Assembly (NCBI RefSeq): GCF_000518205.1
Contig: NZ_JADD01000014.1
Span: forward strand, 1-64,000
DNA length: 64,000 nt
Direction of reading: 5' to 3'
Source of the DNA: Hutsoniella sourekii ATCC 700629
GTDB lineage: Bacteria > Bacillota > Bacilli > Lactobacillales > Aerococcaceae
The notes under the pieces: model-generated
Databases searched by the model: none
What the model was told of the DNA's origin: nothing
What the model saw: the letters and a program-made list of their open reading frames with translations, nothing else
In this document: positions 1-64,000 of the stretch, piece by piece
Numbering within the stretch: the first letter of the stretch is position 1
How the letters are laid out: the number at the start of each line of letters is the position of its first letter
Made by a program: the position numbers and the translations under genes

Positions 1-349
1 TTACCGAACAACTATTCATAGTGATCAGGGGTTTCATTATCAAAATTGGCAATGGACTGATAAATTAAAGGATAATAAGATATATCAGAGTATGTCCCGC
101 AAGGGAAATTGTTTAGATAACGCAGCCATGGAAAATTTCTTCGGTCTACTTAAGCAAGAAATGTACTATGGAGAAGAAAGAGTCTCATTTGAAGAACTCG
201 AGAAAAGAATCAATAATTATATTCACTACTATAATCACAAGCGAGTTAAACAAAAATTGAGTGGCCTATCTCCAGTTGATTACCGGAAACAGGACACTCA
301 GTACGTTGCCTAAGTATTCAATTATAAACTCCAACTTTTGGGGGTCACA
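1..349 (+). mobile_element. Right-hand end of an IS3-family insertion sequence (partial)
   Basis: The window begins inside the transposase gene and the element ends shortly after its stop codon. The sequence CCAACTTTTGGGGGTCA at 331-347, ending at or just past the TCACA, looks like a terminal inverted repeat of this family, which normally ends in CA. The left end lies outside the window, so target duplication and the exact right boundary (347-349) cannot be checked. Confidence 0.75.
2..313 (+). CDS. IS3-family transposase, C-terminal part (OrfB, integrase catalytic region), cut by the window edge
   Basis: Frame 2 is open from the first full codon to TAA at 311-313. It reads HSDQG...YQ, then SMSRKGNCLDNAAMENFFG, which is the end of the DDE integrase core of IS3/IS150-group OrfB. 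The D of HSDQG is probably the second catalytic Asp and the E of AMENFF the catalytic Glu. The tail (HYYNHKRVKQKLSGLSPVDYR) is the usual rve_3 ending. The ATG at 92 is internal and is not the start. The upstream part of OrfB and OrfA are beyond the window. The visible part shows no frameshift, so the element could be intact. Confidence 0.9.
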   Translation, partial: YRTTIHSDQGFHYQNWQWTDKLKDNKIYQSMSRKGNCLDNAAMENFFGLLKQEMYYGEERVSFEELEKRINNYIHYYNHKRVKQKLSGLSPVDYRKQDTQYVA

Positions 350-389
350 TCAAGAAAAACTTAGTGGGTGGTCTTCTTTGTCCTACCCC

Positions 390-1271
390 TTAAAAAGTCC
401 GGTAGGTGAGCTTCATCAAAATATTTGAAATTTTATCCATATCCTGCATGGTTTTAGGATAAACCAAATAGAAAAAGTCCGAAATATTCAGTTGATCAAG
501 GTGAATCTCAACTAGTTCACCTTTTTCAATATCCTTAGCTACAGCTTGACGGTAAAAAAAGCCTATCGCTTTGTTACGTTTAATGATTTGCTTCATTAAA
601 GTGATATCATTGATGTAGCGAATATCGTAGTCCATATTCAAAAAGTCGGTCGCTAAAAATTGCCGTCTAACGCTTTGAGTGAGATGCGAGCGATTATCTA
701 ACATGACAAAGCGCTCACCAGAAAGCTGTCGATAAGAAACCTCCGCTCCAGCCAAGGAATGGTCAGGATGGGCCACAAGAACGACCTCATCCTCGTAGAA
801 GGGAATCTCAACAAATAAATTGTCTAAGACTGGGCCACATAACAAGGCCACATCGATCGTCCCCTCTATCAAAGACTCCAATAAATAATCAGTCATGCCA
901 ACTTCTAGGTCAACTTGGTGGATGGTCTCCCCTTCTACCATATCCGTCTGCTCGGGAATATAGTGCAAGGCTATCGTTGGATTAGCCCCAACTTTGATTT
1001 CAGGAGACATATGGTCGCCCTTCAGATGACGCAAGAATTCATCTTCCAGCAAATTAATTTGCCTAAGCGTATCATTTAATAATCTGCCTTCTCTAGTGAG
1101 AAGCAATTGACGCTTGTTAAACAAGAAAAGTTTGATCCCTAATTCTTCCTCCAAGTTAGCAATATGCTTGGATACAGCTGGCTGTGACAAATTCAAGGTT
1201 TCCGCCGCCTTGGTATAATTCAATTGCTTAGCTACCTCTAAGAAGGTGTAACATTTATAATCTAAAAGCAT
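390..1271 (-). CDS. LysR-family transcriptional regulator
   Basis: This is a DNA-binding regulator of 293 residues from the chosen start. Residues about 3-62 form the winged HTH ([36 protein letters not shown]). The rest is the periplasmic-binding-protein-like effector domain, ending without truncation in [20 protein letters not shown]. The open frame extends to 1307, but AGGAGG at 1278-1283 sits 6 nt before the ATG at 1271, so that start is preferred. The gene is divergent from glnA with 156 bp between the two starts, an arrangement in which LysR proteins often control the neighbour. The effector is unknown; a link to nitrogen or glutamine is inference from position only. Confidence 0.9.
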
Positions 1272-1338
1272 CTCCAGCCTCCTAACATCTTTATTCATAT
1301 TATACAAGATTGTGAAGAAAATGCTTTAGAAAATTTCG

Positions 1339-1394
1339 TTTTCATGAAAATCTCACATTTTTTTATTGACCTGAGGAAAATCTTCTTTCATAAT
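1339..1394 (+). promoter_or_regulatory. glnA promoter with an upstream palindrome
   Basis: TTGACC at 1366-1371 and CATAAT at 1389-1394 are separated by 17 bp, a good sigma-A match, and predict a start near 1401. A perfect 12-bp palindrome, TTTTCATGAAAA (1339-1350), lies just upstream between the divergent genes. It could be an operator for the LysR product or another regulator. Its even symmetry does not fit the odd-centred CodY box, and no TGTNAN7TNACA GlnR box was seen. Confidence 0.6.
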
Positions 1395-1427
1395 AAAAAC
1401 ATCCTATATAGTAAAGAAGGTATTTAT

Positions 1428-2765
1428 ATGACCCATTGGACAGCCGAACAAATTCGTCAAGACGTAGAAGCTAAGAACGTACACTTTATCCGTTTAATGT
1501 TTACTGATGTAAACGGCCAGCTAAAAAACGTTGAAATACCAATCAGTCAACTGGATAAAGCTTTGGATAATAAGATGATGTTTGACGGTTCTTCCATCGA
1601 AGGATTCGTTCGAATTGAAGAATCAGACATGTACCTCTATCCAGACTTAGACACCTATCTAGTGCTTCCTTGGGGTCGCCATGACCAAAAAGTTGCCCTA
1701 TTGATTTGTGATATTTACCTACCAAATGGCAAACCTTTCCCCGGAGATCCCCGTGGCAATCTGAAACGCAATATGGAAGCTATGCACAAGGCAGGCTTTA
1801 AGGACTTCATGCTAGGACCTGAAGCTGAATTCTTCTTATTCAAATTAGATGAAAATGGCGATCCAACCTCTGAAGTTAATGACCATGGCGGTTACTTTGA
1901 CTTAGCGCCTGTTGATACGGGTGAGAATTGCCGTCGTGACATTGTATTAACCTTAGAAGAACTAGGATTTGAGATCGAAGCGTCCCACCATGAAGGAGCT
2001 ATTGGTCAACATGAAATTGACTTCAAATATAGTTCCGTCCTACATGCTTGCGACCAAATCCAAATCTTTAAATTAATTGTTCGAAGCGTGGCTAGACAAC
2101 ACAATTTACATGCCACCTTTATGCCCAAGCCTGTATTCGGGATTGCGGGTTCCGGAATGCACTGCAATCTTTCATTCTTTAACGATCAAGGGCAAAATGT
2201 CTTCTATGATCCCAATGATTCCATTGAGCTCTCTCAGGAAGCCCGTTATTTTATCGCTGGTATTCTTGAACATGCCAAAGCTCTGACAGCGATTGCTAAT
2301 CCAATTGTAAATTCCTACAAACGACTCGTTCCCGAATACGAAGCACCCGTTTATATTGCTTGGTCTAGCCAAAACCGCTCACCGCTAGTTCGAATTCCTT
2401 CTTCGCGAGGACAATCCACACGCGTGGAGCTTCGTTCAGTGGATCCTTCGGCTAACCCCTACCTCATTATGGCTAGCTTGATCAATGTTGGACTTAATGC
2501 TATCGACCAAAAATTAGACTTAGTAGATCCAGTAGATGAGAATATCTATGCCATGGATGAATTAGCCATTGCTCAAGCAGGTATCGAGAAGCTTCCACAG
2601 ACTTTAGCAGAAGCCCTCTTCCACCTTGAAAAGGACGATATTGTCAAGGAAAGCTTAGGCGAACATATTTTTGAAAACTTCCTTGAAAGTAAACAAATGG
2701 AGTATCATGACTACGAAATGCAAGTTACTGCTTGGGAAATCGACCATTATCTAAAACAATATTAA
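1428..2765 (+). CDS. glnA: Glutamine synthetase, type I (GSI-alpha)
   Basis: The enzyme makes glutamine from glutamate, ammonia and ATP in the cytoplasm. At 445 residues it has the family's usual length. Visible motifs are FDGSSIEGF (52-60) followed by R62, [10 protein letters not shown] near 130, [13 protein letters not shown] near 190, and the C-terminal RSPLVRIP and [15 protein letters not shown] blocks. In Bacillus GS, Arg62 mediates feedback inhibition. The open frame begins at 1344, but the ATG at 1428 is preceded by AAAGAAGG at 1413-1420, and the encoded [10 protein letters not shown] is the typical N terminus. No glnR (MerR-type) gene is adjacent, unlike the common Firmicute glnRA pair; a LysR gene stands there instead. 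A strong hairpin ends the unit. Confidence 0.97.
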
Positions 2766-2805
2766 AGGAGAATAGGCAATCCATTTCGAATGGAACACAA
2801 AGCAA

Positions 2806-2850
2806 CCCCCTAAAGTTAGACGGTGAAGTCCAACTTTAGGGGGGCCTTTT
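2806..2850 (+). terminator. Terminator between convergent glnA and the YeiH-type gene
   Basis: The arms CCCCCTAAAGTTAGAC (2806-2821) and GTCCAACTTTAGGGGG (2828-2843) pair over 16 bp with one mismatch around a 6-nt loop, followed by CCTTTT. The T run favours plus-strand transcripts. The right arm closely resembles the insertion sequence end at 331-344. Confidence 0.85.
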
Positions 2851-2865
2851 GTAAATTATTTGCAA

Positions 2866-3861
2866 TTAATAGAGTAGGGCAATCGATGCCACTGAAGCCA
2901 TTAGGACACCTGCCCAACACATAGCACCCATTAAGACGGGCTTGATGCCAGCTTCTTGAATTTGTTTGACATGAACACCCAGACCAATCGTTATTAGCGC
3001 TAGGGTCATCATTAATTTAGAAATAGTAGAAATATTCTTAGTAATATCCGCAGGAATAGTAAAAATACTAGCAACCATTACCGCTCCCACAAATAAAACG
3101 ACAAAGCCAGGAATCGTTTTGATAATTTGTTGGAAATCAATCTTGTTCTTTTGTCCCTGATTACCTTTGTTTTGGGCCTTCAATTTAAAATAAATGGCTC
3201 CTAAAGTCACCGGAACAATATAAAGCGTCCGTACTAACTTTACAACTGTTGCGACCTTCCCTGCTGAATCACTCCAATCGAAGGCAGTAGCTACTACAGA
3301 AGCCGTATCATTAACCGCAGCCCCAGCAAGGATACCATAAAGTTGATCATTGTAACCCAAGACTTGTCCAATAATTGGCAAAAGCAATAGAGCTAGCATG
3401 GAATAAATAAACATAGTCGTTACAGATACCGCAATGTCTTCATTTTCTGCTTCAAGAATCGGCGCTGTAGCAACAATAGCAGACCCACCACAAATAGAAG
3501 TTCCAATCCCGACTAGAAGGGCCAATGTGTTATCCATCTTTAAATATTTGTTGGCAATTACCGCAATGGATATTGAAGCAATAATTTCTGCTGCTAGAAC
3601 TAGTAGAACTTCCAAGCCAACTTCACTTACAATTCTAAATGATAAAGTAAAACCGAGTAAGACAATTCCTGCCTTTAATAAATACTTAGACACAAATCCG
3701 GTAATCTGAGAATCTAACTCTTTAAATAATGGCGTATGGCGAATAATCGCCCCGATGATAATCGCTGAAATCGATGAACCCAGCAGTGGAATAGCCGAGC
3801 CAATTTGCAAGGCCAACCAAGTACTTACTAGTAGCAGACCTGCAGTCATAATTTTTCTCAT
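2866..3861 (-). CDS. YeiH/UPF0324-family membrane protein, putative sulfate exporter
   Basis: This is a polytopic membrane protein of about 331 residues with some ten hydrophobic segments. Family landmarks include LVGIGTSICGGSAIVATAPI and GILAGAAVNDTASVVATAF, the conserved core of the YeiH/YadS-type Cons_hypoth698 family. Members are annotated as putative sulfate exporters, but transport has rarely been shown. The open frame can begin at a TTG (3867), but GGAAGGG sits 6 nt before the ATG at 3861, so the ATG is preferred. It follows the arylsulfate sulfotransferase gene, with a terminator between them. Export of sulfate or sulfite released from aryl sulfates would fit that context; this is inference. 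Confidence 0.85.
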   Translation of the reverse strand: MRKIMTAGLLLVSTWLALQIGSAIPLLGSSISAIIIGAIIRHTPLFKELDSQITGFVSKYLLKAGIVLLGFTLSFRIVSEVGLEVLLVLAAEIIASISIAVIANKYLKMDNTLALLVGIGTSICGGSAIVATAPILEAENEDIAVSVTTMFIYSMLALLLLPIIGQVLGYNDQLYGILAGAAVNDTASVVATAFDWSDSAGKVATVVKLVRTLYIVPVTLGAIYFKLKAQNKGNQGQKNKIDFQQIIKTIPGFVVLFVGAVMVASIFTIPADITKNISTISKLMMTLALITIGLGVHVKQIQEAGIKPVLMGAMCWAGVLMASVASIALLY

Positions 3862-3884
3862 AGTCAACCCTTCCCCATATTTGA

Positions 3885-3932
3885 TAAAAAAAGGGGCATT
3901 ATAAGCGCCTAAGCCCTCTTATAATGCCCTTT
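3885..3932 (-). terminator. Rho-independent terminator after the arylsulfotransferase gene
   Basis: Read on the minus strand, AAGGGCATTATAAG pairs with CTTATAATGCCC around a 12-nt loop and is followed by a run of seven T. It separates the upstream operon from the YeiH-type gene, which must then depend on read-through or on its own promoter. Confidence 0.88.
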
Positions 3933-3957
3933 AAAAATTATATAAATCTTTTCTTGA

Positions 3958-5832
3958 TTAAGCGTTAATAGTTACGCCTGTATCGTATTTCTTGTCATCA
4001 ACAATGACTTTAACTCTATAAGCACCGTTCATTCCTTCTTTTGTAATACCTGTACGAGTATCACGGTCATCAGCAGATAGGAAAGTTCCCGCACACATAG
4101 CGCCACGTTTACCTTTAGCAGTAGAGATGAAGTAACGACGAGTTTCTTCTTCACCTTCTAATAACAACATAACGAGTTGACCTTTAGAGAACTTAGCATG
4201 GAATGTAAGCATATCTGCTTCATCAACAATACGTGCTTCATGGATATCTGGTAAAATTTCGCCAGTATCTTCTGCTGGAATATCGTAATCCATTTGTAGA
4301 GTTTCACCGATATCTCCAACTAATTTACCACGGCCAAGTGCTAGGTTGTTACCGTAGGTGTTGTAAGCTGGGTACTTATTGGCACGGTAGTAGTTAGACT
4401 TAACTTTCAATTCTAATACTTTCTCATCGCCAATCGTTTCAACCGTAATGGAACGTAGATCAGCATTTGGATCATCTAATTGAGCAAATGGTCCTAATTC
4501 CTCAGAAGGTTCACCTTCAGAAGTATAAGTAATACCGCCAGAGTGAGTTAAGTAGTGACCTTCATTATAGTATTTAACGTTACAGATATAAGGAGAGAAG
4601 AACTCGTGACCACGTTCTTTACCATATTGCCATACTTGTTCAATTTCCATCTTATCTGTATCGATACGATATTTAACACCACGAGAATAGTTATCTTTAG
4701 CAGCTAAGTACTTGTCTGGGTTTTGCGTTCCATAGTGGTGGTTGTCAAAACACATAACATCCCCTAGAGGAGTAATTAGGTTAGAGTGTTGTTCATATTG
4801 CCAACCGAAGTCGCCATCGCCAACTGGAGTAAACATATATTTCTGGTACTCTTCAGCCCACATTTCTGGGTCGGAAATAATCCAGTTTAATTCGCCTGAA
4901 TCGAAGTCGATATTCACCATCGCATTGATATGACGACCAGAGAAGGTCAATGAGTTGGTATTTTCATCATACCATACCGCATTACAGTGGAACCAGTCTT
5001 CATCTGACCATGAACCTGATTTTTGTGATCCTGGCTTGATAAAGTCGCGGAAGTTCCATACCTTCTTAACGGCACCAGTATCTTTATCAATTAAGACTGC
5101 TTGGTCTTCAACTGTTCCGTTGTCCCAATCACAGTTCAAGGATACAATGTCCCCATTCGGTAATACACACTGGTCGTGGTGGTAACCTCTTGGTACTCGG
5201 TATTCCTTATAGATCTTACCAACCAAACTCATTTCATACATTCCAGTTACAAAGTAAGGCATCTTAATTAGGCGGTCAGACCCAACTAGGATATTTCCAT
5301 TATCTAAGTGCTTGATATCCCATAAGGTAGGCACTGTGAACTCTAGACGAACATCTCCCTGATTATCAACTCCAATAACAAAATCAGAAGTCGCACAAGA
5401 TAAGATCATCAAGTTATCTTGCATATATTCTGCTGTTGTTTCCATTGAGTGAACTAAGTCAGAGTTTGGCGTTTTTGGCGTTTTGATCGTATGAGTTACC
5501 ACTTGGTCGGCCTTTTGCCATGGATGAATTTCGATCTTATTTTCATAGTCAGAATATAAACCAACAATTGGAAGAACATGGCGTTTAGCTTTAGGGAAAG
5601 CTTGATAGAAGTCAGCTTCAGGTGTTTTACCTTTAACGCGAACAACCATCCCTACTTCTTCTTCTGTTTCAAATAAGATGACTGCTGATAAGGCGTTAAC
5701 CACATATGGGTTGTACTTGATCAACGGATTTTCCATGGTATAGTTGCCTTTATCAAGCTCCTTTAACATGGCTAATTCGTTTTTATGTTGCGTTTCGATT
5801 AAGTGCTCTTTAAATTCATATTTTACTGCCAT
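3958..5832 (-). CDS. assT: Arylsulfate sulfotransferase (AssT-like) without a signal peptide
   Basis: The family moves sulfate from one phenolic sulfate ester to another phenol without using PAPS. The protein has 624 residues with a six-bladed propeller-like sequence. Residues that appear to match the E. coli AssT active site are His218/His219 (RGYHHDQCVLPNGD), His282 and Asn284 (DWFHCNA), Arg300 (FSGRH) and His349 (YEQHSNL). The last would be the transiently sulfated histidine. E. coli AssT is periplasmic and its disulfide is made by DsbL/DsbI, but this N terminus (MAVKYEFKEHLIETQHKNEL) is hydrophilic, so a cytoplasmic location is predicted. AGGAG precedes the ATG. It is the last gene of a crp-trxB-trx-assT operon, 17 bp after trx. 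The substrate is unknown. Confidence 0.88.
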   Translation of the reverse strand: MAVKYEFKEHLIETQHKNELAMLKELDKGNYTMENPLIKYNPYVVNALSAVILFETEEEVGMVVRVKGKTPEADFYQAFPKAKRHVLPIVGLYSDYENKIEIHPWQKADQVVTHTIKTPKTPNSDLVHSMETTAEYMQDNLMILSCATSDFVIGVDNQGDVRLEFTVPTLWDIKHLDNGNILVGSDRLIKMPYFVTGMYEMSLVGKIYKEYRVPRGYHHDQCVLPNGDIVSLNCDWDNGTVEDQAVLIDKDTGAVKKVWNFRDFIKPGSQKSGSWSDEDWFHCNAVWYDENTNSLTFSGRHINAMVNIDFDSGELNWIISDPEMWAEEYQKYMFTPVGDGDFGWQYEQHSNLITPLGDVMCFDNHHYGTQNPDKYLAAKDNYSRGVKYRIDTDKMEIEQVWQYGKERGHEFFSPYICNVKYYNEGHYLTHSGGITYTSEGEPSEELGPFAQLDDPNADLRSITVETIGDEKVLELKVKSNYYRANKYPAYNTYGNNLALGRGKLVGDIGETLQMDYDIPAEDTGEILPDIHEARIVDEADMLTFHAKFSKGQLVMLLLEGEEETRRYFISTAKGKRGAMCAGTFLSADDRDTRTGITKEGMNGAYRVKVIVDDKKYDTGVTINA

Positions 5833-5849
5833 TTGTTTTTCTCCTTTTT

Positions 5850-6161
5850 TTATAATGCTTCTTCAATCATTGCCTTGATCACTGGTTTTTGTTGTAGACC
5901 AGCTTTACGAGAGATTTCCTCGTTGTCTTTTAACATAATTAGGGTTGGGTAGCCTTCAACATTATATTCTTCAACTAAATCGCCATATTCTTCAAAGTCA
6001 ATCTTGATGATTTTTACTTGGTCACCAAATTCTTTTTCCATATCATTTAAGATAAATGAAAGCATTTTACATGGTCCACAAGTCTTAGAGTAGAAGTCTA
6101 GTAAGACTGCTCCACTTTGGATATCTGATTGAAACTCTTCACGGTTGATTTCTTTTAACAT
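5850..6161 (-). CDS. trxA: Thioredoxin
   Basis: This is a 103-residue cytosolic dithiol reductant. The active site is CGPC (Cys28-Cys31) in FYSKTCGPCKM, where the usual Trp before the first Cys is Thr. The cis-Pro motif YPT follows near residue 76. It lies 19 bp after trxB and 17 bp before assT, each with a clear ribosome site, which suggests a dedicated reductase pair for the sulfotransferase or for another partner in the operon. Whether it is the main cellular thioredoxin cannot be told from this window. Confidence 0.95.
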   Translation of the reverse strand: MLKEINREEFQSDIQSGAVLLDFYSKTCGPCKMLSFILNDMEKEFGDQVKIIKIDFEEYGDLVEEYNVEGYPTLIMLKDNEEISRKAGLQQKPVIKAMIEEAL

Positions 6162-6180
6162 TTATATTCCTCCTATAAAA

Positions 6181-7119
6181 TTAGTTATTGTTTCTTCTTA
6201 GTTCTTTGATGTAAGCACTTGCTTGTTGTGCGGCAATGGCTCCATCTGAAGTAGCAGTAACCACTTGACGTAAGTGTTTGCTATTGCAGTCACCTGCTCC
6301 GTAGATACCAGGAATCGATGTTTCCATTCTTTCATTGGTTTCAATGAATCCATGGGATTCTGTGATACCTAAATCTTGGATACATTCAGTAGATGGTACT
6401 GCTCCAATATATTCGAAGACACCATCTGCTTTAACGACCGTCTCGTTTTCGCCAGTTTCTTTGTCCACGAATTTAACGCCAGCTAAGCTTCCATTTTCAC
6501 CAACAAATTCTGTGACGCGTTTGTATGGATAAACCGTTACATTATCCAAATTACGTAGGTACTCACATGAAACAGGATCTGCTGTTAAGTCAAAGTCCGT
6601 TACGATAGTTAGTGAATTAACGATTGTTGCTAAGTAAGTTCCTTCATCGACAGCTGAGTTACCACCACCGATAACAACGACATCTTTACCGCGGTATTTA
6701 GCTCCGTCACAGATAGCACACCAGCTGATATCTGAGCCTTTGAATTCTTCTTCTCCAGGAATATTCAAGGTTCTAGAACGTGTACCAGTTGCTACGATAA
6801 CTGTTGTTGCTTGGATAGCTTCCTCTTGCTCTTCAGTATGAATCAACTTAACATCACCTTGGTCTTCAACTTGATTAACTGTTAAGTAATCAAATTCAAC
6901 ACCTAAAGACTGTGCATGTTCAAACATATTGAAAGCTAGTTCCGCACCGTTTAATTTACCAACACCTGGATAGTTTTCGATTTCATTAGTATTAATGATT
7001 TGACCGCCTGGTGCTAATTTATCTAAGAGCAACACAGAAAGGTTAGCACGAACGCCATAAATGGCCGCCGTCATTCCTGCTGGTCCTGCTCCGATAATAA
7101 CTAAATCATATTGTTTCAT
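6181..7119 (-). CDS. trxB: Thioredoxin reductase (NADPH)
   Basis: This FAD enzyme reduces thioredoxin with NADPH. At 312 residues it has the usual low-molecular-weight length. Visible are the FAD dinucleotide motif GAGPAG (10-15), the redox pair CAIC (Cys134, Cys137), the NADPH-binding GGGNSAVDEG, and the C-terminal FAD motif YGAGDC. The gene is second in a minus-strand operon, 14 bp after the Crp-like regulator and just before thioredoxin. Reductase and thioredoxin in the same operon as an AssT-like gene recalls, in function only, the assT-dsbL-dsbI arrangement of uropathogenic E. coli. Confidence 0.96.
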   Translation of the reverse strand: MKQYDLVIIGAGPAGMTAAIYGVRANLSVLLLDKLAPGGQIINTNEIENYPGVGKLNGAELAFNMFEHAQSLGVEFDYLTVNQVEDQGDVKLIHTEEQEEAIQATTVIVATGTRSRTLNIPGEEEFKGSDISWCAICDGAKYRGKDVVVIGGGNSAVDEGTYLATIVNSLTIVTDFDLTADPVSCEYLRNLDNVTVYPYKRVTEFVGENGSLAGVKFVDKETGENETVVKADGVFEYIGAVPSTECIQDLGITESHGFIETNERMETSIPGIYGAGDCNSKHLRQVVTATSDGAIAAQQASAYIKELRRNNN

Positions 7120-7133
7120 TTATTTTCTCCTTA

Positions 7134-7799
7134 CTAAATTAATTTTTCTAAATATTGGGCATCAATTATAATGATTGTCCCTTTTCCTTTTTGGATAACA
7201 CCCATTTTTTCCAATTTAGCCAGTTCCTGATTATACATCGACCGGGAAACTTGGAGTTTTCTAGCAATAACTTCTTGCTTATCAATTAACTGAATCACGC
7301 CTTGACTATCTGATTGGAAAATCTCTAATAACATAAAGGCCATTTTACTTTTTAAGGTCTTGTAACTATTACATAGAGTCCATTTTTCAGCCTGAAAACC
7401 ACGATGGGCTAAGTATGATAGCAGCAGACTTTGCCGTTGAGGATGGCTATATAAATCTTCCAGCAGGTCCTCTTCCTTGATGAAGATTAACTCAACAGTC
7501 TTTTCAGCTACTAGAGTGTAAATATAGGTTTCTTCATGGGTCAATATAAGATATTCAGGAAAGATTTCAAGAGGATAAAAGTAATGTGGAATTACTTCTT
7601 CACCTTCCATGGTATATCTTACACATTTTAGAGTTCCTTCTAACAGGTAACCCAGTCCTTCAACTGGATCTCCCTGCTGGTAAATCACATCACCGCGGTG
7701 ATATACACGCCGTTTATAAGGTAAGCTCATTAACCATAACTGCATTGCTTCAAGAATTTCATTTTCTGATAGGAAGAGGTATTTTTTCTGATTAACCAC
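7134..7799 (-). CDS. Crp/Fnr-family transcriptional regulator
   Basis: The protein has a cyclic-nucleotide-binding-like beta domain (YHRGDVIYQQGDPVEGLGYLLEGTLKCVRYTMEGEE), a long linker helix and a C-terminal winged HTH (KQEVIARKLQVSRSMYNQELAKLEKMGVI). No N-terminal Fnr-type cysteine cluster is present, so an Fe-S oxygen sensor is unlikely. The frame can begin at an ATG (7856) that has no ribosome site and would add a hydrophobic stretch. AGGTG at 7806-7810 lies 6 nt before a GTG at 7799, which gives 221 residues, the normal family length. It is first in the operon with trxB, trx and assT, so it probably controls them. The effector is unknown. Confidence 0.88.
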   Translation of the reverse strand: MVNQKKYLFLSENEILEAMQLWLMSLPYKRRVYHRGDVIYQQGDPVEGLGYLLEGTLKCVRYTMEGEEVIPHYFYPLEIFPEYLILTHEETYIYTLVAEKTVELIFIKEEDLLEDLYSHPQRQSLLLSYLAHRGFQAEKWTLCNSYKTLKSKMAFMLLEIFQSDSQGVIQLIDKQEVIARKLQVSRSMYNQELAKLEKMGVIQKGKGTIIIIDAQYLEKLI

Positions 7800-8382
7800 T
7801 AATAACACCTGCCATTGGAAAATTTGAGAAATATCCAAGAAAACTAGTCCAATCATGTGAACATAATAACATTTAAAAAATTTTTAAAGTGTTAGAAAGT
7901 TAACGCTTTCTTTAAATGTGAAGTAAAATGCTATCGGCTAGTTATTTTCTTTTTCTCATCATCTATTATGGCATAATTTTTTGTGATTTAATTCTATTTC
8001 ATCAATTATTCTCTAATTTTATAGATTAATAATATCTAGTTATGGATTAATAAGAGGATAACTAATTTAACATTGTGTTTAATTGAGCTTTAGTAGAGAA
8101 AATAAAGGCAGGAGTTTTAAATCCTACTAGTAAAACTGCATTTTTAAAGTTAAAAGAATCACTGCTACGAAAAATATATTGTCTGTGGATTAGTTATTGA
8201 TCGATTAATCACAACCCTATTTCTTTTGTTTACCAGCCCTCCTGGTATGTGTTCATAATATCACAAGTTACTTTGTAATTGAAATAACATTTAGTAATGA
8301 TGGCATTCCAAAAAATTATTTCATTTATGTGAATCATTGAACTATTATTAAGGAAACAAATCTTAGAAAAGAGGCAGTTATA
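7800..8382. promoter_or_regulatory. AT-rich gap between the crp-trxB-trx-assT operon and the BASS-type carrier
   Basis: I see no gene in the roughly 0.5 kb. Near the crp-like gene are AGAAAG-N6-CTTTCT (7894-7911) and ACATTTAAA / TTTAAATGT (7869-7877 and 7911-7919), nested inverted repeats suitable for a dimeric regulator. The word ATGTGAA occurs at 7855-7861, 7916-7922 and 8327-8333; the last copy is in TTTCATTTATGTGAA just upstream of a weak TATTAT (8342-8347) before the carrier gene. TACCAG-N5-CTGGTA (8231-8247) is a further small inverted repeat. All are candidates only. Confidence 0.35.
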
Positions 8383-9264
8383 ATGGAATGGATATATAAA
8401 ATACTAGAGATAATACTGTGGGTGGCAAATTTGGCGATGCCAATCTTTATCTTCTTGATGGTATTTAACGCAGCACTCATTGAAACACCAATGACTTTGA
8501 TGGATTCTTTACGTAAAGATTGGAAATATTACCTTAAGATGGTTATCGTCAATAACTTTATCGTACCTATTGTTCTTTGGTTCATATTAAAGATTATTCC
8601 TATCGAGGAACATTACGCACTCGGACTACTGATTTACTTCTTTACAGCAGGTGGCCCTTTTGTTCTAGGCCTAATTGAAGCTTGCTCGTTACCGACGCGC
8701 CAAGGAACAGCAGGGCTTATTATCCTCATGTTCGCTACCATGTTTATCTATCCATTTCAAGTGAGTTTTATTGCTGCAGGTGCCAGCATCACTTTCATGG
8801 CCATCTTTAAAGTACTGATTCGAACAGCACTCATTCCTTTGATAATCGGTTTAGTTTTTAAACAATTCTTACCTGGCATTACAAAGACTATTCTTCCCTA
8901 TTCACGGATGGCACAAAAAATTACGACCGATATTGTTATCTATGGAATGCTTCTAGGTAATATTCCAAATATTATTAGTATGATATCTGCTAGTTTTATC
9001 GGGGGAATGGTTATCGGCGCCTTATTTGTTATCTTAGCGTTCTTTATTGGTTACTTAATAGAGTTCAATAATCACAATATCACTGAAAAATTTACCTCTG
9101 CTTTTATGGCAGGTCAGCGTAACGCTGGTATTGCAATGATTGTAGCAGCCACTAATTTTGACAACCCTAAAATGCTATCCTTTGTCGTTATTTTTTCATC
9201 ATTAGCTATGTTTACAATTAAAAGCTTAGTCGGATGGAGTCGCAAACAAATTGCAAAAAATTAA
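8383..9264 (+). CDS. BASS/SBF-type (bile acid:sodium symporter-like) membrane carrier
   Basis: The 293-residue protein has nine or ten hydrophobic segments. The segment FMAGQRNAGIAMIVAATNFDNPKMLSFVVIF resembles the conserved C-terminal core of SBF/BASS carriers (G-x-RN then small residues and a Pro). Members move organic anions such as bile acids, pantoate, pyruvate or, in animals, sulfated steroids. AGAGGC precedes the ATG. The gene is divergent from the operon with the arylsulfate sulfotransferase, so uptake of a sulfated organic anion is an attractive but unproven role. A different carrier family with the same fold is possible. Confidence 0.7.
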   Translation: MEWIYKILEIILWVANLAMPIFIFLMVFNAALIETPMTLMDSLRKDWKYYLKMVIVNNFIVPIVLWFILKIIPIEEHYALGLLIYFFTAGGPFVLGLIEACSLPTRQGTAGLIILMFATMFIYPFQVSFIAAGASITFMAIFKVLIRTALIPLIIGLVFKQFLPGITKTILPYSRMAQKITTDIVIYGMLLGNIPNIISMISASFIGGMVIGALFVILAFFIGYLIEFNNHNITEKFTSAFMAGQRNAGIAMIVAATNFDNPKMLSFVVIFSSLAMFTIKSLVGWSRKQIAKN

Positions 9265-9288
9265 TTTCCAGAACAGATTTTAACTAAT

Positions 9289-9336
9289 AAACTGCCCCCT
9301 AAATTTGGACACAAAACCAAATTTAGAGGGCAGTTT
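9289..9336. terminator. Bidirectional terminator between the BASS-type gene and aldehyde dehydrogenase
   Basis: The arms AAACTGCCCCCTAAATTTGG (9289-9308) and CCAAATTTAGAGGGCAGTTT (9317-9336) pair over 20 bp with one mismatch that would be a G-U pair on the minus strand. The A and T ends suit both convergent genes. Confidence 0.9.
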
Positions 9337-9360
9337 AATTCATTTTACATTTTATAATTT

Positions 9361-10764
9361 TTATTTGAATATCGCTTTAATTTCTAGGTAATCTTCAATC
9401 CCATATTGACCTTTCTCCCGTCCTAGACCGGATACTTTATAGCCACCAAATGGCGCATGAGGATCAACTTTAGCTCCATTAACAATCACATTACCTGTAC
9501 GAATTTGACGGGCCACTGACACCGCTTCTTCCTCTGGGCCGACAACGGCTCCACTTAATCCATATTCCGAATCGTTAGCTAGGGCAATGGCTTCTTCCAC
9601 ATCTCGGTAAGTGATAATAGACAAGACCGGTCCAAAAATTTCTTCTTGGGCAATGGTCATATCATTGCTGACTTCTGTGAAGACGGTTGGTTGTATAAAG
9701 TAACCCTTCCCTTCAATGGCTTTCCCGCCGACTAAAAGCTTGGCTCCTTCTTCAACCCCCTTAGCCACATAGTCAAGAACTGTCTGGCGTTGCTTACCAG
9801 ATACTAGCGGGCCAACATCAGTGCCTTCTTCAAATGGGTCGCCCACCTTGAGTGATTCCACTTTCTCTTTAATAGCTACTTCAAATTCAGCTAATCGGTC
9901 TTGGGGAACTAATAATCTAGTTAAAGCTGAACAGGCTTGCCCTGCATTAGATGAAATAGCTGATACAGCTGAATTCACAGCTAAATCAAAGTCACCACCT
10001 TCTAAATAAATCAATGCCGATTTGCCACCTAATTCAAGCACTAATTTCTTGATTTTATTGGCTGCTTGGTGGTATAAGTTTTGTCCAACTTGAGTTGATC
10101 CGGTAAAAGAGATTAAGTCTACATCTGGATGACTAGCTAAATGATCGCCAACACTGGATCCAGATCCGGTAATGAGATTAAAGACCCCTTTGGGCAGGTC
10201 TAATTCATCGATAATTTCGGCTAAGAGAACCGCGGTTAAGGGGGTATCAGAGGCTGGCTTAACGACAACCGTATTACCAGCTAATAAAGCCGGTGTGATC
10301 TTTCGTTGGATTTGGTTTAATGGATAGTTCCAAGGAGTAATAGCTGCAACAACACCCATACCTTCCTTTATAATCTCTGCATTAGCAATTGTCTCTTCGA
10401 AGTCAATCGCTTCAAGTCCGTCAATGGTAGCTTCCATCTCTGATCGTGCCCGTCCCGCTTGACTGTTAGCCTGTGCCTGACGTGGCGCTCCCAGTTCTTT
10501 CGTAATAACATCCATGATCCGGTCCTGGTTGGCTTCGATTGCTTGACCAATCTTTCGCACGTAGGCTACCCGTTCTTCAAGAGCTAGTCCGTTCCAAGCT
10601 GGAAAAGCTTCTTTAGCTGCCTGCACAGCTGCATCAACGTCTTCTTTGCTTGCTGAGGCTACTTTAGCAATCACCTCTTCAGTTGATGGATTGATCACTT
10701 CGATATATTTATCTTGGCTAGCATCCATCCATTGATTATTAATATATAGTTGATAAGTTTTCAA
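9361..10764 (-). CDS. NAD(P)-dependent aldehyde dehydrogenase
   Basis: This is a 467-residue member of the ALDH superfamily, which oxidises aldehydes to carboxylic acids. Visible motifs are the cofactor segment ITPWNYPLNQIQRKITPALLAGN, FTGSTQVG, the general-base Glu in LELGGKS, and the catalytic Cys in NAGQACSALTR. The C-terminal EEIFGPVLSIITY and FGGYKVSGLGRE blocks are complete. AGGAGG stands just upstream of the ATG. It is divergent from the MFS carrier gene across 244 bp, so a shared substrate such as a carboxylate or its aldehyde is possible. The substrate cannot be assigned from sequence. Confidence 0.93.
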   Translation of the reverse strand: MKTYQLYINNQWMDASQDKYIEVINPSTEEVIAKVASASKEDVDAAVQAAKEAFPAWNGLALEERVAYVRKIGQAIEANQDRIMDVITKELGAPRQAQANSQAGRARSEMEATIDGLEAIDFEETIANAEIIKEGMGVVAAITPWNYPLNQIQRKITPALLAGNTVVVKPASDTPLTAVLLAEIIDELDLPKGVFNLITGSGSSVGDHLASHPDVDLISFTGSTQVGQNLYHQAANKIKKLVLELGGKSALIYLEGGDFDLAVNSAVSAISSNAGQACSALTRLLVPQDRLAEFEVAIKEKVESLKVGDPFEEGTDVGPLVSGKQRQTVLDYVAKGVEEGAKLLVGGKAIEGKGYFIQPTVFTEVSNDMTIAQEEIFGPVLSIITYRDVEEAIALANDSEYGLSGAVVGPEEEAVSVARQIRTGNVIVNGAKVDPHAPFGGYKVSGLGREKGQYGIEDYLEIKAIFK

Positions 10765-10799
10765 GTTTATATACCTCCTATAAGCTTGTATGGATAATT

Positions 10800-10828
10800 A
10801 ATATAACAATAATTAACAAACAACTCAA
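10800..10828 (-). promoter_or_regulatory. Promoter of the aldehyde dehydrogenase gene
   Basis: On the minus strand TTGAGT (10828-10823) and TATATT (10805-10800) are separated by 17 bp, at a normal distance from the start codon at 10764. Confidence 0.6.
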
Positions 10829-10920
10829 TTGTTTTAGGTGATTTTTTACAATTAAATTAATCATTTTATAATTCCAATCTAATAAACTGTTGATTATTTT
10901 GCTTCTTATATTCAGTTTCA

Positions 10921-10949
10921 TTGCATGTTAGAACTAGATTCTTTATAAT
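10921..10949 (+). promoter_or_regulatory. Promoter of the MFS carrier gene
   Basis: TTGCAT (10921-10926), a 17-bp spacer and a consensus TATAAT (10944-10949) lie 59 bp before the ATG at 11009. The start site would be near 10956. Confidence 0.65.
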
Positions 10950-11008
10950 TAACATTGAGTTGCAATTATTTGTTATTATTTTTAATCATTATGTAAAGGA
11001 CTGATTTT

Positions 11009-12298
11009 ATGAACCAGACAAACAACAAGCAAGGCGGTCTGCATTTTGCTTGGATTATTTTATTAGCGACCATTCTTGTACTTGGTATTTTTATGCCAAT
11101 TGTTACTTCTTTAGCTAATTTATTTCAAATTTCTGTGACCCAGGACCTTGGGTTCAGCCGAAGCGCCTTTTCACTGAACACAACTATTACCCAGGCTGTC
11201 GGTATCTTCACCGGCCCCATCCTCTCTAAACAATTGGGAGAGCGCAATTTCAAAGCGATGTGGACCGGCTTTGCTGTTCTCTTTGGCCTCTCCTTGCTTG
11301 GCTACTCATTTGCTCAATCAGCATGGCATTTCTATATCGCTTCATTCTTTCTAGGCTTATCTTTTATTGCCACAACTAGTATTCCAATGACTATGCTTAT
11401 TAACAATTGGTTTGTCGAAAAACGTGGTTTAGCTACCTCCATTGCTTTTGCTGGTATATCTGCCGGAGGCTTTATCCTGAGTCCGACGGTGACTGGAATG
11501 ATTCAGAACTTAGGTTGGCGGCAGGCTTACTTTGTTTACGCTATTATTGTTATTGTTATTGCTCTGGTCTTAGGTTTGTTTGTTATTCGAAGAACCCCTG
11601 AAGAAATAGGACTAAAACCTTACGGCTACCAAGAAGCTGATATTGAACTCGAGGATGCTAACTCTGATCAGCCTGCCGAATCGGATGATGATCTTGATGT
11701 TAATCTACCAGTCAAGGAAACCTTGACGAGTGCCTTCTTTATCATGCTTCTTCTTGGAGCGGTCGCCAACGGCTTGGCCAATGGCGGGGGGCTTCAATTC
11801 GCACCGGCATTACAAGAATATCAAAGTTTAGAAGTTGCTTCCTGGACCGTTTCAGCTTACTTACTGGTAGGAGTTTTCGGTAAATTACTGATGGGCTGGA
11901 TTGATGATAAATTTGGACTGAAAGTAACTTTATTCTCTGGCTTGGGTGCGATGGCCTTAGCTTTTGTGTCGATGCTTTTCATCGGTACCTCTTGGGGACC
12001 ATGGGCCTTGGTAATTACCTTTGGTGGATTAGGGATCGGCACAGGTACTGTACTACCTCCTATTGTTACTTCTTGTATCTATAGCAATGATCGCTATCCT
12101 GAAGCCTACGGCTACGTGACCTCTGCTACCCAAATCGGGACAGCCATTGGTCCATTAATTGTCCCACTGATCTTTGACTTAACAGGTCACTATAATCCTG
12201 CTTGGATTCTAATGACAGCTATTACTATAGCAGCCGCAGTATTCTGGTTCTTGGCTTACCAACGAGCAAGCGCTCTGCCACAGCAAGCTAAAGACTAG
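11009..12298 (+). CDS. MFS transporter, OFA/monocarboxylate-like
   Basis: The 429-residue protein has twelve predicted membrane segments in two halves, joined by an acidic central loop of about 35 residues (EADIELEDANSDQPAESDDDLDV). The N-terminal half carries GFSRSAFSLNTTITQAVGIFTGPI and WFVEKRGLATSIAFAGISAGGFI, the latter typical of oxalate:formate antiporter-like (OFA) and monocarboxylate carriers. The substrate is probably a small organic acid anion; the divergent aldehyde dehydrogenase fits with carboxylate metabolism. The spacing to GTAAAGGA before the ATG is suitable. The gene stands alone and is followed by a strong terminator. Confidence 0.85.
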   Translation: MNQTNNKQGGLHFAWIILLATILVLGIFMPIVTSLANLFQISVTQDLGFSRSAFSLNTTITQAVGIFTGPILSKQLGERNFKAMWTGFAVLFGLSLLGYSFAQSAWHFYIASFFLGLSFIATTSIPMTMLINNWFVEKRGLATSIAFAGISAGGFILSPTVTGMIQNLGWRQAYFVYAIIVIVIALVLGLFVIRRTPEEIGLKPYGYQEADIELEDANSDQPAESDDDLDVNLPVKETLTSAFFIMLLLGAVANGLANGGGLQFAPALQEYQSLEVASWTVSAYLLVGVFGKLLMGWIDDKFGLKVTLFSGLGAMALAFVSMLFIGTSWGPWALVITFGGLGIGTGTVLPPIVTSCIYSNDRYPEAYGYVTSATQIGTAIGPLIVPLIFDLTGHYNPAWILMTAITIAAAVFWFLAYQRASALPQQAKD

Positions 12299-12332
12299 TA
12301 AGAACGACCTGCCCTTCATAGCCAGCTCATAC

Positions 12333-12373
12333 AAAAAGCACCGGAACAAGAAATTTTTGTTCCGGTGCTTTTT
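12333..12373. terminator. Bidirectional terminator between the MFS gene and the liv operon
   Basis: AAAAAGCACCGGAACA and TGTTCCGGTGCTTTTT form a perfect 16-bp stem with a short AT-rich loop. The A and T ends suit both convergent transcripts. Confidence 0.93.
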
Positions 12374-12393
12374 AGTATTATCTTATTACTTGT

Positions 12394-13029
12394 TTATTCT
12401 ACCACTGAGGTCACTTGATATCCTCTTGATTCTAATTCTTGCTTCAAGACATTAGTATGTCCATTGTTAACCTGCATGACAATACGAATCCCTTCATCAT
12501 TATGATAGACCGTTAGGTGGGTAAGGTTCTCATTTGCACTCACTAAGGCGTCACCGATCTCTTCAATAACACCCGCTCGGTCTTCATGCAATTGAACAAC
12601 CAGAGAAACCCCCGGTTGACCGTAGCCAGAAACATCGATAAAGGCTTTAAAAATATCCTTATCAGTGATAATTCCTTTGACTTGGTCTGCTTCTAGTACC
12701 ACTAGTACACCGATATTGTTATCAGCCATTAAGGCTGCTGCCTGTGATATTAAGGTATTCGGTTCAACAGTGATAACTTTCTTTTTCATAATATCGCCAG
12801 CCGTTGTCTTTTCAAGTAAATAATTCAGCTCATGACGATCTAAGCTAGTCGCATCTGATGGAGATGCTTTCGCAATAACATCACGGGTAATTAGCCCAAC
12901 TAAGCGATCATTATCAATCACTGGCAAACGATTAATATCATGACCATTCATCAAATCTTGACACTGAGACACCTTGGTTTGAGGCGTCACCGTTACTAAG
13001 TCTGTTGCCATAAAATCCTTTACATACAT
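12394..13029 (-). CDS. CBS-CBS-ACT domain protein of the liv operon
   Basis: The 211-residue soluble protein has two CBS motifs (residues about 7-55 and 80-130, VKDFMATDLVTVTP and AGDIMKKKVITVEP) and a C-terminal ACT-like domain (VSLVVQLHEDRAGVIEEIGDAL onward). The layout is that of AcuB-like proteins. CBS pairs usually bind adenine nucleotides, and ACT domains often bind amino acids. It is the last gene of the branched-chain amino acid ABC operon, 4 bp after livF, so sensing energy state or intracellular amino acids to adjust uptake is a reasonable inference. The binding partner is unknown. Confidence 0.85.
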   Translation of the reverse strand: MYVKDFMATDLVTVTPQTKVSQCQDLMNGHDINRLPVIDNDRLVGLITRDVIAKASPSDATSLDRHELNYLLEKTTAGDIMKKKVITVEPNTLISQAAALMADNNIGVLVVLEADQVKGIITDKDIFKAFIDVSGYGQPGVSLVVQLHEDRAGVIEEIGDALVSANENLTHLTVYHNDEGIRIVMQVNNGHTNVLKQELESRGYQVTSVVE

Positions 13030-13033
13030 CGAT

Positions 13034-13738
13034 TTATCCTCCTAGGTAAGCTTTCTGAACTTCATCACTTGTTAACAGTTCCTGCCCAGAGCCAGTTAGC
13101 GAAATGTTTCCAGTCTCTAATACATAACCACGGTCAGCAATCTGCAAAGCTTGCCGTGCATTTTGCTCGATCAGTAGGATGGTGGTTCCTTGTTTTTGGA
13201 TATCGACAATGATATTAAAGATCTCTTTGATAAAGATAGGTGCAAGCCCCATCGACGGCTCATCAAGCAAGAGTAACTTAGGCTTGGACATTAATGCCCG
13301 ACCCATTGCCAACATTTGTTGTTCTCCCCCTGATAAAGTCGCTGCATCTTGTCCAAGTCTTTCCTTTAGAATCGGGAATCGTTGATAAATCTTCTCAAGA
13401 TCAGCCTGAATACCATCTTTATCCTTTCTCAAAAAGGCTCCCATTTCCAAATTTTCTTTAACGGTTAAACCGCTGAATACATGACGTCCTTCTGGCACTT
13501 GGCATAGACCACGTTCAACAATTTTCTTAGGCGATAAGGATAATAAATCCTCGCCCTCATATACTATTGTACCACCTGCTGGCTTAACAAGCCCAGAAAT
13601 TGTTCTAAGAATAGTTGTTTTTCCAGCCCCATTGGCTCCTATCAGAGAGACAATCTCCCCTTGGTTTACTTCAAAGCTGACATCATGGACGGCACTAATC
13701 ATTCCGTAATTAACCTTTAGATTATCTACCTTTAACAT
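13034..13738 (-). CDS. livF: Branched-chain amino acid ABC transporter, ATP-binding protein LivF
   Basis: This is one of the two ATPases of the high-affinity branched-chain amino acid importer, 234 residues. Motifs are Walker A GANGAGKTT (36-44), signature LSGGEQQMLAMGRAL, and Walker B LLLLDEPSMGL followed by the switch His region. The short, LivG-independent C terminus (QELLTSDEVQKAYLGG) marks it as LivF rather than LivG. It overlaps livG by one base (TAATG), which indicates translational coupling. Confidence 0.95.
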   Translation of the reverse strand: MLKVDNLKVNYGMISAVHDVSFEVNQGEIVSLIGANGAGKTTILRTISGLVKPAGGTIVYEGEDLLSLSPKKIVERGLCQVPEGRHVFSGLTVKENLEMGAFLRKDKDGIQADLEKIYQRFPILKERLGQDAATLSGGEQQMLAMGRALMSKPKLLLLDEPSMGLAPIFIKEIFNIIVDIQKQGTTILLIEQNARQALQIADRGYVLETGNISLTGSGQELLTSDEVQKAYLGG

Positions 13739-14517
13739 TAGTCCTCGCCTCCTAAATAAGCTCTGATAACAGCTTCATTTTGTTGAATTTCTTCTGGGGT
13801 ACCTTGAGCAATCAAGCGACCATACTCTAAGACATAGATTCGTTGACAAATATCCATCACTAGAGACATGTCGTGTTCAATCAGGACAATAGTCAAGTCA
13901 AATTGTTGACGAATTTGTTCAATCAGATTAGTTAGGTCTGCTGTCTCATTCGGGTTCATCCCGGCAGCTGGCTCGTCTAAGAAGAGAATCTTAGGCTGAG
14001 TAGCCAAAGCACGTACAATTTCCAACCGTCTTTGCTGACCATATGCTAAGTTTTTAGCCTTATCTTCAGCAAAGGGACCTAAATCGAATATCTCAAGTAA
14101 TTCAAGGGCTTTTTTACGCATCTTTTCTTCAGTCTCATAGTATGCGTTACTTCTAATTAGACTAGAAAACAAGGAGTTCCCCTCTTCGCGGTCCATGGCA
14201 ACCATAACGTTCTCGATGACCGTCATATTATCAAAGAGGCGAATATTTTGGAAGGTACGAGCAATTCCTAAACCGTTAATAATATCCGGCCGTTTACCTT
14301 GAATTTCCTGGAGACCACCGGAACCATCCCCAAGTGATACGGTTCCTTCACTTGGTGTGTAGACACCTGTCAGAAGGTTAAAGAAAGTGGTCTTACCTGC
14401 CCCATTGGGCCCAATCAAACCAATAAGCTCGCCTTGTTCTAATTCCATCGATACGTTTGATACGGCAGTGAGCCCGCCAAAGTTCTTTGTTAATTGATCA
14501 ACTTTAAGAATTGTCAT
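13738..14517 (-). CDS. livG: Branched-chain amino acid ABC transporter, ATP-binding protein LivG
   Basis: This is the second ATPase of the importer, 259 residues. Walker A is GPNGAGKTT, the signature is LAYGQQRRLEIVRAL, and Walker B is ILFLDEPAAGMN. The insert around IARTFQNIRLFDNMTVIENVMVAMD and the YLGGED end are typical of LivG. It shares the stop/start sequence TAATG with both livM and livF, a tight coupling expected for subunits made in fixed ratio. Confidence 0.95.
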   Translation of the reverse strand: MTILKVDQLTKNFGGLTAVSNVSMELEQGELIGLIGPNGAGKTTFFNLLTGVYTPSEGTVSLGDGSGGLQEIQGKRPDIINGLGIARTFQNIRLFDNMTVIENVMVAMDREEGNSLFSSLIRSNAYYETEEKMRKKALELLEIFDLGPFAEDKAKNLAYGQQRRLEIVRALATQPKILFLDEPAAGMNPNETADLTNLIEQIRQQFDLTIVLIEHDMSLVMDICQRIYVLEYGRLIAQGTPEEIQQNEAVIRAYLGGED

Positions 14518-15488
14518 TAGGCCACCTCCTGATCCTTGTTTCGATTAAATAACTTGCTAGCTAATTGTCCTACTCGCACTTCCTTGGTACCTAATAGGCC
14601 ACCTGGACGGAAGATCATGATTAAGATTAGGGCAACAGCATAGATTACCATCCGCAATTGACCATAATCCTGTAAGAATAAGTTTAACAAACCTAGCACA
14701 ATTGCTGCGATAAAGCTACCGGTAAAGGAACCAATGCCACCAAATACCACAATAATTAAGACATCAATCGAACGGTTAAATGTATAATCATTCGGTGTGA
14801 CAATACCTAAATAAGTCGCCTGTAAGGCTCCACCAATTGCTGCCGTAATTGAACCTAGCACAAAAGCCGCTACCTTATATTTGGCGGTATGAACACCCAT
14901 GGCTTGTGCTGCAATCTCATTTTGATTAACAGCCATCGTTGCGCGTCCTTGACTGGAATAAACATAATTCAAGATAAAGATAGTTGTCACGACCAGGGCG
15001 ATGAATACATGCCACCAGTCAGTAATAATAGGAATACCTGAAATACCTGCTGGTCCGTTGGTAAGGTCTCTTAAATTATTAATTAAAACACGAATAATCT
15101 CACTAACACCTAGCGTCGCAATGGCCAAGTAATCGCCTTTTAAACGGAGGGTAGGAATACCAACCACTAAAGCTACCACCATTGATACCAGAACACCTAC
15201 GATTAAGCCAACTAATAACCCTTGTTGAGGGTTGGCCATTCTAGTTGTAAAGATAGCTGCTGAATAAGCACCAATAGCGATAAAACCAGCATGTCCCAGC
15301 GAGAATTGGCCAGCTACACCGAGGATTAAATTAAGGCCCACAGCGTAAATGATATTGAGCATAATTGTTACTAAGGTAATTTTGTAGAATGGATTAATAA
15401 TTCCAGCTTCAACCAAACTAAAAATAATCGCAAAAGCAACTAGAATAGAAACTAGCCATGCGATGTTTCTGAAATGAAATCTTTGCAT
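14517..15488 (-). CDS. livM: Branched-chain amino acid ABC transporter permease LivM
   Basis: This membrane subunit of 323 residues has eight or more hydrophobic segments. The conserved AVGLNLILGVAGQFSLGHAGFIAIGAY and the EAA-like loop GIPTLRLKGDYLAIATLGVSEIIRVLINN are characteristic of LivM. The second-half motif DVLIIVVFGGIGSFTGSFIAAIVLG is also present. It lies 9 bp after livH and overlaps livG by one base. A short basic N terminus (MQRFHFRN) precedes the first segment. Confidence 0.95.
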   Translation of the reverse strand: MQRFHFRNIAWLVSILVAFAIIFSLVEAGIINPFYKITLVTIMLNIIYAVGLNLILGVAGQFSLGHAGFIAIGAYSAAIFTTRMANPQQGLLVGLIVGVLVSMVVALVVGIPTLRLKGDYLAIATLGVSEIIRVLINNLRDLTNGPAGISGIPIITDWWHVFIALVVTTIFILNYVYSSQGRATMAVNQNEIAAQAMGVHTAKYKVAAFVLGSITAAIGGALQATYLGIVTPNDYTFNRSIDVLIIVVFGGIGSFTGSFIAAIVLGLLNLFLQDYGQLRMVIYAVALILIMIFRPGGLLGTKEVRVGQLASKLFNRNKDQEVA

Positions 15489-15497
15489 ATTTACCCC

Positions 15498-16376
15498 CTA
15501 CACTTTCTCGCCCGTTTTTTTGCCGAATAAGCCAGAAGGCAATACTAGCAAAATAACAATTAAGAGGCCATAAACGACTGCGTCCTTGTACATGGATCCT
15601 CCCATGAAGGTAACTATTGTTTCAAGGATCCCAATTAAATAGCCCCCAACCATCGCTCCAGGGACACTACCAATACCTCCGACAACAGAAGCAATAAAGG
15701 CCTTCATACCAGGCGCTGTCCCCATAGTTGGCGCAATGGAGTTATAGTATATTCCATATAATATACCGGCTACTCCTGCTAGAGAGGAACCTAGAGCAAA
15801 AGTAAAGGAAATCACTGTGTCTACATTGATTCCCATTAGCTGAGCTGCCTCTTTATCGGTTGATACGGCCCGCATAGCTGTCCCCATCTTGGTCCGTTGC
15901 ACAATCATTTGCAAGACAAACATCATGACAATCGTAATTACAAATACCAGAATTTGCTTGGAATTGATAACTATTCCCATCACTTTGAAAACCTGTGTTT
16001 TGATTGGCGAAGGAAAAGAACGGACTTCCGGCCCTAAGAAGTAGATCATAATATTCTGTAGAAAATAAGAAACCCCAATCGCTGTAATTAATGCAGCAAT
16101 GGGTGTCGAGTTACGCAAAGGCTTGTAGGCAATTCGTTCAATAGCCATACCCAAAACGGCACAAGTCAGCATTGTTAAAGGAAGTGCCAGAAAGATATTT
16201 AGTTCAAGCACTGTAATAAAGTAGTAACCCAAAAAGGCACCCATCATGAAGACATCCCCATGAGCAAAGTTAATTAAACGAATGGTCCCATAAACCATCG
16301 TATAACCCAGTGCAATTAAGGCATAAATACTTCCTAATGCAATACCATTAACAAGTTGCTGGAAAAATAATTGCAT
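15498..16376 (-). CDS. livH: Branched-chain amino acid ABC transporter permease LivH
   Basis: This membrane subunit of 292 residues begins with the classic QQLVNGIALGSIYALIALGYTMVYGTIRLINFAHGD. It also carries the SVVGGIGSVPGAMVGGYLIGILE motif of the family. AAAGGA precedes the ATG. It is separated from the upstream binding-protein gene by 204 bp containing hairpins, so the membrane subunits are probably made at a lower level than the binding protein, as is common for ABC importers. Confidence 0.95.
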   Translation of the reverse strand: MQLFFQQLVNGIALGSIYALIALGYTMVYGTIRLINFAHGDVFMMGAFLGYYFITVLELNIFLALPLTMLTCAVLGMAIERIAYKPLRNSTPIAALITAIGVSYFLQNIMIYFLGPEVRSFPSPIKTQVFKVMGIVINSKQILVFVITIVMMFVLQMIVQRTKMGTAMRAVSTDKEAAQLMGINVDTVISFTFALGSSLAGVAGILYGIYYNSIAPTMGTAPGMKAFIASVVGGIGSVPGAMVGGYLIGILETIVTFMGGSMYKDAVVYGLLIVILLVLPSGLFGKKTGEKV

Positions 16377-16504
16377 ATTAAAAGTCCTTTCTTAAAATTT
16401 AATAAGATAAAAAGATTATAGTATAAATAAAAGCTTAATGCAATGAGAGAAGATAGTGTCTATTTCGGCATCAAAAACCTCATAATATAATTAATACATG
16501 CGAT

Positions 16505-16569
16505 TAGAGAATTTAGAGAACTCTAAAATTAATAGAAGAAACGGCAGGCGCTCCATGCCCACCGTTTCT
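16505..16569 (-). terminator. Hairpins between the binding-protein gene and livH
   Basis: AGAAACGG (16537-16544) and CCGTTTCT (16562-16569) form a stem directly after the binding-protein stop codon, followed on the minus strand by TCTATTAATTTT. A second stem, TTTAGAG-AA-CTCTAAA, follows. The weak T run suggests partial termination or 3' end protection, not a full stop, so livHMGF would still be reached. Confidence 0.6.
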
Positions 16570-16580
16570 AAGGACGCTTG

Positions 16581-17744
16581 TTATTCAGCTGTAACTTCTT
16601 GAGTGGATTCAACTTCCCCGTTGTTTAATTTAAGCATTAGGGCAGATTTAATTGGCGTATTATCTTCTCCCATATCAAAGGTACCAGTAATACCTTCGAA
16701 TCCTTTGGTCTCACTAAGCGCTTGACGAACAGCGTCACGATCTGTTGAACCTGCTCTTTCAACCGCATCAAAGATTAAGTTAGTCGCATCATAGGCTAAG
16801 GCTGCAAATGTATCCGCTTCTTCTCCAAATTCTTCCTTATAATCCTTTAAGAATTGTTGGACTTTTGGATCTTCACTTTCTGGTGAGAAGTGAGTAGTGT
16901 AATAGATATCAGAAGCATTTTGAGGTTCAGCCAATTCTACTAAGGTCTGAGAGTGGTAGCCGTCTCCTCCAACAATAGGTTGAGTAATTCCCATTTCACG
17001 AGCCTGTTTGATCAATAGACCCACTTCGGTGTAGTATCCTGGTACAAATAAGACATCGAAATCTTGTGCCATTAATGATGTTAATACAGCTGAGAAGTCT
17101 GTGTCCCCTGAATTATAAGATTCATTGGCAACAATTTCGCCACCTTTAGCCTTAAATTCTTCCTCAAAAGCCTTAGACATTCCTTGTGCATAGTCGGTGC
17201 CTTGGTCAACGACAAGAGCAGCTTTTTTCGCACCTAATTCTTCAGCCACGTACTTAGCTCCAGCTTTACCTTGATAACGGTCTTCGAAACAAACGCGGAA
17301 TAAATATTCCATCAAATTTCCATTATTGTCTTTAGTTAAATCGTCTACCGTTCCAGCAGGTGATACAGCAGGTACTCCAGCCTTATTGATAACAGCTGCT
17401 TGTGAAAGCACATCTCCTGATGGTGCTGGCCCTACAATGGCAAATACGCCCTCTTCAACTAATCGAGTTGCTACCGATGATGTTTCTGTTAAGTCTGACT
17501 TATTATCATAAGTTACTAATTCAACTTCTTGACCTCCAAGGACACCTCCATCAGCATTTCGTTGTTTTACCGCTAACTCTGTTCCCTTAGACATTGGCGT
17601 TCCGTAAGAAGCGGCCGCCCCGGTTAACTCGTAGTTAGCCCCTAATTTAACAGACTCTTCAGCCATCGCTGAACTAGCAGGTCCAGCTAATGATAATAAT
17701 AAACTTGCTGCGAGTGCTCCTAATTTAACTTTCTTAAAATCCAT
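16581..17744 (-). CDS. Branched-chain amino acid ABC transporter, substrate-binding protein 1
   Basis: This 387-residue extracytoplasmic LivJ-type (Peripla_BP_6) protein begins its mature part with ESVKLGANYELTGAAASYG. It has a signal peptide (MDFKKVKLGALAASLLLSLAGPASSAMA) with a type I cleavage site after AMA. There is no lipobox cysteine, although SLAGPASS looks like a lipobox with Pro where Cys would be. Gram-positive binding proteins are normally lipoproteins, so how it stays at the cell surface is unclear. AGGAGG stands just before the ATG. It is first in the transporter operon and lies behind an isoleucine-codon attenuator. About 60 percent by eye resembles the second binding protein at 19242-20405. 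Confidence 0.93.
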   Translation of the reverse strand: MDFKKVKLGALAASLLLSLAGPASSAMAEESVKLGANYELTGAAASYGTPMSKGTELAVKQRNADGGVLGGQEVELVTYDNKSDLTETSSVATRLVEEGVFAIVGPAPSGDVLSQAAVINKAGVPAVSPAGTVDDLTKDNNGNLMEYLFRVCFEDRYQGKAGAKYVAEELGAKKAALVVDQGTDYAQGMSKAFEEEFKAKGGEIVANESYNSGDTDFSAVLTSLMAQDFDVLFVPGYYTEVGLLIKQAREMGITQPIVGGDGYHSQTLVELAEPQNASDIYYTTHFSPESEDPKVQQFLKDYKEEFGEEADTFAALAYDATNLIFDAVERAGSTDRDAVRQALSETKGFEGITGTFDMGEDNTPIKSALMLKLNNGEVESTQEVTAE

Positions 17745-17771
17745 GATAAATCCTCCTAAAATATTATTAAC

Positions 17772-17806
17772 AAAAGGAAAACGCTAGATTCATCCAAATC
17801 TAGCGT
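17772..17806 (-). terminator. Terminator of the liv leader attenuator
   Basis: On the minus strand ACGCTAGATT (17806-17797) pairs with AATCTAGCGT (17790-17781) around TGGATG, followed by TTTTCCTTTT. It lies between the leader peptide and the binding-protein gene. Its 5' arm can instead pair with AATCTAGCG at 17846-17838. Confidence 0.88.
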
Positions 17807-17936
17807 CGTTAATAAACGGTATCGGTAATAATTAACCCGCTAGATTATGGTGATCTATGCGGGCAATGCAAATACTTAGCACCTCATAGATACAAACATG
17901 ACGTCCGTGTTTGTACCTAATTCGTAAGCACAAACA

Positions 17937-17993
17937 CTATCTAATGATAATGCTAATAATAATGGCTTCACTTAAACGAGATGAGCTAAACAT
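17937..17993 (-). CDS. Leader peptide of the liv operon, isoleucine-rich
   Basis: This 18-codon frame encodes MFSSSRLSEAIIISIIIR, with six Ile codons in a stretch of seven (ATT ATT ATT AGC ATT ATC ATT), then AGA and TAG. GGAGGG (18006-18001) lies 7 nt before the ATG, and a near-consensus promoter lies directly upstream. The s1 arm of the first downstream stem begins at the last base of the stop codon. This is the classical layout of an amino-acid attenuator leader. Ile starvation is the expected signal, which fits an isoleucine/leucine/valine importer. Confidence 0.85.
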   Translation of the reverse strand: MFSSSRLSEAIIISIIIR

Positions 17994-18212
17994 TTTAATT
18001 CCCTCCAATTTGTAAAACAATCATAACGTGAATTCTAATTTATGTCAATAGTTTTTTAATTAAAAAATCATTTTCCTTAAAGTTTTTTATCCTGTTACAT
18101 CTTGTCCATTGACTGTTTTTCACATTTTATTTGATTCTAGCTGATTTTCCTCTTGCAAGATAATGATAAAAATGATTAGATTATTAAAAGATAGAAAGGT
18201 AAGGTAGCTCAG

Positions 18213-19190
18213 ATGAAACACACTCAAAAACTTGGAATAATCGGTATGGGACACGTAGGAGAATTAGTTTTAGCTTACGCTAGAGATTCTCATTTGTTTG
18301 GAGAAATTGTCTGCCTGGATACTAGAGGAGATAAAGCCTACGGAGAGGCCCTGGATCAATTACATGCTAACGGTTTGAATAGTCGGGCTAATATCCAGAT
18401 TTATGCCGGAAATTATAAAGACTTAGCAGATAGCGATATTATTATTATCACTGCTACTCATTATTATGAAGAAGGGCAAACTCCTGGGGACCGGCAAGCC
18501 CTCTTAGCCAATAATGCTGCGATCATTCGCCAGGTGATGTCGGATATCAGTCAAGTAACTAAGGAAGCGATCTTAATATTCATTACTAATCCTGCAGATA
18601 CAGTAGCTTTTATGGCTACTGATGAATTTGATTATCCTAATCACAAAATTATGGGGACAGGATGTATGTTAGATTCCAGTCGCCTTCGCCAAATTATCGG
18701 CCAACATTATAATGTCGACCCTAAATGTGTCTCTGGTTATATGATGGGTGAGCATGGCTATACCGCTGTTCCGATCTTAAGTCGCGTCAGTCTAGCAGGC
18801 ATCCCCTATCAGGAGCTGGACCAATATTTCCCAGAAATTGAGACTCTATCCCCTGACGAAGTTCAAAAACGAGTGGTAACTGCCGCCTACGACGTGTTTA
18901 ATAATAAATCAGGTGTCACTAATGCAGCGATCGCCCAAGCTGCTATTGAGCTCTGTCAAGCCATACTCTTAGATGAACAAGCTATTTATAACGTCTCTAC
19001 TTCCTTCTATGAAGGAGAATTCCAGACTCAGCAAGCTACCGCCTTCGCTGCACCAACCATTATCGGGCGTAACGGTTGGATTAAACGGTTAGAAGTGAGT
19101 CTAAATGATTGGGAGACACAAAAATTAAAAGAATCTATAGCTAGTATCGATGCTAACATTCAACTAGCTAAAGACCTATTAGATTCATAA
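18213..19190 (+). CDS. L-2-hydroxyisocaproate dehydrogenase-like (LDH/MDH family)
   Basis: This is an NAD-dependent 2-hydroxyacid dehydrogenase of 325 residues in the lactate/malate dehydrogenase superfamily. The Rossmann motif is GIIGMGHVGELV, NPADTVAFM replaces the DPVD loop, and the proton-relay His is in GEHGYTAVP. The sequence around residues 75-100 (ATHYYEEGQTPGDRQALL) is close to the mobile loop of L-2-hydroxyisocaproate dehydrogenases and carries the substrate-side Arg. Such enzymes reduce 2-oxo acids from leucine, isoleucine and valine. The gene lies between the two BCAA binding-protein genes and is transcribed opposite to both. An ordinary L-lactate dehydrogenase role is less likely. 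Confidence 0.82.
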   Translation: MKHTQKLGIIGMGHVGELVLAYARDSHLFGEIVCLDTRGDKAYGEALDQLHANGLNSRANIQIYAGNYKDLADSDIIIITATHYYEEGQTPGDRQALLANNAAIIRQVMSDISQVTKEAILIFITNPADTVAFMATDEFDYPNHKIMGTGCMLDSSRLRQIIGQHYNVDPKCVSGYMMGEHGYTAVPILSRVSLAGIPYQELDQYFPEIETLSPDEVQKRVVTAAYDVFNNKSGVTNAAIAQAAIELCQAILLDEQAIYNVSTSFYEGEFQTQQATAFAAPTIIGRNGWIKRLEVSLNDWETQKLKESIASIDANIQLAKDLLDS

Positions 19191-19195
19191 AAAAC

Positions 19196-19229
19196 AAACC
19201 CGCTAGTCACTCTAATGACTAGCGGGTTT
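19196..19229. terminator. Bidirectional terminator between the hydroxyacid dehydrogenase and binding protein 2
   Basis: AAACCCGCTAGTCA (19196-19209) and TGACTAGCGGGTTT (19216-19229) form a perfect 14-bp stem with a 6-nt loop. Its AT ends serve both convergent genes. Confidence 0.92.
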
Positions 19230-19241
19230 ATCTATTAAAAA

Positions 19242-20405
19242 TTATTCAGCTGATACATTTTCAACAGAGGCAATTTCTCCATTTTGTAATTCAATCATAA
19301 CAGCTGGCTTAACTGGGTTATGTTCTTCGTCAATAGCAAAGGTTCCCGTTACTCCTTCAAAAGCTTCCGTAGAAGCAATTGCCTCAGTGATGGCCTTTGT
19401 ATCTGTAGAACCTGCACGCTCAATCGCATCAATAATTAGCATAGCTGCATCATAACCTAGGGCATGCCAAGTTTCTCCAGGCTTACCATATTCTGCCTCG
19501 AAAGCTTTCAAGAATTCCTGAACAACTGGCTCTTCACTTTCCGTTGAGAAGTGGTCAGTATAGTAAACATTTGATGCATTTTCAGCTCCAGCTAATTCAA
19601 CAAGCACTTCACTTGAGAATCCATCTGGTCCAACAATCGGTTGCTCAATTCCCATTTCACGTGCTTGCTTGATGATTAATCCAGCTTCTGTATAGTAGGC
19701 TGGAATATAAATAACATCAAAATCTTGAGCTTGGATCGTCGTTAACATAGCTGAGTAGTCGGTATCACCCGTTTGGAATGATTCTTCCGTTACAATGTTG
19801 CCACCGCGAGCCTTAAATTCCTCATTGAAATTATCAGCTAGACCGCGTGAATAATCAGAACCTTGGTCCACCAGTACCACTGCATTCTTAGCCTTTAAGT
19901 TATCAGCAGCGAAGACGGCACCCGCACGACCTTGGTAAGAGTTCTTGAAGCAGACGCGGAAGATATATTCTAAGGCTGAGCCATCATCTGCTAGTGTCAC
20001 ATCATCACCAGTCGCCGCTGGTAGGACGTTAGGAATATTCGCCTCAGTTAAGATTGGGATTTGTGCTTCAGATGGTCCCGTTAATGCTGGTCCAACCACA
20101 CCGACTACGCCGTCAGAGACGAGTCTTGAAGCCACAGAAGCTGCTTCCGTTACATCTGACTTATTATCATAGCTGGCAATTTCTAATTGCTTACCATCCA
20201 AAACGCCGCCTTTTTCATTTGTTTGCTTAACCGCTAACTCAAGGCCTTCTAGCATCTTCTGTCCATAAGACGCTGCGTCTCCAGATAATTCATAGTTAGC
20301 ACCAATCTTGACTGTCTCCTCAGCAAAAGCCGCCCCAGCTGGAGCCGTGACCGCGCCTGCTACCAGCAGAGCCAAAGCCCCCTTCATTATCTTCTTAATA
20401 TCCAT
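19242..20405 (-). CDS. Branched-chain amino acid ABC transporter, substrate-binding protein 2
   Basis: This second LivJ-type binding protein is 387 residues, the same length as binding protein 1, and collinear with it (ETVKIGANYELSGDAASYG at the mature start). The signal peptide MDIKKIMKGALALLVAGAVTAPAGAAFA also lacks a lipobox Cys and should be cut after AFA by signal peptidase I. It is monocistronic, with no permease next to it, so it probably delivers to the same LivHMGF core with a different affinity or preference. Its promoter region has no leader peptide; a 27-bp palindrome overlaps the expected -35 region instead, so the two paralogues seem to be controlled differently. Confidence 0.92.
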   Translation of the reverse strand: MDIKKIMKGALALLVAGAVTAPAGAAFAEETVKIGANYELSGDAASYGQKMLEGLELAVKQTNEKGGVLDGKQLEIASYDNKSDVTEAASVASRLVSDGVVGVVGPALTGPSEAQIPILTEANIPNVLPAATGDDVTLADDGSALEYIFRVCFKNSYQGRAGAVFAADNLKAKNAVVLVDQGSDYSRGLADNFNEEFKARGGNIVTEESFQTGDTDYSAMLTTIQAQDFDVIYIPAYYTEAGLIIKQAREMGIEQPIVGPDGFSSEVLVELAGAENASNVYYTDHFSTESEEPVVQEFLKAFEAEYGKPGETWHALGYDAAMLIIDAIERAGSTDTKAITEAIASTEAFEGVTGTFAIDEEHNPVKPAVMIELQNGEIASVENVSAE

Positions 20406-20439
20406 TAAAAAATTCCCTCCTAAATTTAAATCTTTTTCT

Positions 20440-20479
20440 ATTATAACAAATAATTATAAAATGGAAAGTATTTTATAAT
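20440..20479 (-). promoter_or_regulatory. Promoter of binding protein 2 with a 27-bp palindromic operator
   Basis: TATAAT (20445-20440, minus strand) has no good -35 match. The -35 position is occupied by a perfect inverted repeat, ATTATAAAAT-N7-ATTTTATAAT (20453-20479). A regulator binding there could repress or replace -35 contacts. It does not match the CodY box AATTTTCWGAAAATT, and the cognate regulator is unknown. Confidence 0.6.
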
Positions 20480-20642
20480 CAAAAAATAAAAATTACTCAT
20501 AATTAATTAATCATTGACCTAATCACTTTTCCATCAAGATTGTTTGACTGTTAATTCTTATTAGCTTTAAATATTATTTGTCTTTTCTCATTTTTTGTGC
20601 TAGTTTTTTAATATCATTATAATTATTATGGAGGTTAACACT

Positions 20643-21443
20643 ATGTTAGATATGTCGAATTACCAAGATAAAATGGTTCATTGGGATGGTCAGCTCAACG
20701 AAAAGGGGCGTGACCTACTATTAGAAGAAGGTGGATTCGTCGTCACCCCCACTAAAGTAGGATATATTATCGCCACTTCAGATATGAAAGGATTAGAACG
20801 AAAATTCAAAGCCAAGCATCGAGCTAGAAATAAACCGGGTGTCGTCCTGGTCGGATCAATGGAACAACTAAAGGAATTGGCTGTCTTAACACCGGAAATT
20901 GAAAAGCTTTATCAAAAGTGCTGGGATAACGATGTCTTACTTGGTTGTATCCTCCCATGGAAGGAAGAAGGCAAAAAATATATTCCTCAAGATGGATCAG
21001 AAGAATTGATGACTGACGTCCGAGGAACCTCATGCTTTGTTATTCACTTCGGTGTTCCAGGTGCACAAATTGCTGCAGACTTGTGGGAAAAAGAGCGTCG
21101 CTTGATGTTTGCTTCTTCTGCTAACCCATCTGGTAAGGGTAACCGTGGACTGGTAGAAGGAATTGGTGAAGATATTGCTGAAGAAGCCGATTTAATTATC
21201 GAGGGCAACGATTACGTAGCTTCTATTCAACCAGAAGAAACAGCAGAGACTCGCTATGAGCAAGGGGTGATGGTTTCCTTTGTTGATCAAGATGGTAACC
21301 TAATCGAAGATCAAGCGCCAGATTCAAGAGGTGTTGAACCTTGTCCTGTCTTTATTCGCAAGGGACTCTATACAACAGAAATTATGGAATACTTATCTGA
21401 AGGTTGGAACTCTTGGAATTACCGTCACGGATTCTATTATTAA
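20643..21443 (+). CDS. Sua5/YciO/YrdC-family protein
   Basis: This 266-residue protein has the YrdC-like fold that in TsaC/Sua5 makes threonylcarbamoyl-AMP for tRNA t6A. Supporting segments are GGFVVTPTKVGYIIATSDMKGLERKFKAKHRARNKP near the N terminus and the nucleotide-binding SSANPSGKGNRG. It differs from the usual KxR/SxN spacing and is probably a paralogue rather than the main t6A enzyme. The frame opens at 20628, but GGAGGT (20630-20635) overlaps that ATG and correctly precedes the ATG at 20643. It lies between BCAA genes with no obvious functional tie, and no terminator was seen before the leu promoter. Confidence 0.75.
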   Translation: MLDMSNYQDKMVHWDGQLNEKGRDLLLEEGGFVVTPTKVGYIIATSDMKGLERKFKAKHRARNKPGVVLVGSMEQLKELAVLTPEIEKLYQKCWDNDVLLGCILPWKEEGKKYIPQDGSEELMTDVRGTSCFVIHFGVPGAQIAADLWEKERRLMFASSANPSGKGNRGLVEGIGEDIAEEADLIIEGNDYVASIQPEETAETRYEQGVMVSFVDQDGNLIEDQAPDSRGVEPCPVFIRKGLYTTEIMEYLSEGWNSWNYRHGFYY

Positions 21444-21492
21444 TTTGCTTAATAAATATCATAAGCATAGCTTAAAATTATTCTAATATCCC

Positions 21493-21521
21493 TTGACATA
21501 TTATGAGATTTTAATTAGAAT
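21493..21521 (+). promoter_or_regulatory. Promoter of the leuABCD operon
   Basis: A consensus TTGACA (21493-21498), a 17-bp spacer and TAGAAT (21516-21521) predict a start near 21528, about 27 nt before the leader peptide ATG. Confidence 0.8.
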
Positions 21522-21554
21522 AGTCAGTATAAACAATGAGAAAAGGAGCTGTCC

Positions 21555-21632
21555 ATGATGCTAATGACTACGATTAATCAAGTTGAAGTGCTTAATGCTT
21601 CATTTTCAGCTTCTTTATTATTATTAATCTAG
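21555..21632 (+). CDS. Leader peptide of the leuABCD operon, leucine-rich
   Basis: This 25-codon frame begins MMLMTTINQVEVLNA and ends SASLLLLI, with four consecutive TTA Leu codons (21615-21626) just before ATC and TAG. AAAGGAG (21542-21548) is 6 nt before the ATG. The reading frame is followed directly by a 13-bp stem that starts at the stop codon, and then by a terminator. The layout matches attenuators of leucine operons such as E. coli leuL, with which no sequence homology is claimed. Leucine starvation is the expected signal. Confidence 0.82.
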   Translation: MMLMTTINQVEVLNASFSASLLLLI

Positions 21633-21705
21633 GGCTTAAATTTAATAATTTAAGCCCTATTCAGCATTCACCTTCATCCAATTGGATAGTGAATGCTTTT
21701 CTTTT
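21630..21705 (+). terminator. Attenuator hairpins before leuA
   Basis: A stem TAGGGCTTAAATT / AATTTAAGCCCTA (21630-21659) begins at the leader stop codon. The terminator AGCATTCAC (21663-21671) / GTGAATGCT (21689-21697) follows, with TTTTCTTTT. A segment in the leader frame (21584-21599, containing AATGCT) could pair with the terminator 5' arm and its flank over about 13 bp with bulges. Which pairing acts as antiterminator is not settled by eye. Confidence 0.78.
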
Positions 21706-21737
21706 GGCTTTTTCTATCTAAATCAAGGAGGTACATC

Positions 21738-23273
21738 ATGACCAAACACATTCAATTCTTCGATACCACCCTAAGAGATGGTGAACAGACACCAGGGGTT
21801 AACTTTAATACCCAAGAGAAAATTCAACTAGCCAAACAGTTAGAAAGTTGGGGGATCGATGTCATTGAAGCCGGATTTCCCATCAGCTCTCAAGGAGACT
21901 TCGAAGCCGTTCAAGCTATCGCACGAGAGCTAACCACGACAAGAGTCTGTGGTCTAGCCAGATGTAACCGAGCAGACATTGATCGCTGCCATGAAGCACT
22001 AGTTGACGCTAAGCATAAACAGATCCACGTATTTATCGCAACAAGTCCTATCCACCGGGAATATAAACTCAACAAAAGTAAACAAGAAATTCTAGATAGT
22101 ATTCAAGAACATGTCACTTACGCCAAATCACTGTTTGACCATGTCCAATTCTCTGCTGAAGATGCCACCCGAACTGAACCAGACTTCTTAGCAGAAGCTT
22201 GTGAGTTGGCCATTCAATGTGGAGCAACGATTATCAACATTCCAGATACTGTCGGTTACACCAACCCCAGCGAATACGGTCAGCTCTTCAACTATTTACA
22301 AGAAAATGTGCCTTCATTCGACCAAGCCATCTTCTCCTGTCACTGCCACGATGACTTAGGCCTTGCAGTCGCTAATTCACTAGCAGCTATTGAAAATGGT
22401 GCCCTCCGTGTAGAAGGGACCGTTAATGGAATTGGTGAGCGAGCGGGTAATGCAGCCCTAGAGGAAGTAGCTGTCGGATTATATATTCGTCGTGACCACT
22501 ATCAAGCAAGCACATCGATTAACCTTGGAGAAACTAAGCGAACCAGTGACATGGTTGCCCGTCTATCAGGAATGGCTGTTCCTCGTAACAAGGCAGTCAT
22601 AGGGGCCAATGCTTACGCTCATGAATCAGGCATCCACCAAGATGGTGTCTTAAAGAATCCAGAAACTTACGAAATTATTACGCCTCAATTGGTTGGCGTC
22701 AAAGAAAATGCTTTGCCTCTAGGTAAACTCTCAGGCCGTCACGCCTTTATCAGTCACTTAGAAGAATTAGGCTACGATACATCTGACAAGGAAGCCCTAT
22801 CGATCGCTTTCAATAACTTTAAAGACTTAGCAGATAAGAAAAAGACGATCACCGAAACAGACTTGCACGCTATTATGACGGGTCAAAATATGGAAGCAAC
22901 TAGCCATTATGATCTTATTAAGATGCAAGTTCAATCCATTGATGAAAACACGCACGTGGCAACAGTTGCTATCGTTGATCACACCGGATCACAGCCACAA
23001 ATCAAACAAGATACCGCTATTGGACAAGGAAGTGTGGAAGCTATCTTTACCACTATTGAACAATTACTAGGTCAAGAAGAAGTAACATTATTAGAATACC
23101 GTCTAGACGCTGTTACTGATGGCATTGATGCCCAAGCGCAAGTCCATGTACTTGTTGAAATGCCGAACAGACAAGAGGTCTACGCGGCAGGTATTGACTA
23201 TGACGTTCTTAAAGCCTCAGCCAAGGCCTATTTACAAGCATTAGAAAGAGGGAGTCAACATGTCAAAGATTAA
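21738..23273 (+). CDS. leuA: 2-isopropylmalate synthase
   Basis: This is the first enzyme of leucine synthesis, condensing 2-oxoisovalerate and acetyl-CoA. It has 511 residues. The catalytic domain starts with [17 protein letters not shown] and includes [23 protein letters not shown] and [20 protein letters not shown], the two signature blocks. The C-terminal third is the LeuA regulatory domain that binds leucine. AAGGAGG (21725-21731) places the start at 21738, although the frame is open from 21693. It is the first gene of leuABCD behind a leucine-codon attenuator and overlaps leuB by 14 bp. Confidence 0.97.
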
Positions 23274-24327
23274 AAAAATCGTCCTCTTAGCAGGGGATGG
23301 AATCGGCCCCGAAATTGCCCAAGCCGGTCGCCTAGTATTGGAAGCTGCATTGTACCTATTTCCCCACCAGTACGATTATCAATTAGTTGAAGCTGATTTT
23401 GGCGGGGTAGCTATTGACCACTTCGGCACCCCCTACCCTCAAGAAACTCAAGCTATTTGCCAAAGTGCTGATGCCATTCTATTAGGAGCCATTGGCGGAC
23501 CCCAATATGTGGATGCCAAGGAAACGCCCGAAGAGGGCCTCTTAGCTTTAAGAAAACAACTCAAGCTTTATGCCAACTTAAGGCCCACGCAAATTAATCC
23601 TGCCTTGCTTGATCTGTCTCCTTTGAAAGCTGAGCGTGTTCAAGGAGCAGACTTTGTGATTGTTAGGGAACTCATCGGCGGTCTTTACTTTGGTAAGCCT
23701 AAATACTATAACAATGAAGAAGCCTTTGATACCTTGTATTATTCCCGCGAAAGCATTCAAGCTATTGTTAACTATGCCTTTGAATTAGCGATGACTCGCC
23801 GCAAACACTTAACTTCAATTGATAAGGCAAACGTACTTGCTTCAAGTAAATTATGGCGACAAATTGTTGAAGAAACCAAGGAACGTTACCCAGAAGTAAC
23901 AGTTACCCATATGTACGTTGATGCTGCTGCTATGAAGATGATAACCCAACCAACAGCCTTCGACGTCATTGTGACCGAAAATTTATTTGGCGATATTCTA
24001 AGTGATGAAGCCTCCGTGATAACTGGCTCACTGGGCTTACTTCCGAGTGCTTCACTATCATTGGATGGTCCCTCACTTTATGAGCCGATCCATGGATCAG
24101 CTCCTGATATCGCTGGCTTGGATGTTGCCAACCCAATGTCCATGATACTTTCAATCACCCTAATGCTACGGTTAAGCTTTGCAGAAGAAGGCTTGGCCCG
24201 AGCTATTCAACAAGCTTGTCAAAAGGTGATGGTCAAAGGGGTTCTAACGCAAGATCTAGGAGGTAGCGCAACAAGCTCCGCCTTTACCCAAGCAGTGATT
24301 CAACAGATGCAAACTCAAGTCCAATAG
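23260..24327 (+). CDS. leuB: 3-isopropylmalate dehydrogenase
   Basis: This enzyme oxidises and decarboxylates 3-isopropylmalate with NAD. It has 355 residues. Motifs are [12 protein letters not shown] at the N terminus, [13 protein letters not shown] (substrate Arg), the metal-binding [29 protein letters not shown] and the NAD-contacting [12 protein letters not shown]. The start overlaps the end of leuA by 14 bp and uses the ribosome site within leuA (AGAGGGAG), so translation is coupled. Confidence 0.97.
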
Positions 24328-24342
24328 AAGGAGGAAGATTGA

Positions 24343-25725
24343 TTGGCTAAGACACTATTTGACAAAATCTGGGAACCCCATGTCCTAGCTGGAGAAACGG
24401 GAGATAACCAACTCTTATATATAGACCTACATATGATCCACGAGGTTACTTCTCCTCAAGGCTTCGAAAGTTTGCGCGAACAAAGTCGTCCCTTACGCGC
24501 CCCAGAAAAAACGCTCGCTACCATTGACCATAACAATCCTACCAAAGATATTTGGAACATCAAGGATGCTATTGCTAAACAACAAATTGAGACCTTAGAG
24601 GCCAATTGTCGCGATTTTGGTGTAGAGTTAATGGCTTATGGTAGCCTAGGACAGGGAATTGTTCATATGGTAGGACCGGAACAAGGAGCTACCCAGCCCG
24701 GTAAAACCGTAGTTTGTGGTGACTCACACACCGCCACCCACGGAGCTTTTGGCGCGATCGCTTTTGGAATTGGTTCCTCGGAAGTTGAACATGTTTTCGC
24801 CACCCAGTCCTTGTGGCAAAAGAAACCCAAAACCTTAGGAATTAAGGTTACTGGTCAGTTGCCAGCTGGTGTTTATTCTAAAGATATTATGCTCCATTTA
24901 TTCCATCTATATGGCACAGACTTTGGAACAGGATATGCGATTGAATTCTTTGGCGATACGATTGAAGCTCTCTCAATGGAAGCCCGCATGACTATGTGCA
25001 ACTTGGGAATCGAATTCGGCTCCAAGTATACCTTGATCGCCCCCGATCAGAAGACCTTCGATTATCTAGAAGGCAGACCTAAAGCGCCCGCAAACTTCGA
25101 TCAAGCGGTCAACTACTGGAAAACCTTATACACCGATCCCGATGCTAAATATGACAAGGAGATCCACTTAGATGTCTCTAACTTGGCGCCATATGTTACC
25201 TGGGGTACGACACCGGCTATGGGACTGCCGTATGGAGAGGCCTTCCCAGAAGCCCGAGACCACAATGATGAACGAGCTTATGAATACATGGATTTAAAAG
25301 CCGGGATGACAGCCCAGGATATCCCCGTTACAAACATCTTTTTGGGATCGTGTACGAATGCCCGTATTGAAGACTTAATCGAAGGAGCCAAATACTTGAA
25401 AGGCCGTAAAGTCGCCGAGGGAGTCTATGCGGTTGTAGCACCAGGCAGCCGGGCTGTTAAGATACAAGCAGAAGAACTAGGACTAGCACAAGCTTATATT
25501 GACGCTGGTTTTGACTGGCGGGAACCTGGATGTTCCGCCTGTATCTCAATGAACGGTGACCAGGTCCCAGCAGGAGTTCATTGTGCTTCAACCACTAACC
25601 GTAACTTTGAAGGGCGTCAAGGACCTGGTTCCAGGACCCATCTCTGTAGTCCCGCCATGGCTGTCCTAGCAGCTGTAAAAGGACATTTTTATGATACTCG
25701 ACTAGATGACTTGGAGGTGAAATAA
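24343..25725 (+). CDS. leuC: 3-isopropylmalate dehydratase, large subunit
   Basis: This aconitase-family subunit of 460 residues isomerises 2- to 3-isopropylmalate. Cysteines for the [4Fe-4S] cluster lie in [12 protein letters not shown] and [10 protein letters not shown], and substrate residues in [30 protein letters not shown]. The start is a TTG at 24343 preceded by AAGGAGG, with 15 bp between leuB and leuC. leuD begins at the very next base after the stop. It depends on Fe-S assembly, and a complete suf operon lies 4 kb downstream. Confidence 0.97.
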
Positions 25726-26406
25726 ATGAAGGCCTTTAGAATTGAAACTGGAACAACGGCTAGCATGATGGAAGATAATATTAACACGGACCAAATTCTG
25801 CCAAGCCGCTTTCTAAGCCGTATTGAAAAGACAGGCTTTGGCCAATTCCTCTTTGCCAATTGGCGCTATATTCAAGAGCCCGGTCCTCATTATCTTGAAG
25901 AAAACCCAAACTTTGTCCTGAATCAACCCCAAAGACGTCAAGCCAAATTCTTGATAACAGGCGACAACTTTGCAGGTGGTTCTTCTAGAGAACATGCTGT
26001 CTGGGCCCTGGATGACTGGGGAATTCGAGCCGTTATTGCTGGAAGCTTTAGTGATATCTTCTATAATAATAGCTTCAAAAACGGTTTGTTGGCTTTAACT
26101 CTCCCTCTCGAAGATCGGATGGAACTCTCTGAACTAACCGGAGATACGGAAATTACCATTAATTTGGAAGAAGAGTTTATCCATACCCCTCACAAAGACT
26201 ATTCCTTTCAAATTGATCCTCAAGTTCGACACAAACTCTTAAATGGTATCGATGATATCATGGAAACCATGGCTTATGAGAAAGCCATCCAAGCCTATGA
26301 AGAGAAATGGAACAACTTTTATCAAACAAAATCCGATAGTAATACTTTCACTAAGGAAGAAATTTGGACTCCGATACCAGACTCACTCATTGGCTATAAG
26401 CCCTAA
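25726..26406 (+). CDS. leuD: 3-isopropylmalate dehydratase, small subunit
   Basis: This swivel-domain subunit is 226 residues, somewhat longer than the common length of about 200, with the extra sequence at the C terminus. Motifs are EDNINTDQILPSRFL near the N terminus and GDNFAGGSSREHAVWALDDWGIRAVIAGSFSDIF in the middle. It begins directly after the leuC stop codon (TAAATG). It ends the leu operon; a very long palindromic element follows. Confidence 0.96.
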   Translation: MKAFRIETGTTASMMEDNINTDQILPSRFLSRIEKTGFGQFLFANWRYIQEPGPHYLEENPNFVLNQPQRRQAKFLITGDNFAGGSSREHAVWALDDWGIRAVIAGSFSDIFYNNSFKNGLLALTLPLEDRMELSELTGDTEITINLEEEFIHTPHKDYSFQIDPQVRHKLLNGIDDIMETMAYEKAIQAYEEKWNNFYQTKSDSNTFTKEEIWTPIPDSLIGYKP

Positions 26407-26418
26407 TCTAAACATAAG

Positions 26419-26727
26419 TTAAGAGAGGCTGTCAGATAAGTTACAATAATTATAATAAAAGCTTCGAAAAGCAAACAATCACTCAGCTGTAGTGGATCGC
26501 CTTCAGAGCCACGGCTCTTCCGGCTTAATTGGCTATTCTCTCCCTAAGCGCTAAAGCGCATAAGGGAGAGATATGGGCCAATTATCCTAAGACTACTGCT
26601 GAGTGATTGTTGCCTTTTCTTGCCAATAATAAACCAACCAATTTTATTAACGAACAAAAGATACAAATCCTAACGATTTATTTGTGTTATTAGAGGTGAT
26701 TGGGACTTACCTTACAGCCTCTCTTAA
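26419..26727. repeat. 309-bp imperfect palindrome after leuD (MITE-like or giant terminator hairpin)
   Basis: The outer arms TTAAGAGAGGCTGT (26419-26432) and ACAGCCTCTCTTAA (26714-26727) are perfect complements. Further in, GCAAACAATCACTCAGC (from 26471) matches GCTGAGTGATTGTTGC (to 26613) almost perfectly, and the core holds AATTGGC...GCCAATT and TCTCTCCCT...AGGGAGAGA around GCGCTAAAGCGC. No open frame is seen. The TTTTCTT after the middle stem could end the leu transcript. Perfect end repeats with no coding content resemble a miniature transposable element; target duplication is not clear. Confidence 0.65.
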
Positions 26728-26744
26728 TTAAATAGGCTATTAAA

Positions 26745-28415
26745 CTAATGATTATTTTGGCTAGCTGATGAGTGGCTATCTGTTTCTAAATGACTTAAAT
26801 TAGGCATGGGTTTCCTTGGCTTAGGAGCCTCTTGACTTTGGCTGGCGCTAGATTGGGTATCAACGGATACGGTAGGCTCACTGGTGTCCGTTGCTATTTG
26901 GCTAGCCGAACTCGTCGTGTCCGCTTGAGTGGGACCTGTCTCTTTCTTAACTGTGGCTGACGATGAAGTATCTGGACCTTCTCCACTTAGGCCAGCTGAC
27001 CGGTCTAATTTATTTAATTCTCGCACAGCATAGTCCCGAATAGGATCCTTATCAATAGTAGAGGCAAAGAATTCCTGTAACTCTTTTTCAGTTTCTCCAA
27101 GTAGAGGGTTCGGAATCATTGGATCATCAAAGGAACCCCTCCTCACAGGCTCATCAATGGTATCTAGGATTGGCTGGCCATTCATTGTCCAACCCAAAAG
27201 TCCGATAAATTCTCCTTGCTTATTAAAAATCGCCTGATAAGTAATGAATAACTTATCCCCATTGCCATCAATATACCAGAAGCTGTAGCTCTTACGTTGG
27301 CGGGTGGCTAGTTCATAGGAAAGTTTTCTTGAAATGGCTCGTGCTTGAGGAGGGTGACAATCGGTATAAAGTTCCCCTAAATGAGATTTCGAATAGGTAT
27401 ATGTTTTAGCATCTTCATTAAAATATTGGAATCTTAAATCAGGCCCAACAAATATAATCTCTTCAGTGATAGCATTTAAAATGCCATCAATTTGATCCAG
27501 GGTCAGGGAACCATTAGCAAATTCAACACGCATTTCATTCTTTAAGGGAGATTCAGCTAGTCGGTCATCATAGCTTTCAGCGGCTGCCTCATCATAAATT
27601 TGCATCGTAGTTTGTCGCATTGACTGACTAGCAAGGCTAGCTCCGGATATTGAGTCAAATTCAAAACGTTGTAGATCTAAAATTTGATTTTTCATTTGAT
27701 CCAAGGCTGGCCGGAAATCCTCTAATTCAGGATTTAATATATTATATTCTAAGTCTTCGATCTGTAAAGTCGAAAAAGTCATCCTAACCTCTAAGGCATC
27801 ACTATGGGCTTGATATTGTCCAGGACGATATTTTGACAAAGGCGGTCTCTTGCCACTAGCTACATCCAAGGCATTTTGCACGGCTTGTCGTAAACCATTT
27901 GATGATAGAGAAGCTCCCGATACGCCATCAATATCGGTTGAATTAGCTTCTAATATACGTCGAACCAAAATCGGAATGGCCTGTCCTCCTACTTCAGCTG
28001 TTTCTTTTTGTTGGATGACATCAATATAGGTAATTTTTTCTTGGTCAACGGTGACGTTTACTCTTATTCTCGTCGAAAAACCTTCAGCCTCACCGATATA
28101 AGATCCTGGTTCATAAGTCACTTCATCGGTCACTGTAGGTAAACCTTGAGCGGCGTTCAAGGCTGATGATACCGCCCTCTGCATAGCATGCGAGGTATGT
28201 GTAGCGCCTGATACAATGTCAACCTCTGCTGAATTAGCTTGCTTCATCGCTTGAGCAAGCAGTGGTATGGCTTGACCTCCTACTTCAGGCGTTTCTGACT
28301 GAATTTCAACATCAAGTGATTGGATGTGCGCTTCATCTACTTGTACATTAACTTTAATTTTCCCTGCGAATCCTTGAGCTTGTCCTGCATAGGTACCGGG
28401 CGTAAATCTTGACAT
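26745..28415 (-). CDS. Triple FMN-binding-like domain plus PAS domain protein with disordered tail
   Basis: The 556-residue protein contains three tandem FMN_bind-type units (about 1-90, 98-190 and 195-285). Their flavinylation-like motifs are SGATHT (69-74), SGASLS (166-171) and SGASLA (257-262). In this family ApbE attaches FMN to the last Thr or Ser, so unit 3, with Ala262, has probably lost the site. Residues about 305-415 form a PAS_10-like domain with the CHPP motif (353-356) found in DUF438-type proteins. The tail from about 475 is rich in Ser, Thr and Gln, with SSASQ at 502, 522 and 549. No signal peptide or membrane segment is visible, so flavin electron transfer or redox sensing in the cytoplasm is inferred. 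The gene is divergent from a TetR-like gene. Confidence 0.75.
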   Translation of the reverse strand: MSRFTPGTYAGQAQGFAGKIKVNVQVDEAHIQSLDVEIQSETPEVGGQAIPLLAQAMKQANSAEVDIVSGATHTSHAMQRAVSSALNAAQGLPTVTDEVTYEPGSYIGEAEGFSTRIRVNVTVDQEKITYIDVIQQKETAEVGGQAIPILVRRILEANSTDIDGVSGASLSSNGLRQAVQNALDVASGKRPPLSKYRPGQYQAHSDALEVRMTFSTLQIEDLEYNILNPELEDFRPALDQMKNQILDLQRFEFDSISGASLASQSMRQTTMQIYDEAAAESYDDRLAESPLKNEMRVEFANGSLTLDQIDGILNAITEEIIFVGPDLRFQYFNEDAKTYTYSKSHLGELYTDCHPPQARAISRKLSYELATRQRKSYSFWYIDGNGDKLFITYQAIFNKQGEFIGLLGWTMNGQPILDTIDEPVRRGSFDDPMIPNPLLGETEKELQEFFASTIDKDPIRDYAVRELNKLDRSAGLSGEGPDTSSSATVKKETGPTQADTTSSASQIATDTSEPTVSVDTQSSASQSQEAPKPRKPMPNLSHLETDSHSSASQNNH

Positions 28416-28577
28416 AATTATATTCCTTTCCTAAACTTATTTTATTAAAACTTCATTTATTAACATCTGATCATTTTCAGTAAGAAACTTAATTGTGCTG
28501 TTTCTCTAATCTAATATGATTCGAGGTGAATCCTTATCTTAATCAAAAATAGAATCACTCAGGCTTATCGTCAGCTA

Positions 28578-29159
28578 ATGGTCGAAAAAGGATTCGATCA
28601 CTTCATAATTGAAGATATCCTTAAACAATCCAAGGTTGCTAGATCTACTTTTTACCGTCGCTTCCATGATAAATACGATGTGATGAATTATTACTTTAAG
28701 AGACAATTGCAGTCCAAGCCAACTAGTTATGAAGCTAGCTTAGACTACTATGCTCGATCCGTCGTTGAATACTACTATATTGTTGCTAAGGATCCCGATT
28801 TCTACCATCAAGCCATGAAAACCACCGGTTACCATTCGTTTAAAAATTTTATTCACCGAGAATTTTACCAGTGGCTTTTAGCTATTTATCGCATCAAGTA
28901 TCAGACAGATCAGGTTCCAACAGAAGATCAATATGCCTTTGATTTTGCATCAGCTGGTTGTGTGCAAATGTTAGAACGTTGGTTAGCTGATGATATGCAA
29001 GTTCCGATGGACCAAATAACCCGTTGGGAATTAAAGAATGCTCCTAGTCATGTTCTCAGACTTTTTGATGACTCGATCTCCTTCGGCCACCACTATTTAA
29101 CCGACCAACATATTCAAGTGATTCTAGAGGAGGTTAAGGCAGATATCAATCAACGTTAA
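28578..29159 (+). CDS. TetR-family-like regulator, start uncertain
   Basis: The first ATG (28578) gives 193 residues beginning MVEKGFDHFIIEDILKQSKVARSTFYRRFHDKYD, the second half of a TetR HTH. The in-frame sequence just upstream (LIKNRITQAYRQL) supplies the missing first helix, but between the in-frame TGA at 28527-28529 and 28578 there is no ATG, GTG or TTG. GAGGTG (28523-28528) lies 7 nt before an ATC codon at 28536, so a rare ATC start or a mutated start is possible. The C-terminal part is of the TetR_C_7 type (DUF-like, PFAM family not certain). The gene is divergent from the FMN/PAS gene and may control it. Confidence 0.75.
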   Translation: MVEKGFDHFIIEDILKQSKVARSTFYRRFHDKYDVMNYYFKRQLQSKPTSYEASLDYYARSVVEYYYIVAKDPDFYHQAMKTTGYHSFKNFIHREFYQWLLAIYRIKYQTDQVPTEDQYAFDFASAGCVQMLERWLADDMQVPMDQITRWELKNAPSHVLRLFDDSISFGHHYLTDQHIQVILEEVKADINQR

Positions 29160-29213
29160 TTCTCCCTATCTAATATCAATAAGACTTGACCATTTAATTT
29201 TATTTTTATGCTC

Positions 29214-29741
29214 TTAATAAAGGCTAGTCGGCCAATATCCCGTTAAAATAATTAATCCTGGAATCCAACAAGTAAAGATACCAGCTATTATAGTGGCGTA
29301 ATAAAGCCAGTTTCCATAAGATTTACCTAGATTATGTGCAGTATAGTTGGTTGACCAGAGATAGCCCCATATCAACCAATTAGCAATATCCCATAAGTTA
29401 CCTTGATTGCTGACGACTATCCAAAGCGCAAAGAATAGAGTATTTAAAGCAACAAATAAAGAGAAATAACCTAAATTGCGGTTATCCCACTGGAAAATTC
29501 GATTAATACCATAAGATAAATAAGTATAGCCAAACAATAAACCTGAGATCGCTCCATAATAATAAGTCGCATCAGCATTCATTTGAATGCCGTGGATGCA
29601 ATAAGCAATATTCAAGACAATATATAATAGTCCTGTAAATATATTGATTAGGGAATTAGAATGATCCTCAACTTTATCCAAGTAATTAAAGCCATTACTT
29701 ATCAAAACAATCCCTGAAAACATAAGTGTAATTCCAGACAT
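29214..29741 (-). CDS. AmiS/UreI-family channel
   Basis: This is a 175-residue membrane protein with six hydrophobic segments. GLLFGYTYLSYGINRIFQWDNRNLGYFSLFVALNTLFFALW is the conserved centre of the urea/amide channel family (AmiS/UreI), and the C terminus ends with the expected CWIPGLIILTGYWP. Members let urea or short amides pass. No urease or amidase gene is in the window, so the partner enzyme is unknown. GAGGTG precedes the ATG. The gene stands alone between the TetR-like gene and the suf operon. Confidence 0.85.
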   Translation of the reverse strand: MSGITLMFSGIVLISNGFNYLDKVEDHSNSLINIFTGLLYIVLNIAYCIHGIQMNADATYYYGAISGLLFGYTYLSYGINRIFQWDNRNLGYFSLFVALNTLFFALWIVVSNQGNLWDIANWLIWGYLWSTNYTAHNLGKSYGNWLYYATIIAGIFTCWIPGLIILTGYWPTSLY

Positions 29742-29875
29742 TTTTTCACCTCTTTCATCTAATGTTTACCTTCTCATCTTAACAATTTGTGAAATAGTTT
29801 CAATTAGAATTTACCCTCACAGAAACAAAAAAGCAAAAGTGTATCTAATAGCTAAGGGTATTGATGACCAAAATA

Positions 29876-29914
29876 AAAAAACTAGGGTCAATGAATCCAT
29901 TGATCCTAGTTTTT
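29876..29914 (-). terminator. Terminator of the suf operon
   Basis: On the minus strand AAAAACTAGGATCAATG pairs with CATTGACCCTAGTTTTT with one mismatch and a 4-nt loop, and continues into TTTTATTTT. It lies 28 bp after the sufB stop. Confidence 0.92.
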
Positions 29915-29941
29915 AATTACTTCTTAAAATATCGATGATAC

Positions 29942-31336
29942 TTAGCCGACAGATCCTTCCATCTCATATTCGATTAATCGATTTAATTCGACAGCATATT
30001 CCAAGGGTAATTCCTTGGTAAATGGCTCCACGAATCCCATCACAATCATTCCGGTGGCTTCTTCTTCCGTTAACCCCCGACTCATCAAATAGAAGAGCTG
30101 TTCTTCAGAGATCTTAGATACTTTGGCCTCATGTTCCAAGACGACATTACTGTTGTGAATCTCGTTAAATGGAATGGTATCAGACTTTGATAATTCATCC
30201 ATGATAATCGTATCACACTCAATATGAGAGATTGAACGATCCGAATTTTCGGCAAATTTCACTTGACCTAAGTAGTCAACCATGCCACCATCCTTGGCAA
30301 TCGATTTAGAGACGATCGAGCTGGATGTATCCGGCGCATTATGGAAAATTTTAGCTCCAGTATGTTGATGCTGATCCGCTCCAGCAAAGGCAATAGTCAA
30401 GATGGTTCCCCGAGCTCCTCGACCGTTAAGGCCGATCGCTGGGTACTTCATTGTCTTACGTGATCCAAGATTACCATCCACCCATTCCAGGGTCGCTCCT
30501 TCTTCACAGGTACCCCGTTTTGTGACTAGATTATAGACATTATCAGACCAGTTTTGAATGGTTGAATAGCGACAATAGCCGTCTTTTTTGACAATAATCT
30601 CTACCACTGCCGCATGCAAGCTCGCTCTCGAGAAGGTTGGAGCCGTACATCCTTCAACATAATGGATACTAGCCCCCTCATCAACAATAATAAGGGTTCT
30701 TTCAAATTGCCCTGACCGTTCATTATTCATCCGAAAATAGGTTTGTAGAGGGATATCTGTTTGTACTCCCTTTGGCACATAGATAAAAGTCCCCCCACTC
30801 CACACAGAGGTGTTCAAAGCAGATTGAAAGTTATCATCGGCTTCGACCACTGTTCCGAAGTACTCCTTGACTAGCTCTGGATATTCACGTAGGGCCGTGT
30901 CCATATCCGTAAAGATAATACCTAAATTCTCAAATTCTTCCTTCATCCGAGAATAGACCGCTTCGGATTCATATTGAACAGTGGCTCCAGCTAGGTAAGC
31001 TCGTTCTGCTTCAGGAATACCTAAACGCTCAAAAGTTTCTTTAATTTCATCAGGTACATCCTCCCAGCTTCTGACTGGATGGTCAGTTGCTTTTTGATAG
31101 TATGTTATATCATCAAAATCCATCCCTGATAAATCTGCTCCCCAAGTTGGAACCGCTTTTTGGCGATAGATCCGATAAGCCTCAAGACGCTTTTCTAGCA
31201 TCCATTCTGGCTCTTCCTTTTCTTTGGATATGGTTTTGACAACTTCTTCATCTAAGCCTAAGCCTGTGGAAAAAATTATCTCTGCATTATCTCGAAAACC
31301 ATATTGGTATTCCCCAACTACAGGTACTTCACTCAT
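29942..31336 (-). CDS. sufB: Fe-S cluster assembly scaffold protein SufB
   Basis: This 464-residue core of the SufBCD scaffold complex builds Fe-S clusters. It has the right-handed beta-helix sequence typical of SufB ([45 protein letters not shown]) and the C-terminal [27 protein letters not shown] shared with SufD. Cys residues near the middle (YVEGC) and the conserved [14 protein letters not shown] block are present. It is last in sufCDSUB and overlaps sufU by 8 bp. Confidence 0.97.
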
Positions 31337-31826
31337 AAATATCCTCCTTAAATTTCACTGGGCCCTGCCCCTGTGCTCCGGTTAAGCCCATTTCAATGGC
31401 TCGCCAAGCGAGAATGCCACATTTATAGCGAGCTGGAAATTTTTTGACCCCTTGCAAAAGGTAAGCATCTTGTAAGGTCTGCTTCAATTGATCTGGCTTC
31501 CAGGTGACATCTTCGCGTAGACCTCCGATCAGATCGTCAAATCCGGCAATCGTCGAGAGTGCCTCAGCTTGAGATTGACCCTTGAGCACTTGGCACATCA
31601 TATCTGCACTAGCCTGACTGATGGCACAACCTTCGCCATTAAACTTCACATCTTCGATTTTGCCCGCCGGATCCAAGCGATACTCTACAACGATAGCATC
31701 ACCACAGGTAGGATTCAAGAGCTCAATCCGCTTATCTGCTTGACTCACATGACCGCGGTGGCGGGGTGACTTTGAATGTTCCATAATAACTGCCTTGTAT
31801 AATTGATTGAGATCAAATAAAGCCAT
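31329..31826 (-). CDS. sufU: Zinc-dependent sulfur acceptor/transfer protein SufU
   Basis: This 165-residue SufU/IscU-like protein accepts sulfane sulfur from SufS in Gram-positive bacteria. The zinc ligands are visible in [22 protein letters not shown] and RYKCGILAW. The insert between the second and third cysteine regions ([20 protein letters not shown] region) is typical of SufU as opposed to IscU. It overlaps sufS by 14 bp and sufB by 8 bp. Confidence 0.96.
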
Positions 31827-33063
31827 CCGTAAAAAACTCCTTTACTTTCCGAGTGGAATCAATAAACTGAGCCACCTCATCTAAGGTATTATAGACTGAA
31901 ACACTCGCCCTTAAAGTCGCCGCCACCCCAAAATGACGCATCAAGGGTTGACCGCAATGGTGACCTGCTCTTAAAGCAATTCCTTCCATATCATAACCAG
32001 TTGAAGCATCATGAGGATGAACACCATCTATATTAAAGCTGACAATACCATGTAAGCCCAATTCTAACATTGCTGGTGTCTGATAGAGTTGAATGCCTTC
32101 AATCTCACTTAGCTCTTGATAAAGGGCTCTAACTAAGGCTTCTTCATGACTATGAAGTTGGCTCCAGCCAATCGACTCAATAAAGTCAATAGCTGGAAGC
32201 AAGCTAATCGCTTGAGCGATGGGAGGAGTTCCCCCTTCATATTTCCAAGGGGCTTCCTTATAGTTACTAACATAATCGCCCACTTGATGGATCATTTCGC
32301 CACCGAATAAGGTTGGCTGGCAGACACGGTGCCATTTACGATTGAGATAGGTCACGCCAATCCCTGTGGCAGCAAACATTTTGTGACCGCTGAAACAATA
32401 AGCATCCACTCCGAGATCCGCTAGATTTAAGGGTTGGTGAGCTACCGCTTGGGCACCATCCACGATCACCATAATATCTCTATCATGAGCCCACTCTACT
32501 AGAGATTGAATGGGCTGGCTAATTCCAAGAATATTAGACACATGATTGATAGCAAGCACTTTCACTTTACTCGTGTCTATTCTTTCTAGCGCATCCATAT
32601 CAACCTGGTAACATTCATCTAAGGGCGCAAAGACTAATTGTGCCCCAGTCCGGCGGCAAACTTCTTGCCATGGAACAAAGTTAGAATGGTGTTCAATCAA
32701 GGTTGTCATCACTTGATCACCGACTTCTAACATCGGTTCAACTAAGCCTCTTGCAAGGAAATTGATCCCTTCAGTGGTTCCCCGGTTAAAAATCACTTCA
32801 CTGCTGTCGTTAGCCCCAATAAACGTCGCCACTTTCTGACGACTGCCCTCATAAGCCCCGGTAGCCCGTTCCGCTAATTGATGGACACCTCGGTGGATAT
32901 TGGCGTTATCGTTTTGATAATAATCTACCAAACAGTCAATCACTGATTGGGGCTTTTGTGAAGTGGCTGCATTATCAAAGTAAATCAAAGGCTCGCCATT
33001 CACTTCTTGGTCCAAGATTGGAAAGGATCTACGAATCTTAGCTAATTCATTATTTGTTAACAT
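31813..33063 (-). CDS. sufS: Cysteine desulfurase SufS
   Basis: This PLP enzyme of 416 residues takes sulfur from cysteine for cluster assembly. It has LIYFDNAATSQKPQSV near the N terminus, the PLP Lys in CFSGHKMFAATGIGV, and the catalytic Cys in RAGHHCGQPLM. The short loop around that Cys is as in group II desulfurases, which need SufU for turnover; sufU is the next gene and overlaps it by 14 bp. Confidence 0.97.
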   Translation of the reverse strand: MLTNNELAKIRRSFPILDQEVNGEPLIYFDNAATSQKPQSVIDCLVDYYQNDNANIHRGVHQLAERATGAYEGSRQKVATFIGANDSSEVIFNRGTTEGINFLARGLVEPMLEVGDQVMTTLIEHHSNFVPWQEVCRRTGAQLVFAPLDECYQVDMDALERIDTSKVKVLAINHVSNILGISQPIQSLVEWAHDRDIMVIVDGAQAVAHQPLNLADLGVDAYCFSGHKMFAATGIGVTYLNRKWHRVCQPTLFGGEMIHQVGDYVSNYKEAPWKYEGGTPPIAQAISLLPAIDFIESIGWSQLHSHEEALVRALYQELSEIEGIQLYQTPAMLELGLHGIVSFNIDGVHPHDASTGYDMEGIALRAGHHCGQPLMRHFGVAATLRASVSVYNTLDEVAQFIDSTRKVKEFFTDGFI

Positions 33064-33086
33064 GATGATCCCCCTTTCTTGAATCC

Positions 33087-34385
33087 TTATTGATTGCGGT
33101 ATCCAGATAGTTTCTCATCGATGGTCGCAACCATTTGACTACGAATTTCCTTGGACGGAATGGTCATAATGACCTGTCCTAAGAAACCACGAATCAATAA
33201 ATACTCTGCCTCTTCCTGACTTAATCCCCGACTCATCAAATAATAGAGTTGTTCGGGGTCTAATTGACCAATACTTCCTGCATGGCCCGCGGTCACCTCA
33301 AACTCATCAATATAAAGCATCGGGTTCACGTCTCCCCGAGTTTGTGGCGATAGCATCATAATTCGGCTTTCTTGCTGGGCGTCGGCATTTTTAGCATTCT
33401 TAACAATCCGTCCAATGCCATTAAAGGTAAGTCGCGCTTGGTCTAAGGTGACACCGTGTTGGAAAATATGACCAACTGTATGGTTACCAACATTGAGTGC
33501 ATGGGCATTGACAATTTGTTCTTGATCTCCATTGGCAATGGCCGTTATGGAAATATCCGAGGTTGACCCTTGACCCATCAAATTGGTATCAATATCTAAG
33601 ATACTATCTCCTTGATTCATCGCCGAAACAACCCAGTCAATTTGACTGTCAACACCAGTCTGGCCATATCGTTTAACCATGGCCGTGGTCTCTTGGGCTA
33701 ACCCGTCTAAGGCAACATATTTAACCTGAGCTCCTGCTTTGGTGATCACTTCCACATAAACAGTCGCCGCATTGGCTTCATGACCCACTGTTCCTAAACG
33801 CTCGATATATTGGACCCGACTATTAGTATCCGCCACCAATAAGATGTGCTTATTAAAAGCCTGCTGCTGGCGACTATCTTGTAATAAGATCCCTTCTATC
33901 GATAAGTCTAGTTCCATATCTTTAGGAACATAAACAAAGATACCTCCATTTAAATGAGCGGTGTGATAAGCAGCTACCTTGTCTTCTTGACTATCCAACA
34001 CTTGGAAAAGGTGCTCTTCAACAAGGTCTGGATAAGTTTCCATGGCCTCAAATAAGTCCATCACAATTAGACCTGATTGGCCAGCCTGAGTTTCCTTGTA
34101 GGTCACTTGAGTTTGGTTACCTGCCAGGATCACTTGTGCCGCTAATTGGTCTTGGTTTGAACTCACGATATGATCTTGAAAGGTATCTACTAAATCTTGA
34201 CTTGATACGCCGGCATCAATAGTCTCTTGGTAGAGTGGCCAATCTTGGTACTGGGTTCTTTCTATAAAGGCTGGTTGTAACGACTGCCAAGTATCCCTTG
34301 CTTTGGCTTGTCGGTCTTTGAAGAATGGAGCCCCATCAACTGGAAGTTTGCCCGTCTCTTGTTTGATATGATCCGTCAATTCCAT
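33087..34385 (-). CDS. sufD: Fe-S cluster assembly protein SufD
   Basis: This 432-residue partner of SufB in the SufBC2D complex has the beta-helix core (GGIFVYVPKDMELDLSIEGILLQ, VQYIERLGT) and the C-terminal EFEVTAGHAGSIGQLDPEQLYYLMSRGLSQEEAEYLLIRGF, including the conserved His. It starts directly after the sufC stop codon with no gap and lies 23 bp before sufS. Confidence 0.96.
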   Translation of the reverse strand: MELTDHIKQETGKLPVDGAPFFKDRQAKARDTWQSLQPAFIERTQYQDWPLYQETIDAGVSSQDLVDTFQDHIVSSNQDQLAAQVILAGNQTQVTYKETQAGQSGLIVMDLFEAMETYPDLVEEHLFQVLDSQEDKVAAYHTAHLNGGIFVYVPKDMELDLSIEGILLQDSRQQQAFNKHILLVADTNSRVQYIERLGTVGHEANAATVYVEVITKAGAQVKYVALDGLAQETTAMVKRYGQTGVDSQIDWVVSAMNQGDSILDIDTNLMGQGSTSDISITAIANGDQEQIVNAHALNVGNHTVGHIFQHGVTLDQARLTFNGIGRIVKNAKNADAQQESRIMMLSPQTRGDVNPMLYIDEFEVTAGHAGSIGQLDPEQLYYLMSRGLSQEEAEYLLIRGFLGQVIMTIPSKEIRSQMVATIDEKLSGYRNQ

Positions 34386-35156
34386 CTACTCCTTTAATTC
34401 AAAATCTAAGCCTAATTCTTCAATAATCCCACTATAACCTTCAGCTTCTAACTGCTTGGCCAGCTCTGGTCCACCTGATTTGACAATTTTTCCATCAATA
34501 ATAATATGAACAAAATCTGGCACGATATAATTAAGCAGACGTTGGTAGTGGGTAATGATGAGAGAGGCAAAGTTATCACCGCGCATCGAATTAACACCCT
34601 TTGAAACAACCTTTAAAGCATCAATATCCAAGCCGGAGTCAATCTCATCCAAAATCGCAAATTTCGGTTCAATCATTAGAAGTTGTAAAATCTCATTCCG
34701 CTTCTTCTCTCCACCGGAAAAACCTTCATTCATATAGCGTTCTGCCATCTCTTCCGGCATCTCTAATAGCTCCATCTTCTCATCCAGCTTAGTAATGAAG
34801 TCCATCACACTAATCTTGTCTTCATCTTCCTTGCCAGCATTCATGGCTGCTCTTAGAAACTGGGCATTGGTCACCCCTGGAATCTCGCTAGGGTATTGCA
34901 CGGCTAAGAAGAGCCCCGCACGGGCGCGTTCATCCACTTCCATTTCAAGCACATCTTGGCCGTCAATATAAATTTCACCAGCCGTCACTTCATAAGCTGG
35001 GTTACCCATAATAGCTGCTGCTAGTGTTGATTTCCCAGTTCCGTTTGGCCCCATAATGGCATGAATTTCTCCGGTATTAATCGTTAAGTCTAATCCCTTG
35101 AGGATTTCTTTATCTTCAATTGAAACGTGTAAATTTTTAATTTCTAATGTCGACAT
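34386..35156 (-). CDS. sufC: Fe-S cluster assembly ATPase SufC
   Basis: This ABC-type ATPase of 256 residues drives the SufBCD scaffold. Walker A is GPNGTGKST, the signature is GFSGGEKKRNEIL, and Walker B is FAILDEIDSGLD, followed by the switch in LIITHYQRLL. The SGGEKKRNE form and the DEIDSGLD sequence are diagnostic for SufC. It is the first gene of the operon behind a clear promoter. Confidence 0.97.
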   Translation of the reverse strand: MSTLEIKNLHVSIEDKEILKGLDLTINTGEIHAIMGPNGTGKSTLAAAIMGNPAYEVTAGEIYIDGQDVLEMEVDERARAGLFLAVQYPSEIPGVTNAQFLRAAMNAGKEDEDKISVMDFITKLDEKMELLEMPEEMAERYMNEGFSGGEKKRNEILQLLMIEPKFAILDEIDSGLDIDALKVVSKGVNSMRGDNFASLIITHYQRLLNYIVPDFVHIIIDGKIVKSGGPELAKQLEAEGYSGIIEELGLDFELKE

Positions 35157-35183
35157 TTTATTTCTCCCTCTATCATATTTAGG

Positions 35184-35241
35184 CTTGAATCACATGTGCC
35201 AATACGCTTTCATTCTACTAAACCCCGAGATTTGATTCAAG
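35184..35241 (-). promoter_or_regulatory. suf operon promoter with flanking inverted repeat
   Basis: On the minus strand TTGAAT (35240-35235) and TAGAAT (35217-35212) are 17 bp apart. A perfect 9-bp inverted repeat, CTTGAATCA, has one arm over the -35 (35233-35241) and the other downstream of the predicted start (35184-35192). It may be an operator pair or a leader feature; no regulator is assigned. Confidence 0.55.
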
Positions 35242-35288
35242 ATAATAGTTTGTGCAGTTATTGACAGGATCTAATCAGCCCGTCTCAC

Positions 35289-35630
35289 TTAGTTAGGATT
35301 GATTCCGAGAGTGATTCGACCTAAGCGGCTGATTCGATCTAAGCGCCAAGCAGGTTGCCAGACCACCTGCACTTCAGCTGAATCAATACCATCAATTTGG
35401 GTGAGCTTATCGGTAATTTCTCCAGGCATCGTCTCTATACAAGTGCAAGCAACTCCCGTGAAAGTCATGGTCAAGATACAATGATTAGTAGCGTCTAGTT
35501 CAATGCCATAGATCAAGCCTAAGTTATAAATATCTAAACCAATCTCCGGGTCGTAAATGGTCTGTAGTTGATTAACTAGCTCTTCTTGATAGGGTTCTAA
35601 TGCTTTATTCATTTGGATATCTTCTCTCAT
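35289..35630 (-). CDS. MIP18/DUF59-family protein (SufT/PaaD-like)
   Basis: The 113-residue soluble protein carries the family core YDPEIGLDIYNLGLIYGIEL, then TFTGVACTCIETMPGEI, with the conserved Cys pair, and VVWQPAWRLDRISRLGR. Members assist maturation of Fe-S proteins. The start at 35630 is supported by AAAGGAG 5 nt upstream, though a second ATG lies seven codons in. It sits immediately upstream of sufC on the same strand, but sufC has its own promoter, so co-transcription is possible but not required. Confidence 0.87.
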   Translation of the reverse strand: MREDIQMNKALEPYQEELVNQLQTIYDPEIGLDIYNLGLIYGIELDATNHCILTMTFTGVACTCIETMPGEITDKLTQIDGIDSAEVQVVWQPAWRLDRISRLGRITLGINPN

Positions 35631-35803
35631 AGCTAACTCCTTTTTAGTGTGAATGTTACTATCATACTAAATTTTTGACCTAAGGCCTATCTTTTTTAGA
35701 ACAAAATTAAGATGATAATCATTTTCTTCTTAATATCCTACCATAATTCTAATCATTCTGTTAAAATATATCTAATCAAAATTTAGAAAAAGGAGACCTG
35801 ACA

Positions 35804-37489
35804 ATGTCAAAAGACTTAAGACAACGTAGTCACGTCTACGACGGTGCCGTAAAAGCTCCCAACCGAGCGATGATGCGGGCTACCGGAATGGAAGACGATG
35901 ATTTTACTAAACCATTAATCGGCGTTATCAGCTCTTGGGCTGAGAATACTCCCTGTAATATCCACCTCCATGACCTCGGACAAGTGGCCAAAGAAGGCGT
36001 CAAGCAAGCTGGCGGTTGGCCTGTTCAATTCGGAACGATTACGGTATCCGACGGTATTTCAATGGGAACACAAGGGATGCGCTACTCACTCCCCAGTCGG
36101 GATGCGATAGCAGATTCTGTTGAAATTGCTATCGGCGGTCATAACTGCGATGCCTTTGTAACTATTGGCGGTTGTGATAAGAATATGCCTGGTTCAGTTA
36201 TGGCCATGGCTAATTTAGATATTCCTTCAATATTCGTTTACGGCGGAACCATTGCTCCCGGTAATCTAGATGGTAAGGATATCGACTTGGTATCCGTCTT
36301 CGAAGGAGTCGGTAAATGGAACAACGGCGATATTACTGATGAAGAACTCCGTGCCATTGAATGCAATGCCTGCCCAGGGCCAGGAGCTTGCGGGGGCATG
36401 TACACAGCCAACACGATGGCATCAGCCATCGAGATGCTAGGACTAAGTCTACCGGGATCTTCTTCGAATCCGGCTATCACTGAAGCTAAAGAGGCTGACG
36501 TTAAACGAGCCGGTCAAGCTGTCATCAACTTGTTAGAGAAGAATATTCGCCCTTCCGATATTTTGACCCGAGAATCCTTTGAAAATGCCATCACTTTAAC
36601 GATGGTTTTAGGCGGATCAACCAATGCCATTCTTCACTTACTGGCGATTGCTCATGCGGCTGATGTAGACTTGACCATCGATGACTTTAACGATATCCAA
36701 GCCAAGGTGCCCCACCTTGCTGACTTGAAGCCAAGTGGGCGCTATGTTTTCCAAGACCTCTATGAAGTAGGGGGAATTCCGGCTGTCATTCGTTATCTCT
36801 TAGAAAACGATATGATTCATGGCGACTGTCTAACCGTCACTGGCAAGACAGTTCGAGAAAACTATCAAGATGCACCAGCTCTAAAAGAAGGTCAAGATGT
36901 GATCATGCCATTAGATCAACCTAAACGGGCTGATGGGCCTTTGATTGTTCTAAAAGGAAACCTTGCGCCAGATGGAGCAGTAGTTAAAGTATCTGGATTG
37001 AAGGTTCGTCGCCATGAAGGGCCTGCCAAAGTCTTTAACACTGAAGAAGCAGCTATTGAGGCGACCTTAAATGGGGAAATTGTCGATGATGACGTCGTCA
37101 TCGTACGCTTTGTCGGACCGAAAGGCGGACCGGGTATGCCAGAAATGCTCTCCCTATCCTCTATGCTAGTAGGTAAAGGGCTCAAGGTCTGTCTATTAAC
37201 AGATGGACGCTTCTCAGGTGGTTCTCACGGTTTCGTTGTGGGCCATATTGCCCCAGAAGCTCAAGATGGTGGCCCAATTGCCCTCGTTGAAGACGGCGAT
37301 ACAATCATTATAGATCAAGATACTAAGGAATTAACCTTGAAAGTATCTGATGCCGAACTAGCTAAACGACGTGAAAAATTAGTGATTCCACCACTAGAAA
37401 GTCGTGGTGCCTTAGGTAAGTATGCCCACCTCGTATCTTCGTCATCTAAAGGAGCTGTCACTGATTTCTTCCACAAGAATGACCAGTAA
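35804..37489 (+). CDS. ilvD: Dihydroxy-acid dehydratase
   Basis: This enzyme forms 2-oxo acids in isoleucine and valine synthesis and has 561 residues. Fe-S cluster cysteines lie in [14 protein letters not shown] and [19 protein letters not shown], and the C-terminal [23 protein letters not shown] block is intact. AAAAAGGAG precedes the ATG. It is transcribed away from the suf and MIP18 genes and is separate from ilvBNC 3 kb downstream, which is unlike the usual ilvDBNC operon. No leader peptide or T-box was seen in its 170-bp upstream gap. Confidence 0.97.
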
Positions 37490-37521
37490 TTCTTACCCGA
37501 ATTAAGCCAAATATACGCAAT

Positions 37522-37571
37522 AAGTGCACCTTTCCTCACATCTAAACTAGAGATGGGGAAAGGTGCACTTA
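37522..37571. terminator. Long hairpin between convergent ilvD and the DUF3021 gene
   Basis: AAGTGCACCTTTCC and GGAAAGGTGCACTT pair perfectly, with a further ATCT/AGAT pairing inside. T runs are weak on both sides, so termination strength is uncertain. Confidence 0.65.
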
Positions 37572-37594
37572 AATTATCTAGTCTTAAAGAATCT

Positions 37595-37975
37595 TTAGGA
37601 CTGTATTTTTTTATTGATATGAGTTATTTGTCGCTTCATCAGCCAATAATTAATCGTCCAGATAACCAGAAAAATAAAGATAAAGATCACGCTGGATGTG
37701 ACTACTATCTCCCAACGCCAAGGAAACATATTCAAAAAATAAGCCACTGACCAAAAAGTAAGTAAAGAAAGAATAAGATGGATAATAAGAGCTAGCAACA
37801 AGGGTTGTAGCTTCTCATATAATAATCCTCCGATACCGATGATACCCCCCAACAAGATGATTCCTAGTAAATCCTTGCCATATCCAGCCGATGGGTTAAA
37901 GACTAGTCCAGATAACAACCAGATAAGTAGTGACAATGTAGCACTATTATAAATGCTTTGCACATGTTTTTTCAT
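37595..37975 (-). CDS. DUF3021-family membrane protein
   Basis: The 126-residue protein has four hydrophobic segments and a basic C-terminal tail (KRQITHINKKIQS). Length, the GIIGIGGLLYE turn and its position 10 bp after a LytTR gene match the DUF3021/LytTR pairs common in Lactobacillales. Its function is unknown; in such pairs the membrane protein is thought to hold or modulate the regulator. No transporter gene adjoins it, although such pairs are often next to ABC exporters. Confidence 0.75.
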   Translation of the reverse strand: MKKHVQSIYNSATLSLLIWLLSGLVFNPSAGYGKDLLGIILLGGIIGIGGLLYEKLQPLLLALIIHLILSLLTFWSVAYFLNMFPWRWEIVVTSSVIFIFIFLVIWTINYWLMKRQITHINKKIQS

Positions 37976-37985
37976 AGTGTCCTCC

Positions 37986-38447
37986 TTATTGAATCCCCAA
38001 GTATTGTTTTAGCTGCTTAACGAATCGTCTAGATACCACCACTCGACTCCCAGTCTTCAGATGCGCATACATATTGCCCGAGAAAGCTAACTCTAAGCGT
38101 AGAAGATAGTTTATATTCAACGCCTGGTACTTACTGATCTGAATCATTGAATCCATGCTTAATTGACTTAAGGCCTCCTTTAAAGTTAGGCGAGTTTGAT
38201 AACGATTCTGTAGACAAGTAACTTGCAGAATTCCCTTGTTAACTTCAAGATAGACGATTTGAGTCTTATTGATAAGGTCAAAGTTTGACCCTTGTTTAAT
38301 GATCCATTGATTGCTCCTATGGCCGTTTTCGGCTTCAAGAACCTGCACTAAGGCTCGGGCATCTACTAGCCTTCGGCAGCTGACTCTAGCTTCCTGATCC
38401 TCAAGCGATAGGTCTTGAGCGGCCATAATTTGCCATTGTTCAGTCAT
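37986..38447 (-). CDS. LytTR-domain transcriptional regulator
   Basis: The 153-residue protein has a C-terminal LytTR DNA-binding domain from about residue 55 (INKTQIVYLEVNKGILQVTCL ... FVKQLKQYLGI). The N-terminal part has no receiver domain. This is the small LytTR type that pairs with DUF3021. AGGAGG precedes the ATG. Targets are not evident. It probably regulates its own two-gene unit. Confidence 0.85.
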   Translation of the reverse strand: MTEQWQIMAAQDLSLEDQEARVSCRRLVDARALVQVLEAENGHRSNQWIIKQGSNFDLINKTQIVYLEVNKGILQVTCLQNRYQTRLTLKEALSQLSMDSMIQISKYQALNINYLLRLELAFSGNMYAHLKTGSRVVVSRRFVKQLKQYLGIQ

Positions 38448-38564
38448 ATCTTCCCTCCTATCTGCGACTTTAGTATAGCAAAAGGGGATCGCCTTGTATC
38501 TACTTTGTGGCTAAACGGTAGAAATCAAGGGCTAAGCGAATGCTGTTCTCTAGTAAACATCAAA

Positions 38565-38650
38565 AAGAAACGTTCCTAGCGGTAGTTAGTCATTAACTAC
38601 AACTTGGAAACGTTTCTTGGCTATCTATAAGAGCCTTCAGGCTCGCTTTA
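38565..38650 (-). terminator. Terminators of the ilvA-ridA operon
   Basis: On the minus strand a small stem GAGCC-TGAA-GGCTC (38646-38632 region) follows ridA. It is followed by a larger hairpin AAGAAACGTTTCC...GGAACGTTTCTT enclosing GTAGTTA/TAACTAC (38618-38565), ending in TTTTT. Confidence 0.82.
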
Positions 38651-38662
38651 AAAGATTAGCGA

Positions 38663-39043
38663 CTAATCCTTATCCACTTCAGCAATGACTTCTATTTCAA
38701 TCTGACCTCCTAAAGGTAGAGCAGCCACAGCAAAGGCACTTCTAGCAGGATAAGGTTCTTGGAAATACTCTGCATAAATCTCATTGACCCGACTGAAATC
38801 ATTAATATCCGAAAGTAATACTAAAACTTTAACAACATGGCTTAAATCTAAATCCTGGCTCGCTAAAACATATGAAATATTCTTGAAGGCTTGATGGGTC
38901 TGAGCTTCAATGCCTTCTTGCAATTCCCCTGTTTCTTTGTCTAATCCTAATTGACCTGATAGGTAAATCAGGTTACCAGTTCTTACGGCTTGAGAGTAAG
39001 GACCAACTGCATCCGGGGCTAAATTTGAATTCAGTGCTTTCAT
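38663..39043 (-). CDS. ridA: RidA-family enamine/imine deaminase
   Basis: This 126-residue protein hydrolyses reactive 2-aminoacrylate and 2-aminocrotonate released by threonine/serine dehydratases. Motifs are AVGPYSQAVRTGNLIYLSGQLG near the N terminus and the active-site region PARSAFAVAALPLGGQIEIEVIA with its conserved Arg. It follows ilvA by 10 bp in the same operon, which fits protection against the intermediates of IlvA. Confidence 0.95.
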   Translation of the reverse strand: MKALNSNLAPDAVGPYSQAVRTGNLIYLSGQLGLDKETGELQEGIEAQTHQAFKNISYVLASQDLDLSHVVKVLVLLSDINDFSRVNEIYAEYFQEPYPARSAFAVAALPLGGQIEIEVIAEVDKD

Positions 39044-39053
39044 ATTATTCCTC

Positions 39054-40313
39054 CTAGACTAGTAATTGAAAGAGTGTCTCATTATTTATCACATTAATGT
39101 AATTTGGATCAAATTCACTGATCCGTTCTAGTAATTGTGGCAGATTTTCTCGCTTACCTAAACGCACACCAATAAATACAGGCGCTTGAGTCCGATTGAT
39201 CCGCTTTGTATACTCAAATCGAGTCACATCATCGTCTTCATTTAAGATATTCGTTACAAATTCCCGCAAAGCGCCGGCTCTTTGAGGAAACTTAATAATA
39301 AAGTATTGCTGCAAGCCCTCATATATTAAAGCTTTCTCTTCGATTTCAGCCATACGACTGATGTCGTTATTCCCACCAGAAATTAAACAAACAACATTCT
39401 TACCTTTAATTGTATCACCCAGTTGTTCTAAGGCAGCGACAGTTAAGGCACCGGACGGTTCAGCAACAATGGCTTGCTTCGTATAGAGCTGAAGAATGGA
39501 CTGGCTCACTCTTCCTTCTGGAACTTGAATGAAGCGATCTACATATTCTCTGGCATATTCAAAGGTAAGCGTGCCTGCACGAGCTACCGCAGTACCATCA
39601 CAAAACTTATCAACCTTATCTAAGGTCACTGGCTGTCCAGCTTCCACAGCTCGAATCATTGAAGCCGCACCGGTAGGCTCTACCCCCACCAAGCAAGTAT
39701 TGGGAAGTGCATCATGGACATAAGCACCAATTCCAGATATTAGTCCTCCCCCGCCAATTTGAGCTAAGATGAAGTCAGGTTGTTCCCCTTGTGCAACCAT
39801 TTGCTGGTGAATTTCTACTCCAATCGTTCCTTGCCCTAAGATAACATTTAGATCGTCATATGGTTCAATAAAGGGTCGATCTTCTTCCTGGGCATAAATA
39901 TGAGCAGCTGCATTACAAGCATCAAAAGTATCCTCTGTTAATACCACCCTCACAAAATCTCCACCAAAATATTCTACCTGGTCCACCTTTTGCTTAGGAG
40001 TTGTCGTAGGCATAAAGATTACAGCTGGTACTTGCTTGAGCTGGCAAGTGTAAGCGACCCCTTGCGCATGATTACCCGCTGAAGCACAGACAACGCCTCC
40101 TTCTAGTTGAGACGCATCTAATTGATCAATCGCATAATAAGCGCCACGAATCTTGAAAGAACGAATAATTTGTAGATCCTCTCTTTTCAGGTAGATATCT
40201 GCCTGGTATTTTTCAGACAGATAGCGATCTTTGACTAGAGGAGTTTGTTGAATATTCGCCTTTAAGTCGCGGTAGGCGGCTAAGACATCTTCTGCCGTCA
40301 GTGGTCGAACCAT
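39054..40313 (-). CDS. ilvA: Threonine dehydratase (threonine ammonia-lyase), biosynthetic
   Basis: This PLP enzyme forms 2-oxobutyrate, the first step towards isoleucine. It has 419 residues from the ATG at 40313. The PLP Lys is in RSFKIRGAYYAI, the Gly-rich loop is AQIGGGGLISGIG, and CLISGGNNDI is the phosphate-side motif. The C-terminal 90 residues are the single ACT-like regulatory domain of the short Firmicute form. The first ATG in the frame (40322) is too close to GAAAGG, so the second ATG, 9 bp downstream, is preferred. A good promoter lies at 40392-40420. Confidence 0.94.
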   Translation of the reverse strand: MVRPLTAEDVLAAYRDLKANIQQTPLVKDRYLSEKYQADIYLKREDLQIIRSFKIRGAYYAIDQLDASQLEGGVVCASAGNHAQGVAYTCQLKQVPAVIFMPTTTPKQKVDQVEYFGGDFVRVVLTEDTFDACNAAAHIYAQEEDRPFIEPYDDLNVILGQGTIGVEIHQQMVAQGEQPDFILAQIGGGGLISGIGAYVHDALPNTCLVGVEPTGAASMIRAVEAGQPVTLDKVDKFCDGTAVARAGTLTFEYAREYVDRFIQVPEGRVSQSILQLYTKQAIVAEPSGALTVAALEQLGDTIKGKNVVCLISGGNNDISRMAEIEEKALIYEGLQQYFIIKFPQRAGALREFVTNILNEDDDVTRFEYTKRINRTQAPVFIGVRLGKRENLPQLLERISEFDPNYINVINNETLFQLLV

Positions 40314-40391
40314 TTTATTCATCCTTTCTTTAATTAGTCATCTCAAAATTAAATGAGATTACATAGTTATTTTTAATAATCATTAAGAAAT

Positions 40392-40420
40392 ATTATGGAG
40401 GAAATTAAATTATCTGTCAA
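40392..40420 (-). promoter_or_regulatory. ilvA-ridA promoter
   Basis: On the minus strand a consensus TTGACA (40420-40415), a 17-bp spacer and CATAAT (40397-40392). Between it and the gene, ATCTCA-N8-TGAGAT (40342-40361) could form a small hairpin or operator. Confidence 0.7.
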
Positions 40421-40475
40421 CAATCATTCTAAATAATTCAAAATAATCCTATTTTAAAAGTTTTTAAATTAGGTC

Positions 40476-40504
40476 TTGCAATTATTATTCTTTATTAGTA
40501 TTAT
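40476..40504 (+). promoter_or_regulatory. ilvBNC promoter upstream of the T-box
   Basis: TTGCAA (40476-40481), a 17-bp spacer and TATTAT (40499-40504) give a start near 40511. It is divergent from the ilvA promoter, with 55 bp between the two -35 hexamers. Confidence 0.6.
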
Positions 40505-40510
40505 TAATTA

Positions 40511-40795
40511 ACGATTAGAAAACTCACATTTTAAATCGTCGATAAGAAATTAAAAGCTATTCCCGTTCATGGAAGCGACTAGGGGAAGGTGAGAGCCTAG
40601 ATGAGCGTAGCTTTTAAATCATCTTGGAGTGCCAAATTGAAAGTCAGTAAATTTGGCCGTCCTGCCCACGTTATCAGGCCAACCAAACCAATGAGTTTGG
40701 TGTTAAGGTAATTAATGTAAGTTAATTGCGAATTTAGGTGGTAACGTGGATTCATTTCGCCCTAGAGATTTAGGCGGGATGGATTTTTTATTATC
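40511..40795 (+). promoter_or_regulatory. T-box riboswitch, Ile specifier, controlling ilvBNC
   Basis: Stem I contains the conserved GGTGAGAGCC turn and closes with AAAAGCTA/TAGCTTTT. The specifier ATC (40618-40620) followed by A precedes CTTGGAGTG. The T-box proper is AGGTGGTAACGTGG (40736-40749), a variant of AGGGTGGNACCGCG. The terminator is formed by ATTCATTTCGCC and GGCGGGATGGAT and ends in TTTTTT (to about 40789). Uncharged tRNA-Ile should favour antitermination. Another specifier register (the second ATC) gives the same amino acid. Confidence 0.88.
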
Positions 40796-40818
40796 TATTA
40801 ATTAAGGAGGGGAAGATC

Positions 40819-42533
40819 TTGAATGCTCAGACGCATCTAATGAAGCCGGTCCATACCGGATCGGACTTATTGATCAAGTCACTATTAGAAAATAATGTCG
40901 AGATTGTTTTTGGTTATCCAGGTGGTGCCGTTTTACCTATTTTTGATGCTTTATATCAACAAAAGCCGGCTTTCAAAAATATTTTATGCCGTCACGAGCA
41001 AGGGCTCATTCACGCAGCGGAAGGCTATGCCCGAACAACAGGTAAACCCGGTGTCGTCATTGCTACTTCCGGTCCAGGGATTACAAATTTATTAACAGGA
41101 ATTGCAGATGCGATGTTAGATTCCTTGCCAATCGTTGTATTGACTGGACAAGTAGCTGCTGGCGTGATTGGAACCGATGCTTTTCAAGAAGCTGATGTTA
41201 TCGGTTTAACTACACCGATTTCCAAGCATAATTTTCAATTACACTCGATTGAAGAAATTCCAAGCACTGTTAATAAGGCCTTTCATATTGCTACTACTGG
41301 CAGGCCGGGTCCGGTTATTATTGATATCCCTAAGAATATTGCAGAAACCATTATTAAGGAAGATTATTCAGGGGATTTCCATTTGCCGGGTTACCAACCC
41401 AATGTTAAGCCAAACATCCGTCAGATTAGACGGGTACTGGAAGCTTTGAATCAAGCCCAACGTCCAGTGTTACTAGCTGGGGCAGGCGTTATCTCTTCTG
41501 GGGCCAGTGATCGTTTATATGAATTCATTGACCGCTATCCTATGCCAGTAGTCAATACCCTTCAAGGGATTGGTGCTTTTCCTGGAACCCACCCACTCTC
41601 ACTTGGAATGGCCGGTATGCACGGAACTTATGCCGCCAATGAAGCTATCACCCAGAGTGATTTGTTGATTAATATTGGAGCCCGCTTTGATGACCGTTTA
41701 ACGGGGAATTTAGCTGGCTTTGCGCCGAACGCAAAAGTTGTCCATATCGATATTGATCCTGCCGAAATATCTAAGAATGTCAAGGCTGATATCGCCGTTG
41801 TAGCAGATGCAGATGAAGCCTTAGCTGCCCTCTTGGCAGAAGCACCGATCGAGGTGGACTTTAGTGACTGGATTCAGATCAACCAAGATAATGCAAAAGA
41901 ATACCCGCTCTGGTTTAACCACCATGAAGAACTGATCTCACCGCAATGGTTCATTAGGCAAGTCTCTAAGAAAACCAATAATGAGGCCATTGTGGTCACT
42001 GATGTCGGTCAACATCAGATGTGGTCGGGTCAATTCTATGACCAAACAAAGCCCAACCACTTTGTCTCGTCTGGCGGTCTTGGTACCATGGGCTTTGGCC
42101 TACCAGCTGCCATTGGCGCTCAATTGGGTAACCCTGATGAGACTGTGGTCCTTTTTGTAGGGGATGGTGGCATTCAAATGACCATTCAAGAACTTGCAAC
42201 GATTAGACAATATAATTTGCCAATCAAAATCTTTATCTTGAATAACGAGACCCTCGGCATGGTTCGCCAGTGGCAAGAGTTGCTGTATGAAGAGCGTTAT
42301 TCTCAATCTATGCTGAATAATGGCTTAAATCCTGATTTTCTTGCACTAGCTGCTAGTTACGGGATTAAGAGCCTACAACTTACCAAAGAAGACCAAGTGG
42401 AAAAAGCATTAGATGAAATCTTTGCCAAGCCCGAACCAGTCCTAGTCGATGTTCGCATCCCAACTAAAGAAAAGGTATTCCCAATGGTTCCTGCCGGTAA
42501 GAGCAATCATGAAATGTTAGGGGTGAAGCCATT

Positions 42534-42537
<4 letters not shown>
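40819..42537 (+). CDS. ilvB: Acetolactate synthase, large (catalytic) subunit
   Basis: This ThDP enzyme of 572 residues forms acetolactate and acetohydroxybutyrate. Visible are the catalytic Glu in FGYPGGAVLPIFDALY...RHEQGLIHAAEGYAR, the FAD-binding centre, and the ThDP motif GDGGIQMTIQELATIRQYNLPIKIFILNN. The start is a TTG at 40819 with AAGGAGG 8 nt upstream, directly behind the T-box terminator. It overlaps ilvN by 4 bp. It is the anabolic, FAD-type large subunit and not the catabolic AlsS, as shown by the ilvN partner. Confidence 0.97.
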
Positions 42538-44040
<1,503 letters not shown>

Positions 44041-44051
44041 CGAACTTTTTA

Positions 44052-44085
44052 AGCGGTGGCTCTAGGCCACCGCTCTTAATTTTTA
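44052..44085 (+). terminator. Hairpin after ilvC
   Basis: AGCGGTGGC (44052-44060) and GCCACCGCT (44066-44074) form a GC-rich stem followed by CTTAATTTTT. It is probably a partial terminator, since the next gene begins only 28 bp further on. Confidence 0.75.
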
Positions 44086-44102
44086 GTGAAAGGATCCTGA
44101 CT

Positions 44103-44897
44103 ATGAACCCTCTCATCAAGTTAGAAGAAGTTTCCTGGATCAGACAAGGCAAGATAATTCTATCAGGGATTAACTGGCAAACTTATCCAGGTGAACATTG
44201 GGCTATCTTAGGTCTCAACGGTTCCGGAAAAACTTCATTGCTTAATATTATCAACGGCTATTCCTTCCCTAGCCAAGGTCAAGTTCAAGTCTTAGATACC
44301 ACTTTTGGCAAGGGATCGTTACCCAAACTAAGAGAATCAATCGGTTTCATATCCAGCGCCTTAGATCGGTACGAATCAACTTTTCGACGACAGACTGTTA
44401 GTGACTTAATTCTAAGTAGAAAGTTTGCTTCAATCGGCTTATACCCTAACCATGAAGTAACTGAAGTTGACCAAGTCTTAGTCAAGTCGCTAGCTGATGC
44501 AGTAGGAATGGGACCATTCTTGAATCGTCATTACTTTAACTTATCCCAAGGCGAGAAAAGACGAGCCTTAATTGCTCGTGCCTTGATGAATCAGCCTAAG
44601 TTACTGATTCTGGATGAACCTTGTACAGGACTCGATTTACTGGCAAGAGAACGCCTTCTGCAACAAATGGAAGAGCTAGCAAAGACCACCCAACAATTAA
44701 TCTATGTGACCCATTACATAGAAGAAATTACACCAATAATCACTCACGTCCTCTTACTCAAAGACGGACAAATTGTCAGTCAAGGCCCTAAAGAAAAAGT
44801 GTTAACGAGTGAACGCTTAACACAGACTTTCCAGGTTCCTATTCAATTACACTGGCAAGATCAACGCCCATGGATTACTATCCATTCACAGAAATGA
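44103..44897 (+). CDS. ABC transporter ATP-binding protein (YlmA-like)
   Basis: The 264-residue single ATPase domain has Walker A LGLNGSGKTS, the signature LSQGEKRRALIARAL and Walker B LLILDEPCTGLD, with YVTHYIEEI as switch. The GEHWAILGLNGSGKT form and the lack of a permease gene match the YlmA/ModF-like group of stand-alone ATPases whose role is unclear. It lies between ilvC and ilvE on the same strand, 12 bp from ilvE, so it is probably co-transcribed with BCAA genes. A link to that pathway is not shown. Confidence 0.85.
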   Translation: MNPLIKLEEVSWIRQGKIILSGINWQTYPGEHWAILGLNGSGKTSLLNIINGYSFPSQGQVQVLDTTFGKGSLPKLRESIGFISSALDRYESTFRRQTVSDLILSRKFASIGLYPNHEVTEVDQVLVKSLADAVGMGPFLNRHYFNLSQGEKRRALIARALMNQPKLLILDEPCTGLDLLARERLLQQMEELAKTTQQLIYVTHYIEEITPIITHVLLLKDGQIVSQGPKEKVLTSERLTQTFQVPIQLHWQDQRPWITIHSQK

Positions 44898-44909
44898 AAG
44901 GAGTCTCCT

Positions 44910-45944
44910 ATGACAAAACTTACACCAGAAACTATTCAATGGGATCAACTCGGTTTTAATTATATTGATACTGGTAAAAGATTCCGCGCCTACTATAGAG
45001 ATGGTGCTTGGCAAGAAGGAAAAATTGAAGATGATCGCTACATTAAAATTTCTGAAGGAGCTACCGCCTTACACTACGGTCAACAGTGCTTTGAAGGTTT
45101 GAAAGCCTACCGAACAAAAGAAGGAAAAATTCAACTTTTTCGACCAGAGCAAAATGCCCAGCGCATGGTCGATTCCGCTGAACGTTTGCTCATGCCCCCT
45201 TATCCTGTTGAAGATTTTGTCGCAGCTGTCCACCAGGTAGTGGCTGCCAATGCCGACTGGATGCCTCCTTATGGTAGTGGCGCTAGCCTCTATATTCGAC
45301 CCCTACTAATCGGCAGTGGAGATAATATCGGAGTTGGACCAGCACCCGAATATTTATTTACCATCATGGCCATGCCAGTAGGCCCGTATTTTAAGGGGGG
45401 GCTAAAGCCAGCCAAATTTATCATCTCAGATTTCGACCGAGCTGCTCCTCGTGGAACAGGTAGACAAAAAGTCGGTGGTAACTATGCTTCCAGTCTCCTA
45501 GCTGGCAAAAAAGCCAAAGAAGCTGGCTATGCCGATGCAATTTATCTGGACCCTGAAACCCATACCAAAATCGAAGAAATCGGCTCATCAAACTTCTTTG
45601 TCATTAGTGATAACAATGAGTTTATTACACCTAAATCTCCTTCTATTTTACCTGGGATCACTAAGCGCTCCTTGCTCTATCTTGCTGAACATGAACTTGG
45701 AATGAAGGCGATTGAAGGTGATATCTATGTCAAGGACCTCGACCAATTTGTTGAAGCGGGGTCCACTGGTACTGCTGCTGTTATAACGCCTATCACCTCA
45801 ATTACAGCTGGGGATACAGTCTATACCTTCTATCCAGAAGACCAAGTGGGACCTGTGACTCAAGAACTTTACCGTTTATTAACCGGCATTCAATATGGAG
45901 ATCTTCAAGGACCAGAAGGTTGGGTTCAAGAAGTTAAGCTATAA
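44910..45944 (+). CDS. ilvE: Branched-chain amino acid aminotransferase
   Basis: This class IV PLP aminotransferase of 344 residues carries out the last step of Ile, Val and Leu synthesis, or the first step of their breakdown. Motifs are ALHYGQQCFEGLKAYRTKEGKIQLFRPEQNAQRM, YIRPLLIGSG, the PLP-Lys region GRQKVGGNYASSLLAG and the C-terminal VEAGSTGTAAVITPI. AAAGGAG precedes the ATG. With ilvA, ilvBNC, ilvD and leuABCD in this window, the BCAA pathway is complete. Confidence 0.96.
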   Translation: MTKLTPETIQWDQLGFNYIDTGKRFRAYYRDGAWQEGKIEDDRYIKISEGATALHYGQQCFEGLKAYRTKEGKIQLFRPEQNAQRMVDSAERLLMPPYPVEDFVAAVHQVVAANADWMPPYGSGASLYIRPLLIGSGDNIGVGPAPEYLFTIMAMPVGPYFKGGLKPAKFIISDFDRAAPRGTGRQKVGGNYASSLLAGKKAKEAGYADAIYLDPETHTKIEEIGSSNFFVISDNNEFITPKSPSILPGITKRSLLYLAEHELGMKAIEGDIYVKDLDQFVEAGSTGTAAVITPITSITAGDTVYTFYPEDQVGPVTQELYRLLTGIQYGDLQGPEGWVQEVKL

Positions 45945-45959
45945 GAATATCAGCTAAAT

Positions 45960-46005
45960 AGCCCACCGATACACTGCACTAGGCATTGGGTCGGTGGGCT
46001 TGTTT
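45960..46005 (+). terminator. Terminator after ilvE
   Basis: AGCCCACCGA (45960-45969) and TCGGTGGGCT (45991-46000) form a perfect 10-bp stem, followed by TGTTTAG. It separates ilvE from the convergent acetyltransferase gene. Confidence 0.8.
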
Positions 46006-46035
46006 AGATGATGTAATGGATCATAACAGGAATTT

Positions 46036-46521
46036 TTATTGAATAAATTGATAGGCATTTCGCTGGGTACCATCAGCAACTGTCACTACCCCACAAAAAC
46101 TGAAGGGTAGGCTCTCAATCAGCTTGGTCATAGGAATGTTATCCTGGTGGGTATCAATCCTAACATTAGAGTAATGGTCGAGAACCCACGTTAGACAATA
46201 ACGACCGGCTCCCTTTATTTGCCCCTTGCTAGCCACTCGGTGAATTGTCACATAAGGGCCATCATTTAACCACTCACCCGTTATCTCTTGATAATAAGGG
46301 TCAATACCTGTTTGAAGACAAAAGTATGCTACAGGAAGATCCGAATCATCCACGCACACATAAGCAAAACTTTGCTGGATATCCTCTTCAACTATCTCTG
46401 GACCGGGATAACCGTCAGCCCATTGTCTGATTCCAGAGACCTCTCTTTGAATCTGGCGACCAACCGCAAATATCTCAAGAATAAGGGGGACATCCTGATA
46501 GCTAGCCTTTCTTATTTGCAT
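46036..46521 (-). CDS. GNAT-family acetyltransferase
   Basis: This 161-residue protein starts IRKASYQDVPLILEIF, a typical GNAT beginning, with VTIHRVASKGQIKGAGRYCLTWVLDH in the acetyl-CoA region and RIDTHQDNIPMTKLIESLPFSFCGVV at the end. The substrate is unknown. The frame extends to a TTG at 46566, but a TATAAT (46574-46569) sits right at that TTG, so transcription probably starts after it. The ATG at 46521 is therefore preferred even though its ribosome site (TTGGGA) is weak. Confidence 0.8.
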   Translation of the reverse strand: MQIRKASYQDVPLILEIFAVGRQIQREVSGIRQWADGYPGPEIVEEDIQQSFAYVCVDDSDLPVAYFCLQTGIDPYYQEITGEWLNDGPYVTIHRVASKGQIKGAGRYCLTWVLDHYSNVRIDTHQDNIPMTKLIESLPFSFCGVVTVADGTQRNAYQFIQ

Positions 46522-46651
46522 ATTTTCCCAACTTTCTATTTGACTATCATTATTAGTAACTATCAATTATTATATCTGATAGATTAGGCATTGAAAAGCT
46601 AACAAATATGTTATAATATCTTTAGTAATCTACTTGAAGGAGTTAATTAAT

Positions 46652-47302
46652 ATGATGGAAATGCAACGAATTAGCCGCGACCGCGCGGAACTGTTAGCTC
46701 GTAACTACAAAGAGAATCCTGAAATGAAATATGTGGTTTATAATATTCGCCGTCGTAGCTTTATTCTACACAATCCTTATGTCTTCTTCTTCCGTTTCAG
46801 TCGCCGTGAATCAGTCTGGAATACACCGATTGTTAACCTGGATGATGTCACTTCTAATGATAAATCGATTCAAGAGATCACTCAAGATATCCGTGAAGCA
46901 GTCAACCAACAAGTCTATGATACCGTTAACCTGAACCTCAAAAAGAAGTTTACCTTAGACGATGGCTATACCCTTCTTCGTTATTACTTCCATGGTAAAT
47001 GTTATCTTGCCTACTATGACTATTATTTAGGCCGTGTAGTCCTAATTAAGGAAAGAGATAAATCAGAAGATTTCTCTGCTTTAATCGGAACCCGTTACTA
47101 CTTCATTGATGATATGCATAATGTTATCCAAAACAAGCTAGGGCTGGAATCTGACTTCTTGATTCACATTGTCCAACAGCTAATGGAAGAAAAATTGATT
47201 TTGGAAGATATTGATGGTATTGAAACCCTCAACGAAAAACTTCATCAATATATTTGTAATGAAATCGATAAATTGGAGACCTATATCCAAGCCAACAAAT
47301 AA
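46652..47302 (+). CDS. Uncharacterised protein, 216 residues
   Basis: I do not recognise this protein. It is soluble by eye, rich in aromatic residues and basic near the N terminus (NIRRRSFILHNPYVFFFRFSRRES). A middle part (LDDGYTLLRYYFHGKCYLAYYDYYLGRVVLIKERD) reads like a beta-rich domain. Helices follow towards the C terminus (LIHIVQQLMEEKLILEDIDGIETLNEKLHQYICNEIDKLETYI). GAAGGAG precedes the ATG at 46652; an earlier TTG at 46634 overlaps that site. A TATAAT stands at 46612-46617. It is monocistronic, with a terminator behind it. Confidence 0.75.
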   Translation: MMEMQRISRDRAELLARNYKENPEMKYVVYNIRRRSFILHNPYVFFFRFSRRESVWNTPIVNLDDVTSNDKSIQEITQDIREAVNQQVYDTVNLNLKKKFTLDDGYTLLRYYFHGKCYLAYYDYYLGRVVLIKERDKSEDFSALIGTRYYFIDDMHNVIQNKLGLESDFLIHIVQQLMEEKLILEDIDGIETLNEKLHQYICNEIDKLETYIQANK

Positions 47303-47356
47303 ATAAGAAACCGTCACTAAACTTGTCTATTCAGCTTGAACATCTTGTTAGATGCT

Positions 47357-47416
47357 AAAAAGTCAAATCTTCTTGATTAAGGAAATCGACTCCTTTTCAA
47401 TAAGATTTGACTTTTT
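47357..47416 (+). terminator. Terminator after the uncharacterised gene
   Basis: AAAAAGTCAAATCTT (47357-47371) and AAGATTTGACTTTTT (47402-47416) are perfect complements. A small inner stem (AAGGA/TCCTT) is enclosed. T runs follow on both strands. It also lies downstream of truA, which is on the other strand. Confidence 0.9.
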
Positions 47417-47539
47417 TGACTTATTTATTAGATGATCAGGATTAGTATGACTATTTCAATCAATCATTTGAAACTATAAAATAGCTAGAATCATTATTTC
47501 GCGCAAAAGCAAGTGGCAAGAGCTAATTCTAGCACCATT

Positions 47540-48316
47540 TTACTCACTTAGGAAGGGGTCTTGATCATATTCAACCTCAACCAGATAGAGTCCCTGGGGT
47601 GGTGCCGTAGGGCCTGCTTCATTTCGATCTTGGACTTGTAGCAAGCGCGCTATCTCTGAAACCGGCTTGAGTCCATCACCAATTTGAAGCAGGGTGCCAA
47701 CAATAATTCTCACCATGTTGTAGAGAAACCCTTCACCGTACAGTTCAAAGCATAATTCCTTATTAAGCGAATCCTCATAGACTTGCACCTCATATAGAGA
47801 TCGCACCTTATCTTCCTTATCCGTCTTTGTGGAGCAAAAACTTGTAAAGTCATGGCGTCCAACCAGAAATTGAGCGGCCTCTTGCATTCGCTGTAAATCA
47901 TAGCGGTAAGGATGGTGACAGGTATAAAGACGCTTAAACGGGTCTGGAAAAGCTTGGGTGTCAACCCGGTATCGGTAACGCTTAGCACGAGCTTGGTAGC
48001 GAGAGTGAAAATTGTCCTCTACCTGATTAGCCGCTATCACTCGGATATCATCCGGTAAAATACTATTCAACCCCTTCAGCAATCCCTGACTACTAATAGG
48101 CGCTGGATAATTAAAATGAACCACCTGACCCAGGGCATGAACGCCAGAATCAGTTCTTCCAGAGGCAGAAGTTGGAATATGCTCCCCTTTGTCTAGCTTA
48201 GCCATTAAAGACAAGGCACGCTCAAGAGCAGCTTGAATGGTCGGGCCATTTGGCTGAACCTGATAGCCAACATAACAACTGCCGTCGTATTGAATTTTTA
48301 AGGCGTATTTGGGCAT
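47540..48316 (-). CDS. truA: tRNA pseudouridine(38-40) synthase
   Basis: This enzyme of 258 residues makes pseudouridine in the anticodon arm of many tRNAs. The catalytic Asp is in SASGRTDSGVHALGQVVHF, and RIIVGTLLQIGDG is the conserved later motif. It is the last gene of the ribosomal/ecf run, 8 bp after ecfT, the usual order in Lactobacillales. Confidence 0.96.
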   Translation of the reverse strand: MPKYALKIQYDGSCYVGYQVQPNGPTIQAALERALSLMAKLDKGEHIPTSASGRTDSGVHALGQVVHFNYPAPISSQGLLKGLNSILPDDIRVIAANQVEDNFHSRYQARAKRYRYRVDTQAFPDPFKRLYTCHHPYRYDLQRMQEAAQFLVGRHDFTSFCSTKTDKEDKVRSLYEVQVYEDSLNKELCFELYGEGFLYNMVRIIVGTLLQIGDGLKPVSEIARLLQVQDRNEAGPTAPPQGLYLVEVEYDQDPFLSE

Positions 48317-48324
48317 AATCCCTC

Positions 48325-49128
48325 CTATAAAAACCAGCGAAGCATAACTAAAATAATAGTTAATACAATTAAGTAAGCTACAAAATAAAGATCGATTCGA
48401 GTAAAGTACAATTGACGATATTTTGTTCGCCCTTCAGCCCCACGGTACCCTCTAGCTTCCATCGCGACTGCCATTTCTTCAGCCCGATTAAAAGCACTAA
48501 CAAATAGGGGAACCAAGATAGGCACAATGGCGCGTACTCGATCAATTAATGTACCCTGATCAAATTCTACGCCCCTAGCTCGTTGAGCATTCATTATTTT
48601 TTGCGCTTCATCCATCAGGGTAGGTACGTAGCGCAAGGCAATAGAAAGCATTAAGGCAATCTCATGAGCAGGAAATCCAATTTTTGCTAGAGGTCGCATT
48701 AAATGTTCCAATCCATCGGCTATTTCCAAGGGCGCCGTTGTTAAGGTCAATACCGTGGATGACATAATAATTAACAAAAGTCGCATAAAGATATAAGCCC
48801 CATTGATTAAACCCAAGGATGAAATCGAAAAAATACCCCAAGAAAAATAAGTAGTCCCACCTTGAGTAAACAGAACCTGAAATATCACCGTAAATAAAAT
48901 CAACCAAATCATGGGTCTAATTCCCTGCAAGAAAAATTTAAGATCAATCTGACTTAGCTTAACCGCTAAAAATAGACTAAGTAATAATAATAAGTAAGCA
49001 GGCCAACTATTGGCAAGAAAGACAATTAGAATAAAGGCAAATATGCCAATTAACTTGGTTCGAGGATCAAGCTCATGGATCAATGAATTTAGAGGTATAT
49101 ACCGCCCTAGAATTAACTGATTATTCAT
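48325..49128 (-). CDS. ecfT: ECF transporter transmembrane protein EcfT
   Basis: This energy-coupling factor membrane subunit has 267 residues, with five to six hydrophobic segments and the two conserved Ala-Arg-Gly-like coupling motifs (AQRARGVEF and AMEARGYRGAEGRTKY). It works with EcfA1/A2 and exchangeable vitamin-binding S components, none of which are in the window. It overlaps ecfA2 by 8 bp. Confidence 0.95.
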   Translation of the reverse strand: MNNQLILGRYIPLNSLIHELDPRTKLIGIFAFILIVFLANSWPAYLLLLLSLFLAVKLSQIDLKFFLQGIRPMIWLILFTVIFQVLFTQGGTTYFSWGIFSISSLGLINGAYIFMRLLLIIMSSTVLTLTTAPLEIADGLEHLMRPLAKIGFPAHEIALMLSIALRYVPTLMDEAQKIMNAQRARGVEFDQGTLIDRVRAIVPILVPLFVSAFNRAEEMAVAMEARGYRGAEGRTKYRQLYFTRIDLYFVAYLIVLTIILVMLRWFL

Positions 49129-50011
49129 CTGACAAACCTCCCTGCCATTCCCTTTTCAACTCAAGTAAGCGATCCGCTAACTGCGGTGCGTTTAAGACAG
49201 CTTCCTTTGGACAATGAATATTCAGCTGGTCCATAATCTCTTCATAATACTGCATAGCTAAAGGAAGAGTTAAATGTTTGGACCGTAGCCACTCAACATC
49301 ACTAAAAACATCTTCAGGAGGACCGACCTTGACAGCTTGACCGGATTCCATCACAATGATTTGATCACTATATTGGGCGACATCTTCCATTTGATGGCTA
49401 ACCAGAACTAAAGTCAATTGACGTTCCTTTTGCAAATTCATAAACATATCCATCATCTGCTTATGTCCTAGTGGGTCTAAACCGGCAGTGGGTTCGTCTA
49501 AGACTAAGACTTGTGGCTCGAGCGCTAAAACACCTGCAATCGCCACACGTCGCATCTGTCCACCGCTTAAATCAAAGGGAGACCGATCATAAAATCCTTC
49601 ACTTAAGCCAACTAATTCAAGTTGTTTTCTAGCAATTTCTTCCGCTTCTTCTTCACTTGCGCCAAAATTTAAGGGACCAAACATCACGTCTTTCAAAACG
49701 GTTTCATCAAACAGTTGAGATTCAGGAAATTGAAAAACAACCCCCACTTGTTTACGTAGTTGCTTCAAGTCGGTCTCTTGGGAATCAGGGGTTACTAATC
49801 GATCTCCAATTTGGATGCGACCTTGGGTTGGCTTTAATAAAACATTCAAATGTTGGATGAGTGTCGACTTGCCAGATCCAGTGTGACCGATAATAGAGGT
49901 GACTTTACCCTTAGGTATATGAATACTTACATTATTTAAGGCATGGTGCTCAAAAGGGGAGCCCAAATTATAGGTATAACTTACTTGGTCAAATACGATG
50001 TCGTTATCCAC
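49121..50011 (-). CDS. ecfA2: ECF transporter ATP-binding protein EcfA2
   Basis: This ATPase of 296 residues has Walker A GHTGSGKST, Q-loop QFPESQLFDETVLKDV, signature LSGGQMRRVAIAGVLA and Walker B VLVLDEPTAGLDP. The FPESQLFDETV form is typical of EcfA2 (CbiO2). It overlaps ecfA1 by 31 bp. Confidence 0.96.
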   Translation of the reverse strand: MDNDIVFDQVSYTYNLGSPFEHHALNNVSIHIPKGKVTSIIGHTGSGKSTLIQHLNVLLKPTQGRIQIGDRLVTPDSQETDLKQLRKQVGVVFQFPESQLFDETVLKDVMFGPLNFGASEEEAEEIARKQLELVGLSEGFYDRSPFDLSGGQMRRVAIAGVLALEPQVLVLDEPTAGLDPLGHKQMMDMFMNLQKERQLTLVLVSHQMEDVAQYSDQIIVMESGQAVKVGPPEDVFSDVEWLRSKHLTLPLAMQYYEEIMDQLNIHCPKEAVLNAPQLADRLLELKREWQGGLSDE

Positions 50012-50820
50012 TGGATCAACTCCTCTCTATCCATAAATTCTTCAGGGACAGCTATAGCCCGATCACTTAAGGCATCTTGCAAGCGTTTTGCAAATGGGAC
50101 ATCCAAACCAATCGAAATTAATTCCTCTCCCATTTGGAATATTTTTTCAGGTTTAGCTTGTTGCAAGACTCGACCTTGATTCATGACAAGTACCCGATCA
50201 GCTAGACTAGCCTCGTTTAGATCATGAGTGATTGAAAGAACCGTTAAATTATATCGTTCTTTGATCCTTTGAATAGCTTCAATAACTTCCAAGCGGCCCA
50301 AGGGATCCAACATTGCTGTTGCTTCATCTAAAATAATAACATCAGGACGTAAAGCAATTATGGAGGCCAAGGCTACTCGTTGTTTTTGTCCGCCTGATAA
50401 GTGTGCTGGCTCTCTTTTCTTGAATGAAGTCATATTAACTTCTTCAAGTGCTTCGTGAACGCGACGAATCATTTCTTCACGCTCAATGCCATTATTTTCG
50501 AGGCCAAAAGCTACGTCATCTTCGACCGTTGCACCCACAAATTGATTGTCGGGATTTTGAAAGACCATACCAACTGCCCGACGGACATCCCAGATAGTGT
50601 CTTCGCTTAGGGTCAACCCCTTTACTTCAATCCTACCTGATTCAGGAACTAGTAGACCATTGATGACTTTAGCTAAGGTTGATTTACCAGATCCATTGGG
50701 GCCGATAATAGCCACCCATTCGCCTTGATAGATTTCAAAATCTACCCCATTTAAAACGTGAACTGAGGTTTGAGGATACTGAAATTTTATGTTTTCACCT
50801 TTTACAATTATCTCACTCAA
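49981..50820 (-). CDS. ecfA1: ECF transporter ATP-binding protein EcfA1
   Basis: This ATPase of 279 residues has Walker A GPNGSGKST, Q-loop QNPDNQFVGATVEDDVAFGLEN, signature LSGGQKQRVALASIIAL and Walker B VIILDEATAMLDP. The NPDNQFVGATV form is typical of EcfA1 (CbiO1). It is the first ecf gene after rplQ, behind a hairpin, so expression may combine read-through from the ribosomal operon with a local promoter. Confidence 0.96.
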   Translation of the reverse strand: MSEIIVKGENIKFQYPQTSVHVLNGVDFEIYQGEWVAIIGPNGSGKSTLAKVINGLLVPESGRIEVKGLTLSEDTIWDVRRAVGMVFQNPDNQFVGATVEDDVAFGLENNGIEREEMIRRVHEALEEVNMTSFKKREPAHLSGGQKQRVALASIIALRPDVIILDEATAMLDPLGRLEVIEAIQRIKERYNLTVLSITHDLNEASLADRVLVMNQGRVLQQAKPEKIFQMGEELISIGLDVPFAKRLQDALSDRAIAVPEEFMDREELIQWITTSYLTK

Positions 50821-50929
50821 GCTAACTCCCCCTGACTTTTATACATAGGTAAGGCTACCATTAGACCTATTATAAGCGAATTCATTCCATAATGGGAAGA
50901 ATAAGTCTTAGTGTCATGACACCCTTACC

Positions 50930-50999
50930 TATAAAAAAAAGCCCCTTAAAGATGTATGACCAAAGCGAGAGCCAAAAAGTTTTAAACTCTCGCTTTGGT
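50930..50999 (-). terminator. Terminator after rplQ
   Basis: On the minus strand ACCAAAGCGAGAG (50999-50987) pairs with CTCTCGCTTTGGT (50971-50959) as a perfect 13-bp stem. A run of eight T follows about 20 nt downstream, after GGGGC. It marks the likely end of the main ribosomal transcript. Confidence 0.75.
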
Positions 51000-51068
51000 T
51001 CAATAGAGCTAGACCTAGGATTTCCCAGATCGTAACGCTCTCCATCATAAAAGTGACCATCTATTAGC

Positions 51069-51449
51069 TTATACTAATTCTAAAATAACCATTTCTGCTG
51101 CATCGCCACGACGTGGACCTTTTTTGATGATGCGAGTATATCCACCATTACGGTCTGCGTAACGTTCGGCATAAGTGTTAAACACGCGGTCTAATACACT
51201 TTCAATAATTACTTCATCATCTTCAATGCGAGCATCTGCTAATTCTCTACGTAAGAAAGCTGCAGCTTTACGACGAGCAGATAAGTCTCCTTTTTTACCT
51301 AAGGTGATCATCTTGTCTACAAACTTACGTACTTCCTTAGCACGAGATTCTGTCGTTACAATACGTTCGTTAATGATTACATCAGTCGTTAAATCACGAA
51401 GCATTGCTTTACGTTGAGCGCTTGAACGACCTAATTTACGGTATGCCAT
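51069..51449 (-). CDS. rplQ: Ribosomal protein bL17
   Basis: This large-subunit protein is 126 residues, complete, starting [20 protein letters not shown] and ending [23 protein letters not shown]. It is the last gene of the alpha operon, 28 bp after rpoA. AGGAGG precedes the ATG. Confidence 0.98.
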
Positions 51450-51477
51450 CTATTCGTCCTCCTTTTTAATTAGTCGA

Positions 51478-52422
51478 TTAGTTATCGTCTTTTAAACTTA
51501 ATTCAAGTTCGTCTAACTTATTCTTAACTTCAGCTAATGACTTACGGCCTAAATTACGTACCTTCATCATTTCTGCTTCCGTCCGGTTAGTTAATTCCTG
51601 AACAGTATTAATACCTGCTCGCTTCAAGCAGTTGTATGAACGAACCGATAAGTCTAACTCTTCGATTGTCATCACTAATACTTTTTCTTTTTCAGCTTCC
51701 TCTTTTTCAACCATTATTTCTGCTTCACGGGTTTCTTCGTTAAGATCCACAAAGACATTTAAATGCTCGATCAGAATTTTTGAAGCTAAACTTAATGACT
51801 TCTCTGGAGCAATGGAGCCATCAGTCCATATATCCAAAGTTAATTTATCATAAATATTTTGCTGACCGATTCTAGTATTTTCAACTGTGTAGTTAACTTT
51901 CTTGATCGGTGTGTAAATTGAATCCACTGGAATAACACCAATTGGCATATCTTCATGCTTGTTGTATTCACTGCGAACATAACCACGTCCATTAGATACA
52001 TTCATCTGCATCTTTAATTCAGCATCTTCAGCAATTGTACAAATATACAAATCGGGATTTAAAATTTGTACTTCGTTGTCATGAATAATATCTGCCGCTG
52101 TTACTTGTTTAGGGCCAGTAATATTTAACTCGACGATCTTATCTTCGTCAGTATGAAGTTTCAATGCAAGGTTCTTTAAATTTAATAATAGAGCCGTCAC
52201 ATCTTCTACTACCCCATCAATCGTAGCGAATTCATGTAATACACCTTCAATTTGAACACTTGTTACAGCTGCACCTGGTAATGAAGATAATAGAATACGA
52301 CGTAATGAGTTTCCAAGGGTTGTTCCATAGCCACGCTCTAGTGGTTCAATAACAATTTTGCCATACTTTTCGTCATCGCTAACATCAATGGTGGTGATTT
52401 CTGGCTTTTCAATTTCGATCAT
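51478..52422 (-). CDS. rpoA: RNA polymerase alpha subunit
   Basis: At 314 residues it has the usual length. The N-terminal assembly domain includes [26 protein letters not shown]. The C-terminal domain ([49 protein letters not shown]) binds UP elements and activators. The frame is open to 52455, but GAAAGGGG before the ATG at 52422 and the typical MIEIEKPEI start decide for 52422. Confidence 0.98.
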
Positions 52423-52501
52423 TAAATTATTTCCCCTTTCAAAACGTATGTTCAATGATAACTCATAAGAACATCTGCAGCTTTAACAGCAACTATTATC
52501 A

Positions 52502-52891
52502 TTAGACACGACGGCGTTTTGGTGGTCGACAACCATTGTGTGGGATTGGTGTAACGTCACGGATTGCTGTTACATCTAAACCTGTTGCCTGTAATGAACG
52601 AATTGCAGATTCACGACCTGAACCAGGACCTTTAACAGTTACTTCAACTGATTTCATTCCATGTTCCATCGCTCCCTTAGCAGCTACTTCTGCAGCCATT
52701 TGAGCAGCAAATGGAGTAGACTTTCTAGAACCCTTAAAACCAAGTGATCCTGCTGAAGACCATGCTACTGCATTACCAGCTTCATCAGTAATCATAACAA
52801 TTGTGTTGTTGAAAGTAGAACGAATATGTGCAATGCCTCGTTCAATATTCTTTCTAACACGACGTTGTCTACGTTTTTGTTGTTTAGCCAT
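52502..52891 (-). CDS. rpsK: Ribosomal protein uS11
   Basis: This 129-residue small-subunit protein has the typical end [18 protein letters not shown] and the core [22 protein letters not shown]. It lies between rpsM and rpoA. AAAGGAGG precedes the ATG. Confidence 0.98.
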
Positions 52892-52918
52892 TAACTTTTA
52901 ACCTCCTTTTATTTAGAA

Positions 52919-53272
52919 TTATCTAACTGGTTTTTTAGCACCTTTACGAGTACGGGCATTATTTTTAGTGTTTTGTCCACGCACTGGTAAGCTACGACGG
53001 TGACGCATACCACGGTATGATCCGATATCCATCAGACGTTTAATATCTAAGCTTACATCACGACGCAAGTCTCCTTCAACTTTGATTTCATTAACGACTT
53101 CACGAAGACGGTCTAATTCGTCGTTAGTTAAATCTTGAACACGGGTATTTTCATCTACATTTGCTTTTTGGCAAATTTGTTCGGCAGTTTTCTTACCAAT
53201 TCCGTAGATATAAGTTAAAGAGATTACTACACGTTTGTTACGTGGAATATCAATTCCTGCTATACGAGCCAT
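52919..53272 (-). CDS. rpsM: Ribosomal protein uS13
   Basis: This 117-residue protein starts [26 protein letters not shown] and ends in the basic [20 protein letters not shown] tail that contacts the P-site tRNA. It is the first of the alpha-operon ribosomal genes, 14 bp after rpmJ. Confidence 0.98.
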
Positions 53273-53286
53273 TTACTTCCCTCCTT

Positions 53287-53400
53287 TTAACCTTGACGTT
53301 GTTTATGTTTAGGATTCTTGCAAATTACCATTACTCGACCATTACGACGAATAACTTTGCAATGTTCACAGATAGGTTTTACTGATGCTCTAACTTTCAT
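53287..53400 (-). CDS. rpmJ: Ribosomal protein bL36 (C+ zinc type)
   Basis: This 37-residue protein begins [17 protein letters not shown]. The zinc ligands CxxC, Cys27 and His32 are all present, so it is the zinc-containing C+ form. AGGAGG precedes the ATG at 53400; the longer open frame to 53484 runs back into infA and is not the gene. Confidence 0.97.
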
Positions 53401-53428
53401 CTTATTCCTCCTTAAATTTGCAATGGAC

Positions 53429-53647
53429 TTACTTAAAGCGATAGGTGATTCGCCCTTTAGACAAATCATAAGGAGACATTTCAACTGTTACTCTATCTCC
53501 TGGTAAAATGCGGATATAGTTCATACGAATCTTACCTGAAACATGCGCTAGAATTTCATGTCCATTCTCTAATTCAACATTAAACATGGCATTCGGTAAT
53601 GTTTCCAGAACAGTACCTTCAACTTCGATTACATCATCTTTAGCCAT
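53429..53647 (-). CDS. infA: Translation initiation factor IF-1
   Basis: This 72-residue S1-like OB-fold protein starts [22 protein letters not shown] and ends [13 protein letters not shown]. It lies between adk and rpmJ, with no map gene, as in many Lactobacillales. Confidence 0.98.
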
Positions 53648-53706
53648 CGGTCATTCCTCCTTCTATTTACCAGCAGATATCAATGCTTTGTTGCGGCGTA
53701 ATATCA

Positions 53707-54357
53707 TTATTCACCAATAACGTTGCGTACGTCACGATAAACATTTTCAATTGATTGTTCTCCATTAATTCTATGCAACAATCCAAGAGAATCATAATGT
53801 TCTAATATCGGACGAATGGAATCCATTTGTAATTGAATGCGGTGACCAACTTTTTCAGGTTTATCATCTTCACGCTGATAGAAGTCATGAGATCCACATG
53901 CATCACAAACACCTTCAACTTTAGGTGGGTTATACAATTTGTGATAAGTCGCACCACACTCAGAACACATAAAACGACCGCTTAGACGATCTTTTAGTGT
54001 ATCTGGATCTACGTCAATATAGAATACATAATCTAGTTTACTATTTAATTTATCAAGATTACTATCTAATGCTTGCGCTTGTTCAATAGTACGTGGGTAG
54101 CCGTCTAGCATAAAGCCATTTTCAAGAACATCTTCATGCCCTAAACGTTCACGTACTAAACCATTTGTTATCTCATCTGGCACTAAATTTCCAGCATCGG
54201 TATATTTTTTAGCTTCTAATCCTAAAGGTGTCTTATCACTAATCGCTTGTCTAAAAATATCTCCCGTCGAGATATGAACAACGTGATAATCATTAGTAAT
54301 TAATTCACTTTGAGTGCCTTTGCCTGCTCCAGGCAGTCCCATTAATAGAATATTCAT
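53707..54357 (-). CDS. adk: Adenylate kinase
   Basis: This 216-residue enzyme interconverts AMP, ADP and ATP. The P-loop is GLPGAGKGTQ (7-16). The LID carries CxxC twice (CSECGATYHKLYNPPKVEGVCDACG), a zinc site common in Gram-positive forms. It lies 25 bp after secY. Confidence 0.98.
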   Translation of the reverse strand: MNILLMGLPGAGKGTQSELITNDYHVVHISTGDIFRQAISDKTPLGLEAKKYTDAGNLVPDEITNGLVRERLGHEDVLENGFMLDGYPRTIEQAQALDSNLDKLNSKLDYVFYIDVDPDTLKDRLSGRFMCSECGATYHKLYNPPKVEGVCDACGSHDFYQREDDKPEKVGHRIQLQMDSIRPILEHYDSLGLLHRINGEQSIENVYRDVRNVIGE

Positions 54358-54382
54358 TTCAAATCATTCCTTTTTCGTCATC

Positions 54383-55678
54383 TTAAAGGTATAGGAAACC
54401 TTTATAACGACGTCTTAACATTTGACCTTCAATTTGCTTCGCTGTTTCAATTCCAACACCAACCACAATTAGTAGACTGGTTCCACTTAAAGCCATAGAT
54501 GTTGGTACTTTCCAAATCATGCCAGCCAAAATTGGTATGATGGCAATTAAGGTTAAGTATAAGGCACCAACAAAACTTAGACGGTTTATGGTTTTAGTTA
54601 AGAATACTTCTGTGTCGTTACCTGGTCGAACAGATGGAATATACCCACTCTGTTTTTGTAAGTTTTCAGCTACCTTTTCTGGATTCACTTGAATCAGTGA
54701 ATAGAAATAAGTAAAGGCAATTAGTAACACAGTATAAAAAGCAACGCCAACAGGTGATTGTAAATTAAATACTTCCATGAAAAACTTCATGATCGGACCA
54801 GGATTTGAAGTGTCCATAAAGGCAAAAATGGTCTGAGGAAGTGTCATAAAGGACGTTGCAAAAATAACAGGAATTACACCAGCTGAATTAATTTTCAGTG
54901 GTAAATGAGCTACGTAACGTGAGCCAGAAACCTTCTTCGAGTAATGAATTGGAATCCGACGTTGGGCTTGCTCCATAATGACAACAATAATGATGCCAAT
55001 AACAACCGCCAAGACTATTCCTGCAAAAATTATTAAATTACGATTAAATTGATCGCCACTTGCATTCAATAGTGATGACTTAACGTATCGATAAACATCT
55101 TGGGGTACTTGTGCGACAATACCTGCAAAAATTATCATGGATAAACCATTACCCACACCATTCCGTGTGATTTGCTCACCTAGCCAAACTAAAAACATGG
55201 TTCCAGCTGTTAAGATTAAAGCAATAATACTATAAGTTTGTAAACCTGGATTATTGACCAGTCCCAAACCTGCTAACTGGTTGAAACTAAACGCCATACC
55301 ATAAGATTGAATAAATCCAATAATAATGGCTAAATAGGTAGTTGCTTGATTGAGCTTTCTTCGACCAACTTCCCCTTGATTCGCCCACTCGGTGAACGTT
55401 GGAATCAAGTCCATTTGAAGCAGTTGAACAATAATCGAAGCAGTAATATACGGAGAAACACCCATTGCAAAAATTGAAAAGCGTTGAAGAGCTCCTCCGC
55501 CAAATGTATTTAACAAACCAAGAATACCACTGTTTGAAATTGTTCGCAGTGCCTGAGCATTAACTCCAGGTACTGGTACATGAGATCCTAATCGAAAAAT
55601 CGCTAGGATAAAAAAAGTGAACAATAAACTGCGACGAATACTTTTGTTTGTAAATGCATTCTTGATAAAGGTAAACAT
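54383..55678 (-). CDS. secY: Preprotein translocase subunit SecY
   Basis: This channel protein of 431 residues has ten membrane segments. It starts TFIKNAFTNKSIRRSLLFTFFILAIFRLGSHVPVPG, and the plug and pore region (ILGLLNTFGGGALQRFSIFAMGVSPYITASIIVQLLQM) is typical. It shares one base with rplO, suggesting coupling. Confidence 0.98.
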   Translation of the reverse strand: MFTFIKNAFTNKSIRRSLLFTFFILAIFRLGSHVPVPGVNAQALRTISNSGILGLLNTFGGGALQRFSIFAMGVSPYITASIIVQLLQMDLIPTFTEWANQGEVGRRKLNQATTYLAIIIGFIQSYGMAFSFNQLAGLGLVNNPGLQTYSIIALILTAGTMFLVWLGEQITRNGVGNGLSMIIFAGIVAQVPQDVYRYVKSSLLNASGDQFNRNLIIFAGIVLAVVIGIIIVVIMEQAQRRIPIHYSKKVSGSRYVAHLPLKINSAGVIPVIFATSFMTLPQTIFAFMDTSNPGPIMKFFMEVFNLQSPVGVAFYTVLLIAFTYFYSLIQVNPEKVAENLQKQSGYIPSVRPGNDTEVFLTKTINRLSFVGALYLTLIAIIPILAGMIWKVPTSMALSGTSLLIVVGVGIETAKQIEGQMLRRRYKGFLYL

Positions 55679-56118
55679 TAGATCACCTCTACTGAACCAC
55701 CTGCATTGGTGATTGCTTCTTCCGCGCTCTTAGAGAATTTAGCTGCTTGAACAGTCAATTTCTTTTCTAAGTTACCTTCGCCTAAGATTTTAACACCTGA
55801 TAATTCTTGTTTAATTACGCCAGTTTCCTTTAGTAAAGCTGGTGTAACAGTTGTTCCTTCTTCAAAACGGTTTAGCGTCTCTACATTAACAATTGCATAT
55901 TCCTTACGGTTAATGTTTTTGAATCCACGTTTAGGTAAGCGACGATATAAAGGAGTTTGTCCCCCTTCAAAACCTAAGGCAACTTTACCGCCAGAACGTT
56001 GTTTCAATCCGCCTTCACCGCGTGCAGCAGTATGTCCGTATCCTGAACCTTGTCCACGACCAACACGTTTTCTTGCACGACGAGAACCTTCATTTGGTTT
56101 TAAGGAATGTAATTTCAT
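55678..56118 (-). CDS. rplO: Ribosomal protein uL15
   Basis: This 146-residue protein has the Gly/Arg-rich N terminus [20 protein letters not shown] and the signature around [25 protein letters not shown] lies 6 nt before the ATG at 56118. The earlier in-frame GTG at 56127 falls inside that ribosome site and is rejected as the start. Confidence 0.97.
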
Positions 56119-56143
56119 TCTTAGCACCTCCTTATTTATTTAA

Positions 56144-56323
56144 TTAAGCTTCTTTAACTTCCACTAAATGTTGGATACGATTAATCATACCGCGAATAGC
56201 TTCATTGTCTTCTTGTACGACAGTTTGGCCGATTTTGTTAAGTCCTAGAGACTTAGCAGTAGCGATTTGATTTTTTTGTCTTCCAATTAAGCTGCGTTTT
56301 AACTTGATTTCTAAGTTCGCCAT
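56144..56323 (-). CDS. rpmD: Ribosomal protein uL30
   Basis: This 59-residue protein reads [20 protein letters not shown], continues with [20 protein letters not shown], and ends with the usual helix [17 protein letters not shown] precedes the ATG. It sits in its expected place between rpsE (13 bp) and rplO and is short enough to be missed by length cut-offs. Confidence 0.97.
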
Positions 56324-56336
56324 TTAATTGTCCTCC

Positions 56337-56840
56337 TTATCCTAACAATTCTTCAACTGTTTTGCCACGCAAGGCAGCTACTTCTTCAGCTTCCTTCAAT
56401 TGACGTAAACCATTAACAGTTGCAGTAATCATGTTGATTGGAGTGTTAGAACCTAAAGATTTACTTGTAATATCTTCAATTCCTGCTAGTTCTACAACCG
56501 CACGAACAGGTCCACCTGCTGCAACCCCTGAACCGGCTGCTGCTGGCTTAAGTAGTACCTTACCACCACAGAACTCACCAATCACATCGTGAGGGATAGT
56601 TGTCCCAGTTTTAGGTACAGCAATCATTTGCTTTTTAGCGTTGTCGACAGCTTTACGGATAGCTTCTGGAACTTCTTGAGCTTTACCAGTACCAAATCCA
56701 ACATGTCCATTACGGTCTCCAACTACTACAAGAGCAGAGAAACGTAAGCGACGTCCACCTTTTACAACTTTTGTAACACGGTTAATCGCTACAACACGAT
56801 CTTCAATTTCACCTAATGTATTTGGATCGATAAATTGCAT
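56337..56840 (-). CDS. rpsE: Ribosomal protein uS5
   Basis: This 167-residue protein has the N-terminal double-stranded RNA-binding domain ([30 protein letters not shown]) and the C-terminal [23 protein letters not shown]. It is important for decoding accuracy. It lies between rplR and rpmD. Confidence 0.98.
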
Positions 56841-56860
56841 TCTTGGTTATCCTCCTTCTT

Positions 56861-57214
56861 TTAGAATTCTAGGCCATTTTCACGTGCGCCTTCGGCTAAG
56901 GCTTGTACACGTCCATGGTATGCATATCCTCCACGGTCGAAAACAACTTTCTTGATATCTTTAGCAGTTGCACGGTCAGCAACTAATTTACCTACTGCAT
57001 TAGCTTGTTCTTTCTTAGAACCACTAATACCTTCATCTAAACTTGAGGCACTCACTAGCGTCACACCCGCTACGTCATCAATAATTTGAGCGTAGATGTT
57101 TGTGTTTGAACGGAACACATTTAAGCGTGGGCACTCAGCAGTACCAGAAATTTTATTACGTAAACGATAATGACGTTTCTTGCGTAGTTTATTTTTGTCT
57201 GGTTTAGAAATCAT
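56861..57214 (-). CDS. rplR: Ribosomal protein uL18
   Basis: This 117-residue 5S rRNA-binding protein contains [21 protein letters not shown] and ends [32 protein letters not shown] precedes the ATG. The order rplF-rplR-rpsE is standard for the spc operon. Confidence 0.98.
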
Positions 57215-57244
57215 CTTGTCACCTCTTTTTTATTATTTTAACGA

Positions 57245-57781
57245 TTATTTACCAGTCTTACCTTCCTTACGGATAACATATTCATCAACATAGCGAATAC
57301 CTTTTCCTTTGTAAGGTTCTGGTGGACGAACGCCTCTAATTGAAGCAGCTAGTTGTCCCACATTTTCCTTGTGGTAGCCTTCAACAATAATTTGCGTGTT
57401 AGATGGAACTTCTATTGTGGTTCCCTCTGCTTCTTCAAATTCAACTGGGTGAGATAGTCCAACGTTAAGAACTAACTTATTCCCTTGCTTTTGCGCACGA
57501 TAACCAACCCCAACTAATTGAAGTTCTTTCTTGAATCCAGTCGATACACCCTCTACCATATTAGCTACTAGTGAACGAGTTGTACCATGGATAGAACGAG
57601 ATTCCTTCTCATCGTTTGGGCGGGCAAATGTGATTTCATTATCTTCGATATTGAGTGAAATAATCGGGCTAATTTCGCGTGATAACTCACCCTTTGGACC
57701 TTTAACAGTAACTGTCTGTCCATCAACATCAACGGTTACTCCTGATGGTATTTCAAGTACTTTATTACCAATACGACTCAC
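57245..57781 (-). CDS. rplF: Ribosomal protein uL6
   Basis: This 178-residue protein has two repeated domains. It starts [21 protein letters not shown] and has the C-terminal signature [22 protein letters not shown]. It binds near the sarcin-ricin loop. Confidence 0.98.
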
Positions 57782-57814
57782 AGGACCGCACCTCCTTGTT
57801 TTATTTTAAATTAA

Positions 57815-58213
57815 TTACCAAATATATGCTAGCACTTCGCCACCTAGATTTTGTTGGCGAGCTTGTTTGTCAGTTAGCAATCCGTGGGATGTAGAAATAA
57901 TTGCAATTCCTAATCCATTAAGTACCTTAGGCACTTCATCAGACTTAGCATAGATACGTAAACCTGGTTTAGAGATACGTTTTAAGCCAGTGATTACTTT
58001 TTCATCATTACGGCCATATTTTAGTTGAATAGTAATAACATTTTGTTTGTTATCTTCTTCAACTTCATAACCTTTAATAAAGCCTTCTTCTTTTAGAATT
58101 TGAGCAATTGCTTCTTTCATCTTAGAAGATGGAGCGGATACAGATGCATGTGACTGAGCATTCGCATTACGAATACGTGTCAAGAAATCTGCGATTGGAT
58201 CTGTCATAACCAT
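57815..58213 (-). CDS. rpsH: Ribosomal protein uS8
   Basis: This 132-residue 16S rRNA-binding protein starts [20 protein letters not shown] and has the C-terminal signature [37 protein letters not shown] with a 6-nt gap supports the first ATG over the one two codons later. Confidence 0.98.
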
Positions 58214-58246
58214 GTTTTTACCTCCTTATTCTAACTCTCTTTATTA

Positions 58247-58432
58247 TTACCAGCTTGCTTTTTTCACGCCTGGAATTTGGCCTTTGTAAGCTAGTTCACG
58301 GAAGCAAACACGGCACAGTCTGAATTTGCGATAAACTGAATGTGGACGTCCACAACGTTCACAACGAGTGTACTCACGTACTTGATATTTCTGCTTACGC
58401 TTATTTTTTTCGATCATAGATTTTCTAGCCAA
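58247..58432 (-). CDS. rpsN: Ribosomal protein uS14, zinc-binding type (type Z)
   Basis: This 61-residue form has four zinc cysteines ([20 protein letters not shown]), the short C+ type encoded inside the spc operon of Gram-positives. A zinc-free paralogue often exists elsewhere for zinc limitation but is not in this window. Confidence 0.97.
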
Positions 58433-58450
58433 TTTATTCGCCTCCTTCTA

Positions 58451-58993
58451 TTATTTTCTAAATGGCATACCTAACTCAGTAAGTAAGGCACGAGATTCTT
58501 CGTCTGTATTAGCTGATGTTACGATAACAATGTCCATACCACGTACTTTATCAACATCATCATAGCTAATTTCAGGGAAGATTAATTGTTCTTTAACACC
58601 TAAAGTGTAGTTACCACGTCCGTCAAATGAGCGGTTGCTAATCCCTTGGAAGTCACGAACACGTGGAAGAGATACTGTAATTAGTTTGTCTAGGAAATCG
58701 TACATTCTTTGACCACGTAAGGTAACTTTTGCTCCGATTGGCATTCCTTCACGTAGACGGAAACCAGCGATAGATTTCTTCGCTTTAGTGATGATTGGTT
58801 TCTGTCCTGAAAGTAATGTCAATTCATCAACAGCTTTGTCAAGATTTTTAGCATTAGATACTGCATCACCGACACCCATGTTGATTACAATCTTTTCTAC
58901 TTTTGGTACTTGCATGACTGAAGAGTAGTTAAATTGTTCAACTAATTTTGGTGTTACTTCGTTAACAAATTTTTCTTTTAAACGGTTTTCCAT
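58451..58993 (-). CDS. rplE: Ribosomal protein uL5
   Basis: This 180-residue 5S rRNA-binding protein contains [25 protein letters not shown] and [32 protein letters not shown]. It is complete, between rplX and rpsN. Confidence 0.98.
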
Positions 58994-59017
58994 TTATTAT
59001 TGGCCTCCTTCCACTAA

Positions 59018-59320
59018 TTAGTTAATTGTTTCGTTTGATTTTTTGCTGAAACGAACTTTTTTGCCATCTTCAACACGGTAACCCACTTTTGTGGCTTGGC
59101 CGCTAGCATCTACTAATTGAACATTAGATACATGGATGGGAGCTTCAAATTCTTCAATTCCACCCGTAGACATTTGTGTTGGTTTTTGATGACGTTTGTT
59201 AATGTTAACCCCTTCAACTACCACACGGTCTTGTTTAGGTAAAGTTTTAAGAACTGTTCCTTCTTGACCTTTATCTTTACCAGCAATGACTTTTACTTTA
59301 TCGCCTGCTTTAATACGCAT
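59018..59320 (-). CDS. rplX: Ribosomal protein uL24
   Basis: This 100-residue assembly-initiating protein has the N-terminal KOW motif ([35 protein letters not shown]). It lies between rplN and rplE in the usual order. Confidence 0.98.
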
Positions 59321-59350
59321 TTATAATTACCTCCTTCGTTGCTTGTTATA

Positions 59351-59752
<402 letters not shown>

Positions 59753-59755
59753 CTA

Positions 59756-60019
59756 TTAGATAATAATTGCTTCTTCAACGATATCTAATAGGCGGAAGCG
59801 TTTCGTTTTTGATAATGGACGTGTTTCCATAATTGTTACGATATCGCCTTCTTTTGCACGGTTATTTTCATCATGTGCAACATATTTCTTAGAGTATTTT
59901 ACTCGTTTAGCATATTTTTTATGGGTTTTACGTGTTTCAACTACAACAATAATCGTTTTATCATTTTTGTCTGAAACTACGCGTCCACGGTAAACTTTAC
60001 GTTCATTACGTTCTGTCAT
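59756..60019 (-). CDS. rpsQ: Ribosomal protein uS17
   Basis: This 87-residue OB-fold protein contains [35 protein letters not shown] and [22 protein letters not shown]. It lies 19 bp after rpmC. Confidence 0.98.
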
Positions 60020-60038
60020 TTAATTTGCCTCCTTTGCC

Positions 60039-60236
60039 TTATTGTTCAGTCAATTCTTGTTCGCGTAAGACTGTTTTAATACGAGCAATCGTTTTACGTA
60101 CTTGACGTAAACGGGCAGTGTTTTCTAATTGTCCGGTTGCCAATTGGAATCGAAGGTTGAATAATTCTTTCTTATATTCTTTTTCTTTCTCAACCATTTC
60201 AGCAGTGGATAATTCTCTAATCTCTTTAATTTGCAT
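60039..60236 (-). CDS. rpmC: Ribosomal protein uL29
   Basis: This 65-residue helical protein starts [20 protein letters not shown]. The ATG at 60236 follows GGTGGTGA inside the end of rplP and overlaps that gene by 11 bp; upstream starts in the same frame lie in rplP and are rejected. It forms part of the peptide exit site where trigger factor and SRP bind. Confidence 0.97.
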
Positions 60237-60660
60237 TCGATTCACCACCATATTCTTCACGTTTTACAAACTTAGTTTTGACAGGTAATTTGTGAGAAGC
60301 TAGACGGAAAGCTTCGCGTGCTACTTCTTCAGGAACCCCATCAATTTCAAACATAATTTTACCACGTTTTACAGGTGCTACCCAGCCTTCTGGAGCCCCT
60401 TTACCTGAACCCATCCGAACACCAATTGGTTTAGATGTGTATGATTTGTGAGGGAAGATTTTAATCCATACTTTCCCTCCACGCTTCATGTAACGTGTCA
60501 TAGCAATACGAGCAGCTTCAATTTGACGGTTAGTGATCCATGAAGACTCGATTGCTCTTAAACCATAAGATCCAAAATCAACATTCTTGCCACCTTTTGC
60601 TTCTCCGCGCATGTTACCACGGAATTCACGACGGTGTTTTACACGTTTAGGTACTAACAT
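60226..60660 (-). CDS. rplP: Ribosomal protein uL16
   Basis: This 144-residue protein starts [19 protein letters not shown] and has the signature [38 protein letters not shown]. It lies 3 bp after rpsC. Confidence 0.98.
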
Positions 60661-60663
60661 TGA

Positions 60664-61320
60664 TTAGTTCCCTCCTCTCTGAGTATTGTCAACTTCAGGA
60701 AGAATTTCTCCACGACAAATCCAAACTTTAACTCCTAATTTACCGTATTGAGTATCTGCTTCTTCCCAAGCATAATCGATATCTGCACGTAGGGTATGTA
60801 GCGGAACAGTTCCTTCACTATAGTGTTCTGTACGCGCCATATCTGCACCGTTTAGACGTCCAGATACTTGTGTTTTGATTCCTTGTGCGCCAGCACGCAT
60901 AACACGTTGGATGGCTTGTTTTTGTGCACGACGGAAAGCTACACGGTTTTCTAATTGTTGAGCGATGTCTTCTGCTACTAATTTAGCATCCAAGTTAGGC
61001 TCTTTGATTTCAACGATATTAATATGAACTTTCTTACCAGTTAATTTTGTTAAATCTGCACGTAAGGCATCTACTTCTGATCCACCTTTACCGATTACCA
61101 TACCTGGTTTAGCTGTGTGAACTGATACGATCACTCGGTTAGAGGCACGTTCGATGACAATGTTTGATACAGAGGCTTCAGAAAGTTTCTTAGCAATGTG
61201 CTCACGAATTTTTAAATCTTCGTGTAAATAGTCTGCATATTGGTTTTCAGCATACCATTTAGCATCCCAATCACGGATGATGCCAACACGCATTCCGATC
61301 GGATTTACTTTTTGACCCAT
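60664..61320 (-). CDS. rpsC: Ribosomal protein uS3
   Basis: This 218-residue protein has the KH domain ([32 protein letters not shown]) and the C-terminal signature [23 protein letters not shown]. It forms part of the mRNA entry site and helicase. It lies 3 bp after rplV. Confidence 0.98.
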
Positions 61321-61323
61321 TAA

Positions 61324-61680
61324 TTACGCCTCCTCTTTTTCTGATACCACAACGGTGATGTGGCTTGTACGTTTATTAATTGGTGAAGCTGAACCACGAG
61401 CACGTGGACGGTAACGTTTCATTGTTGGTCCTTCGTTAACGTAAGCTTCACTAACGTATAAATTCTCTAAATCTAAATCATAATTATGTTCAGCATTAGC
61501 GATTGCTGACATAAGTACTTTTTCAACAACTGGAGAGCCAGCTTTTGGTGTGAATTTCAAGATTGAAATTGCTTCACCAATCTTTTTGCCTCTAATTAAA
61601 TCGACTACTAAACGAGCCTTACGAGGGGCAATACGAACTGTCTTAGCTGTTGCTTTTGCTGATGTAATTTGTTCTGACAT
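61324..61680 (-). CDS. rplV: Ribosomal protein uL22
   Basis: This 118-residue protein lines the exit tunnel with its extended loop ([33 protein letters not shown]). AAGGAGG is 8 nt before the ATG at 61680 and only 2 nt before an earlier in-frame ATG (61686), so 61680 is preferred. Confidence 0.96.
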
Positions 61681-61697
61681 TTGCATTCCCTCCTTAA

Positions 61698-61979
61698 TTA
61701 GCGTTTGCTAGTTTTCTTATCGTCTTTAGTATGTCCACGGTAAGTACGAGTTGGAACGAATTCTCCTAACTTATGTCCTACCATATCTTCTTGAATATAT
61801 ACTGGAACATGTTTGCGTCCATCGTATACTGCAATCGTCAAACCGATAAAGTTAGGGAAGATTGTTGAACGACGAGACCATGTCTTAATCACTTGTTTTT
61901 TCGGAGCCTCTGCTTGTTCTTGAACTTTCTTCATTAAGTGTTCATCGATAAAAGGTCCTTTTTTCAAACTACGAGCCAC
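61698..61979 (-). CDS. rpsS: Ribosomal protein uS19
   Basis: This 93-residue protein starts [19 protein letters not shown] and has the signature [23 protein letters not shown]. It lies between rplB and rplV. Confidence 0.98.
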
Positions 61980-62016
61980 TGTGTAGCCTCCCTTCGTAAT
62001 ACTAGTAGGTTATTTA

Positions 62017-62853
62017 TTAACGCTTCGTACGACGTCCGCGTACAATTAATTTGCTTGATTTCTTCTTCTTGTTTCTTGTCTTTAGACCAAGAGTCTTCTT
62101 ACCCCATGGAGATACAGGTGAAGGACGACCAATTGGTGCTCTACCTTCCCCACCACCGTGTGGGTGATCATTAGGGTTCATAACAGATCCACGAACAGTT
62201 GGACGTTTAGATAACCAACGAGAACGACCTGCTTTACCGATGTTAATCAATTCGTGTTGCTCATTACCAACAGTACCGACTGTAGCGCGGCATGTAGATA
62301 AGATCATACGAACTTCACCAGATGCTAGACGAACTAAAGTGTACTTACCTTCATGTCCTAAGACTTGTGCGCCTGTTCCTGCTGAACGAACTAGTTGGCC
62401 ACCTTTACCAGGTTTTAATTCAATGTTGTGAACAACAGTACCCACTGGGATATTTGCTAGAGGTAGGGCATTTCCTACTTTAATATCCGCTTGAGGTCCT
62501 GATTCAACTTTTTGACCTACTTTAAGTCCGCGTGGTGCTAAGATGTAAGTTTTAACCCCATCTTCATAGTTGACTAAAGCAATATTAGCTGAACGGTTTG
62601 GATCATATTCGATCGTCTTAACTGTTCCAATAACATTATCTTTATTACGCTTAAAGTCGATGATACGGTAATGACGTTTGTGTCCACCACCTTTGTGACG
62701 TACTGTGATTTTACCTTGGCTATTACGACCAGCTTTTTGCTTTTTAGAAGCTAGTAATGATTTCTCAGGGGTTTTCGTTGTGATTTCTGAGAAGTCATAA
62801 CCGGTCATATTACGGCGGCCATTAGTAGTTGGCTTGTAATGTTTAATTGCCAC
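62017..62853 (-). CDS. rplB: Ribosomal protein uL2
   Basis: This 278-residue protein near the peptidyl-transferase centre contains [17 protein letters not shown] and the C-terminal signature [34 protein letters not shown], including the conserved His. It lies between rplW and rpsS. Confidence 0.98.
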
Positions 62854-62887
62854 AGATAATCCCTCCTAATTCTTTGAATTTTCTTTT

Positions 62888-63181
62888 TTATTCAGCGTCT
62901 GCAAATAACTGAATATCAGCAGAAGCTTCTGTTAATGTGATGATTGCTTTTTTGTATTTACGAGTGTAGCCACCGTAGCGACCCATACGTTTGAACTTGC
63001 CATCAACATTGATTGTGTTAACTTTAGCAACTTCAACGCCTTCAAACATTGCTTCTACAGCTTGTTTGATTAGGTTCTTGTTAGCGCGACGGTCAACTTC
63101 AAAGGTATATTTTTTAGCATCTAAGTCGTTCATTGATTGCTCAGTAATAACTGGGCGTAAGATTACTTCAGAAAATTCCAT
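62888..63181 (-). CDS. rplW: Ribosomal protein uL23
   Basis: This 97-residue exit-site protein contains [51 protein letters not shown]. It shares one base with rplD, indicating coupling. Confidence 0.98.
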
Positions 63182-63804
63182 TATGCTAAAGCCTCCTCTA
63201 CTGTTGATAAGGCATTTTGAGTAATTAGGACTTTATCATAGCCAACAACGTCCAATACGTTAACATTCTTTTCGTCGATTACTTTAACGTTTGGTAAGTT
63301 ACGTGCTGATAGGAAAACATTGTCGTTATCCATCTCTAGAACTACTAATACCTTTTGATCAATTGATAGGTTTTCAAGAACTGATTTGAATTCTTTAGTT
63401 CTTGGTGCATCGAAAGCTAGGCTATCTACTACTACAAAGTCGCCCTCTTGGACTTTTTGTGATAGTGCTGATGTTAGAGCTAAACGACGTACTTTTTTCG
63501 GTAATTTATAACTGTATGAACGAGGAGTTGGTCCGAAGACAACGCCACCGCCAACCCATTGTGGTGAACGGATTGATCCTTGACGAGCACGTCCAGTCCC
63601 TTTTTGTCTCCAAGGCTTGCGTCCGCCTCCACGACGTTCAGATCTGTTTTTCACCTTGTGAGTACCTTGACGCATTGAAGCGCGTTGCATAATCACGGCA
63701 TCGAAGATAACAGATTCATTAGGCTCTACTCCAAAGACTGCATCGTTTAGTTCAATTTCGCCAGCGTTTGAACCATCTTGTTTAAATAATGTAACTTTTG
63801 CCAT
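63181..63804 (-). CDS. rplD: Ribosomal protein uL4
   Basis: This 207-residue protein has the long tunnel loop ([39 protein letters not shown]). In E. coli uL4 represses its own operon; whether it does so here is unknown, as the S10 leader is outside the window. GAGGGAGG-like sequence precedes the ATG. Confidence 0.98.
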
Positions 63805-63835
63805 TCTCTCGTTCCTCCCTTCGTAGATAATTTAA

Positions 63836-64000
63836 TTAATTGTTTTTGATTGCTGATTTGATTTCAACTAAAGATTTCTTAGAACCTGGTACGTTCCCTT
63901 TAATTAGGATTGCGTTATTTTCAGGTTGAACAGCAACTATTTCAAGGTTTTGAATAGTTACTTGGCCACCACCCATTTGTCCAGGTAAGTTCTTACCTTT
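63836..64000 (-). CDS. rplC: Ribosomal protein uL3, C-terminal part (cut by the window edge)
   Basis: The last 54 codons and the TAA stop (63836-63838) are present. They read [29 protein letters not shown], then [25 protein letters not shown], which is the uL3 C terminus including the GQMGG segment close to the peptidyl-transferase centre. The remainder, and presumably rpsJ, lie beyond the window. Confidence 0.97.

Follow-up and report, generated by a model that had tools for sequence, protein, structure and literature searches.

Leader and operon at the locus

We analyzed a window of 64,000 nucleotides from the genome of Hutsoniella sourekii ATCC 700629, in which the open reading frames (ORFs) of livK, livH, livM, livG, and livF form an operon on the minus strand (13034-17744). 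The first gene of the operon after its leader is livK (17744-16581). LivK matched the branched-chain amino acid binding-protein family with an E value of 2e-52, yet fell under the curated cutoff; livH, livM, livG, and livF were assigned from their own sequences. All leader features described below are likewise on the minus strand.

A sigma-70-type promoter (18020-18048), with TTGACA at 18048-18043 and TATGAT at 18025-18020 separated by a 17-bp spacer, matches 11 of 12 consensus bases and is the best such site in the region; the transcription start of the leader is inferred from sequence alone. The promoter is followed by the ribosome-binding site GGAGGG (18001-18006), recognized by its sequence, and by a leader ORF (17937-17993), MFSSSRLSEAIIISIIIR and a stop codon, supported by both its sequence and its orthologues. 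The putative sensor codons (17943-17963), designated from the codons themselves and from the kinetic model described below, are six Ile codons (17963-17955 and 17951-17943) flanking one Ser codon (AGC). Orthologous leaders preceding livK encode IISIIIR, IITSIIR, IISIVIR, and others. Across the family of loci assembled below, a promoter matching at least 10 of 12 consensus bases lies 5' of the leader ATG at 147 of 173 loci, versus 4 of 173 shuffled sequences, and nearly all loci passed a Shine-Dalgarno filter. One criterion for an attenuator is thus satisfied: the transcript begins with a short, translated-looking ORF served by a ribosome-binding site.

Eight RNA segments, numbered 0 to 7, extend from the leader codons to the terminator. 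Segment 0 (17938-17956) lies within the codons and the stop and consists of TTAGCA (17956-17951) and TAGATA (17943-17938), complementary to TGCTAA (17881-17876) and TATCTA (17892-17887), respectively, so that it pairs with 17892-17876. Segment 1 (17930-17937) pairs with segment 2 (17907-17914), which may pair with either 1 or 3. Segment 3 (17876-17897), comprising GTTTGTATCTATG (17897-17885) and a 3' extension to TGCTAA, has segments 0, 2, and 4 as alternative partners. Segment 4 (17853-17863) pairs with 3 or 5, segment 5 (about 17836-17846) with 4 or 6, and segment 6 (17797-17805), the 5' arm of the terminator, with 5 or 7. Segment 7, the 3' terminator arm, occupies 17772-17790 together with the U-rich tract TTTTCCTTTT (17781-17772) that follows the terminator stem (17807-17780); it is supported by its sequence and by co-variation of 6:7.

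A livK paralogue adjoining the operon (19242-20405, minus strand) is without a leader of this kind.

A conserved RNA family

An Rfam scan at gathering cutoffs found no match in the window. A permissive search, however, aligned 17773-17955 to the full length of RF02863, sRNA_2410 (model positions 1-196 of 196, 37.4 bits, E value of about 1e-4), below the 61-bit gathering score of that model. RF02863 derives from a 195-nt transcript of Enterococcus faecium detected by RNA-seq and by Northern blotting, with two bands (PMC5593968), and is filed in Rfam as an sRNA ("Enterococcus sRNA_2410"), unlike our reading of the window RNA as an attenuator. Its P1 helix (equivalent to 0:3) and the hairpins 1:2 and 4:5 all align, and the long-range helix of its consensus corresponds to the pairing of the last leader codons in the window with TATCTA and TGCTAA. 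At the highest-scoring RF02863 matches, a trpX-like gene is preceded by a Phe/Tyr leader that ends in YFSYFR; the window leader carries Ile codons instead. We also built a covariance model, R1, from nine leaders of the Ile type; it likewise recovered RF02863 loci, which supports homology of the two RNAs.

In the window's own family, R1 matched 38 of 76 genomes, representing 20 of 21 genera, a recurrence of the leader architecture far beyond chance; in the order it matched 109 of 295. The RF02863 model matched 131 of 246 genomes when the order was searched. In wider samples it matched 27 of 300 genomes from the class, five of which lie outside the order, and 3 of 299 from the phylum, all within the order; each of these RF02863 searches matched 0 of 14 control genomes. 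Conserved Ile leaders, stems, and terminators precede livK in other genera, and all Ile-type loci inspected fall in the window's family. A tree of the RNA, with too few columns for origins of the Ile type to be counted, showed eight changes, of which well-supported branches force only one. A search for relatives in genome contigs returned distant livK homologues only. No earlier description of the RNA family was found in the literature searched, a scope that excluded most subscription journals.

Co-variation of the alternative helices

Folding of the 269-nt leader was more stable than that of dinucleotide shuffles (z of -4.8, 0 of 200), as was folding of 17929-17772 (z of -4.2). The segment 3 region is the best-conserved stretch of the alignment. 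Co-variation was assessed in 123 distinct loci (16 branched chain and 107 aromatic, as classed below) by a swapped-partner test: duplex energies of segment pairs taken from a single locus were set against those of pairs made by exchanging segments among loci of the same class in 2,000 permutations. For 0:3, 3:4, 4:5, 5:6, and 6:7, own pairs were superior to swapped pairs in both classes (0 of 2,000 permutations). For 1:2, only the aromatic set gave significant co-variation, and 2:3 is nearly invariant across loci, leaving no variation for a swapped-partner test. Related genomes in the locus set are not independent samples; relatedness alone is nevertheless disfavored as the cause, because five control pairings showed no comparable signal in the same test. 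A second criterion for an attenuator, a mutually exclusive terminator and antiterminator with co-variation support, is therefore met. Sequence and comparison together show that the element consists of a six-Ile leader peptide, eight segments with mutually exclusive pairings, most of whose helices co-vary, and a terminator.

Folding and kinetic models of the switch

Equilibrium folding up to the end of the terminator, repeated by ribosome position, favored the terminator at nearly every position and did not separate the ribosome states; the decision must therefore be kinetic. Before segment 5 is synthesized, 3:4 reached a probability of at least 0.95 only with the ribosomal A site on codons 10 to 17, while upstream ribosome positions favored 0:3 and the stop codon favored 2:3. 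In a co-transcriptional kinetic model restricted to the named helices, predicted read-through was 0.97 to 0.98 with the A site at codons 11 to 16, partial at codon 17, and 0.00 without a ribosome or with one at the early codons, the Arg codon, or the stop codon. Varying the assumed ribosome edge from 10 to 15 nt shifted this pattern by about one codon. Omission of 2:3 caused the stop-codon state to read through, omission of 1:2 abolished read-through, and omission of 0:3 let the untranslated RNA read through, each failure being the one that the logic predicts.

When helices were defined automatically, loci preceding ilvE (L082) and ilvB (L114) reproduced the clean pattern; the window locus leaked (0.32 at Arg and 0.45 at stop), another livK locus (L072) switched partly (0.3 to 0.56), and an aromatic locus (L039) never read through. 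A run on a further locus (L121) was excluded because segment 2 had been mislocated. We regard the logic of the switch as well supported and the numbers as indicative only.

These results bear on an original prediction that had proposed an isoleucine attenuator with a seven-segment chain of stems. The promoter, ribosome-binding site, 18-codon frame, stem chain, and terminator before the liv operon held on inspection of the sequence, and the seven segments were confirmed to within a few bases. A search of relatives found both the Ile codons and covarying stems to be conserved. Support for the proposal that stalling at Ile codons shifts the chain from the terminator 6:7 to the antiterminator 5:6 comes, in the absence of expression data, from conservation, co-variation, the codon-gene match described below, and the kinetic folding model. 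The start of the chain required amendment. Segment 0, within the leader codons, was missed; the seven-segment chain alone reads through without a ribosome, and the model terminates once 0:3 is added.

RNA constraint on the leader codons

A simpler attenuator, with seven segments, no segment 0, and read-through of the untranslated RNA, is a rival explanation, and in its favor the chain of segments 1 to 7 alone still yielded the stall and stop outcomes in the kinetic model. Against it stand the strong co-variation of 0:3 in each class and the retention of the codons that contribute to segment 0. Among Ser codons within the last six leader codons, 157 of 158 are AGC, and at 157 of 173 loci the leader's final sense codon is AGA, as the 0:3 pairing demands. 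At L099 the frame ends inside a conserved TAGATAG, so that the Arg codon is lost and the RNA sequence is retained. We consider the simpler design unlikely and favor the eight-segment switch.

The leader peptides of L099, L135, and L138 end without the usual Arg codon, and a copy preceding a gene for 3-deoxy-D-arabino-heptulosonate 7-phosphate (DAHP) synthase (L167) keeps the RNA core without an obvious leader start codon.

Sensor codons correspond to the downstream genes

The leader ORF and first downstream gene were retrieved for 175 loci, of which 173 were classified; a mis-cut locus (L085) and L167, lacking a start codon, were excluded from the tallies. Representative downstream proteins were named by NCBIfam. 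Branched-chain codons precede livK (11 loci), ilvE (5), ilvA (3), ilvB (2), and one oligopeptide-binding protein gene. Phe/Tyr codons precede genes for trpX-like binding proteins (109), aroE (32), and genes for other amino acid binding proteins (5), with single cases before genes for DAHP synthase, an ABC permease, an aminotransferase, and D-lactate dehydrogenase and before aroC. Where the gene assignment is clear, all 21 loci with branched-chain codons precede branched-chain genes and all 145 with aromatic codons precede aromatic genes. This split (21/0 versus 0/145) is without exception; its Fisher P value of 5e-27 is overstated by the relatedness of the genomes. A codon run for the amino acid of the downstream genes, a further criterion for an attenuator, is thus present. 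A finer fit is also seen, as in the leader LLISVIR before ilvB. The same correspondence appears within the window's genome, where the three R1 matches are the livK leader and two Phe/Tyr leaders before trpX-like genes, and outside the order, where by-eye assignment placed a Phe-only leader, FFFSDFR, before a pheA-like (prephenate dehydratase-like) gene and YYYFGWFS before a transketolase-like gene.

The two Phe/Tyr copies in the window's genome are L121 (G000:C12) and L134 (G000:C32), both before genes for trpX-like binding proteins. The loci outside the order (L220 and L222 to L228) also precede DAHP synthase, trpX-like (YYFSYFR), and symporter-like (WYSYRR) genes.

Two alternative identities for the RNA can be weighed against these data. 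The Rfam name of RF02863 suggests a trans-acting small RNA, the terminated transcript acting on other mRNAs, and the E. faecium transcript, detected by Northern blotting and homologous to the window element, is consistent with this. However, the inspected copies lie directly 5' of amino acid genes, have codons fitting those genes, and retain antiterminator pairings, and a terminated leader would itself resemble an sRNA. We hold a trans-acting role to be very improbable. A ligand-binding riboswitch or T-box with an incidental ORF might account for the strongly conserved core around segments 1 to 3. Yet the T-box model had no match in the window at its gathering cutoff and none around the leader up to an E value of 5, Rfam scans found no riboswitch match at the leader or in the window, the conservation of segment 3 is accounted for by its three partners, and the codons vary with the gene while the core stays constant. 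We hold this explanation, too, to be very improbable.

Proposed mechanism and relation to known systems

With those alternatives set aside, and CodY left out of consideration, our preferred reading, held with high confidence although no data on expression, ribosome footprints, or RNA 3' ends stand behind it, is that the leader is a ribosome-mediated transcription attenuator, with charged tRNA-Ile as the signal sensed and livKHMGF as the operon controlled. The model predicts three states. With no ribosome, or with a ribosome near the start, 0:3 and 1:2 would form, leading to 4:5, 6:7, and termination. A ribosome that stalls at the Ile codons would cover segment 0 but not segment 1, leading to 1:2, 3:4, 5:6, and read-through. 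A ribosome finishing the peptide would cover both, leading to 2:3, 4:5, 6:7, and termination. Since only the stalled state would read through, the switch would need both translation and a shortage of isoleucine. Operation of the switch in the cell, including a rise in read-through with uncharged tRNA, is inferred.

On the same reading, and with the same high confidence, the window RNA is one member of a family spread across the Bacilli, whose common scaffold bears either Ile/Leu/Val or Phe/Tyr codons to fit the controlled gene. A bolder version, which we think probable, is that this is an unrecognized Bacilli-wide family of eight-segment attenuators that read through only if a ribosome starts the leader and then stalls, that the family has switched targets between aromatic and branched-chain amino acids in step with the genes under its control, and that sRNA_2410 is the terminated transcript.

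In enterobacterial his, trp, and ilv leaders, stalling at cognate codons selects between alternative stems; the his leader has a six-segment chain, and trp also terminates without translation. The window RNA differs from these in that three partners compete for segment 3, one of which lies inside the codons, and its family differs in placing different sensor codons on one conserved scaffold. Among Firmicutes, the Staphylococcus aureus ilv-leu attenuator (PMC5794164) likewise combines an Ile/Leu-codon leader peptide with a terminator in the control of branched-chain amino acids, but it serves a biosynthesis operon and is reported to respond to Leu. The His leader peptides before hisS and hisZ in bacilli (PMC2965389) are also examples of Firmicute leader-peptide attenuation, with histidine codons and other genes.

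These precedents qualify the original view that Firmicutes mostly use mechanisms other than attenuation, and the six-segment his leader shows that chains longer than the usual design were already known. The contention that attenuation of an uptake operon is unusual failed within this RNA family, in which trpX-like, livK, and other binding-protein genes account for approximately 125 of the 173 classified loci. What appears new is the single conserved scaffold with exchangeable sensor codons, a segment 3 with three partners, and the probable reassignment of sRNA_2410.

In this interpretation, leader-peptide attenuation is a widespread means of fitting uptake as well as synthesis genes to the supply of amino acids among Lactobacillales and certain other Bacilli, for which T-boxes and CodY are usually assumed, and a family classed in Rfam as a small RNA gains a new explanation. 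With sensor codons naturally exchanged on a single scaffold, the logic lends itself to testing by codon exchange, and the leader peptide would predict the amino acid handled by a transporter.

Other attenuator-like leaders

A Leu-codon leader, MMLMTTINQVEVLNASFSASLLLLI and a stop codon (21555-21632, plus strand), precedes leuA with a stem and intrinsic terminator at about 21662-21705 (plus strand); it is not matched by the R1 model and represents a second, different attenuator. Val-codon leaders, with the peptides VNVVLVYVKYL and NVVVVVVL, precede two further livK genes, at G000:C8 (L231, L003) and G035:C11 (L230); their RNA is a shorter relative, seemingly without the 1:2 hairpin, and a pattern search for this variant returned two real cases only, in the window's genome and in G035. 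Ile/Val-rich leaders without the conserved core (KSIIIII and NNVVIIIAK) precede livK at L026 and L030, and these could be independent attenuators.
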